41,722 bases of DNA from the NCBI GenBank assembly GCA_017461865.1, contig JAFTVQ010000111.1:1-41722 (forward strand), given 5' to 3'. Under the pieces are notes generated by a model that did no database searches, was not told the DNA's origin, and saw nothing but the letters and a program-made list of their open reading frames with translations. Within the stretch, counting starts at the first letter, position 1. Each line of letters opens with the position of its first letter. A program made the translations under genes and the position numbers. Below are positions 1 through 41,722 of this stretch, piece by piece. Source of the DNA: Lachnospiraceae bacterium. Lineage in GTDB: Bacteria > Bacillota > Clostridia > Lachnospirales > Lachnospiraceae.

Positions 1-1
1 A

Positions 2-982
2 ACCAGGACACGAACTTTAGATGAATTAATCAGTGAATTTGAAAATTATCCGGAAGACAGCGAAGATCCTCGCTATTTACTTTTTAAGAAAAATGTCCTG
101 CCATATAAACTGAATGGATACCCATGCAAAATCAGTGCAGTTATTAGTGATGGCATTCCATATGATTATGACGCAGACACGGATCTGGCTGACGTACCAG
201 ATGAAGTGATTGATTCTGAAATCCGCCTTATAGTTACAAACGAAATCAGCCGTACCAGGACTCCTGCTACTATTGCTGAAAATATAGCTCGCCTAAATAT
301 CCTGTACCAAAGGAAAAATATCGCTGCAAAATCCAATGCAGATAAAATTAATGTCAATAAGGCAATAGCAACTGATCTTGGAATTTCTGAACGCCAGGTT
401 AAGAATTATAAAGCAATCGATAATCTTATCCCGGAGCTGAAAGAAGAATTTGAAAAAAACAACATCACTCTGAAGGAAGGATCCAATTATTCAAAACTCA
501 CAGAAGCTGAACAACGTATGATTCTGGACATGATTCATTCCGGTCAGAAAGTCACTCCGGAAGAAGTTGCACTCCTGCTGAAAGAAAAGAGAGAAATGAC
601 AGATATGATTTTCGAAAAAGACAAAAAGATTAAAGAACTTCAGGAAGAAAAAGCCAATACCGACGATCATCAGCTTCTTGCTCAAAAGGACGATGAAATT
701 AAACTTCTCAAAAAAGAAATCGATGTGCTTACGTCTAAATCCGAAGCAAAAACATCTTCCTTTACTCCAAATCAATCTTCACTCGCAAAAGCAGATTTGT
801 CAGCCCGTACAGCATTTGAATCATGCAAAAAAGGAATACAGTGTTATTTAGAAGCCATTGACAAACTAACAAAAGCATCTGCAAACGCCACCGCTGAAGA
901 TCTTGCTGCTCTCGATATACTCACTGCCGATGATACACATCGTCAGATTATGCAGCTGGAAGAACTTCTTTCCCAAGCGTAA
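2..982 (+). CDS. ParB-like partition/regulatory protein (5' partial)
   Basis: The reading frame is open from the first bases of the window to a TAA at 980-982, so about 326 C-terminal residues are visible and the true start lies upstream. The central part (about residues 70-175 of the visible protein) resembles the helical DNA-binding half of ParB/RepB/KorB proteins: an Arg-rich helix, then an HTH with the text ATDLGISERQVKNYKAI and the typical LIPELKEEF follow-up. A long charged coiled coil follows (Lys/Glu-rich, around residues 205-250), then a C-terminal helical tail. The N-terminal ParB nuclease-like domain is mostly outside the window. The family works in plasmid or ICE segregation or as a transcription regulator. 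ParA was not seen and would have to be upstream. Family assignment is moderate; role is inferred. Confidence 0.6.
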   Translation, partial: TRTRTLDELISEFENYPEDSEDPRYLLFKKNVLPYKLNGYPCKISAVISDGIPYDYDADTDLADVPDEVIDSEIRLIVTNEISRTRTPATIAENIARLNILYQRKNIAAKSNADKINVNKAIATDLGISERQVKNYKAIDNLIPELKEEFEKNNITLKEGSNYSKLTEAEQRMILDMIHSGQKVTPEEVALLLKEKREMTDMIFEKDKKIKELQEEKANTDDHQLLAQKDDEIKLLKKEIDVLTSKSEAKTSSFTPNQSSLAKADLSARTAFESCKKGIQCYLEAIDKLTKASANATAEDLAALDILTADDTHRQIMQLEELLSQA

Positions 983-999
983 GGTCACCCGGTGACCTT
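981..999. repeat. 19-bp perfect palindrome at the parB-like stop codon
   Basis: aaggtcacc and ggtgacctt flank a single central C. The repeat overlaps the stop codon of the ParB-like gene and ends 30 bp before the XRE gene. No T-run follows, so it is a better operator or partition-site candidate than an intrinsic terminator. Confidence 0.6.
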
Positions 1000-1029
1000 T
1001 GAATATACACATCACCAAAGGAGGCAAAA

Positions 1030-1257
1030 ATGGAATCATCAGAAATAATCTTCCGAAAGAACATCATCTATCTTCGGCTCCTAAAGGAAATTTCCCCTTA
1101 CCGGGTGTCCAAGGATTTAAATATCAATATGTCTTACTACTACAATTTAGAAAATTTAAGAAAACCAATAAATCCACGCTTTGAAATATTTGATAAGTTA
1201 GCTGACTATTATGGCATTACGGTCAGCGATTTGTTTAAGCCACAATATAGTAAGTGA
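1030..1257 (+). CDS. Small XRE-family (Cro/C1-type) HTH regulator
   Basis: This 75-residue protein is almost entirely one HTH_3/HTH_26-type domain. Recognisable elements are the first helix pair with ISPYRVSKDLNINMSYYYNLE and the C-terminal FDKLADYYGITVSDLF, the classic end of Cro/C1 folds. The start is fixed by a strong AAAGGAGG about 5-6 nt before the ATG. An alternative frame starting at 999 lacks an RBS and was not chosen. It lies 47 bp after the ParB-like gene and upstream of a small unknown gene. Such stand-alone XRE proteins usually autoregulate mobile-element operons; the palindrome at 981-999 is a plausible operator (inference). Confidence 0.8.
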   Translation: MESSEIIFRKNIIYLRLLKEISPYRVSKDLNINMSYYYNLENLRKPINPRFEIFDKLADYYGITVSDLFKPQYSK

Positions 1258-1305
1258 ATTAGGCGACGGATGGATATATGCAGAATAAGGATAAGGAGGG
1301 CTTAT

Positions 1306-1623
1306 ATGAGAGCGGGACGATTACCCGAAATATTGTGTAACGAAAACATTATTGTTGTAGGAGCAAGCGGTAAAACGGCACATACGAAAGAATTTCGTTC
1401 AACTTGGAATTTGATAGACTTTGCTCATAAATTTCCTTTTACAGAGGTCGTTAAAATTTCTCCACTAAACAAAAATACCCTCATGGTATATGTGTTCGAT
1501 GCAACGGCTAAAGCATTGGCAGAAAAACGATATGATGATGCGTTAAAATATGCAGAAACTCTTGAATCTCATACGTTTGAAAATGATATAGGGTATATTA
1601 AGGGATTTCAAAAGCAAAAATAG
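1306..1623 (+). CDS. Small hypothetical protein
   Basis: A 105-residue protein that I do not recognise. The ATG at 1306 has AAGGAGGG at ideal spacing; an in-frame ATG at 1270 has no such site. The N-terminal half contains a hydrophobic strand (IIVVGASGK) followed by basic/aromatic segments. The C-terminal half is helical with ALAEKRYDDALKYAETLE. No signal peptide or membrane segment is visible. It follows the XRE gene on the same strand by about 48 bp and is closed by a strong terminator immediately after the stop codon, so the two probably form an operon. The glycine-containing IIVVGASGK is not a full P-loop. Function unknown. Confidence 0.6.
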   Translation: MRAGRLPEILCNENIIVVGASGKTAHTKEFRSTWNLIDFAHKFPFTEVVKISPLNKNTLMVYVFDATAKALAEKRYDDALKYAETLESHTFENDIGYIKGFQKQK

Positions 1624-1652
1624 ACGGAAATTGCTCCGTCTATTTTTATTTT
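1616..1652 (+). terminator. Intrinsic terminator after the small hypothetical gene
   Basis: Stem of 13 bp between 1616-1628 and 1635-1647 (core tagacgga / tccgtcta), 6-nt loop, then a T-rich tail. The left arm includes the stop codon at 1621-1623. Confidence 0.85.
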
Positions 1653-1706
1653 TAAAAAAGGATTGCAATAACATAAAAAATATTGTATGTTAAGTATAGA
1701 AAACGG

Positions 1707-1741
1707 AACTGGACAAAATGACTATTTTGTCCAGTTTTTTT
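1707..1741 (+). terminator. Orphan strong terminator-like hairpin
   Basis: A 13-bp perfect stem (aactggacaaaat at 1707-1719, complement at 1724-1736) with a GACT loop and a T-run. No gene lies between it and the previous terminator. It could be a second stop for rightward transcription or an end structure of the adjacent IS200-like element. Confidence 0.7.
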
Positions 1742-1802
1742 CTTTATAGTGTGCTTTATTTTTACATAAAATACTTTTTATTATCTACTTTTTGGATTTG
1801 TT

Positions 1803-2222
1803 CTATCTGTTTCGATACTGATGTTGTATAGTTATATACTTATTAAGAGCATCGGTTATATCCTCGTTACCAGCAATAATCAGATATGATGAATCCCATA
1901 CATGTCTATCTTGAAGATCTTCCTGCAGCTCCGGTAAGCGGATCTGTATTTTTTTTGCAGAACCACCTTTTAAAGATTTAATCAAATCCGGAAGATAATG
2001 CTGCGGTCGGCAATTCATAATCAAATGAATATAATCCTCTCCTATATCAAGTTCCTGAATCTTAATTTCTTTATCTTCTGCTATTGCATACAAAATATCC
2101 TTAAGAACGTCCCTTCGCGATTCGCTTGTAAAAACAGTCTGGCGGTTCATCGTACACCATGCCAAATGGTACGTAAGATTATATATATATCCTTTCCTGG
2201 CTTCTAGTTTTATTTCCAACAC
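1803..2222 (-). CDS. IS200/IS605-family TnpA-like Y1 transposase, altered HUH motif
   Basis: This 139-residue protein matches the single-domain Y1 transposase fold. It has an N-terminal NLTYHLAWCT strand, then GEDYIHLIMNC where the family has H-U-H, the PQHYLPDLIKSLKG segment, VWDSSYLI, and a C-terminal NKYITIQ. Tyr129 is the expected nucleophile and Gln133 the usual metal-helper position. The first HUH histidine is replaced by Tyr64 (codon TAT at 2031-2033); His66 is kept. The length is typical of the family (about 130-155). GAGGTG precedes the ATG by about 6 nt. No TnpB or RNA-guided nuclease gene is adjacent. Transposition activity is doubtful with a broken metal site, although the frame is intact. 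Confidence 0.8.
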   Translation of the reverse strand: MLEIKLEARKGYIYNLTYHLAWCTMNRQTVFTSESRRDVLKDILYAIAEDKEIKIQELDIGEDYIHLIMNCRPQHYLPDLIKSLKGGSAKKIQIRLPELQEDLQDRHVWDSSYLIIAGNEDITDALNKYITIQHQYRNR

Positions 2223-2286
2223 AATTCACCTCGATTCATACGATTATTATGAACAACATTAGTAAAGCTTGATATCATGAAAATTT

Positions 2287-5200
2287 CTATTTCTTTATCT
2301 TCACACTCTTATCTACTTTTTTCTTCAAAAGCTTCTTATACGCCTTCAGCTTGCTCTTCGGCACCTTAATTGTCGCATTCTTCTTAATTTTCTTAAATGC
2401 AGAGGATCCAACGCTTTTGAGTTTCTTACTCTTAATCGTTACTTTCTTAAGTGCCTTACAGTTATAAAAAGCTTTCTTTCCTATTGATGTTACCTTTGAT
2501 GGAATCGTAATGGATTTTAATTTCTTGCATCCATAAAAGGCATTTTTACCAATTTTCGTTACAGAAGATGGAATTGTAATCTTAGTCAATTTACTATGTC
2601 CATTAAATGCATTGGATCCAATCTCTGTTACTTTATATCTCTTACCGCCATAAGATACTGTAGATTTCAGACTATAGGTTTTCTTATTTCCCAATGCTTC
2701 GGTAATTATTACATTATCTCCGTCAAAAGTATAAACAATATTCTGTATCGTAATTGATTCCGGTCTTGTCACATTTGTCTCCGGAGAAGGTACTTTCTCA
2801 GTTCCTCCCGTAACTGTAATCTTATAAACAAGCGTTTGGCCAATCACATCATTTGATTTAATCGTCAGTGTCGCTGTGCCGGCAGAAACAGCCTGGATTT
2901 CACATCCTGCATTTCCACCATTATAAGTGACATACGGCTGTCTAACCACTTTAAAAACTGCGTTATTTGAAGATGTTGCGGATAAAACTTCATGATAATT
3001 GAACGGATTATCACAGGTTACCCAAAAGCTAATCACGCTGATTCCACCGGCGTTCATACTGATTTCCTGCTGTGCCGGGAATCCTGCCGTGATAGAAGCT
3101 GCTCCATCATATGCTATGACAGTAATCGTTTCTGAAAGATTGCTGCCATCAGTAGCCGTTGCCGTCAGTGTTGCTTCTCCGGAAGCCACTGCTGTAAGAA
3201 TTCCATTTGTATAACGAATCACTTCGTATCCGGATGTGTTATTTACTGTATAAGAAATAGAGCTATCTGCATCCGCAGGAAGCAGTTCTGCCGAGATTTT
3301 CTTACTTTGTCCCGCTGTCATGTATAATGTATTGTTTTCAATACCAAATGTAACTGTATCTGCCATCTGCTTGATAGTTACTTTGCAAGAAGCCTTTACA
3401 GCAGGTGTTTCTGTTAGATATGCGTCAACCGTAACAATCCCTTTTTCCAGTGCAGTAAGTACACCATTTTCATCAATTTCAGCAAGATCAGTATTATCTA
3501 CAGACCACGTGAAATCAGAAGCCTCGTTTCCAATAAATCCATCTGCAAATACCGGCACCATCTTAATCTCGGATCCTGTTGTCGTACTTGTATCTACAAG
3601 CTTAAAAGAAGAAGTCTTTACTATTACCGAACAGCTATCACTACTCTTTCCATCATAAGAGGTTGCAATAATCTCGCACTGTCCGACTCCTTTTGGTGTT
3701 ACCTTTCCGTTTTCATCTACCGTTGCAACGGATTCATCCGTAGAATAATAGGTAAAACTCGGAAAGCTGGCATTAGCTGGAAGGAGCGTTGCAGAAAGTG
3801 TTGCCGTTGTCTGATCCGTTAAAGATAACGACTCTTTGGAAAGCGTAAGGCTACTTGACAGCGTAATGTTTTCTGCTTTGTTGGTCAACGCCCGGCTTCC
3901 ACCAAGATAAACACGTTCTCCCTCCTCAATGCAAATAACGAAGATGCCACCGTTTGGCACGTACAACGGGTCAGAACTGATATCAAGGGTGTACCATCCG
4001 GTATAATCCGAAGTTCCGGTAAATGTTTTTGTTTTGCCCGAATAACTGATCAGTTTTCCGTCTTTTATCACAGGATTGGCATACAAAGTTAATTTATATG
4101 GCGTATTACAATTAAGATAGGTCATAACGCCCTCTACTTTTTCGACTGCATTTTCACCATATGCTTTTGCCGTGTAAAATCCCGGATTATTTTCGTCCGG
4201 TTCATACAAATATATATTTTCATATGTCTCTGCACTGTCCATCTCAATAGCAAAAGGATCCATTAAATTCGGATCATAATAAGATAACCAAAAATAACCA
4301 TTAGATTGAACTCCATTTGCACCTATAACCATACCCCATGAATTTTTACAAAGCCAGGCTCCATCCGCTTTTGGTGCTACCAAGAAATTCTCCTTTGAAT
4401 AATCATCATCCCATCCCACTATTTCAATGGCGTGATTAGTTTCTTTTATGTTATATGGATAATAATAATTTGCTTCGCCACCCTCTGTTGGTGTAATATA
4501 ATAGGAACCGTAATCATAATAGGAAGCAGATACGCCACCATAATTCGAAATCAAATATTTCACATCATCCCAGGTACTTACATCGTTTTCATCATAATCA
4601 CAATGCTTAGAACCTTTAAAATGCCAGTAATTCTTATTGGTTAACGCTTCATCCAGCACCCATGCATTAATTTCATCCGCAGTCGGATCTACCGGAAGAT
4701 ATTTTCCAGTTGCTATCTCATACTCCATTTCATTATAAAACGGAGCTTCCGAATCATAAACCGGCCCTACCCATTTCGATAATTCATCAATTACAGATTC
4801 AGACACACCACCATCCAAACATTCCGCAAATGTATGATTGCTTTTATGCTTATCCACCTTATAATTACCAAGTCTGTCTTCATAACCATAATGATCAAAA
4901 TATGCAAGCTGCACTTCAGAAAGATCAATATCACTGGTCGCCAAACCTTTATGAATCAGATTCGATTCCACAGCTGCTACTCCTGCAAAGAGCCAACAGG
5001 TACCACCCACCTGAGTTCTGACTGCAGATACTTTGTTTTCCGTTCTCGGATCATATTTCGCCGGATAAGACACAGTAGCACTCGAACCTTCTGCAGTAAT
5101 ACGATCTGCTGTAATTCCCCCGCTTTTCTTTTTATTCCAATTTGGATTACCATAGCTGATACCGCTGCTGATGGTACCGTTTGTAATCCCTTTTTCACGC

Positions 5201-5376
5201 AGATATGTTGCCAGGGCATTCTCTCCCGGTTGTTCTGTTTCTTCCATAATCACAGAATTTTCAGAAACGGAAACCATTCCCTGATCCGGATCACCTTCCG
5301 CTGCCATAGCCGGAACCGGCACAGCTGTAATTCCTACGATCATCGATAATAATAATACAAGTATGCGTTTCTTCAT
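2287..5376 (-). CDS. Secreted papain-family (C1A) protease with lectin-like, Big_2 and LRR_5 domains
   Basis: A 1029-residue secreted protein. The ATG at 5376 was chosen because a GGGGAG site precedes it and the signal peptide (MKKRILVLLL... to about AMAAEG) starts there; the longer frame from 5403 adds nine unlikely residues. Residues 105-360 form a C1A peptidase: Cys127 in GGTCWLFAG, oxyanion Gln122, His315 in NHAIEIVGW and Asn345 in KNSWG. A lectin-like domain follows (about 375-490, as in clostridial C1A proteins), then two to three Ig-like Big_2-type domains (about 500-850). Four LRR_5/BspA-type repeats come next (IGSNAF, IGKNAFYGC, IGKKAFYNC and so on), then a Lys-rich tail. No LPXTG is visible. 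The catalytic residues are all present, so it is probably an active extracellular protease. The next gene downstream is the IS200-like tnpA, 64 bp away. Confidence 0.88.
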   Translation of the reverse strand: MKKRILVLLLSMIVGITAVPVPAMAAEGDPDQGMVSVSENSVIMEETEQPGENALATYLREKGITNGTISSGISYGNPNWNKKKSGGITADRITAEGSSATVSYPAKYDPRTENKVSAVRTQVGGTCWLFAGVAAVESNLIHKGLATSDIDLSEVQLAYFDHYGYEDRLGNYKVDKHKSNHTFAECLDGGVSESVIDELSKWVGPVYDSEAPFYNEMEYEIATGKYLPVDPTADEINAWVLDEALTNKNYWHFKGSKHCDYDENDVSTWDDVKYLISNYGGVSASYYDYGSYYITPTEGGEANYYYPYNIKETNHAIEIVGWDDDYSKENFLVAPKADGAWLCKNSWGMVIGANGVQSNGYFWLSYYDPNLMDPFAIEMDSAETYENIYLYEPDENNPGFYTAKAYGENAVEKVEGVMTYLNCNTPYKLTLYANPVIKDGKLISYSGKTKTFTGTSDYTGWYTLDISSDPLYVPNGGIFVICIEEGERVYLGGSRALTNKAENITLSSSLTLSKESLSLTDQTTATLSATLLPANASFPSFTYYSTDESVATVDENGKVTPKGVGQCEIIATSYDGKSSDSCSVIVKTSSFKLVDTSTTTGSEIKMVPVFADGFIGNEASDFTWSVDNTDLAEIDENGVLTALEKGIVTVDAYLTETPAVKASCKVTIKQMADTVTFGIENNTLYMTAGQSKKISAELLPADADSSISYTVNNTSGYEVIRYTNGILTAVASGEATLTATATDGSNLSETITVIAYDGAASITAGFPAQQEISMNAGGISVISFWVTCDNPFNYHEVLSATSSNNAVFKVVRQPYVTYNGGNAGCEIQAVSAGTATLTIKSNDVIGQTLVYKITVTGGTEKVPSPETNVTRPESITIQNIVYTFDGDNVIITEALGNKKTYSLKSTVSYGGKRYKVTEIGSNAFNGHSKLTKITIPSSVTKIGKNAFYGCKKLKSITIPSKVTSIGKKAFYNCKALKKVTIKSKKLKSVGSSAFKKIKKNATIKVPKSKLKAYKKLLKKKVDKSVKIKK

Positions 5377-5426
5377 AAAAGACTCCCCTTCCCCACCTAA
5401 CAAGGTGCCAGCATTTCTTTTATTTT

Positions 5427-5455
5427 ATTATATCATACGAAAGACAATATGTCCA
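5427..5455 (-). promoter_or_regulatory. Predicted sigma-A promoter of the C1A protease gene
   Basis: On the minus strand TGGACA (5450-5455) is separated by 17 bp from TATAAT (5427-5432), about 50 bp upstream of the chosen start codon. Confidence 0.65.
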
Positions 5456-5547
5456 GTATTTATCAATATTATGTTACTATTTTATATAATCATACGTTCC
5501 TCACTTCGAGTAATATTACACAGAAACAGTAATAGTTTTTTACAACC

Positions 5548-5576
5548 AAAAAAGACCAGGGAGAACCTGGTCTTTT
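5548..5576 (-). terminator. Terminator of the small peptide gene
   Basis: An 11-bp perfect stem (5550-5560 with 5566-5576, core gaccagg/cctggtc), loop of 5 nt. On the minus strand it ends in a six-T run (5548-5553). It lies 38 bp downstream of the stop codon of the 21-residue peptide gene. Confidence 0.85.
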
Positions 5577-5613
5577 CGGGGGTATTATTACCCATTTTCT
5601 TTTTGCGTTAAAA

Positions 5614-5679
5614 CTAAAGTCTCGTAACATCAATCAACATTGTAATATCGATTAATCTTGTAATATCTGCTGTTTTCAT
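5614..5679 (-). CDS. 21-residue hexad-repeat peptide (candidate small gene)
   Basis: An ATG at 5679 opens a 21-codon frame ending in TAG at 5614-5616. The peptide is MKTA followed by three six-residue units: DITRLI, DITMLI and DVTRL. It has a purine-rich GAGAG site 6-8 nt before the ATG, a consensus-like promoter 36 bp upstream of the start and an intrinsic terminator 38 bp downstream, so it reads as a complete transcription unit in an otherwise empty gap of about 450 bp between two surface-protein genes. It has no signal peptide and is only moderately hydrophobic. I do not recognise the family. It could be a signalling or regulatory peptide, or the frame could be incidental to a small RNA. 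Confidence 0.5.
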   Translation of the reverse strand: MKTADITRLIDITMLIDVTRL

Positions 5680-5714
5680 AGTAATCTCTCTTTTTCTTTC
5701 CCTCATTTTCCACT

Positions 5715-5743
5715 ATAATACAAAAAATTTTTACAACAGGCAA
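5715..5743 (-). promoter_or_regulatory. Predicted promoter of the small peptide gene
   Basis: Minus strand TTGCCT (5738-5743), 17-bp spacer, TATTAT (5715-5720). The predicted transcript start is near 5708, giving a leader of about 29 nt before the peptide ATG. Confidence 0.65.
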
Positions 5744-5781
5744 GATTTTCTTTACTATAGTGCAAATTTGTGTCTCTCTAC

Positions 5782-5813
5782 AAAAAAGATCCCCGGAGAA
5801 ATCCGAGGATCTT
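5782..5813 (-). terminator. Terminator of the InlB/LRR_5 surface protein gene
   Basis: The stem 5786-5796 with 5803-5813 has one mismatch (aagatcc ... ggatctt core) and a 6-nt loop. A six-T run follows on the minus strand, starting about 20 bp after the stop codon at 5834. Confidence 0.8.
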
Positions 5814-5833
5814 CTTGTCGATTAATATATTAA

Positions 5834-8800
5834 TTAATACTTCCCTTTTAACAAACCAGAATAAGATGATATTTTGCTGTTAGGCACTTTAAATACAATG
5901 TTATTTTTACATTTTTTAAATGCCTTGCTTCCAACACTAGTCAATGCTCTGGAATTAATGGTTACTTTTTTCAGTTTTTTACAATTATAGAACGCCTTGC
6001 TTCCAACGGTCTGTACTTTTGAAGGGATTGTGATTTTTGTAATCTTAGCACAGTTCCGGAATGCATTGGATCCGATTTTCGTCACTGATTTTCCAATTGT
6101 TACACTCTTTAATTTTTTACAGTTATAGAATGCTTTATTTGGAACATTAGTAAGCTTGGAAGGCATCTTAATATTTGTTAATGACTTACAGTTGTAAAAA
6201 ACACCCGTTCCCATGCTGAGAAGCTGAGATCCGGAAACGAATGTTACCTTTTTCAACTTAGTACATTTTCCGAATGTATAGGTGCCAATCTTCAGAACGG
6301 TTTTCGGAATAGAAATCTTTGTCAATGCCTTACAATTATAGAACGCCTTGTTCCCGATCTTAACCAATCCATAATTAAGTTTCACAGTTTTCAATGCTGT
6401 ACAATTTTGGAACGCATTGTTTCCAATCGTCTTTACTGTAGATGGCAACGTTATGCTCTTTAACGAAGTACATCCATAGAATGCACGGTTGCCAATCGTT
6501 ACCAATCCTTCATGAAGCGTTACTTTTTCAAGTCCTGTACATCCTTCAAATGCAGAATTTCCAATCTTACTGATATTTGCTGAAAGAACCACTTCTTTTA
6601 ACTTTTTATTGTTATAGAAAGCTTTATTGTATATCTCTGTAATACGATATACTTTATCTCCAATTTTGATCACATCCGGAATTACTACTTTCGAAGCCTC
6701 GGTCGTAATAAACTTGATTCCCAGCGTTCCATCCGGATTCTGAATAATCTCATACTTTGCTCCATCGATATCCATGCTGAAGGATAAACCTGCAGCCAGT
6801 TTTTTAATAATCTCATTAATCTGAATATCTGTAAGCCCACCTGTGCTTGGAGCTACCGGTTGCACTGCAGTTCCTTTCTTTACACAGTCATAGTAATATT
6901 TTACGACTAATCCATCACTGACTGTAATCGTCTGCAATGCCGGTTTCTGACACTCGCAGCCATCCACCTTATTCACGTAATCCACTGCGCCCTGGTTGTA
7001 AGGTGGAGTAGTTACGGTTCCGGTTGCAGCCTGCCATGTATCTTTTTTATAAAGACCATAGCTTCCCGTCGGACTTGTCTTCACATAATGCTCCACATAA
7101 TATTTTACTATTTCATCAGATTTAACATTGTAGTAGAAATCAATCACGGTACTGCCATCACCGGCAATCGTTACCATCTGGGCATCCGGTGTCTCAAAGC
7201 CTTCTACCGTTTCTGCAGGTACTGTAATCGTGGAATCTGTTGTACCATACCTTACTTCCGTACCCGGAAGAGGACACACAAACCTGTTTCCCAGATCGTC
7301 CTCAGCCACATTTTTATATGCATTCGGATCTGATTTATCAGAATTATTTTTATTTTGCTGGAAATAACGATTGATGGTATAAGGTGTTCCGGTGCTTGCA
7401 CTCCAGCTTGCAGTCAAAGCTACCGTAGCTTCATTATCTGCTGTCAGATTTTTTGCTGTTTCTTTGTAGGTACCACCGGCCCCGGTCCATCCGTTAAATA
7501 CATAACCATCTTTTACCGGTGTCGGAAGCTCTACTTCCACATCGTAAGTCGCAGCAATTGTTTCTACCGCTGCATCTTCATCGTTTTCTTCATAATCGAT
7601 GTCTGTCTCAAAAACTCCACCGTTTGCATCCAACTGAACATCGTAATTATTAGCCGTCCAGGATGCGGTAGCTGTCACATTTTTCGTCGGGGTATAAGTT
7701 GCACCTGCCGCTCCGATATCCCACTTACTGAACTGATATCCGGTTCTTGTGGCTGACGGAAGCTTAATCGATGCCGGATTCCATAATGCATACATGGTTA
7801 CGGTACCATTTGATGTTGTTGTCAGATTGCTGTAAGTTGCACCTGCTGCATGTGTCACTTTTGCCGGTGTATTGGCTCCCCAACCTTTAAACGTATAATT
7901 GGCCGTCTGGGATGCTTCGTCCGATATACCACCGTTCCCATTATAGGTAACAGTGTAGTTTCTTGAGAAACCATTACCCTGTGTCGTATATGCTTTTCCA
8001 AAAGTACAATTCTGCGCAGAAACGCCACCACTGGTTGATCCGTTTCCATTGTAGTTCACGTTGTAATTGATTGGAACCAGTGTAATAGTCTGTGTAAGAT
8101 TTTCCCCTGTAAAACTGGTAGTTCCGGACAATCCAACACCGGCCAAACTATATGCATTAACCAGTGATATCAACTTGATTGTCGCCGCATACGTAGATGC
8201 ATTGTATGCAGTCATACGTTCATCTACCGGATAAATACGACGCACATCCGAATTCGTCAACTCTTTTGTCGACGTAGTTACATAGCTTGCCCCATAATCA
8301 TAATATAACTTATGCATAGAACTGGTACTCGAATATGTAACCACAGCCGTATATCCTGCCGGCTTATTATAAGTCATGTTCGTTAAGACTGTCGTATAAG
8401 TGGAACCACCTAATGACGCATAGCTATTTGTATTACCGGAATAACACGTAGCACCGCACCAGTTTATTCCGGATATGGTAGGTGTCAGTTTCAGAGACTG
8501 CGATTCTCCCCAGGTTACGTCTTTATCAAATCCGGTTATTTTGTGCTTAATGGAACATGTTTGTCCATTTACGCCATTGACAATGTTGGTCGTCCAGTAT
8601 CCAGATGTATTACTCGGATAAGAAGCATACACTTCACCGGCCATAGACTCGTATACTTCAAGTGCATATTCATATACGGTCTGATATTCTTCTTCTGCAA
8701 CACCTTCCTTTGGAATTACACTGTGAAGATCCGTGTTTCTGGCAAGCAGCTCGTTAAGATCTGCTTCTGACATGGCATTCAGCCACACACCGATTTCATA

Positions 8801-9031
8801 CCAGTCTTTCATCATGACCGCATGGCTGATTGCTTCATCTGTGCAGTTTTTCCAATCAAGCGCCATTAAATCCAATGTTTTTAAAAAATCATCGTTATAG
8901 ACAAAATGACCGGTATCTTCTACAGGCGTCTCTTCTGCCTTTGCAGGTAACAGAGGTAAGGCGGTAAAAATCATTGCTGCACACAGCATCAGACTTATCG
9001 CCTTGGTTAATAGTTTCATTTTCTTTTTCAT
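5834..9031 (-). CDS. Large secreted InlB-repeat / LRR_5 (BspA-like) surface protein
   Basis: A 1065-residue protein. The start at 9031 is set by AGGAGGAGACAAAG directly before the ATG and by a signal peptide (MKKKMKLLTKAISLMLCAAM ... LPAKAEE); the 20 extra codons upstream are leader. The N-terminal ~300 residues are Tyr/Thr/Ser-rich and of unknown fold. Listeria-Bacteroides (InlB B-type) repeats follow, with signatures YNVNYNGNG, YTVTYNGNGG, YDVQLDANGG and KDGYVFNGWTG. A MucBP-like stretch comes next (YYVEHYVKTSPTGSYGLY). The C-terminal ~330 residues hold about eleven LRR_5 repeats (IGNSAFEGC, IGNRAFYGC, IGNNAFQNC and so on). No sortase motif is visible. It is probably a secreted or loosely attached adhesin; the role is inferred from domain types only. 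Its tail resembles that of the C1A protease gene next door. Confidence 0.85.
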   Translation of the reverse strand: MKKKMKLLTKAISLMLCAAMIFTALPLLPAKAEETPVEDTGHFVYNDDFLKTLDLMALDWKNCTDEAISHAVMMKDWYEIGVWLNAMSEADLNELLARNTDLHSVIPKEGVAEEEYQTVYEYALEVYESMAGEVYASYPSNTSGYWTTNIVNGVNGQTCSIKHKITGFDKDVTWGESQSLKLTPTISGINWCGATCYSGNTNSYASLGGSTYTTVLTNMTYNKPAGYTAVVTYSSTSSMHKLYYDYGASYVTTSTKELTNSDVRRIYPVDERMTAYNASTYAATIKLISLVNAYSLAGVGLSGTTSFTGENLTQTITLVPINYNVNYNGNGSTSGGVSAQNCTFGKAYTTQGNGFSRNYTVTYNGNGGISDEASQTANYTFKGWGANTPAKVTHAAGATYSNLTTTSNGTVTMYALWNPASIKLPSATRTGYQFSKWDIGAAGATYTPTKNVTATASWTANNYDVQLDANGGVFETDIDYEENDEDAAVETIAATYDVEVELPTPVKDGYVFNGWTGAGGTYKETAKNLTADNEATVALTASWSASTGTPYTINRYFQQNKNNSDKSDPNAYKNVAEDDLGNRFVCPLPGTEVRYGTTDSTITVPAETVEGFETPDAQMVTIAGDGSTVIDFYYNVKSDEIVKYYVEHYVKTSPTGSYGLYKKDTWQAATGTVTTPPYNQGAVDYVNKVDGCECQKPALQTITVSDGLVVKYYYDCVKKGTAVQPVAPSTGGLTDIQINEIIKKLAAGLSFSMDIDGAKYEIIQNPDGTLGIKFITTEASKVVIPDVIKIGDKVYRITEIYNKAFYNNKKLKEVVLSANISKIGNSAFEGCTGLEKVTLHEGLVTIGNRAFYGCTSLKSITLPSTVKTIGNNAFQNCTALKTVKLNYGLVKIGNKAFYNCKALTKISIPKTVLKIGTYTFGKCTKLKKVTFVSGSQLLSMGTGVFYNCKSLTNIKMPSKLTNVPNKAFYNCKKLKSVTIGKSVTKIGSNAFRNCAKITKITIPSKVQTVGSKAFYNCKKLKKVTINSRALTSVGSKAFKKCKNNIVFKVPNSKISSYSGLLKGKY

Positions 9032-9132
9032 CTTTGTCTCCTCCTTCATTAATAGATGATCTATATAAAGACAAAGACGTACATATAACATATTCTCAAG
9101 GCTAGTTTATATGCTGCTTTTCAAAAAAACAA

Positions 9133-9203
9133 GAGCGAGTTTGTCATACATTTTTCGTGTTTTCTGCATCAAAAAATCATAAAATGTATGACAAATCGCC
9201 CTC
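9133..9203 (-). terminator. Long inverted repeat, probable terminator of the DUF3990/M48 operon
   Basis: tttgtcatacatttt (9140-9154) is perfectly complementary to 9181-9195. The arms extend outward with a small bulge to about 9133 and 9203, and the loop is 26 nt. On the minus strand a TTGTTTTTTT tract follows the stem. The position 28 bp past the M48-like stop codon fits termination, but the large loop is unusual and an operator role for the downstream surface gene is possible. Confidence 0.55.
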
Positions 9204-9230
9204 AAAGCCTTTTAAATTCAATATTCATTT

Positions 9231-10010
9231 TTACACCTGCAGCTTGGAGAGGTTTTGTAATTTTTTCAATACTTTCTCAATCTTCACCCTTTTTAATCCA
9301 TACTCTTTTTTCAAAATTTCAACTATCTCAACAACATCTTCTTCACTTATATCATCATACCTTTCAAACATTTTTATGCGAATATCATCACTTGGATGGC
9401 TCGACATATATCTTTGCAACCATAAATCACTTTTGCTAAAGTTATTATCTCTTCCTACATCTTCTGTTTTTTCAATAAATACCCTTACTGCGTCTTCTTT
9501 ACCTTTACTAAAGCCTCTTTTTGCAACATTATCTGCCAATACTTCACGAGCCATCAAATATACTCTATCTGTCGCAGTAATACGCAATATGATTTTATCA
9601 TCATTAATAATATGTCCAATCTCATGACGAATGATCAATTCTATTTTATCTATGCACTCTCTATCTTTGAGATACTTTTCTATCCATTTCCAATTTAAAA
9701 AAACTCTGTTTTTACATGCCTCTGCATTTAAATCTTTCTTATTATATCGAATATGAAACTTTATATTCTTTTCATATTCATTTATTACCTCATTAGCAAA
9801 ATCACAAATTGAATTTATAGTTCTTTCTATTTCCTCTTGCGAATATCCTAAGTTCTTCCATCTTTTTATTATTTTTCGCTTTCCACGCTTCAGACATTTT
9901 CCATGCCCTTGCAAAACCCAAACCACACACTCATCTAAACACACAATAATAACACCTCCAGCAAAGATTAAAAAAATAAGCACTATAAGAAAGACGCCCA
10001 AAATACTCAT
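9231..10010 (-). CDS. Membrane-anchored M48-like zinc metalloprotease
   Basis: A 259-residue protein with one N-terminal membrane helix (residues about 3-30). Its metalloprotease core has the zinc motif RHEIGH (His129, Glu130, His133) and a downstream REVLADNVAKR segment supplying the expected third ligand Glu156. The SSHPSDDIRIKMFE segment matches the SHP-S-D/E-x-R-I signature seen near the end of M48 (Ste24/HtpX-like) peptidases. A C-terminal charged coiled region follows. GAGGTG lies about 10 nt before the ATG. It starts 5 bp after the preceding gene, so it is the last member of the DUF3990 operon. Family assignment is good; substrates are unknown. It is AT-richer than the polysaccharide genes, suggesting acquisition. 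Confidence 0.75.
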   Translation of the reverse strand: MSILGVFLIVLIFLIFAGGVIIVCLDECVVWVLQGHGKCLKRGKRKIIKRWKNLGYSQEEIERTINSICDFANEVINEYEKNIKFHIRYNKKDLNAEACKNRVFLNWKWIEKYLKDRECIDKIELIIRHEIGHIINDDKIILRITATDRVYLMAREVLADNVAKRGFSKGKEDAVRVFIEKTEDVGRDNNFSKSDLWLQRYMSSHPSDDIRIKMFERYDDISEEDVVEIVEILKKEYGLKRVKIEKVLKKLQNLSKLQV

Positions 10011-10015
10011 AACAT

Positions 10016-10450
10016 CTACACCTCAACCCGGTTTTCCACTAATCCGAAGTCCTTACATATAATCTCAACAGCCATATCTTCATCCACCGTGTGGAGCCCC
10101 GGATAATAACCCAGCATGGTGTCGTATGTTATCTTTTGAACCAGCTGTGCGCTCATCACGCCGGTTACAATAAACAAATACCGGTACATAAAACCGATCC
10201 ACTCTACTGCATCAATATTGGTACCGGAATTATTATTAACCAGCTGATCCTCGATCTCCGGCATATAAAAATCATAGCATTCCAGTTCATCATGCACCTG
10301 GAATCGGGAATAGGTTGTATCCATGGCGCGTCGACAGAAATCGCACTTCAAATAAGCATCCGAAAACACTTTCATGTCGTAGCCTTCGTTCGCCATATAT
10401 CGGTATATACGTTGCTGCGTATAGCAGATATCATATTCAATACCTGTCAT
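10016..10450 (-). CDS. Conserved partner protein of DUF3990 (unknown function)
   Basis: A 144-residue soluble protein, mostly helical, rich in Tyr, Cys and acidic residues. It contains the segments YLKCDFCRRAMDTTYSRFQ, DAVEWIGFMYRYLF and YDTMLGYYPGLHTVDEDMA. I recall similar proteins next to DUF3990 genes in Clostridia, but cannot name a Pfam family with certainty. Its ATG lies inside the end of the DUF3990 gene (14-nt overlap), which indicates translational coupling. The metalloprotease gene follows after 5 bp. The tight coupling to an ADP-ribosyltransferase-like protein makes an antitoxin or regulator role plausible, but that is inference. No membrane segment or signal peptide is visible. 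Confidence 0.65.
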   Translation of the reverse strand: MTGIEYDICYTQQRIYRYMANEGYDMKVFSDAYLKCDFCRRAMDTTYSRFQVHDELECYDFYMPEIEDQLVNNNSGTNIDAVEWIGFMYRYLFIVTGVMSAQLVQKITYDTMLGYYPGLHTVDEDMAVEIICKDFGLVENRVEV

Positions 10451-11111
10451 AATTGATCACTCTCATTTCTTTTACCAATTCTTTCTGAATAATTTCGTTC
10501 AGATATTCTCCCTGGCGCTGATACTGCATCGCAGATCTCTTTACAATATCACGGCTTTCTTTTCTCTTCTGCTCCGTGAATTTTCTGATATCATCCGCTT
10601 CCTTTCCGAAAATGGAACGCTCTGATATAATTTCTATTTTGCTGCAGGCAAACTCTGACTTGGCCACATACTGCATCCCGTAATCTACCGCTTTCAGACA
10701 CGCAGTCAATCCCTTATCGGTCAGAGCATAATCAGAAAAACGCTGCATTGCTTCATTCATGCGATCATCTGCAATCGGGCCAACAATCACATCGTATTCT
10801 TCCATTTTCTTAATAATATCTTTGGCCAGTTTGAGTTCATTAAACTCCGGACACTTCTTACGATTGGCAAGAACTGTGTAAATCCAGTCCTTTTCAGTCA
10901 GCTGCAAAATTTTCTCTTCCGGAATTTCCGACAACTTAAACTTCAACGTATAAAATACCGGCGCAGCATCTTCTATCACAAGACTTTTCGCCTGTTCCGG
11001 ACTTTCCCCCATATAAAAACCTTTCCCAAAATCACAGCGCGCACGGCTTAAAGGTACAATATCTCCCTCTAATCCACCACGGGATCCGTGATATAAAATA
11101 ATATCCTTCAT
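10437..11111 (-). CDS. DUF3990 protein, ADP-ribosyltransferase-like
   Basis: A 224-residue protein. The N-terminal half matches DUF3990: ILYHGSRGGLEGDIVP, then RARCDFGKGFYMGESPEQAK. His8 in YHGS and Tyr33 in GKGFY correspond to the first two positions of the H-Y-x motif of diphtheria-toxin/PARP-type ADP-ribosyltransferases, so NAD binding is likely; the third catalytic residue could not be assigned by eye. The C-terminal ~60 residues are helical and highly charged. The start has GAAAGGTAG about 8-10 nt upstream, and a good promoter lies 62 bp upstream of the ATG. It is the first gene of an operon with a coupled partner and an M48-like protease. A toxin-antitoxin or defence role is a hypothesis. 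Confidence 0.75.
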   Translation of the reverse strand: MKDIILYHGSRGGLEGDIVPLSRARCDFGKGFYMGESPEQAKSLVIEDAAPVFYTLKFKLSEIPEEKILQLTEKDWIYTVLANRKKCPEFNELKLAKDIIKKMEEYDVIVGPIADDRMNEAMQRFSDYALTDKGLTACLKAVDYGMQYVAKSEFACSKIEIISERSIFGKEADDIRKFTEQKRKESRDIVKRSAMQYQRQGEYLNEIIQKELVKEMRVINYDRY

Positions 11112-11172
11112 TTTTCACTACCTTTCAAAGAAATCCCTATACAAAAACAGACTGCTTAAAATCTATATAGGT

Positions 11173-11202
11173 ATTATATACTACCGATAATAACCGATGC
11201 AA
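11173..11202 (-). promoter_or_regulatory. Predicted promoter of the DUF3990 operon
   Basis: Minus strand TTGCAT (11197-11202), 18-bp spacer, perfect TATAAT (11173-11178). The direct repeat accgat (11184-11189 and 11193-11198) overlaps the spacer and the -35 box and may be a regulator site. Confidence 0.65.
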
Positions 11203-11269
11203 GGGATATAGGACTACGTCCTTTAATACAGGAGCTGAATTTTTTGGAAAATAATTTTTCTGCATTTTT

Positions 11270-12628
11270 TCAGCTCTTGTAATGATATTCCGGTCCATTT
11301 CGTCCGGAGACAAGCTCAATAAGATCTGCATCGAAAAAATCCAGTTCCTTTTCTTCCGGTATCGGAAAAAGTTCTTTATACACACGTTCCCAATGTTCCG
11401 ACTGCCGATATGCCATCGGTGTCTTTAGTGCTCGCATGACTTTCTTTACGACCTTCAAATCGGCATAACAAGTAGCCCTGGATATTCCAAGGCGTTGGCC
11501 AATCTCTGTCGGCGAAAATCCATATGTAAGAAGCTTGTACACCATTCTGCGACGCTGATAAATCTGCACCGACTTAGTGTCCTTTCCTGCGTTTTTAAGA
11601 CGTTTTACGTACGCCTTGTGGTTTTCTCTCCGCTTATGCTCTTTGCGCCGTTCCTTGACCGCCAGAGACGGCATCTCAGCCATCTCCTGCTCACTCAGAT
11701 CAAGAAACTCTTTCATCGTTTCATTTGTCATCCGGAAGCTGCAGCCTTCTTCAAAATACTTCTGCGCTGACTTTGTCGCTTCCATTACCTCTTTTTCAGA
11801 AAGTGGATTCTTCAGCTGCTGATTCAGCTTCAAAGTTGCCTTTAACCCGGCGTCAGAATCCCCATAAACACAAAGATAATAATAGCGATATAAGAATAGG
11901 ATATTTTCCCGGAAAGCTTCCTCTTGATCTCTATGATGCAATAGCAGGTATTTCAGGTCTCGGATCCGAGAAACAAGAAACTTTTTCCCGGTTTCATATG
12001 GTATAAAACGCTCATTGATCTTTGATCTGACAGCCAATATCGGATCCGGCATAAATTCCTGCCGAATCTCATACAGTGTATATTTCCGTTTGTAATCCCG
12101 GATAATTTCCACCACCTGTCCGGATTTTTTATTGACGGAACCCGGAATTCTAAATACTCGGGCGCAGTCTGTAACCACACTACGATCTGCACCAAATTCC
12201 TTCAGCTGACTATACAAATACTCCTGCACCGTCTTCCAGCGTGGCAAGGCATTGACGTGCTCATCAATGCGCCACAGAAGATACAATCCTCGCCCGGATG
12301 ATACAACATAGCTCGGTACCGGAATAGATCTGTTGAAATAATTTTCTTCCAGATTCATTAATATTTGATGATTGCTGTACCCGGTATGGTAGGTGTCAAG
12401 ATCCATGTAAAGGAACTTCAGACATCTTACATGTTCCTGGTCACGACGGATCTTTCGTTCTCGATACATCAATGTGTTGAGGCTCATATAGTGATCCGTC
12501 TCGGCCGGAACCTCTGCAATCTTTTCCGCCTGGTAGCAATAGGTATGTACGCCATGAACGTTCATGATCATTTTGGCCAGGATGTCATTTTTATTGTAAT
12601 TTGCTTCTATGAAACTCTTTTGCATCAT
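11270..12628 (-). CDS. Replication protein with AEP-type primase domain and C-terminal HTH
   Basis: A 452-residue protein. The N-terminal ~200 residues look like a RepB-type archaeo-eukaryotic primase. FLYMDLDTY supplies the metal-binding D76xD78, SSGRGLYLLW (110-119) is the nucleotide-binding sGrG loop, and ADRSVVTDCARVFRIPGSVNKKSG (147-170) matches the D-x6-R-x-h-R-h-P-G-x-x-N block of this superfamily. The C-terminal part is Lys/Arg-rich and holds an HTH (YGFSPTEIGQRLGISRATCY). Such proteins start or prime replication of plasmids and integrative elements. GGAAG precedes two tandem ATGs (12628 and 12625); the second has better spacing. It lies 12 bp after the accessory gene, and the pair is preceded by an attenuator-like leader. 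Not a housekeeping DnaG. Confidence 0.75.
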   Translation of the reverse strand: MMQKSFIEANYNKNDILAKMIMNVHGVHTYCYQAEKIAEVPAETDHYMSLNTLMYRERKIRRDQEHVRCLKFLYMDLDTYHTGYSNHQILMNLEENYFNRSIPVPSYVVSSGRGLYLLWRIDEHVNALPRWKTVQEYLYSQLKEFGADRSVVTDCARVFRIPGSVNKKSGQVVEIIRDYKRKYTLYEIRQEFMPDPILAVRSKINERFIPYETGKKFLVSRIRDLKYLLLHHRDQEEAFRENILFLYRYYYLCVYGDSDAGLKATLKLNQQLKNPLSEKEVMEATKSAQKYFEEGCSFRMTNETMKEFLDLSEQEMAEMPSLAVKERRKEHKRRENHKAYVKRLKNAGKDTKSVQIYQRRRMVYKLLTYGFSPTEIGQRLGISRATCYADLKVVKKVMRALKTPMAYRQSEHWERVYKELFPIPEEKELDFFDADLIELVSGRNGPEYHYKS

Positions 12629-12640
12629 ATCTTCCTTTTT

Positions 12641-13108
12641 CTACATGTTTTTGTAATGCTCTATTACCTTTTTAAATTCTTCTTCCTTGGAAAGATGACC
12701 GCAGACATTTTCCTGAAGAAACGAATTCCAAATCTTCTGCAGCTCTTCCTCTGCTTCTTTCATGTCTTCCCGGTACATCTTTTTCTTTTTTTCATGAATG
12801 TAAGCGTCCGCAATCAAGGCACGGTTGTAATCGCGGAGGTGATAATGATTAAAAAACTCATCGATTTTGTATTCCCGGAGCAAATATGCCAGGAATTTAT
12901 TTTCCGGTTCGGCGCCAAACCAATGGCTGCTATACCACTGATTGATGTAAAAAGCTTCCGTATTTTTCGCTTCTTCCTTTTCCGCAATCAAATCACGCAC
13001 AAAGCTCTCCAGCAGTTCTTCCGTGGTTAGTCCTACTCTCTCTGCTCGATGACGAAACCGCTCCCAATCTTTTTCTGATAACCGGTCTTTCATTGATTCT
13101 GTTTTCAT
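12641..13108 (-). CDS. Replication-module accessory protein (unknown)
   Basis: A 155-residue, highly charged, helical protein not recognised by family. The N-terminus (MKDRLSEKDWERFRHRAERV, then GLTTEELLESFVRDLI) has the look of a short helix-turn-helix or ribbon-helix-helix-type segment. An aromatic-rich middle (FYINQWYSSHWFG) and a Glu/Lys coiled C-terminus follow. AAGGAGAG about 6-8 nt upstream supports the ATG at 13108. Its position directly before the replicase gene and directly after a terminator-like hairpin suggests that both genes share regulation at the leader. Function could be copy control or replication accessory; this is inferred from location only. Confidence 0.6.
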   Translation of the reverse strand: MKTESMKDRLSEKDWERFRHRAERVGLTTEELLESFVRDLIAEKEEAKNTEAFYINQWYSSHWFGAEPENKFLAYLLREYKIDEFFNHYHLRDYNRALIADAYIHEKKKKMYREDMKEAEEELQKIWNSFLQENVCGHLSKEEEFKKVIEHYKNM

Positions 13109-13131
13109 GTTTTTCTCTCCTTTCTCCTAAT

Positions 13132-13171
13132 AAAAAAGCAAGCGGATACTTCCCAAACGTACCTACTTGCT
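13132..13171 (-). terminator. Attenuator-like hairpin in the replicase operon leader
   Basis: Arms 13137-13149 and 13159-13171 pair at 11 of 13 positions with a 9-nt loop. On the minus strand the stem is followed by six Ts (13132-13137) and then, within about 15 nt, by the RBS of the 13108 gene. A terminator in front of the first ORF fits transcription attenuation. Confidence 0.6.
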
Positions 13172-13191
13172 AAAAAGTTGCATTTCTTATA

Positions 13192-13220
13192 TTGACAAAA
13201 TGCTGATTATTCCTTAATAT
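13192..13220 (+). promoter_or_regulatory. Strong promoter facing away from the replicase operon
   Basis: Perfect TTGACA (13192-13197), 17-bp spacer, TAATAT (13215-13220). It reads rightward, against the surrounding genes, into a gene-free stretch that ends at a terminator. Confidence 0.75.
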
Positions 13221-13226
13221 AATGTA

Positions 13227-13363
13227 TATACGTTTGTTTAAGGCTTTTACAGTTAGCCTTATGTTTGGTAGTTGAGGTACCTACAGAAACGATTTTGTGC
13301 GCCAACACAATTTCGAAACTGTTATTATGAAATTAAAGCTTCTGCTCTGCAGGAGCTTTTTTT
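13227..13363 (+). ncRNA. Candidate countertranscribed RNA (~136 nt) antisense to the replicase leader
   Basis: The RNA is bounded by the consensus promoter at 13192-13220 and the intrinsic terminator at 13335-13363. No convincing ORF with an RBS lies inside. It can fold into several hairpins: aaggct/agcctt near 13240-13260; a loop region carrying gtacctac (13277-13284); and cga..ttgtg/cacaa..tcg near 13291-13316. It is opposite in direction to the replicase operon, between its leader and the upstream gene. This matches the layout of antisense copy-control RNAs of theta plasmids such as the pIP501 type, though no sequence homology is claimed. Confidence 0.5.
13335..13363 (+). terminator. Terminator of the candidate antisense RNA
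   Basis: Arms 13335-13345 and 13349-13359 pair over 11 bp with one wobble (aaagcttctgc with gcaggagcttt), 3-nt loop, then seven Ts to 13363. Confidence 0.85.
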
Positions 13364-13896
13364 CATGGCAAAATTCCATGAACCTGTTCCAAAGCCTGCT
13401 GATGCAGCGCGCTGTAAACATTGTCCACCAGCTTCTGCACTTCCGGCTGTTTGGAACTGTAGCTTTGCGCTTTATGCCCTTCTTTTATATCTTTCAGTGT
13501 ATTTTCTTTCCCGGTCAGCTGATCGAGCTGCCGGATATCCGTAATCAACTGCTGCGTCGGACAATATCCTGAATGGCGGATCATCCGCTGGATCCGGTCG
13601 ACAGATAAATCTCTTTTTGTATCCTCCATCATCCGATCAAACATCTGAAATGCATCTGTGATTTTCTGCTTGCCCATCTTCAGCGCATCGATCTCCTTCA
13701 AAAGCTGCAGCTTAGTTTCCGTTAAATGCTCAATTTCCCTTTCCATCTGCGCATGTTTGGACGGATACTCCAAATAAAACTGCAGAAGATTCGAAAGCTT
13801 ATCGTTAAAACTTTTTCCCTTAAATGCATCAACGAAGATATATTGCTCCTCGGATATCCGCCCCGATATTCGCATCGATTTTAATTCTTCACTCAT
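13363..13896 (-). CDS. Putative plasmid-type DNA-binding protein with coiled coil
   Basis: A 177-residue protein. The ATG at 13896 has AGGAAG six nt upstream; the ATG at 13902 sits directly against the RBS, and the longer frame to 13926 is unsupported. The N-terminus (MRISGRISEEQYIFVDAF, then KGKSFNDKLSNLLQFYLE) resembles a ribbon-helix-helix fold: a basic strand then two helices. A clear heptad coiled coil follows (about residues 55-90, MEREIEHLTETKLQLLKEID). The rest is helical and polar. The domain assignment is by eye and not certain. Location upstream of the replicase module and next to an inverted repeat fits a copy-control or partition regulator. Confidence 0.6.
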   Translation of the reverse strand: MSEELKSMRISGRISEEQYIFVDAFKGKSFNDKLSNLLQFYLEYPSKHAQMEREIEHLTETKLQLLKEIDALKMGKQKITDAFQMFDRMMEDTKRDLSVDRIQRMIRHSGYCPTQQLITDIRQLDQLTGKENTLKDIKEGHKAQSYSSKQPEVQKLVDNVYSALHQQALEQVHGILP

Positions 13897-13924
13897 AGTC
13901 ATCTTCCTTTTAGTGCAATAAAAC

Positions 13925-13967
13925 AAGGTGCATAAAAGCTAGTATTTATCTACCTTTTACACACCTT
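13925..13967. repeat. Imperfect inverted repeat upstream of the putative regulator gene
   Basis: aaggtgcataaaag (13925-13938) and its near-complement at 13954-13967 match at 12 of 14 positions. The repeat sits 29-71 bp upstream of the 13896 start codon, where an autoregulatory operator would be expected. Confidence 0.5.
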
Positions 13968-13980
13968 ACTATTCATAACA

Positions 13981-14226
13981 TATGTGGATTCTCTCGATTG
14001 GAAGGACTATGGCTGCGACTCCATCATAAAAACTGTCTGTGGGCATAAGCACCTCGGCAACGGTTCCATCATTCTATGCCACAACGGCGCTACTTACACC
14101 GCCGATGCACTGGATGCCATGATTACCGGTCTGAAGGAGCAGGGATATGAAATCGTTCCCGTGTCGGAACTGATTATACGCGATAACTATCATATGAACA
14201 CAGAAGGACGCCAGATTGCAGATTAG
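13981..14226 (+). pseudogene. C-terminal fragment of a NodB-type polysaccharide deacetylase
   Basis: About 80 residues of coding sequence beginning with VDSLDWKDYG and continuing through SIILCHNGATYTADALDAMI, then EQGYEIVPVSELI. These match the last third of Gram-positive polysaccharide deacetylases, including the SLDW and HNG segments. The metal-binding and catalytic N-terminal part is missing, and in-frame sequence upstream of 13981 is not similar. There is no RBS before the GTG at 13984. The gene is therefore a 5'-truncated remnant whose breakpoint coincides with the edge of the replication module. A hairpin at 14206-14238 (ggacgcc/ggcgtcc) spans its stop codon and may be the old terminator. 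Confidence 0.75.
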
Positions 14227-14260
14227 CAACCGGCGTCCCGTTTCATTTCTCAGTATATTC

Positions 14261-15205
14261 TTATTTTTCTTTGATCAGCATCTGCTTTCTTTCATATGCA
14301 CGCTTCAGCTGGTCCTCAAAATCCTGCCTGTTCTTATGCACGATAGACGACAGAATCAGTCCCGTAAAGACGGACAAAATCGCAGCAATCAACACAAAAC
14401 TGCACACAATCAACGTCGGAAATCTTCCTACCATTCCGGTTTGGAAATACTCCCACAACACCGGCACAAAAAATCCCAGCGAAAGTGCCGTCAAAAGTAC
14501 CGATATGGTCGAGAAAAACTGCAGCGGTTTATAGTTGCGGAACAGATGGAAAATCATCCGCATCACTTTGTAACCGTCACGATACGTATTTAACTTGGAA
14601 ACACTTCCCTCCGGCCGGTCCCTGTATTCAATGACCACATTGTCGATCTGCATTCCCATCTCAGCTGCATGAATGCTCATCTCCGTCTCTATCTCAAAAC
14701 CGTTGGAGAGCACCGGAAACGTCTTCACGAATTCGTAGCCGAATGCCCGGTATCCCGTCATCATATCTTTAATGTTGGCCTTAAACAGCAAATTGATACT
14801 CTTTCGCACCATAATATTGCCGACATTGTGGAAAGGACGCTTGTTCTCCTTAAAATAGGTGGAGGATAATCTGTCTCCGATTACCATGTCCGCATTTTCC
14901 TCAAACACCTTGCGCACCATCTCTTTGGCGCAATCTGCCGGATACGTGTCATCCCCGTCTACCATAAGATAACATTCCGCATCAATCTCACGGAACATTC
15001 TCCGGATGACATTTCCCTTTCCCTGTCTGCGTTCATAACGCACAACTGCGCCGTTTTCCCGCGCAATACGGTCCGTCTCATCCGTGGAATTATTATCGTA
15101 TACATATATGGTGGCTTCCGGAAGTTCCTCACGGAAGTCCTGAATCACTTTTGCAATTGTTTTACTTTCATTGTAGCAAGGAATCAAAACTGCTATCTTA
15201 TCCAT
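14261..15205 (-). CDS. GT2 glycosyltransferase, polyprenyl-phosphate-sugar synthase type
   Basis: A 314-residue membrane enzyme. The GT-A domain starts with VLIPCYNESKTIAKV and contains the YDNNSTDET nucleotide-binding segment, the metal-binding MVDGDDTYP and the acceptor loop MTGYRAFGYEF. It is typical of DPM1/GtrB/ArnC-like enzymes that load a sugar on undecaprenyl or dolichyl phosphate. Two C-terminal membrane helices (about 228-250 and 262-288) anchor it. It lies 18 bp after a polytopic membrane protein that could use the lipid-linked sugar as donor, a common GtrB-GtrC-type pairing. Reaction class confident; the sugar is unknown. Confidence 0.88.
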   Translation of the reverse strand: MDKIAVLIPCYNESKTIAKVIQDFREELPEATIYVYDNNSTDETDRIARENGAVVRYERRQGKGNVIRRMFREIDAECYLMVDGDDTYPADCAKEMVRKVFEENADMVIGDRLSSTYFKENKRPFHNVGNIMVRKSINLLFKANIKDMMTGYRAFGYEFVKTFPVLSNGFEIETEMSIHAAEMGMQIDNVVIEYRDRPEGSVSKLNTYRDGYKVMRMIFHLFRNYKPLQFFSTISVLLTALSLGFFVPVLWEYFQTGMVGRFPTLIVCSFVLIAAILSVFTGLILSSIVHKNRQDFEDQLKRAYERKQMLIKEK

Positions 15206-15223
15206 ACAACTACTCTCTTTCTT

Positions 15224-16495
15224 TTATTCATTACCGGCCCTTTGCAAAGACCGGGATAACGCTGCCACATAAGCAAGTATCCCCCAGAAAAATACGGCAA
15301 GGTTCCTGTATGTAAACCAATAGTGGATAAAGGTATGATTCCGCAAAACCAGCAACCACACAACCGGAAGCAAGCTGACAGGCAACAGCAGCAAATATTT
15401 CTTCGCATTTTTCAAAACAACTGCTTTTCCACCCTTGATTACAGCGATCAGAATCATTGCTGCAACAAACACCAACGCCAGTATCAACATTTTTTTCATA
15501 AACGGCCACGTGTACAAATCCGTCAGCACCGTCCACAAATCAGAAAAATTCACTTTAACACCGACTGCTTCTGCAGATGTGCGGTCTTCCACCTTATTCA
15601 CCGCATCCTCAATCACATTCTTCCCCAAAACCAAGCTTCCGATCATCCATTTGGACGCCCACATGGATCCATATCCTGCGCACCAGCAAAAACCGGACAA
15701 TATATTTTTCCGCCACGGCACTTCTTTGTCATCCAAAATCACTTTGAGTATGAGCAACATGCCGACAACGAGAACCGGTGTTGTGAGAAGATCGAAATAT
15801 CCCGTGCACATTCCCGCTATCCAAAAGAACACAAAAAAAGCATCCTTCTTTTGAATTTTTTCATAGAAAATCAAAAGTATCAGCATTCCTGCGAGCGTCA
15901 GCACGAACATATTCAAATATTGTAAAGAATACGGTACTGCCTGCACGCACACAAGCAACATAGCGATGCAAAATGACACCGCCATTTTCCAATCGGTTCT
16001 CTTCCATAACAGCGTAAAAACAACACCGAACAACATGCCGAATCCCATCTGCATCATAATTTTCAATTCCTGCAGATTAAAGAAATACAGCAGCGGTTTC
16101 AGCCATATCACATATCCATGCCAATATCTCGCATACTCGCGCTGCTTTATTTTCACGGCATTTGCCCCGGTCGCCTGCTCTATCACCGCATCTACCGGAC
16201 TGTCCCCGTCTTTTTTACAGACGTAGGAAGGCGATGCAAACGCATCTTTCCAAGCATTTCCGGAACCGGTGATGGCTGTGGAGACCATAATCGCCTCAGA
16301 ATAATTGTCCAGGCGGCCGATCGGCCCCTCATAAACGGACGGATAACTCCCTTCCTGCACATACTCTCCCACGCTTTCTGCCATATGCTCCTGCAAGCGC
16401 CCGGTCGGTATCAAATAGGAACACACAAGCAAAATTATCGCCGCCGCCAAAAAAGCGAAATGTCCGATTCCGATTCTTATACATTGTTTTTTCAT
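15224..16495 (-). CDS. Polytopic membrane protein, probable GT-C-type transferase
   Basis: A 423-residue protein with about ten hydrophobic helices. After the first helix is a large extracellular loop (about residues 30-130) with charged and aromatic residues (REYARYWHGY). That is the topology of lipid-linked-sugar-dependent GT-C enzymes, but no family-specific motif is certain. It sits directly upstream (in transcription) of the GT2 polyprenyl-phosphate-sugar synthase, with 18 bp between them, and downstream of the M15 peptidase gene (24 bp). It probably acts at the membrane outer face to decorate a cell-surface polymer. Function is inferred from topology and neighbour. Confidence 0.65.
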   Translation of the reverse strand: MKKQCIRIGIGHFAFLAAAIILLVCSYLIPTGRLQEHMAESVGEYVQEGSYPSVYEGPIGRLDNYSEAIMVSTAITGSGNAWKDAFASPSYVCKKDGDSPVDAVIEQATGANAVKIKQREYARYWHGYVIWLKPLLYFFNLQELKIMMQMGFGMLFGVVFTLLWKRTDWKMAVSFCIAMLLVCVQAVPYSLQYLNMFVLTLAGMLILLIFYEKIQKKDAFFVFFWIAGMCTGYFDLLTTPVLVVGMLLILKVILDDKEVPWRKNILSGFCWCAGYGSMWASKWMIGSLVLGKNVIEDAVNKVEDRTSAEAVGVKVNFSDLWTVLTDLYTWPFMKKMLILALVFVAAMILIAVIKGGKAVVLKNAKKYLLLLPVSLLPVVWLLVLRNHTFIHYWFTYRNLAVFFWGILAYVAALSRSLQRAGNE

Positions 16496-16519
16496 ATCTT
16501 TCCTTTGTTTTTCCTTATT

Positions 16520-18172
16520 TTACGTTCCGAAATAAGAAAAATGCATATAATCACAACGATTTCCCCAAATACCCTGTGAAAAACCGTATTTCTTCATAAT
16601 ATTCGCCACTTCACCATCTGTCGGAATGGAATACGGATTCACACCCGGCTGGTAAAGTTTTCCGCTGATTATAACTCCGTTGTCAATCAGATAATTTTCT
16701 TCCCAGTTAATATCGATGGCAAGTCCGCAGCAATGCTCGGACCGTGAGCTGTCACCCCTCCAACTGTAGCCTCCCACATTTTTGATCGGGAACTTCTCTT
16801 TGCCTTCATAAATCTCTTTAAAAATCTGTTGCACCGTGTCCGCAATATTTTTGTGAACCGTTAATTTTTTAGTCTTAGTAACTTTTGTCACTCCGTCCGA
16901 TGCAAAGTCCCACACCTGGATGGTAATTGTTTTCATGTGAAGCTCCGCTTCCGCCTTGGAGCCGTATTTTTTATAATAGTCCAAACCGAAAATACGCTGT
17001 GCCTTCTGCGTGTATGTCTCATCGGAAGAGGCAAGACGGTTGAACGTGGCACCCACTACCTTGGAGTAGTCGGAATATTTTTTCTTTCCTTTCACTTTCC
17101 GGTAGGCGCGCACTTTATAATAATATGTTTTTCCGTTTTCATGTCCGCTCACATAAGCCTGTGTCGTCTTACCTGTTTTTGCATGCAAAACTTTTTTGTA
17201 TTTTCCGTTCTTTGCCGTACTGCGGTAAATATAGTAACCGGATGCCCCCGACACTTTTTTCCAACTCAAAAGCGCCGTATCCGCTGACACCACCGTCACA
17301 TTTTTGAATTTAGATTTGCTTAACTTCGCCGTCCCTGTTTTCACGACAGAATAGTTACTGTATACCCTCTTACCGCTTACTTTCCGGTAGGCGCGTACCT
17401 TATAATAATACTTCTTGCCGGTGGTACATTTCTTGTCTGTATATTTTACGGTTTTGCCCTTCTTAATTGTGGCAATCTTTTTATATCCGGAATTTTTTTT
17501 GGTCGAACGGTAAATCACATAACCGTTTGCCCCTGTTACTTTGGAATAATTAATTGTAACCGTTTTATAATTGCTTGACTTAACCGACGCTATAACCGGT
17601 GCGGTCAACATCGGTTTTGCAGAGACAACCGTAGAGAAGCCTCCGTAAATTTTTTCTTTGTTTTTTCCGTACACATAGGCACGCACTTTGTAATAGTATT
17701 TTTTGCCCGTGGTCAGCTTCTTGTCCGTATAAGAAGTCTGGGTTTTGGCGCGGTCAGCCAAAAGAGTCATGCTGCCCTGCGATGTCCCTCTGTAAATTTC
17801 ATATCCTTCCGATCCGGCCACCGGTGCATATTTAATCTCCAGCGATGTATATGTTTTTGACACCGCTGACACGCCTGTCACCTGCGCAACGGTTATTTTT
17901 TCTTCCTTCTGCGGTGTATCGTTGTCGGAAACTCCGAGCGTCTGTGTCTGTACCTGTGTCTGTTCTTCTATTTCTGTATCGCTGTTTACACATTCCGGCG
18001 TCTCATTTGCGCTCACTTCTTCTGTCTCTTCCGGAAGATGGTTGACCGAAACACTGTTCTGCGACACAGTCTCATCCGCCCAAACCGGCAGTATACTCGT
18101 AAATGCGGTTGTTGTAACCACACATAAAATCAACAGACCGCTCATCACTCTTTTCCATTTGTAATTCGACAT
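16520..18172 (-). CDS. Secreted M15-family D,D-peptidase with fibronectin-type repeats
   Basis: A 550-residue protein. The ATG at 18172 follows GGAGG by 8 nt; the ATG at 18187 lies upstream of that site. A signal peptide (about residues 1-33, ending VWADE) is followed by a Glu/Thr-rich linker. Three Tyr/Lys-rich FN3-like repeats come next, each with YKIYRS-like and GKKYYYKVRAY text. The C-terminal ~150 residues form a VanY/D-Ala-D-Ala carboxypeptidase domain: SEHCCGLAIDIN supplies the H-x6-D zinc pair and DYMHFSYFG the third ligand. It probably trims peptidoglycan stem peptides outside the cell. The promoter has a palindrome between its -35 and -10 boxes. Confidence 0.85.
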   Translation of the reverse strand: MSNYKWKRVMSGLLILCVVTTTAFTSILPVWADETVSQNSVSVNHLPEETEEVSANETPECVNSDTEIEEQTQVQTQTLGVSDNDTPQKEEKITVAQVTGVSAVSKTYTSLEIKYAPVAGSEGYEIYRGTSQGSMTLLADRAKTQTSYTDKKLTTGKKYYYKVRAYVYGKNKEKIYGGFSTVVSAKPMLTAPVIASVKSSNYKTVTINYSKVTGANGYVIYRSTKKNSGYKKIATIKKGKTVKYTDKKCTTGKKYYYKVRAYRKVSGKRVYSNYSVVKTGTAKLSKSKFKNVTVVSADTALLSWKKVSGASGYYIYRSTAKNGKYKKVLHAKTGKTTQAYVSGHENGKTYYYKVRAYRKVKGKKKYSDYSKVVGATFNRLASSDETYTQKAQRIFGLDYYKKYGSKAEAELHMKTITIQVWDFASDGVTKVTKTKKLTVHKNIADTVQQIFKEIYEGKEKFPIKNVGGYSWRGDSSRSEHCCGLAIDINWEENYLIDNGVIISGKLYQPGVNPYSIPTDGEVANIMKKYGFSQGIWGNRCDYMHFSYFGT

Positions 18173-18193
18173 CTTACGTACCTCCATTGTTAT

Positions 18194-18222
18194 ATTTTAC
18201 AATGATATGTCATTGTAGTCAA
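18194..18222 (-). promoter_or_regulatory. Promoter of the M15 peptidase gene with operator-like palindrome
   Basis: Minus strand TTGACT (18217-18222), 17-bp spacer, TAAAAT (18194-18199). The spacer is nearly filled by the inverted repeat acaatga-N4-tcattgt (18199-18216), well placed for repressor binding. Confidence 0.7.
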
Positions 18223-18269
18223 ACAACATTTTGTCCCCGCAAATTGTATCCGGGCCCCTGATTCTTCCG

Positions 18270-18298
18270 TTGACGCACAGGGTAAAATCCGCTATTAT
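18270..18298 (+). promoter_or_regulatory. Promoter of the FAD-dependent oxidoreductase gene
   Basis: TTGACG (18270-18275), 17-bp spacer, TATTAT (18293-18298). It is 45 bp upstream of the ATG at 18343 and diverges from the M15 peptidase promoter. Confidence 0.75.
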
Positions 18299-18342
18299 AG
18301 TAATGTATGACATTATATCAAAAACAGTAAAGGGTACCTGAT

Positions 18343-19932
18343 ATGAAAAAAGCGATTATAATCGGAGCCGGACCGGCAGGTCTCACCGCCGCCTATCGGC
18401 TCTTAAAAGAAACGGATATTCATCCGGTTATTTTAGAAGAGACCAAATACATCGGAGGTATTTCCCGTACCGCCGAATACAAAGGAAACCGTATGGACCT
18501 GGGTGGTCACCGGTTTTTCTCAAAAAACCAGGAGGTCAACGATCTCTGGAACGAAATTATGCCCCTTCAGGGCTCACCGGCCAGCGACGATCTTCTTCTC
18601 GGCCGTGAAGTGACTCTGGCGGAAGGCGGCCCGGATCCGGAAAAGGAAGACAGAGTATCCCTGACACGTAACCGTGTCAGCCGCATCTTTTTCCTTCGCA
18701 AGTTTTTTGACTATCCGATTTCCATGAAACCGGAAACTTTCATTAACATGGGATTATGGCGCACCGTCAAAGCCGGTTTCGGATATTTATATTCCTGCGT
18801 TATCAAACGGAAAGAAAACTCTTTGGAAGACTTTTATATCAATCGTTTCGGAAAACCTCTGTACAGTATGTTCTTTGAAGACTACACAGAAAAACTCTGG
18901 GGTGTACATCCGAGCAACATTGCTCCGGACTGGGGCGCACAGCGCGTCAAAGAGCTTTCTCTCGGAAAAGTAATTCTTGAGTTTTTTGCAAAACTGTTTA
19001 ATCCGAAGCACAAAACCAATTCCACCTCCCTTATCGAGCAGTTCCTCTACCCGAAACTCGGACCGGGACAGCTTTGGGAGAAAATGGCAGACGATATCCG
19101 CAGCATGGGCGGCGAGATTATCCTCAACGCCAAAGCTACCCGCGTACTGCAGGAAAACGGAAAGATTTCCGGTGTGGAATTTACACGCACCATATCTGCA
19201 GACGAGGACTCCATGGAACAGCTCACGGATGACAAAACCGTTTACACCGGAGATTATTATTTCTCCACCATGCCGGTCAAAGATCTTGTGATTGCCATGG
19301 AAGACGATGCCCCTGCCGAGGTTCACGACATTGCCAAAGAACTTCCTTACCGCGATTTCATCACGGTAGGTCTTCTTGTAAACAAACTGCTCATCAAGAA
19401 CCTTACAAAGATGAAAACCGTTAACAACATCGTTCCTGACTGTTGGATTTACATACAGGAACGCGATGTTAAAATCGGACGGCTTCAGGTGTTCAACAAC
19501 TGGTCTCCGTATCTTCCGGCCAAGAATGAAGAAACGGTATGGGTCGGACTGGAATATTTCTGTAACGAGGGCGATTCCATGTGGAATATGCCGAGAGAAG
19601 AATTTATCAAGTTTGCCATCAGCGAGCTTGTAAAAATCGATATTATTTCCGAGGAAGATGTGCTGGATGCTACACATATCCGTGTCAAGAAAGCATATCC
19701 TGCGTACTTCGGAACCTACAAACAGTTTGACAAGGTTCAGGATTACCTCTCCTCTTTTGAAAATCTTTTCTGTATCGGACGAAACGGACAGCACCGTTAC
19801 AACAACATGGACCACTCCATGTTGACCGCCATCGAGGCAGTCAATGCCATCAAAGCGGGAAGCACAGACAAGACTTTGATTTGGAATGTGAATACCGAAA
19901 AGGAATATCACGAGACAAAAGAAGAATCATAG
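18343..19932 (+). CDS. NAD(P)/FAD-dependent oxidoreductase of the amine-oxidase/UGM-like type
   Basis: A 529-residue flavoprotein. The N-terminal Rossmann motif [17 protein letters not shown] (G-x-G-x-x-G) is followed by Glu at the strand 2 end (VILEE), GGISRTAEY and [10 protein letters not shown]. These features are shared by protoporphyrinogen-oxidase-like and UDP-galactopyranose-mutase-like enzymes in polysaccharide loci. The C-terminal FAD-contacting segment ([22 protein letters not shown]) is present. AAAGGG lies about 10 nt before the ATG. It is monocistronic, between its own promoter and a strong terminator. The substrate is unknown; a role in modifying an envelope sugar is suggested by the neighbours only. 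Confidence 0.8.
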
Positions 19933-19950
19933 AAATATCAGACAAACTAA

Positions 19951-19980
19951 AAGGGACTGTTGCACAGTCCCTTCATTTTT
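19951..19980. terminator. Terminator between convergent genes
   Basis: A 10-bp perfect stem (aagggactgt 19951-19960, complement 19964-19973) with a 3-nt loop, T-rich on the right and A-rich on the left. It can serve the oxidoreductase gene and, in reverse, the membrane protein gene ending at 20027. Confidence 0.85.
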
Positions 19981-20026
19981 TGCTTTTATTGTAAAAACCG
20001 GAGTAATCTGTCTTGCAGCATTTCTC

Positions 20027-21622
20027 CTACGGCTCATATCCTTCGGAGAAAATGTACATTCCCTGCTGCCCTTCATAAATTGCATAATACTCATCCTGAT
20101 ACACGCACACACCGTCTTCCATCACGGTAAAATCACCGTTTAACATTCCGGCTTCCTCTGTGCGTGCCAGAAGAACAAAGGTCCTTCCTTCATGAAATCC
20201 CGCGCGGTAATATGCCTTCGGCAAAAGCCACTCATACGGCACAACCTCTCCGTTTTCCACATCCAGGTTCGCTACTTTAATCTGACCGTCACTGAGATAT
20301 TCCGTCACGGATGCGTTCCAGAATGTTGCATATCCGAAATCGTAATCATTCGCTTCCAAAAATTCCATATAAGCATACCGTTTTGCACAGTCATTGTATT
20401 TCACATCCTGCCAAAGCTCTCCGTAAAGGGAAGCCAGAACCACCACGGCAAAGAACAGCGCCATGAACATCTTCTGCACACGGACAACCGGTTCCCACTT
20501 CTGCAGAAATATCCCGACAAGCAACACCCCGATTACATAAACCGGAAGCCAATAACGATACTGCATCAGCACATTGGTAAAAATAAGCATATACCAGTTA
20601 ATCAAAAACAGAAACACGAAGAAATAGAGGAAGAACCTCTCCGTAGCACTCAAAATCTCCATCCGGTTCTTCCACAACCAGAGAACCATTCCGATAAAAA
20701 CAATCAAAAACAGACATTTCACCGGATTCACAAGTCCGAGCGGTGTCATAACCGTGCTCTCACGGTATCCCATAAACTCAAGCATCAGTCTGATTGATGT
20801 CAGAAAACGTTCCGGCACTTCGGAAATCGGCACAAAAGCCACCTCCGATGTCGTGTCAAAACTGTAGTGCACTGCCAGATAAAATTTATTGACCAAAAAT
20901 CCGACTCCGGCAAATCCGGTCATCACAACGGAAAACAGAACCGGAATTCCCCGTTCTTTCTTCTGTCCGTCCGGTTCGACAAGAAACAAAAACAGATACG
21001 ATAACACCATCGGCAGATACAGACTCGCCAGATACCGAAGCCCCGATGTTCCCAAAATGAGTGCTGCCACGCACAAAATCGAACCACAGATCCAAAAGCC
21101 TTTTTTCGTCTTCTTTTCTTTTATCGTGAACGACAATATCAGATAGGTACAGATAATTTGTGCGGTGTAAAAACATCCGATAAACATCATATCAAGATAT
21201 TCATTGGAAAGAGGCGCAAACAAAAGCGCCAGGCACAAAAACACCCACTTTTTATCCATATCAAAACGCTTTGCAAGCATACAATAGGCATACACAAGTA
21301 AAATATAAAAAATAAAGATGGAAAGCAATTTTACCAGACTGTAATCCGCAAACATATGAAACAGCGGAATCATAATCAGATGCGAATATATAATCCTGAT
21401 TTCCGTAGAATAAAACCATTCTTTCGAAATAAGACTTCCTTCCTCCGACAAAAGTTTTGATAACACTACTTCCGCCGTTATATCCGAGTGCATCAGATTG
21501 TCCGGACACAACATACAAAACAGCGCCAGCGCCAGTATTGTAACCGAGGCAAGTCCGAAAAAAGCCACGGCCATCCAATCCATATCTTTCATTTTTAACT
21601 TGGTATTTTTCTGTTTTTCCAT
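20027..21622 (-). CDS. Polytopic membrane protein, probable GT-C-type transferase
   Basis: About 531 residues. The start at 21622 is preferred because GGTGG lies 5 nt upstream and the predicted transcript begins near 21651, too close to the ATG at 21649. There are about eleven membrane helices. The first external loop carries acidic and basic residues (NLMHSDITAEVVLSKLL, then KEWFYSTEIRI), as expected for GT-C catalytic Asp loops. The C-terminal ~110 residues are a soluble extracellular domain (GYATFWNASVTEYLSD). Similar proteins occur in envelope-sugar loci and are usually labelled hypothetical. Exact reaction unknown. Confidence 0.65.
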   Translation of the reverse strand: MEKQKNTKLKMKDMDWMAVAFFGLASVTILALALFCMLCPDNLMHSDITAEVVLSKLLSEEGSLISKEWFYSTEIRIIYSHLIMIPLFHMFADYSLVKLLSIFIFYILLVYAYCMLAKRFDMDKKWVFLCLALLFAPLSNEYLDMMFIGCFYTAQIICTYLILSFTIKEKKTKKGFWICGSILCVAALILGTSGLRYLASLYLPMVLSYLFLFLVEPDGQKKERGIPVLFSVVMTGFAGVGFLVNKFYLAVHYSFDTTSEVAFVPISEVPERFLTSIRLMLEFMGYRESTVMTPLGLVNPVKCLFLIVFIGMVLWLWKNRMEILSATERFFLYFFVFLFLINWYMLIFTNVLMQYRYWLPVYVIGVLLVGIFLQKWEPVVRVQKMFMALFFAVVVLASLYGELWQDVKYNDCAKRYAYMEFLEANDYDFGYATFWNASVTEYLSDGQIKVANLDVENGEVVPYEWLLPKAYYRAGFHEGRTFVLLARTEEAGMLNGDFTVMEDGVCVYQDEYYAIYEGQQGMYIFSEGYEP

Positions 21623-21657
21623 CGTATCCACCAATCTCTTTTCTGTCATATGCTTTC

Positions 21658-21687
21658 AGTTTACCCTTACAACATAGCAGTTGTCAA
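21658..21687 (-). promoter_or_regulatory. Promoter of the 20027-21622 membrane protein gene
   Basis: Minus strand perfect TTGACA (21682-21687), 18-bp spacer, TAAACT (21658-21663). Its -35 box overlaps the -35 box of the divergent promoter. Confidence 0.55.
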
Positions 21688-21710
21688 ATGCTATCCTTTT
21701 ATACTAAAAT
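21681..21710 (+). promoter_or_regulatory. Promoter of the 21745-24639 membrane protein gene
   Basis: TTGTCA (21681-21686), 18-bp spacer, TAAAAT (21705-21710), 35 bp before the ATG. Confidence 0.6.
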
Positions 21711-21744
21711 ACAGATATGATTAATATAAGAAAGAGAGATTCCG

Positions 21745-24639
21745 ATGAAAGCACTCACTTTTGCCATTTCCGTATGTTTACCGATTGCAGCCCTGTTTGC
21801 AGTCTTCTGTAAATTATTTCCGGCTCTGTCACAAAGTCCGCAGATCTTTGACGACTTTATCATAGAAAACGTATCACAGGCAGGCTATAACAAATCCGCA
21901 GAAATCACTCTGTTCCGCCTGATTGCGGCCGGATGTATTCTGCTGACCGTTCTGCTTGTTTTTTTGCTTCGCAAATTTATGTCTTCGCCGGTTACAGCGC
22001 CGAAGCAAAAAATGACCGCCACCGGCAACACCCCGGCCTTCATTGCGCTTGCGGCTTTTACCGGTCATCTGATTGTATTCGGCAAAGCGGACACCGCCTG
22101 TCTGATCGGCCTGATTGCTGCTACCGGTGTCATGCTGTATGAAAACATTCGCAAAACAAGATCCGCAGAGCTTCTTGTACTCCCGATAGTTTCCTACTAC
22201 GCAGTTTTGGCGGCACTGACTGTTCTTGTGCACATTTCGCCGCGCTTTGCCCTGTCACAAAATGCGATTTATACCGGAGCCGGAGTGCTGACCATACTCG
22301 CTCTGCTGATTGCAAAGTTTGCCAGGATTTCCGTCAAAAAGATTCTGCTTATATTACAGCTTGCCGTTCCGTTCCTTTTGGCATTGTTTTTTGTGGACCG
22401 TTATGCCTATCAGGGGGCTGTGATCCGTGTGCCTTACGCACCGTTTTACTATGTGTTTTTCGGAGGACTTCTGCTTTTATTCTTGCTTCTGACAGTGGTC
22501 CATATCCGTCAAAATCTGAAAAATGCAGATTCTGTATCCATTTCAAAACTGATACATCCGGTCACGGCGATCGTGATCTTCATTTATAATTCTTATTCCG
22601 CCTGTCCGATGTATGCCCAGCCGGATCAACACCACCACGGGGAGCAGCTGATTCCGTGGCAACAGATCATCGGGCTCGGACAGACCGCTTACGAAGAGTA
22701 CACACCGGTTTCCGGACTGTTCCCTATGGTAAACGGCTTCATTCAAAATGTTCTGCTCGGCGGAACCGTATCGGATTACTCGCCTGCCATCAGCATAATG
22801 GTCGTGATTTTTTGCATACTCACCATGTATTTGATCTCCCGCCATGTAGGTGGTGCCCGGGCACTTGTCTTTGCCGTATTTTTTGCCCTTCCGGCGTATA
22901 ACCGACAGTATATGGTACTTCCGGTACTCCTTTTGCTCTTTCTTAAGGAGCTCACGAAAAAGCCGGGGCTTTGGTTGAAAGTATGGTTACTTTCCTGCTT
23001 TGCCGCAGGACTTTATTATCCGCTGTACGGCGCTGCCGTGCTTGTCGGAACACTTCCTCTGGGCATCGGTATGCTGATTCGATTTATGAAGGAAACCGAC
23101 TGGAAAACAGAACGTAAAAACCCACGTTTCTACATCGGCTGGCTTGTTTGCCTGGCACCGGTTCTGCTTGCCCTGCCGCTCCTGTTCCGCATGCTCAGTC
23201 ACACTCTGGTATATTCCGGTCAGACCATCCTTGCCGACGGTATCTCTCTCTTCGGTCAGAGTGCCCCGGATTATTTCCTTCCGTATTTGGCCGGAAACCA
23301 CGAAAACATTCGTCTCTGGCTCTACTACGGACTGCGCTTTTTCCTTCCGATCCTTCCCCTTGCGATCGGAGCCGGTCTTTTTGCGCTGATTCTTCTTTCA
23401 CAGCACGAAAACAAACACAGGGAATCCGCAACCGACAGACGTATGCTTTTATTCGGCCTTGCTGCCATGATGCTTTCTCTTGCCGTGTCCTACAGCTATA
23501 CTCTGGTACGCGCTGACACAAACATGATTTTATCCCGTACCGCACCGGTTCTGATTGCCGTCATGGGCATGTTTCTCCCGGTACTGCTGATCGGTTACGG
23601 AAAGAAATTTCTTGCTGCTTCGCTGCGTGCGCTCCTGATCGGCGTGTGCTTTGCGCTCCCTATGATGATTTACGCCCGGGTTTCTTCCATGAAATTTCCG
23701 GATATGTGGGTCTACCCCAACGGCGAAGCTTCGCTTGTCATGGATGACGCAGACAAGCTCTTCCACCATTACGAGGTTCCGGAAACCTTCATCTCCATGC
23801 ATGAAATTTCACTCCCGGACACCTCCATGCTCGGCAACGGATTTATGGTTGCCGATCAGATCCACTATCTGACCGGTTATGCTTCTGTCATGGAAAAAGC
23901 CGGTGCAAAAGATCCGGATATCTCTTACATGGGGATGGACGGTCAGGGATTTTACTATTATTTGAATGCAAAAGTCTGTGCGACCGGCTTTATCCAGGCC
24001 GGAAAAGGCTATGATGCCCAGCAGCTGATCCTTGAAAACATAAAAAAAGAACGCCCTGTTGTCTTTTTATTAGAGCCACAGGCGTCCTATTATATTTATC
24101 GCTATGTCCTTCTGGAAGATTACATCTACAAAGCGGAGGACGGCGCATTTTATCCGTCGGAACTGTACATTAAAATCTATCCGGACGAACCCGGAGATGA
24201 CTACCGTCCGGTATGCGCGGGAACAGACCTCGGTCTCTCGCCGGCTTCCTTCGGTAACTCGGCAGATACGTTAATCGGTTCGCGCGAATCTTCCGTCATG
24301 TTTGAAGTGCCGGTGCAATCGAAGCCGCTTACCGTTCCCGGTGCCGATTATGACCTTCTGATGCTGTCGCTTGGCGAACAACTTGCCGCCGAGGCGTATT
24401 CCGTAGAAATCCGCTTCCTCTGTGATAACAATGCCTATGACGGAGCCGTTGTATCCTGCCGGACCGGAGCCGGAACGCTTCTGATTCCGCTCGGTATGAA
24501 CCCTTGCTGGCTCCTCAGCGAAAACTCGAAGATTACTCTGCATTTTTATGACGCACAGGGAACGCTGATCCGGGAAATTCCTCTGGAAGAAATCAGCTCT
24601 CACGGAATTCTGGGGCGTTTTTATCGGATGGGCAGGTAA
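21745..24639 (+). CDS. Very large polytopic membrane protein of envelope polysaccharide type
   Basis: A 964-residue protein with roughly 14-16 hydrophobic helices in the first ~650 residues and a large soluble C-terminal domain (about 660-964). An external loop holds the charged/aromatic segment SACPMYAQPDQHHHGEQLIPW, a His-rich stretch that could bind metal or substrate. The topology is that of GT-C-like or polysaccharide-assembly proteins; no family could be named with confidence. A purine-rich GAAAGAGAG precedes the ATG. Its last 47 bp overlap the 3' end of the convergent signal-peptidase-like gene. GC content is visibly higher than in the first 14 kb. Confidence 0.65.
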   Translation: MKALTFAISVCLPIAALFAVFCKLFPALSQSPQIFDDFIIENVSQAGYNKSAEITLFRLIAAGCILLTVLLVFLLRKFMSSPVTAPKQKMTATGNTPAFIALAAFTGHLIVFGKADTACLIGLIAATGVMLYENIRKTRSAELLVLPIVSYYAVLAALTVLVHISPRFALSQNAIYTGAGVLTILALLIAKFARISVKKILLILQLAVPFLLALFFVDRYAYQGAVIRVPYAPFYYVFFGGLLLLFLLLTVVHIRQNLKNADSVSISKLIHPVTAIVIFIYNSYSACPMYAQPDQHHHGEQLIPWQQIIGLGQTAYEEYTPVSGLFPMVNGFIQNVLLGGTVSDYSPAISIMVVIFCILTMYLISRHVGGARALVFAVFFALPAYNRQYMVLPVLLLLFLKELTKKPGLWLKVWLLSCFAAGLYYPLYGAAVLVGTLPLGIGMLIRFMKETDWKTERKNPRFYIGWLVCLAPVLLALPLLFRMLSHTLVYSGQTILADGISLFGQSAPDYFLPYLAGNHENIRLWLYYGLRFFLPILPLAIGAGLFALILLSQHENKHRESATDRRMLLFGLAAMMLSLAVSYSYTLVRADTNMILSRTAPVLIAVMGMFLPVLLIGYGKKFLAASLRALLIGVCFALPMMIYARVSSMKFPDMWVYPNGEASLVMDDADKLFHHYEVPETFISMHEISLPDTSMLGNGFMVADQIHYLTGYASVMEKAGAKDPDISYMGMDGQGFYYYLNAKVCATGFIQAGKGYDAQQLILENIKKERPVVFLLEPQASYYIYRYVLLEDYIYKAEDGAFYPSELYIKIYPDEPGDDYRPVCAGTDLGLSPASFGNSADTLIGSRESSVMFEVPVQSKPLTVPGADYDLLMLSLGEQLAAEAYSVEIRFLCDNNAYDGAVVSCRTGAGTLLIPLGMNPCWLLSENSKITLHFYDAQGTLIREIPLEEISSHGILGRFYRMGR

Positions 24640-25105
24640 TTTCTTCCCTCTGTCTGTTTCCGCCGTCGGCCAAAACAGCCATTACCGCCCCTGTCATAAT
24701 AAAGAAATCAGAAATATTATATACCACATTGGAAAACTTTTTCCACTTGGAGGCAAAGCCTATATAGTCCACCACATAATGTCGCGTCATGCGGTCACAG
24801 GTGTTGCTGAAGGCGCCTCCAAGCATCATGGAAAGTCCCAGTTTCAGAAATCTCTTACCGCAGCTTCCGAGCGTGACAAGAAATACCAGTAAACACCCCG
24901 CTGTCAATATTGCAGACACATAGCGGACCGCCATGCTCCTATTCTCTCCGAAGTCCAGAAAAGCACCTCTGTTATGATATTTGGTCAGATACATCCTGCC
25001 TTTAAAAATCGGAACTCTCTTATTCTCTTCCCCCAAATGTTCCACCAAAAATTTAATGACGGAATCCATAAGGAATATGATGCCTGCAACGGCTATATAC
25101 ACCAT
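24593..25105 (-). CDS. Signal peptidase II (LspA)-like aspartic membrane protease
   Basis: A 170-residue protein with four hydrophobic helices. LspA hallmarks are visible: YHNRGAFLDFGE (like NTGAAFG), GGAFSNTCDRMTRHYVVDYIGF with catalytic-type Asp113, and VVYNISDFFIM with Asp133 (like FNVADS). Both catalytic aspartates are therefore present. The C-terminal ~25 residues after the last helix are polar and atypical. LspA removes lipoprotein signal peptides after diacylglyceryl transfer. The NxxDR loop reads NTCDR and the first motif is degenerate, so this may be a paralogue with altered specificity, not the housekeeping enzyme. It is downstream of the subtilase gene by 60 bp. Confidence 0.75.
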   Translation of the reverse strand: MVYIAVAGIIFLMDSVIKFLVEHLGEENKRVPIFKGRMYLTKYHNRGAFLDFGENRSMAVRYVSAILTAGCLLVFLVTLGSCGKRFLKLGLSMMLGGAFSNTCDRMTRHYVVDYIGFASKWKKFSNVVYNISDFFIMTGAVMAVLADGGNRQREEITCPSDKNAPEFRES

Positions 25106-25165
25106 GCTGCTACCTCTCTCTTTTCATTTCATACAGTGTAGCATTTTTCCTGCGTGCAGGCAATG

Positions 25166-26869
25166 TTATATCTCCTCAATCAGTTCCCGGAATACCCCTT
25201 CTATATTCATCTTTCCGTATCCCCAGACCGGATTCGGATAAGCATCATCCGCCGTTCTTACTGCTCCCCGTATAAAATAATTGCGCACTTCAACACTTCC
25301 GAGAAGCGGATCTCCCTGTCTTATAATTGCCCACTCCATGAAAAGTGCTGCTGCACCGGCCATAAGAGATGCCGAAACACCGGAACCCGTCACATTTCCG
25401 GATACGGTTGCCACATCAACTCCGGCCACAGACAAAGCCGGCCCGTTTTCCCGGCTCATCTCTTCCCCTCTCCCGCTGCCCAGCGCAAAACTCCCATCCT
25501 CCCAATCATAATACGTATTTCCGATACCGGTAGCAAAATAGGCCGGTTCCGTCATAGTAAAATATGGGTCCGGACGCAAAAAATACGTCGGTTTCTCCAA
25601 AAACGTCTCCACCGGAAGCCATATGTGATACTCTGCCACCCCCGGTTCCCCCTCGGCATAAACACGCAGCGTCCATACACCCGGCGAAGGATCCGTAAAT
25701 CGCACAAAAATAAGCTGTGCACCGGTGTTCCGCTCCACATACACATAGCTCACGTACACAAGAGTTCCTCCAAACACAAACCTCACTCTCCGCTCCTGCC
25801 CGTAACGGATCGGTATACGCTCCGCCAGTTCACCGTCCGGTGCCCGAAGGGCAATGCTGAAATTGTAAGGAATGTTCCCCCACAGTTCAAGAGAAAAACC
25901 GCTGACGTTTTCCCCCACTCTGATTTCAACATCCTCGTATCTCATTTCCTCCGCAAGTTCCACATTCCCCTTATAATGATGTCCGAAATTCCCCTCATTT
26001 CCTCCGCCCACCACAACGCAGCGTAGCCGCCGTTCCCCGATCCGTTCCATATACCGGTTCAGCAGAGAGTTCCCCCTGTGATCCCCCATGTTCGTCCCCA
26101 TGGTAATGCAGATGACCAGCGGTCTGTTCTGCTGTTGTGCCACCCGTTCCAGATAGGTGATCCCCGCCATAATATCATCCTCTCCATATGCCGGCGCGTC
26201 CTGCGCGATACCGTAAAAGCGCCTTAAATACGGCTTTATCTGACGACACTTTACCATGACAATCTGCGCTCCCGGCGCTGCACGCAGTGCCACCGAAGCC
26301 ATCTGCGTTCCATGCCCGGACTCATCCCTGTGTCCTGTCGCCTCCTCCTCTCCCCGCCCGGCACGTCCCAGCTCTTCCCGTATCATCTCCCCGGTAATTT
26401 CCGTCCCGTACAAGAAACCCGCCGGTGCATCACCGCTTTGCAGCGTCTGATCCCAGACAGAAAGTATTTTACTTTCCCCGTCCTCCCTTACAAACTCCTG
26501 CAACCGGTAACGCACGCCGGTATCCACAAATCCGATCAGAATGCCCTCTCCGCTTAAGGACAGCGGTGGTCTTTGTACCGCCGAAATACCGCTTTCCTCA
26601 TACGCACCGGCCAAAGCTGCCATCTGCGCCCCTTGCAGCTGCTCCGGCGAGAGAAGTGCATAACATTTGGGAATATATGCATAGCGATAATTCATCAAAT
26701 TGAGCGGTTCCGTCTCCCTGCTGTCCACATAGAGCACAAAATACCCGTCCTCCAGCTGCTGCACACAATGAGGAATCCCCTCCAATGCATTGTCCGCCAA
26801 ATCGGAAGGATAATCCAATAAAATATTGTAAAAGTCATCGGACAAAATCATTTCTTTACAGTCCATCAT
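25166..26869 (-). CDS. Csp-like S8 subtilisin-family protease, cytosolic
   Basis: About 567 residues. AGGGAGG precedes tandem ATGs at 26869 and 26866; the second has better spacing, while an upstream TTG frame start at 26881 overlaps the RBS. There is no signal peptide. A short N-terminal domain (about 1-90) is followed by the subtilase core with a complete triad: Asp116 in IGFVDTGV, His186 in DESGHGTQM, and Ser in SGVSASLMAGAAAL near residue 500. A beta-rich insertion (about 315-440) lies between His and Ser, as in clostridial CspA/B/C and related spore or envelope subtilases. Substrate unknown. It may be co-transcribed with the LspA-like gene, while a terminator separates it from the upstream ClpX-like gene. 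Confidence 0.85.
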   Translation of the reverse strand: MMDCKEMILSDDFYNILLDYPSDLADNALEGIPHCVQQLEDGYFVLYVDSRETEPLNLMNYRYAYIPKCYALLSPEQLQGAQMAALAGAYEESGISAVQRPPLSLSGEGILIGFVDTGVRYRLQEFVREDGESKILSVWDQTLQSGDAPAGFLYGTEITGEMIREELGRAGRGEEEATGHRDESGHGTQMASVALRAAPGAQIVMVKCRQIKPYLRRFYGIAQDAPAYGEDDIMAGITYLERVAQQQNRPLVICITMGTNMGDHRGNSLLNRYMERIGERRLRCVVVGGGNEGNFGHHYKGNVELAEEMRYEDVEIRVGENVSGFSLELWGNIPYNFSIALRAPDGELAERIPIRYGQERRVRFVFGGTLVYVSYVYVERNTGAQLIFVRFTDPSPGVWTLRVYAEGEPGVAEYHIWLPVETFLEKPTYFLRPDPYFTMTEPAYFATGIGNTYYDWEDGSFALGSGRGEEMSRENGPALSVAGVDVATVSGNVTGSGVSASLMAGAAALFMEWAIIRQGDPLLGSVEVRNYFIRGAVRTADDAYPNPVWGYGKMNIEGVFRELIEEI

Positions 26870-26889
26870 TGCCTCCCTCAAAACATAAA

Positions 26890-26915
26890 AAGACCGGACA
26901 TTTCTGTCCGGCCTT
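26890..26915 (-). terminator. Terminator after the ClpX-like gene
   Basis: Arms 26890-26900 and 26905-26915 (ccggaca/tgtccgg core) pair with one mismatch around a TTTC loop. On the minus strand a T-run follows, 62 bp beyond the ClpX-like stop codon. Confidence 0.8.
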
Positions 26916-26976
26916 CTCTGCCCTGTTGCCGATCAGTTTCCTGATCTATTTTATTCAATCTGCGCCCGTCCTATGA

Positions 26977-28725
26977 CTACTGACCCAAATCCGTTTCCGT
27001 CAAAAGCGGAACACTTCCCCGAATCTCGATTCTCGGTCCGCCGCAGCCTTCCAGATACTCTTTTGTAATCGTTACCCTTCCGATGTTGTCATCCTTCGGA
27101 ATTTCATACATGATATCCAGCATGAACTCCTCGATAATCGCGCGCAGCGCTCTTGCTCCGGTATCCTTTTCCATGGCTTTATCGGCAATGGCCTCCAGTG
27201 CGCCGTCATCAAATGCAAGATCCACCTCATCCAGCGCGAGTAGCTTCTGATACTGCTTTAATATAGCGTTTTTCGGCTCCTTCAGAATCTTGATATACAT
27301 TTCTTTATCCAGCGGTTCCAATGTATAAATCACCGGAAGTCTTCCGAGAAATTCCGGAATCATGCCGAATTTCTTTAAATCCTCGATGGTTACCTGTTTT
27401 ACAATATTTTTCTCTTTGTCAAACTTATCCTTCAGTTCCGCCTCATATCCGATGGATGTTTTCTTGCGAAGTCTCTGCTTAATGATGTCATCCAAATCAG
27501 GGAAAGCACCTCCGCAGATAAACAAAATGTTCCTTGTATTGATTGTCGTCAACGGAACCATTGCATTTTTACTGTTTGCTCCCACCGGGACCTCCACTTC
27601 GGCTCCTTCAAGAAGCTTTAACATTCCCTGCTGTACCGACTCTCCGGAAACATCTCTGGAAGTTGTCTCCTTCTTCTTCGCAATCTTATCAATCTCATCG
27701 ATAAAAATGATACCCATTTCGGCACGTTCCACATCATTGTCTGCAGCCGCCAACAACTTGGAAACCACACTCTCGATATCGTCACCGATATACCCTGCTT
27801 CCGTCAGTGATGTGGCATCTGTAATGGCGAGAGGCACATCCAAAAGCTTCGCCAACGTTTTTACCAAATATGTTTTACCGCATCCGGTCGGTCCGATCAT
27901 AAGCATATTGGACTTTTCTATCTCAATCTCATCCATGGTCTTTGTCACCACGCGCTTATAGTGATTATAAACCGCAACGGAAATCACTTTTTTGGCGTGA
28001 TCCTGTCCGACAACATACTCATCCAGCTGTGCTTTGATCTTGTGCGGCGGCGGTATGTTTTTGATATCCAACACCGGTTTTTCTTTCTTTTTCTTATCTT
28101 TTTTCTTTTTCTTTTTAAGCTTCTGCTTGTTCGGAATTCCTCCGCTTCCCTGAAGATCCGCCAGATTTACAAAGCTGATATTCGGGAACTTGGACGAGAA
28201 TTCGTTTAAATCATCATCATCAAAAGACATGTTCATCATGGACGGCGGAAGCATCCCCTGATAATCAAACTGACTCACGGTATCCATCGTTTTCTGCATA
28301 CAGTCATTGCAGACACAAATATGATTCGGAAGCTTGAACTGTTTTCCGGTTACACTTTCCGGTCTGCGGCAGACAAAGCACACATCCTCGTACTCATCCT
28401 CCGGCTCTTCATCGCTCTCTTCACCGTTCTCTTCTTCATCTTCGGCATCTTCTTCCACATCTGCTTCTTCCGCATCCGATTTCTCATCTGACACTTCCGT
28501 CACATCGGTGTCGTCGTAATCTTCTTCATCTTCCGCTTCTTCCACATCATAGTCGCTTCTAAACTCATCTTCCTCCGCTTCCGTGATGCTTTCATAGCCC
28601 TTTTTCGACGGCGAAACCACTTCCTCGTAATCGCCCTCTACAAAATCATCTTCACAGACTGCTTTGTCATCTTCCGGCGACTTTTCCTCTTCTTCAAAAA
28701 AGATATCTTCATCAAACGTTGACAT
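26977..28725 (-). CDS. ClpX-type AAA+ unfoldase with acidic N-terminal extension
   Basis: A 582-residue protein against about 410-430 for ordinary ClpX. Residues 1-112 are extremely acidic (runs of E/D). Then comes a C4 zinc-binding domain (C116-x2-C119 and C139-x2-C142), a linker ending in a poly-Lys block (200-217), and a full AAA+ module. This has Walker A GPTGCGKT (278-285), pore loop GYIG (311-314), Walker B FIDEID (341-346), sensor-2 GARALRAII and the RDVSGESVQQ segment. The ClpP-docking loop reads SIGY instead of the usual IGF/LGF. AGGAGGG precedes the ATG at good spacing, and the gene starts 4 bp after the HtrA stop. It is probably an unfoldase paralogue; clpP is not adjacent, so its protease partner is unknown. 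Confidence 0.85.
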   Translation of the reverse strand: MSTFDEDIFFEEEEKSPEDDKAVCEDDFVEGDYEEVVSPSKKGYESITEAEEDEFRSDYDVEEAEDEEDYDDTDVTEVSDEKSDAEEADVEEDAEDEEENGEESDEEPEDEYEDVCFVCRRPESVTGKQFKLPNHICVCNDCMQKTMDTVSQFDYQGMLPPSMMNMSFDDDDLNEFSSKFPNISFVNLADLQGSGGIPNKQKLKKKKKKDKKKKEKPVLDIKNIPPPHKIKAQLDEYVVGQDHAKKVISVAVYNHYKRVVTKTMDEIEIEKSNMLMIGPTGCGKTYLVKTLAKLLDVPLAITDATSLTEAGYIGDDIESVVSKLLAAADNDVERAEMGIIFIDEIDKIAKKKETTSRDVSGESVQQGMLKLLEGAEVEVPVGANSKNAMVPLTTINTRNILFICGGAFPDLDDIIKQRLRKKTSIGYEAELKDKFDKEKNIVKQVTIEDLKKFGMIPEFLGRLPVIYTLEPLDKEMYIKILKEPKNAILKQYQKLLALDEVDLAFDDGALEAIADKAMEKDTGARALRAIIEEFMLDIMYEIPKDDNIGRVTITKEYLEGCGGPRIEIRGSVPLLTETDLGQ

Positions 28726-28729
28726 ATAC

Positions 28730-29995
28730 TTAATTTCTCCCTCCTAATACAACCTCTGTCATCTGTTCCTCGTATCCGTCGGATGTTGTGACCATAACTC
28801 CTATCTGCACGCTGCTTCCCGCCTGTGTACAATCCAGAAGCAGAGACAGCTCTTCCATCGTCTCAACACTCTCGCCGTCAAAATAAGTAATAATATCACC
28901 TTTGCGCAGCCCTGCCCTCTCAGCTGCAGTTCCCGCATACACCTGTGCAATATATACACCGTAAGGCAATCCGTACATCTCATGCACATCGTCCGTCACA
29001 TTGATTCCGGAAATACCGAGATATCCTTTCTTGCTCTCATCCACCGGAATTCTTGTCTTCTTGCTCATCAGGTCCTCAATAATCGGTTTCGCCGTGGATA
29101 TCGGAATGGCATATCCCATCCCCTCTACGGACGCCCCGGCAATCTTATTGGAATTGATTCCTATCACTTCGCCGTACACATTGAGAAGTGCACCTCCGGA
29201 ATTTCCCGGATTAATCGCTGCATCCGTCTGAATCAGCGACAGGGACTCTCCGTCTTCATCCATCGTATTCCGCCGGTTTACCGCACTGATCACACCGGTC
29301 GTCACGCTCTGCCCATAGCCTAAGGCATTCCCTATGGCAATTGCCGGTTCCCCGACTTTGAGCGCATTCGAATCTCCCAGTGTCGCTACACGGATTGCTT
29401 CCTTTGTGCTTTCCGAAAGTTCTTCTATGCTGACTGCGATAACCGCCAAATCAACGTCTTCATCGGTACCTTTCACCTGTGCCATACAGGTGGATTCGTC
29501 AACAAACTGCACAGAGAGTGACGTAGAATCCGCAACCACATGATTGTTTGTCACAATTAAAAGTTCCTCTTCATTTTCTCCGACAATAATTCCGGAACCG
29601 CTTCCTTCATCCTCCTGTTGGAACTGGTATCCCCAAAAATCACCGGTAACCATATAAGTTCCGTAAATAGAAACCACGGACGGCATAACCTCTTCCACCA
29701 CGGCGGTCACATCGGTTACAACTGCCAGTTCACTGCTTTCCAGCTCACTGTCCGCCGTCTCGGTAGCATCAATTTCTCCCTCCGTCGAATATACATCAAC
29801 GTCCTTCTCTTCCGCCTTCTGTTCCTCTTTTGCAACAGATTCCGTTTGGGACGCATTATCGTCTCTCTCCAAAGTCTGCTTTGTCCCGTTTGCCGGAAAC
29901 AGATAGAGAATCACAACAATCGCAAGGCCGGCAAAGCATCCGAACAGCACGCCGGAGAAGATAGTCCCGATTATCTTATTTATTTTTTTTGCCAT
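28730..29995 (-). CDS. Membrane-anchored HtrA/DegP-type serine protease with PDZ domain
   Basis: A 421-residue protein. One N-terminal membrane helix (about 8-33) is followed by an acidic linker, then an S1C trypsin-like domain with the triad His152 (TNNHVV), Asp182 (DVDLAVI) and Ser266 (GNSGGAL). A C-terminal PDZ domain spans about 325-415 (GLPYGVYIAQVYAGTAAERA). The topology places protease and PDZ outside the cell, where it would handle misfolded envelope or secreted proteins. It is 19 bp downstream of a glycosyltransferase gene and 4 bp upstream of the ClpX-like gene, suggesting one transcript for extracytoplasmic and cytoplasmic quality control. No CtsR or CIRCE-like element was seen. 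Confidence 0.92.
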   Translation of the reverse strand: MAKKINKIIGTIFSGVLFGCFAGLAIVVILYLFPANGTKQTLERDDNASQTESVAKEEQKAEEKDVDVYSTEGEIDATETADSELESSELAVVTDVTAVVEEVMPSVVSIYGTYMVTGDFWGYQFQQEDEGSGSGIIVGENEEELLIVTNNHVVADSTSLSVQFVDESTCMAQVKGTDEDVDLAVIAVSIEELSESTKEAIRVATLGDSNALKVGEPAIAIGNALGYGQSVTTGVISAVNRRNTMDEDGESLSLIQTDAAINPGNSGGALLNVYGEVIGINSNKIAGASVEGMGYAIPISTAKPIIEDLMSKKTRIPVDESKKGYLGISGINVTDDVHEMYGLPYGVYIAQVYAGTAAERAGLRKGDIITYFDGESVETMEELSLLLDCTQAGSSVQIGVMVTTSDGYEEQMTEVVLGGRN

Positions 29996-30014
29996 AGTAA
30001 TCTACCTCGTTTAC

Positions 30015-30941
30015 TCAGTTTTTCCAGTAATTACGATTTGATGTACATTTCAAAATCCAATTCATAGGAAGTTTTCTGTAGCTTTTGCCCAGACGATATC
30101 CTATAAATTTACAACCGCTCGCATAAATCAGGCGGAATATTTCCTTTTTATGTCCGTTTTTCCAAAGATGACCAACGGTCTTTTTCACCATGGATATTCC
30201 CTCGGACTCCGACGAAATGCCCTCAAACACCTCCGGATGGCAGGCCTGCGATACTCCCAGATCAAAATTCCTGCGAAACTGCTCCGCTCCGGTATAATTG
30301 TGTGAATGATATACCTGTGCATCCGCTGCATACGCAATCCGGTATCCCGCTTTGACCGCCTTTGAAGCAAAAATCATGTCCTCGTTAAAAATGGCTTTTT
30401 TCACAAATCCGCCCAGTTCTTCATACACGGAACGTTTATATGCCGCGCAAACATCCGAGCAAAAAAAGGTTTTTATTCCAAGCTTCGGGATATCCTCTGC
30501 CGCTTTTATCACAGACTCTGCCGGATAATTGAACACTCTTGTATACTTTTCAATCTCACCTGCATCTTCCTTGGCAAGCTGTCTTGCATAGCTGACCGCC
30601 ACATCTTTCTGCTCAAGTGCAAGTAAGAGCCTTTCTATCAACCGGTCATCTGCCGGAATCGCGTCCTGCGTCATCATGACAAACACATCCGCTTCCGATT
30701 CCGTAACCGCCCTGCGTCTTGTTCCCCCATGATCAAATTCATGGGCAGAAATATGTTTCACTGCAAGATTGGAATATTCTTCTTTAAATCTCCGCCCGTA
30801 AACGAGCTGATGAAAATATTTTTCTTCCGTGTTCACCACAAGAATTTTCCGGATCTTTACAGTCTGTCCGTTCAGCTTATCCAAAAGATCAAAAAATCCT
30901 GCGTCCGGCTTATAAGTCGGTATAATTACATCAACTGTCAT
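30015..30941 (-). CDS. GT2 glycosyltransferase, rhamnosyltransferase-like
   Basis: A 308-residue GT-A protein. The ATG at 30941 is chosen because it follows AAAAGGAAACGG and opens directly into VDVIIPTYKPD; the frame upstream to 31046 runs through a terminator and is not coding. Further signatures are EFDHGGTRR, the metal-site-like MTQDAIP, FCSDVCAAYKRSVYEELGGF and NEDMIFASK, the pattern of RfbF/RfbN-type rhamnosyltransferases. It makes glycosidic bonds from a nucleotide sugar on the inner membrane face. A terminator separates it from the LCP gene upstream, so read-through or an unseen promoter must drive it together with htrA. Confidence 0.85.
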   Translation of the reverse strand: MTVDVIIPTYKPDAGFFDLLDKLNGQTVKIRKILVVNTEEKYFHQLVYGRRFKEEYSNLAVKHISAHEFDHGGTRRRAVTESEADVFVMMTQDAIPADDRLIERLLLALEQKDVAVSYARQLAKEDAGEIEKYTRVFNYPAESVIKAAEDIPKLGIKTFFCSDVCAAYKRSVYEELGGFVKKAIFNEDMIFASKAVKAGYRIAYAADAQVYHSHNYTGAEQFRRNFDLGVSQACHPEVFEGISSESEGISMVKKTVGHLWKNGHKKEIFRLIYASGCKFIGYRLGKSYRKLPMNWILKCTSNRNYWKN

Positions 30942-30957
30942 GTTCCGTTTCCTTTTT

Positions 30958-30992
30958 AAAAAAAGGGCCCGCGCGAAAAAGCCGGCCCTTTT
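30958..30992 (-). terminator. Terminator at the end of the polysaccharide operon
   Basis: Arms 30961-30969 and 30984-30992 (aaaagggcc/ggccctttt) with a GC-rich 14-nt loop. On the minus strand a seven-T run follows. It lies 11 bp beyond the LCP stop codon. Confidence 0.85.
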
Positions 30993-31002
30993 ATATTTTT
31001 TG

Positions 31003-32130
31003 TTATCTTCCTGTCCGGCTGTGTACCTGACTTGAAATCGTCTCAACCTGAGAGGAAGGCGTGTACCCCGTCGTATCTACGAACAGGAACTCGTGAAGCA
31101 TCTTTACATCCTCTGTAATATCGGTACTGAATACACAGCTGGCTCCGCCGACAGTTCCTGTTGACCGATGGTTCTCCGCAGGGAAACCGCCGGTCGCCCC
31201 GATGGAGTAACTTGCCACATCGGCAAGAAGATCCAATACTTCTGTCATAGTCAAAGAGGTTGATATCTCCTCAAAAATAGTATTCGCTGCCTTATTTAAA
31301 GTAGAAATATTCGCACTTTTTGCTTTGTCAAGGATTGCCTGAATTACTTCCTGCTGTCTCTCGGCACGCTTGAAATCATCACCCTCCGTAAAACGGATTC
31401 TGCAGTAAGAAACCGCCTGAATGCCGTTGAGCGTCTGCATACCTGTCTGAGTCACTTTCTCAAAAGAACTCTTTCCGAGAGATTTGGATGTTTCCACCTG
31501 ATAGTTGTTCAAATGTGTAATTTCATCGGAATCAACTTCAATATCAATACCTCCGAGCGCATCGATCGTGTCCGCAACACCGGCCCATCCAACCGTCACA
31601 TAATCGGTAATGTTCATGTCCAGATTCATGTTCAGCATATTGATTGCCTGAAGCGGTCCGCCCTGCGCATATGCGGCGTTGGCCTTTCCGTAAGAATCAT
31701 TTCCGAGGTTCAGGTAAGTGTCACGATAAACAGACACTAGTTTTACTTCTTTGGTTTCTTCGTTGATGGATGCGATGATAATGGTATCACTTCTGGTACC
31801 TTTGCCGAGAGAATTATCCCTGGAATCCACGCCGAACAGAGCTACATTGCGGTAACCGTCCATATGTCCGCTGGAAATCTCATTCGTCTCTATGTCGCTC
31901 TCATCCACCATATCTTCCTTTGCAATCCCCTGGTTGATTACAATATCCTCCTCGGAAATATCCGTTTTTTCAATCTTTCCGTACAAGGATACGATATACA
32001 ATGCCAGAATCATCAGAAAAAGAACAAAAACTTCAACCGCAATCAAAATAATCCGGTTGCGTTTCTTTCTTTCGCGTTCCGCTTTCGTCATTCTTTTCTT
32101 TCCCGGCTTTTTCTTAGATGTATTTCCCAT
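31003..32130 (-). CDS. LytR-CpsA-Psr (LCP) family cell-wall polymer ligase
   Basis: A 375-residue protein. The ATG at 32130 has ATAGGAG about 8 nt upstream and removes an overlap with the preceding gene. A Lys/Arg-rich cytoplasmic head (TKAERERKKRNR) is followed by one membrane helix (about 27-52). The LCP domain carries GVDSRDN, TRSDTIIIASI, LVSVYRDTYL, KANAAYAQGGP, GIDIEV, YCRIRFTEGDDFKRAERQQEVI. The Arg and Asp residues that bind the polyprenyl pyrophosphate are present. LCP enzymes attach capsule or teichoic-acid-like polymers to peptidoglycan. As the last gene of the operon it would finish the polymer made by the upstream genes. Confidence 0.92.
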   Translation of the reverse strand: MGNTSKKKPGKKRMTKAERERKKRNRIILIAVEVFVLFLMILALYIVSLYGKIEKTDISEEDIVINQGIAKEDMVDESDIETNEISSGHMDGYRNVALFGVDSRDNSLGKGTRSDTIIIASINEETKEVKLVSVYRDTYLNLGNDSYGKANAAYAQGGPLQAINMLNMNLDMNITDYVTVGWAGVADTIDALGGIDIEVDSDEITHLNNYQVETSKSLGKSSFEKVTQTGMQTLNGIQAVSYCRIRFTEGDDFKRAERQQEVIQAILDKAKSANISTLNKAANTIFEEISTSLTMTEVLDLLADVASYSIGATGGFPAENHRSTGTVGGASCVFSTDITEDVKMLHEFLFVDTTGYTPSSQVETISSQVHSRTGR

Positions 32131-32149
32131 TTTACTACTCCTATCCGTA

Positions 32150-33565
32150 TCAATATGCATTCTTATTGATGAAACCTTTAAATACCGTCAGGAACAATAT
32201 CTTAATATCCAGTCCCATCGTCCAGTTTTCAATATAATACAAATCACAATCAATACGCTTCCGAATTGATGTATCTCCCCTATATCCATTGATCTGGGCC
32301 CATCCGGTCATTCCCGGACGCACCTGATGCTTGATCATATATCTTGGTATTTCCTCTTTAAATTTTTCCACAAAAAACGGTCTTTCCGGTCTCGGGCCGA
32401 CAAGACTCATATCGCCGAGAAGAACATTGAAAAACTGCGGCATCTCATCGATACTCGTTCTCCGGAGTATCTTTCCGATCTTTGTAACACGCGGATCATC
32501 CCTCGTCGTCCACTCTTTTTTCTCCTCATGGGGTTTTTGTACTTCCATCGTCCGGAACTTGTACATCTGGAACGGCTTATTGTGCAAGCCCACGCGCTCC
32601 TGCTTGAAAATCACCGGTCCCTCACTGGTTGCCTTGATGAGAATCGCCGAAAGTATAAGAAGCGGCGAAAACAAGACAATCGCAAACAAGCCGCCGACAA
32701 TGTCGACAACTCTCTTCAATATGCTGTTCAGTGTATTGGTCAACGGCACATGACGGATATTGATTACCGGAAGTCCGTTGAGATCCTCCGTGTACGGTTT
32801 ACTAGGGATGACACTGTTATAATCCGGAATAAACTTCGTATGCACACCTGATTTTTCACAGAGACTTACAATGTCTTCCAGTCTTCCGTAATCTTCCAGC
32901 GCCAATGTGACCGCGATCTCATCCAGCTTATTCTGCGGAAGAATGTAGAACAGATTGTCAATCTGTCCGATGACACGGATTCCCCTGTACTCGGTACCTC
33001 TCGGAATCTTGTCGTCCAAAATTCCCCGCACAACATATCCCCACTGGGGATTCTGGCATATCCTGTCAATGTAAAGTTCCGCTGCTCTCGAGTAACCGAC
33101 CAAAAGGATATACTTGATGTTATATCCTTTCTTCCTCAGCATTCTCAGCCACTTGTGAATCGCAATACGGAATGCGGAATCCACAAAAATATTTGCCACG
33201 TAGAAATAGAAAATCATCGTACGCGAGAAGTCATCCAAGTGAATGAAGAACAGCGTACCGATGAAAAGTACAAATCCTACCGTATTGGCGCGGATAACAT
33301 TGTACACTTCACGTTTAATGCCGGCAGAACGTTTCGCTGCATACATATTAAACAGATAGTACAAAAACAAATAGCCCGGGACAATCAACAGCAGCGCACT
33401 AAAATAAGTCTCTCCGCTGAGAGCTCCTACATCTGCTCCCGTATAGAACGGTGCAATCTTACTGCGGAACTTCAAAAACCAGGCAAAGGAATATGTCAAT
33501 ATAATTACGAGTGCATCCAGCACCACGTGCAATCTATTAAAAATTTTCTGATTATCTTTTATCAT
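32150..33565 (-). CDS. Polyprenyl-phosphate hexose-1-phosphate transferase (WbaP/CpsE type)
   Basis: A 471-residue polytopic phosphoglycosyltransferase. Four N-terminal helices are followed by a CoA-binding-like (Rossmann) domain with ILLVGYSRAAELY. After a fifth helix comes the catalytic bacterial-sugar-transferase domain: FKQERVGLHNKPFQMYKFRTM, TRDDPRVTKIGKILRRTSIDE, GDMSLVGPRPERP and MTGWAQINGYRG. The Asp-Glu pair in SIDEMPQ is present. It transfers a hexose-1-phosphate from UDP-sugar to undecaprenyl phosphate, the first step of repeat-unit assembly. AGGTGA precedes the ATG. Glucose or galactose specificity cannot be told. Confidence 0.93.
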   Translation of the reverse strand: MIKDNQKIFNRLHVVLDALVIILTYSFAWFLKFRSKIAPFYTGADVGALSGETYFSALLLIVPGYLFLYYLFNMYAAKRSAGIKREVYNVIRANTVGFVLFIGTLFFIHLDDFSRTMIFYFYVANIFVDSAFRIAIHKWLRMLRKKGYNIKYILLVGYSRAAELYIDRICQNPQWGYVVRGILDDKIPRGTEYRGIRVIGQIDNLFYILPQNKLDEIAVTLALEDYGRLEDIVSLCEKSGVHTKFIPDYNSVIPSKPYTEDLNGLPVINIRHVPLTNTLNSILKRVVDIVGGLFAIVLFSPLLILSAILIKATSEGPVIFKQERVGLHNKPFQMYKFRTMEVQKPHEEKKEWTTRDDPRVTKIGKILRRTSIDEMPQFFNVLLGDMSLVGPRPERPFFVEKFKEEIPRYMIKHQVRPGMTGWAQINGYRGDTSIRKRIDCDLYYIENWTMGLDIKILFLTVFKGFINKNAY

Positions 33566-33643
33566 GGTCTATCACCTATAACCCCGTATAACACCAACAT
33601 TTTACCCTATTTCCGCTAAAAGGGCAACATTTTTATTGCCGGT

Positions 33644-34612
33644 TCACCCTTCTGCCAACCGGCGCAACAGGTTATACCAAAGTTCAAGCTGCACTTTTAC
33701 ATAACACAGCCCGTATTTCATGCGAAACGGTAATTTTTTCCGTCTTCCTTCTCTCGACAGGGACAGACGTACACCCTTCCACAATCCTTTCAGATATGTT
33801 GTTCCGAATCCTTTTTTCACAAAGAACAGCGTCTTTATAAAAAATCCGGCCAAAAGGAACGGAAGATTGATAAGCAGCTGCAAAAGCGGCATATTTTTGG
33901 CGATCAGATACACGCTGTTTTGCGATGACAGATTCACCTTAAATTCATTGTATCTCGAACCGCTGAAACCGCTTCCGGCGTGATACACCACAGCCTTCGG
34001 GCAATATCCGTTTTTATATCCCCGAAGCCTTGCCCGGTAACCAACGTCAACATCTTCCAAATACGCAAAATGAAGCACATCAAAATAGCCGATGCTGCGG
34101 AATACCTCTTTCCGGTAAATCGAAGCACCTCCACAGGCAGCAAACACATCGCGCTGTGTAGTGAAACGCTCTGCCGGTTTTCCTTTTCCTCCGGCAAATG
34201 CCCATCCGAGCGCGCAATAGTAATCGCCCGCATCATCAATCACATCCGGTTGCTTCATGGATAACATTTTCGAAGAAAAACTGAAATAGTCCGGATTCTC
34301 ATCCATCGCTTTTTCCAATTCTGCCACAAAATCATGTTCCACTACCGTGTCGTTGTTCAGCAAAAGCACATACGGAGTCTTGGCTTGTTTGATGCCCACA
34401 TTGACCGCATGACTGAATCCCGTATTCTCCGGAAGCTCCACGAGCTTGACTTCCGGAAAACGCTCTTTTACCATCTTCTGACTTCCGTCGGTGGATCCGT
34501 TGTCCACAACAATCGTTGCAAACGCCGTACCCTTGGACCGTTTCAAAAACGTCAGACAATCCTGCAAATATGAAATTCCATTATAATTCGGAATTACAAC
34601 CGTAGTTTTCAT
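33644..34612 (-). CDS. GT2 glycosyltransferase, WbbL rhamnosyltransferase-like
   Basis: A 322-residue protein. The ATG at 34612 overlaps the TGA of the preceding gene as ATGA and has TGAGGAA upstream; it opens directly into TTVVIPNYNG. Motifs are VDNGSTDGSQKMV, LLLNNDTVV (metal-binding site), ACGGASIYRKEVFRSIGYFD and AYLEDVDVGYRARLRGYK with the catalytic-type ED. A hydrophobic C-terminal segment (about 255-280) suggests membrane association. It is translationally coupled to the other GT2 upstream, so both probably extend the same repeat unit. Confidence 0.9.
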   Translation of the reverse strand: MKTTVVIPNYNGISYLQDCLTFLKRSKGTAFATIVVDNGSTDGSQKMVKERFPEVKLVELPENTGFSHAVNVGIKQAKTPYVLLLNNDTVVEHDFVAELEKAMDENPDYFSFSSKMLSMKQPDVIDDAGDYYCALGWAFAGGKGKPAERFTTQRDVFAACGGASIYRKEVFRSIGYFDVLHFAYLEDVDVGYRARLRGYKNGYCPKAVVYHAGSGFSGSRYNEFKVNLSSQNSVYLIAKNMPLLQLLINLPFLLAGFFIKTLFFVKKGFGTTYLKGLWKGVRLSLSREGRRKKLPFRMKYGLCYVKVQLELWYNLLRRLAEG

Positions 34613-35904
34613 TTCTGTTTCCTCACAACAAAATCCGGAAGATAAACCATTCTGCATTTTGCCTTATCCTCCCCGGAAACGGCCTTGTCCGTGCGAAGCC
34701 TTACACATGCCTCGTCCGCACCGTCCGCCTCCAGCGTAAGCACCGCTCTGTGCATATAGCCGCTGTATTTTTCATTCATACCTTCAAACCGCATTGTTCC
34801 ATCCACAACCGGCCCGGATACAATTCTTCCGCGCTCCGCGATTTTACCGCACACCGCCATGACATCCTTCCGCACGGCAAAAATATCCGGATGATACCTC
34901 ATCTCATAAAAACCCAGATGCTTTGTATGCTCTACGGTCACCTTCCAACCGCTTTCCTTTGCAAACGTTTCAAGTGCCCGTTTGCCGGCTTCATAAGCGT
35001 ACCGTTTGCTCTCCGGGTTGTCTGCCGTCGAAGCCATGTGCGCTCGCCAGTGATACAAAATCCTAGGGACATGTCCGATTTTCTTTCTCAAATAACTGCG
35101 GTCATATGGAATATACGAACCTGACGCACCGTTTTGTGGCTTTTCGCCTGAAATTACATCCTGATGATGTTGCTTTTCCAGTTCAAGCACTGCCTGCAAA
35201 AACAAATCATAATCCTGCGCTCCGTCATACTCCTCCCGGAAAGAAAGCCGGCTCATCAGCGCCTTGCTCAACACAGTAAAATGACAAATATAATTATTGG
35301 AAAGTAAAAAATCAAAATTGAAATCCGGTTTGTAGTTCGGCTCAAACCGTACACTGCTGTCCTCGTTGATCTTGTCTTCGTCCGTGTAGACCATTTCATA
35401 CGAATTGTGTTCCAACACCCTGGCAATTTCAGCCAAAGCCTCCGGATGCAACCGGTCATCATGGTCCAGCAATCCTATAAAATCACCGTCCGCATATTTC
35501 AGCGCCTCATTGGTATTTTCGGAAATACTCTTATTCTCTTTCAAGCGTTCATAACGGATTCTCTCATCCCCGTAAGCCATCACAGCCTGCTCCACGCGGT
35601 CGCTTGATGACGCATCCGCAATCACAAGCTGCCAGTTTCCGTATGTTTGCGCAAGCACGGAATCTATCATCTCACAAAGATATACCTCTTTCGTCTCATA
35701 GGCCGGAACAACCACACTGAATTTATACCTGGAAGATTCCGCCTTTACATTTAACATTTCTTCCGAAAACAGGCCGTAATATTCGTTTGCCCGCACCTGG
35801 TCCGGATCCGGTCCGAATTTCCCGAGACGTTCCATGGCTGCATAGCAGGTCGGAACGACACCGTTTCTTTTCAAAAAAGAAAGCGTTCTGTTCAATTTAC
35901 CCAT
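34609..35904 (-). CDS. GT2 glycosyltransferase with N-terminal extension
   Basis: A 431-residue protein. The start at 35904 lies inside the end of the previous gene (8-nt overlap) and is preceded by GGAAGAGAG; longer in-frame starts fall within that gene. A ~70-residue basic N-terminal segment precedes the GT-A domain: FSVVVPAYETKE, SVLAQTYGNWQLVIADASSSD, GLLDHDDRLHPEAL (metal site) and YTDEDKI. The late segment YLRKKIGHVPRILYHWRAH is typical of the O-antigen/rhamnan GT2 group. The C-terminal ~100 residues are a separate domain without recognised motifs. The sugar transferred is unknown. Confidence 0.88.
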   Translation of the reverse strand: MGKLNRTLSFLKRNGVVPTCYAAMERLGKFGPDPDQVRANEYYGLFSEEMLNVKAESSRYKFSVVVPAYETKEVYLCEMIDSVLAQTYGNWQLVIADASSSDRVEQAVMAYGDERIRYERLKENKSISENTNEALKYADGDFIGLLDHDDRLHPEALAEIARVLEHNSYEMVYTDEDKINEDSSVRFEPNYKPDFNFDFLLSNNYICHFTVLSKALMSRLSFREEYDGAQDYDLFLQAVLELEKQHHQDVISGEKPQNGASGSYIPYDRSYLRKKIGHVPRILYHWRAHMASTADNPESKRYAYEAGKRALETFAKESGWKVTVEHTKHLGFYEMRYHPDIFAVRKDVMAVCGKIAERGRIVSGPVVDGTMRFEGMNEKYSGYMHRAVLTLEADGADEACVRLRTDKAVSGEDKAKCRMVYLPDFVVRKQK

Positions 35905-37507
35905 GGCTCTCTTCCGCCTTTCCTTCCGCTTGCCCCGCCGCCTGCTTACGCCGGCCGGCAACACAGCAAACCGCATAAAATAACAGGCAATATCCAATCA
36001 GATATGCCGAGTAATAGTACATAAACAATCTGGACGGTGCCGTGAGAAACACAAGGGGCACTTTTGCAAACACCGTCAATACAAGTACGGCCGGTGTCCA
36101 TTTCCTCCTTGCCAAAAGTACAACCGCCGCTGCCAACAAAACAACAATCGCCGGCACTGCCGAATACACCATATCCGTCACAGGCCGTTTGATATTATAG
36201 TCTTGAAAGTCACGCAACTCCAATATTTTAATAACACTTGTTCTTAATTCGTTGTGAATCGGTCCCGACAACGGATAACTTTGAAACACCGCGTAATTGG
36301 GCACATTATCCTTTACAAACAAATCCGTCGTATTTTCCAGCAGATCGGAGCTGTCCCGGAAAGTCTGCCATCTCTCTGCCAAAAATACATCCGGATATTT
36401 GATAACCAATTTATAAAATGCAGATTTAAATTCCGAAAATTGCTCGTCGTCATATGTTCTCTGAAACTTTGCTTCCTCATCGGAAAGATTGAAGTCTCCC
36501 CAAAACAGATTGATGCCGGATTTTCCTTCCGCAGCCCCCTGCAGGGTAACCTCCACATTGACAACCTGATCAATCGACGAAAGAAGTTCCTCTTCCCCGT
36601 CTCCGGCCGCCGCCTCCACCAAAGGCACGAGAGGCAACACCACACTGGTCAGTTCATACTGATCACCGCTGGTGAGTTTCTCCCCGACTTTCTGCGGCAT
36701 AAATAAAATAACAACCAGTATTATATAACACAAAATCTGCCTGCTGTATTTGCGGCCTTTGCCGAGCATCAGCAAAAGTACCGGATACGCAACCAGATAA
36801 TAGACAGCCTCCGTTCTCCAAATTGTCACAACCGCAGCAAGCGCAGTCAGTCCCCACCAATAAGAGCGACTGTTCTCCCGCCGTTCTTCCTTCCAACAGA
36901 AAAAAAGTTCCGCTATCAGAAGCAACTCCAAAAATGCATACAGACTCATGCGGATCGGATACAGATTGGAATCCAGCACCGGAAACATAAGAAAGACCGG
37001 TATCATCCACCATTCTTTTCCCTTCTCCGTACAGAGGGTTACGATCCTCGCTGCAATGAGCGAAATACAGATGCACTGCACAACAACAACCCCTGCCGGA
37101 ACCGGTATCAGCATCAATGAAAATATATAAAAAACGCTAGTTATATAATTTTGCCAAAAATGCGGAAACAATTGAACGGAACTTGAAAGTATTCCGAACT
37201 CGTCCATGCGCCAAATCCCCGGCCACGTAAGCAACAGCAATACTGCCATCAGTATCATGTACCCCGAAGCCACCTTGACAAAGCGGCGGTCCGCATGACG
37301 GACTGTCCAAAAAATCCACTGCCACAAGGCGATAAGCAAAACCAAAAAGGCTGCCTTTACCACCCACGCCTCCACGCTTCTCAGCGCCAATTTGACGGTT
37401 GAAAAGTCCAAAAGCACGTATTCGAAGATCAGCCGGTCCGTAAAAAAGCTTATGACAAAGTGCACCAGAGCAAGGATCAGCGCCGTTTTATTCAGTTTTC
37501 TTATCAT
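35897..37507 (-). CDS. Polytopic membrane protein of the polysaccharide operon
   Basis: About 536 residues from the ATG at 37507, which follows an AGGTGTGGG site; ATGs at 37525 and 37543 are less well placed. There are about eleven membrane helices and one large extracellular loop (about 290-420) rich in acidic and aromatic residues. The sequence TWPGIWRMDEFGI in the first loop has the conserved Asp-Glu seen in GT-C-like proteins. Wzx or Wzy function is possible since no other flippase or polymerase is visible in the operon, but nothing in the sequence proves it. It overlaps the next gene by 8 nt. Confidence 0.6.
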   Translation of the reverse strand: MIRKLNKTALILALVHFVISFFTDRLIFEYVLLDFSTVKLALRSVEAWVVKAAFLVLLIALWQWIFWTVRHADRRFVKVASGYMILMAVLLLLTWPGIWRMDEFGILSSSVQLFPHFWQNYITSVFYIFSLMLIPVPAGVVVVQCICISLIAARIVTLCTEKGKEWWMIPVFLMFPVLDSNLYPIRMSLYAFLELLLIAELFFCWKEERRENSRSYWWGLTALAAVVTIWRTEAVYYLVAYPVLLLMLGKGRKYSRQILCYIILVVILFMPQKVGEKLTSGDQYELTSVVLPLVPLVEAAAGDGEEELLSSIDQVVNVEVTLQGAAEGKSGINLFWGDFNLSDEEAKFQRTYDDEQFSEFKSAFYKLVIKYPDVFLAERWQTFRDSSDLLENTTDLFVKDNVPNYAVFQSYPLSGPIHNELRTSVIKILELRDFQDYNIKRPVTDMVYSAVPAIVVLLAAAVVLLARRKWTPAVLVLTVFAKVPLVFLTAPSRLFMYYYSAYLIGYCLLFYAVCCVAGRRKQAAGQAEGKAEESHG

Positions 37508-37539
37508 TGTTCCCACACCTGTCATCGTCCGGTTCCGTC

Positions 37540-38271
37540 TCAAATCTTATAATTTTCCAAAAAATAATTCAGTTCTTCCGGTGTTCCCAACACATGAACC
37601 CTGTCGTAATCCACGATGGAAATACGCACGTCTCCGCCCTTGGAAATCAAATAGTTATAGAGCGGTGCCACATATTTTTCACCCTTTTCCAGTTTCTCAT
37701 CACCGGTGTAATACTCATTGTATAAATCTTCATAAAGCTGACATGTTTTAAAATAATACGCCCCAAGTGTACAGTTATCGGAAATACGTACTTTTTCCCG
37801 CACTTCCACCACTTTACCGCTCTCATCCAGCTTCGCAAAACTCCAATGATCGCCGTCCGCATGGAAACAAGGGATAAAACCGTCTCCCGCGATCTGCTCT
37901 TCTTTCATCTCATAGGCTTCCACATAAGTATCAATATTATAAATCATCAGCGCAGACTGCGGATCCCACACATCCTTTGCAAGCATCGCTGTCGTAGCCT
38001 GTCCGTCCGTCAGATAATCAATACCGATTACCTTTACATTGCGGATTCCGATCTTTTCGCAGGTATTGCGGATAAATTCTTCCGATTCATCCTCCTTGCG
38101 GACCACGAAAATATAGTCATTTTCGTCATTCTGAAACCCTTTCAAACTCTCCATCGACCACTCGAACAGCGTCTTTCCGTGTGCTTCAATCTGATATTTC
38201 GGTACGGTGTACCCCACTTTCCTGAATCTGGAACCAAGTCCCGCCATTGTAATTAATACTGTAAGCTTCAT
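37540..38271 (-). CDS. Sugar nucleotidyltransferase (NTP_transferase family)
   Basis: A 243-residue single-domain protein. The N-terminus LITMAGLGSRFRKVGYTVPK has the G-x-G-(S/T)-R and P-K signature of nucleotide-sugar pyrophosphorylases. MIYNIDTYV provides the metal-binding Asp, and LGAYYFKT and VHVLGTPEEL match the family's later blocks. It has no left-handed beta-helix acyltransferase domain. It probably makes an NDP-sugar or NDP-alditol/choline-like donor; small enzymes of this type often sit with HAD phosphatases in capsule loci, and such a phosphatase is at 41310 here. ACGGAGG lies 7 nt before the ATG. Confidence 0.82.
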   Translation of the reverse strand: MKLTVLITMAGLGSRFRKVGYTVPKYQIEAHGKTLFEWSMESLKGFQNDENDYIFVVRKEDESEEFIRNTCEKIGIRNVKVIGIDYLTDGQATTAMLAKDVWDPQSALMIYNIDTYVEAYEMKEEQIAGDGFIPCFHADGDHWSFAKLDESGKVVEVREKVRISDNCTLGAYYFKTCQLYEDLYNEYYTGDEKLEKGEKYVAPLYNYLISKGGDVRISIVDYDRVHVLGTPEELNYFLENYKI

Positions 38272-38317
38272 ATTCTATCCTCCGTTATATGCCATCCTGT
38301 TCCTGTCAAAGTGCCGA

Positions 38318-38995
38318 TTAAACAGTAATTTCCCCGTCATGGGCCATAAGCGATGCACCGAACACACCTTTAACTGCCATCAACTCTTTGAGAAGTTTCT
38401 GTTCATCGGACGTCTTAACATCCATAATCAAATCCAGGCTGTCCTTGCTGACATTGCGCGACTTCACCCTGTATTTCTTCGTGTAAGACTGCACTACCTT
38501 CTGTATCTCATCTTCCGCATCAATGCCGTCTGCATTGATAACCAGAAGCACATTGGCTTTGCCCGCCGGTGTCAGTTCAAGCACAAACAGACCGATTGTG
38601 ATGACAAGTGCCATAATCACGGCAATCTTGTACATTTCTGCCCCGCAAATAATACCGGTACTGATGGACCAGAACAGGAAAATCAGATCCATCGGATCCT
38701 TGATAGCCGTACGGAATCGCACGATGGAAAGTGCACCGACCATACCGAGGGATATGACAAGATTGGACTGCATCGCCAGAATGATGCCGGCCGTAATCAC
38801 GGAAATCAACGCCAGTGAAATATTAAACGTCTTGGAATAATAATTCTTTTTGGCTGCCACATAATACACAACAAAAATATAAAGTGCAATCAGACATGTG
38901 ACAAGCAGTGTTACAAGAATGCGCGCCGTCGTAATATTGCTGCCCGAAAAGCCTTCCAAAAATGATTTCTTAAAAATATCCGAAAATGTACTCAT
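38318..38995 (-). CDS. DUF4956 membrane protein
   Basis: A 225-residue protein with four hydrophobic helices in the N-terminal ~145 residues and a soluble C-terminal ACT-like domain (NVLLVINADG, then VKSRNVSKDSLDLIMDVK). The conserved cytoplasmic motif SIVRFRTAIKDPMDLIF between helices identifies DUF4956. The ATG overlaps the VTC stop codon (ATGA). In many bacteria DUF4956 accompanies VTC-type polyphosphate polymerases and CotH kinases (established association), but its molecular role is unknown; a channel, sensor or polyphosphate-handling function is speculative. Confidence 0.88.
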   Translation of the reverse strand: MSTFSDIFKKSFLEGFSGSNITTARILVTLLVTCLIALYIFVVYYVAAKKNYYSKTFNISLALISVITAGIILAMQSNLVISLGMVGALSIVRFRTAIKDPMDLIFLFWSISTGIICGAEMYKIAVIMALVITIGLFVLELTPAGKANVLLVINADGIDAEDEIQKVVQSYTKKYRVKSRNVSKDSLDLIMDVKTSDEQKLLKELMAVKGVFGASLMAHDGEITV

Positions 38996-39690
38996 GCTTT
39001 TTTCCTCTTTCTACCCAAATAATATTTTGAAAACGTTGTCTGGCGGAGATGACCGATATCCAGTCTCTCCTTAATATACGCCGGAAGAAACTCATCAAAC
39101 TTAACTTCCATAAGATGTACCCCCACCGGCAATATCGGCTCTTTCCTCAGATTTTTGTCAAAAAAGTGGGCAAAATCCAAAGACGCCGCGATATTCCTGT
39201 CAAATGTCACCCTGACATTCCCCCTGGAATCTACATAAGGAACTCTGTCATAGGAAACAATCACTTTCGGCCGCATATATCTTGTCTGCCACAGTACCAT
39301 AAAGTTTTGAAGCAGCTCCGGATATGTGTCAAAATCCTCTTTTGCCATGGACAATCCTTTTCCGGCAATGAGCAGATCCGCCTGCTCCCTTGTCAAAGGC
39401 GCCGCATACTTTCTCGTCATCCCGTTCTGCTTTACCTTTTTTTCCAAGCGGATTTTGCCGTCCGACGCGTTGTAAATACGAATGCGGTATTTCGCCCTCG
39501 GATCCGTTCCCGCCTCATTCTGATAGTAGCACGTGTCCGCCGCGTCATCAAAATAAACGCTCCGTATATGATAACACCCGTTTTTATTCACGTGCGGATC
39601 TTTCTTCACAACACCGCCGAGGCGAGCCTGCAGCAGTACCATGTCTTTTTCATTAATTTGAAATTTGTATTCATGTCTGCTTTTTTTCAT
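38992..39690 (-). CDS. VTC-domain polyphosphate polymerase-like protein
   Basis: A 232-residue VTC domain with no SPX domain. Visible tunnel residues are in RHEYKFQI, YHIRSVYFDD, RAKYRIRIY, IRLEKKVKQNGMTRKY, SYDRVPYV and HLMEVKFDEFLPAY; the many Lys/Arg and the late Glu match the triphosphate-tunnel metalloenzyme fold of yeast Vtc4. It would polymerise phosphate from ATP at the membrane, but other nucleotidyl-type reactions cannot be excluded. It overlaps the CotH-like gene and the DUF4956 gene by 4 nt each, so the three proteins are probably made together. Confidence 0.88.
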   Translation of the reverse strand: MKKSRHEYKFQINEKDMVLLQARLGGVVKKDPHVNKNGCYHIRSVYFDDAADTCYYQNEAGTDPRAKYRIRIYNASDGKIRLEKKVKQNGMTRKYAAPLTREQADLLIAGKGLSMAKEDFDTYPELLQNFMVLWQTRYMRPKVIVSYDRVPYVDSRGNVRVTFDRNIAASLDFAHFFDKNLRKEPILPVGVHLMEVKFDEFLPAYIKERLDIGHLRQTTFSKYYLGRKRKKA

Positions 39691-41306
39691 TGTCCCAGCG
39701 CCTCCACATAGCCGTCCAAAAACTCTAACCGCTGCGTTGTAAACTGCTTCATAAAACTGATATCCGGACTTGCGTTTCCGCCCGGCCAGCGTTCCGTCTC
39801 ACGTTTCATGGCTCCGGAGGAAACAAGCACCTCCGTCAGACTGTCCATTCTGGCGCAGAGACTCTCCGTGGAAAAAACGCCTTCTCTCCAGGTTCTCCAC
39901 TTGGTCTGCACCTGGGCCTGCGCACCGGAAACATCCAGCTGCACCACCCTCATTCCCGGCTCAAATTCAACAATCTCCTCGAGACCTTTCATGGATTCTG
40001 CGCAATAATACTCGTTCTCTTCAAAGATGGCACCGAAGGAAATATTCATATCCCACGGCACAAAATAGCCGCAGCTGCCGGTATCCTTCTGTCTCACCAC
40101 ATAATACACGTTTTTATTTTCATTGTCGAAACCGGCAATCGCCTGATAAAACAGCCAGTTATCCAAAATATTGGAAATATCGCCAAGTTCCCCGATCTGC
40201 GCGGAAAACTCCTCATCTTCCGCTTCAATACAGGCGGCCATCCGGCGAAGCGGATCCCATTCCTGCTCATTTTGTAATATCGTATCACCTTTCAGGTAGA
40301 ACCCTCCCCGGTAATCCGGCATCTGGGAATCCGGCAGATTCCCGATAAAATCTTCCTCCTGCCAGGCTGCTGTATATTTTTTCTTATAAATCCGTTCTAT
40401 CACATCTTTTCCGGCTGCAAGCTGCGATGACACACTGTCCATCCCAAGCTGTTTTCGGTCCACCGGATGGGTCAGAAGATAAAGACCGACGTATCCGTCA
40501 TTGATCAGAACTTCCACATATTCTCCCTTGACCCCGAAATTCTGTCCGTACGGGTTCCCATACGCTCCTGTCTCCTGCCACAAGTCCATGGCCAGTTTAT
40601 CCCTGATTCTGGAATTATCCGCATAGAGACTGTTCAGAATCCAGTCATCATCCTCCCGGATCTCAAGAAAATTTTTATTCACCTTCTGATAGGTACCGTC
40701 CTCCCCCTGCTCCTTCAGTTTCAGACGGAGACTTTTCTTCTCATAATTCAGGCTGGTATTTCCGCGGAGCATACTCGTTGTCAGACACCTCTTCACCCAG
40801 TCCCCCTCATGGTCTGTGTCATACAGCACAAGCTCAAACAGGGGCTCCCCGTTTTCTGTCATCTGCTCCGTCCCGGTAAAATCCAGCACCGGAAGTCCGG
40901 TCAGTTTCAGGTAAAACATTTCGCACCGATCCCCCGACACCGCATAAAACGGAATCGCCCGGTCCTCACGCATAAGCAAAAGCTTGCTTTCCTTTGTGAA
41001 ATCCTCCGTAAACCAGATTTGTACCCCGTCTCCGGCCTCAAATCCGCCCTCCTCCCAATCTTCCGTCTCCATGGAAAGGGGCAGAAAAAAAGTTTTGCCG
41101 GCAGAATCATAGGCAAGTGCTTCTCCGGCAAACATAAGATCAAATTTCATTGCATCGGACTGCTGATTCAACTTCTCTTCAATTGTCTGGGCCTTTTTCG
41201 TGTCGATTACAGGGACCTCCATCCGGACATCCTCCAGCCATAATGCGCAGATTGCGCTGACGATCACAAGACCCGTCACACTAAGTGCGAGCAGCCATTT
41301 TCTCAT
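39687..41306 (-). CDS. CotH-family protein kinase-like, membrane-anchored
   Basis: A 539-residue protein with an N-terminal membrane anchor or signal (residues about 5-22) and an Ig-like or linker region. The CotH domain follows (about 170-470): LRGNTSLNYEKKSLRLKL, DDWILNSLYADNSRIRDKLA, GVKGEYVEVLINDGYVGLYLL, FDNENKNVYYV and VPWDMNISFGA, whose Asp residues match the catalytic D-x-D-type site of Bacillus CotH. CotH is an atypical kinase that phosphorylates coat proteins; here the protein is probably outside the cell, in a polysaccharide operon. ACGGAGG precedes the ATG, 3 bp after the HAD gene. Confidence 0.87.
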   Translation of the reverse strand: MRKWLLALSVTGLVIVSAICALWLEDVRMEVPVIDTKKAQTIEEKLNQQSDAMKFDLMFAGEALAYDSAGKTFFLPLSMETEDWEEGGFEAGDGVQIWFTEDFTKESKLLLMREDRAIPFYAVSGDRCEMFYLKLTGLPVLDFTGTEQMTENGEPLFELVLYDTDHEGDWVKRCLTTSMLRGNTSLNYEKKSLRLKLKEQGEDGTYQKVNKNFLEIREDDDWILNSLYADNSRIRDKLAMDLWQETGAYGNPYGQNFGVKGEYVEVLINDGYVGLYLLTHPVDRKQLGMDSVSSQLAAGKDVIERIYKKKYTAAWQEEDFIGNLPDSQMPDYRGGFYLKGDTILQNEQEWDPLRRMAACIEAEDEEFSAQIGELGDISNILDNWLFYQAIAGFDNENKNVYYVVRQKDTGSCGYFVPWDMNISFGAIFEENEYYCAESMKGLEEIVEFEPGMRVVQLDVSGAQAQVQTKWRTWREGVFSTESLCARMDSLTEVLVSSGAMKRETERWPGGNASPDISFMKQFTTQRLEFLDGYVEALGQ

Positions 41307-41309
41307 TAT

Positions 41310-41708
41310 TTATTCCTCCGTGCAACGGCTTCCTTTACAAAGTGCATCCATCTCTTCCACGGTGCATTTCAAAAACTCATCCGGACGTACCGTACGGTCA
41401 TCCACATAAAATCCTTTGTGTCCCGGCCAAGGCTTTCCGTATACGATCTCATCGTACGGAATATCCCATTTATCCAGCCACTGCAAAAGCACCTTCGCCG
41501 TATTGGCATTGATCATACCGATATTCCCGTCGTAACTGTTCATGTTGCGGGATGTAAACAGAACAATTTTAGCCCCTCCGTCTTTGTATTCACGAATCTT
41601 CGCAACCATTTCCGGAAACGGAACCAGATCGATATATTCCTGGTCCTTTCTCTTGATCGGACAAATGGTTCCGTCAATATCGAAACAAAATGTCAACTCT
41701 TTGTACAC
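41310..41708 (-). CDS. HAD-family phosphatase of capsule biosynthesis type
   Basis: A 132-residue small HAD protein. FCFDIDGTICPIKRKDQ is motif I (D-x-D-G-T), VLFTSRNMNSYDG motif II and KPWPGHKGFYVDDRTVRPDE motifs III/IV, so the catalytic set appears complete. No cap domain is evident, suggesting a small sugar-phosphate or phosphonate-type substrate. The start is GTG at 41708 with GAGGAGG 7 nt upstream. It is the first gene seen of the leftward operon; its promoter or further upstream genes lie outside the window. Comparable small HADs pair with sugar nucleotidyltransferases in capsule loci; the partner here would be the gene at 37540. Confidence 0.85.
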   Translation of the reverse strand: MYKELTFCFDIDGTICPIKRKDQEYIDLVPFPEMVAKIREYKDGGAKIVLFTSRNMNSYDGNIGMINANTAKVLLQWLDKWDIPYDEIVYGKPWPGHKGFYVDDRTVRPDEFLKCTVEEMDALCKGSRCTEE

Positions 41709-41722
41709 TCTTCTACCTCCTC

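Follow-up and report, generated by a model that had tools for sequence, protein, structure and literature searches.

Is the expression of a replication operon in a Lachnospiraceae bacterium set by a small RNA transcribed against its leader? The question arises from a contig of 41,722 nt (here the window, meaning the whole stretch of DNA analyzed), for which a sequence-only reading had proposed an antisense-RNA attenuation switch resembling the copy control of pIP501 and pT181. We find it probable that the + strand gives rise to a counter-transcribed RNA (about 13227-13362) by which expression of the rep operon is set through attenuation. On the sequence signals described below, this would be a well-supported case, ordinary in kind and new in setting, of antisense attenuation control in an integrated element.

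The rep operon and its attenuator

The operon lies on the − strand and encodes, in order, a 155-aa protein (12641-13108), the replication protein Rep (452 aa; 11270-12628), a DUF3990 protein (224 aa; 10437-11111), a 144-aa protein, and an M48-type peptidase. Rep carries a RepB_primase (AEP) domain and a helix-turn-helix (HTH); no Pfam match to PriCT_1 was found in it, and the Rep of locus L061 gave only a weak one. Small plasmids of Clostridium-group bacteria carry homologues with 37 to 41% identity; plasmids of Paraclostridium, Clostridioides, and Geobacillus, among others, carry more distant ones. Viral contigs yielded no matches to single proteins and 15 loci when searched with the Rep alignment. 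A profile of 14 Rep sequences matched pAMbeta1 RepE with an hhalign probability of 95.7% (E = 1e-8), the alignment spanning most of the length, beginning around the DxD motif and ending at the C-terminal HTH; Rep is likely a distant relative of RepE.

The N-terminal part of the 155-aa protein is shared with proteins encoded beside mobilization genes on plasmids of Clostridia (pCD-METRO) and with proteins encoded beside ADP-ribosyltransferase genes on Enterocloster plasmids (loci L021-L024 in all); a DUF3990 gene is likewise found downstream in the operon of the window. Upstream of the leader, the − strand encodes a 187-aa protein (13363-13926), which matched no Pfam or PHROGs family and, in NCBIfam, only MbpA below threshold; no gene for a CopR-type HTH repressor was recognized there.

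A terminator hairpin followed by U6 forms the attenuator of the operon leader (13132-13171, − strand; hairpin 13171-13137). It ends directly 5' of the ribosome-binding site (RBS) AGGAGAAAGGAGAG, with the ATG of the 155-aa gene at 13108, and its energy of −14.2 kcal/mol (z = −3.3) was equaled in 1 of 200 shuffles. Position and fold energy thus bear out the proposal that a terminator hairpin stands ahead of the first RBS. The 8-mer gtacctac was also correctly located at 13159-13166 and 13277-13284; the antiterminator derived from it, GTACCT with AGGTAC, is a 6-bp match at chance level, expected in 19% of shuffles, and was dropped. In its place, folding of the growing leader points to the segment CAAACGTAT (13236-13228, − strand), predicted to form a helix of 8 to 9 bp with GTACGTTTG (13162-13154) in the 5' arm and loop of the attenuator. 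The 8 contiguous Watson-Crick pairs of this helix are matched in ~3% of shuffles, in a test made post hoc, and its duplex energy with interruptions allowed is no better than in shuffled leaders (P = 0.58); CAAACGTAT/GTACGTTTG is therefore a weakly supported candidate antiterminator in the window. In the folding model, the attenuator has a predicted probability of 0.08 or 0.50 in the free leader, varying with the ends taken, and of 0.98 when the antisense-covered leader is masked. Since 30% of shuffled leaders do equally well, this outcome is compatible with a switch and not proof of one. In the collections searched, close homologues of the leader DNA were found neither in the genus nor in plasmids.

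The predicted antisense RNA and its recurrence

On the + strand, opposite the leader, a promoter at 13192-13220 (TTGACA at 13192-13197, a 17-nt spacer, and TAATAT at 13215-13220) is followed by an intrinsic terminator at 13335-13363 (stem 13335-13359, then T7). As had been proposed, promoter and terminator are present where they would bound an RNA of ~136 nt, and together with the attenuator they are confirmed at the level of the sequence. From their spacing, the predicted RNA (13227-13363) would begin within the rep leader, be complementary to it, and end at the terminator. A perfect TATAAT at 13218-13223 offers a second candidate −10 element, but with a spacer of 20 nt. Because 6% of shuffled versions of this intergenic gap have a 10/12 promoter on one strand, the promoter alone is weak evidence. 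The predicted RNA folds with −37 kcal/mol (z = −3.0) into hairpin 1 (13239-13261; UAAGGCU...) and hairpin 2 (13283-13322), the latter indicated both by the fold and by enrichment in the family. The loop of hairpin 2 at 13300-13305 is CGCCAA, which on the mRNA reads as the U-turn loop UUGGCG. The terminator has no plausible + strand gene to serve, and an Rfam search, at the gathering score and at a relaxed E value, returned no meaningful family.

These parts suggest a switch between two folds. In one, leader segment CAAACGTAT would pair with GTACGTTTG, blocking the attenuator, and transcription would continue into the 155-aa gene and rep. In the other, the antisense RNA would bind the leader, first at the exposed UUGGCG loop, and mask CAAACGTAT; the attenuator would then form and transcription would stop ahead of the RBS. 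As the antisense RNA would be made from every copy, rep expression would drop as copy number rises. We infer that the + strand RNA is made, that it controls transcription termination, and that its target is the copy number of the excised circle.

If the layout has a function, it may be expected to recur. The regions upstream of 45 homologous rep genes, that of the window included, were gathered and scanned by a script that requires three signals: an attenuator a short distance before rep, a promoter for an antisense RNA, and, 70 to 230 nt further on, its terminator. The triple was present in 11 of the 45 regions, including the window, compared with 2 matches in 2250 dinucleotide-shuffled regions (0.04 expected); the combination is not due to chance. 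Hairpins of −12 kcal/mol or better with a U-turn loop (UUGGCG, UUUGGCCG, or UUUGGUCG) were found in 12/45 regions, against a shuffle mean of 0.2. The loop is on the mRNA in L026, L027, L048, and the window and on the antisense RNA in L015 and L025, as in pAMbeta1. In three loci, L015 (Paraclostridium bifermentans pHD0315_2-6), L050, and L061, the antisense-covered leader can pair over 13 bp, without a mismatch, with the 5' arm of the attenuator, and the antiterminators of L025, L026, and L044 are significant by duplex energy. Among L015, L025, and L050, every attenuator and antiterminator pair is kept despite substitutions. L033 passes the script and has no antiterminator; it is doubtful, and we therefore leave it out as a supporting example. 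For L027, the script picked a distant terminator, while a nearer one bears the U-turn loop. pAMbeta1, the positive control of the script, was not scored as positive because its antisense terminator went unrecognized.

The same layout upstream of homologous rep genes supports the antisense and attenuation reading of the locus. The expectation that homologous loci would share promoter, terminator, and attenuator holds for many of them and fails for the closest relatives of the window Rep (L006 and L009-L014), in which the antisense module is absent. In the one Rep tree built, module-bearing loci are clustered without forming a single clade and the module is patchy; the place of the window, itself a long branch, is uncertain because of long branches. 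We suggest that the module may date back to the divergence of the window's Rep group from RepE, or else that it moves between replicons. At L007, a perfect 12/12 sigma-70 promoter is directed against rep, 155 nt before its start, and is not followed by a strong terminator.

Comparison with known copy-control systems

Antisense attenuation has been worked out in the pIP501/pAMbeta1 (Inc18) plasmid family (PMC4981023, PMC5703833), where RNAIII of pIP501, 136 nt in length, attenuates repR transcription (PMC4981023). The predicted RNA of the window is of about the same length. In pAMbeta1, an 11/12 antisense promoter lies 94 nt and the attenuator 35 nt before the small open reading frame (ORF) preceding repE; the corresponding distances in the window, 83 and 29 nt, are nearly the same. 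Further likenesses are a UUUGGC-type loop in an antisense hairpin, with GGUUUGGCAA as the loop stretch of the antisense RNA predicted for pAMbeta1, and an AEP-type initiator with HTH to which Rep is probably remotely homologous. Thus, the pIP501-type comparison made by the sequence-only reading is sustained by the recurrence of the layout and by the likely kinship of Rep and RepE. Unlike in Inc18 plasmids, the window Rep matches RepB_primase and not PriCT_1 in Pfam, no CopR-like gene was recognized upstream, the mRNA and not the antisense RNA bears the U-turn loop, and the module sits in an integrated element with a serine recombinase. The longest-match antiterminator test applied to pAMbeta1 itself gave 6 bp (P = 0.31) and did not single out this plasmid either. 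The small ORF of pAMbeta1 was considered as a counterpart of the 155-aa gene and rejected, there being no similarity between the two.

The attenuator/pre-emptor logic is also that of RNAI and repC in pT181 (PMC5703833), where RepC, however, is of the Rep_trans type and not an AEP primase, and RNAI is 87 nt long. In PMC5862659, the RepE/RepS and PrimHYQ AEP primases are described as an AEP domain followed by PriCT-1 and HTH and as frequent in chromosomally integrated mobile elements, with RepE/RepS tied to the gut microbiota; antisense control is not dealt with in these passages. pIP404 was set aside as a model; a paper on a relative of it makes no mention of antisense RNA. Antisense control for the Rep group of the window is not described in the literature that we found, which covers the field in part.

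With the present case, antisense attenuation would reach beyond Inc18 and pT181 plasmids to primase-HTH replicons, a broad group across Bacillota to which the integrated element of a gut bacterium belongs. L015, L050, and L061, with their strong antiterminators, are ready test cases.

The integrated element and alternative readings

Sister genomes have a whole polysaccharide deacetylase gene, of which the window holds only the 3' part, from 13982/13984. The 5' part is on another contig of the same genome (C108), followed by foreign DNA that encodes a large serine recombinase of 502 aa with an intact frame. Both junctions, the right end of the element at 13982-13989 (+ strand) within the deacetylase gene and its counterpart at G000:C108:1893 (L079), share the core ATGTGGAT, and in the inferred joint the core is flanked by the imperfect inverted arms CATAACAT and ATGCGTTAT. 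The element is integrated in the chromosome, splitting the deacetylase gene; what had been guessed from the window is now tied to a mapped insertion site, with the core at both ends and the recombinase at the other end.

From the right end of the element, the rep operon points inward. The best sense promoter near the leader scores 8/12, with none above. An 11/12 promoter (TTGAGA-17-TATAAT; 2.3% of shuffles) is found at C108:1786-1814, at the 3' end of the recombinase gene, and would face the rep operon only after circularization. The 187-aa gene is separated from the element end by a strong hairpin with a U-rich tail (13919-13963, − strand; −21 kcal/mol), which might stop transcripts from that promoter, insulate the operon from read-in, or act as a further attenuator. 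It is conceivable, and on balance rather doubtful, that rep is gated twice, its strong promoter being supplied only in the excised circle and the antisense RNA then setting circle copy number; we offer this as a suggestion and not as a result. If true, an integrative element would use antisense copy control of the plasmid type in its free stage and keep it silent while integrated. With the present case, it becomes testable in integrative elements whether the free circle is under RNA copy control of the plasmid style.

Integration, together with the failure to find a good sense promoter near the leader, would also fit a control region that is a fossil, out of use in the integrated element, or a rep gene that is never transcribed when integrated. 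The open frames of the 155-aa, rep, and DUF3990 genes, the intact hairpins and antisense promoter, and the intact recombinase frame speak against disuse, and we hold it to be quite improbable. A functional antisense RNA could still exert its main effect on the translation or the stability of the mRNA, as in pSK41 or pMV158, and the hairpin could be a partial terminator that is minor or constitutive. Staphylococcal and streptococcal plasmids provide examples of antisense RNAs that act on translation (PMC5703833), and the weak antiterminator of the window would suit this reading. Yet the hairpin does not include the RBS AGGAGAAAGGAGAG and, like an intrinsic terminator, has U6 at its end, and several relatives have strong antiterminators; this mode of action seems unlikely to be the main one.

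The frequency of 10/12 promoters in shuffles and the chance-level GTACCT repeat would be expected if the + strand terminator and the − strand hairpin were unrelated insulating terminators beside a fortuitous promoter match. The + strand terminator, however, has no plausible gene to insulate, a U-turn loop hairpin is present, and the same triple stands upstream of rep in several Rep lineages, so that a coincidence of this kind is extremely improbable. We retain, as the probable reading, regulation of the rep operon by a counter-transcribed RNA acting through attenuation.

A 3.4-kb contig of the same genome (G000:C10; L081) encodes a relaxase (PF03432) and a second large serine recombinase and perhaps represents another mobilizable element; the relaxase was considered as part of the element in the window and set aside, as no link between the two was shown. 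On the element side of the junction, positions 1803-9091 of the window encode two large LRR (BspA-type) proteins, one of them with a papain-like protease domain, and an IS200-like transposase.
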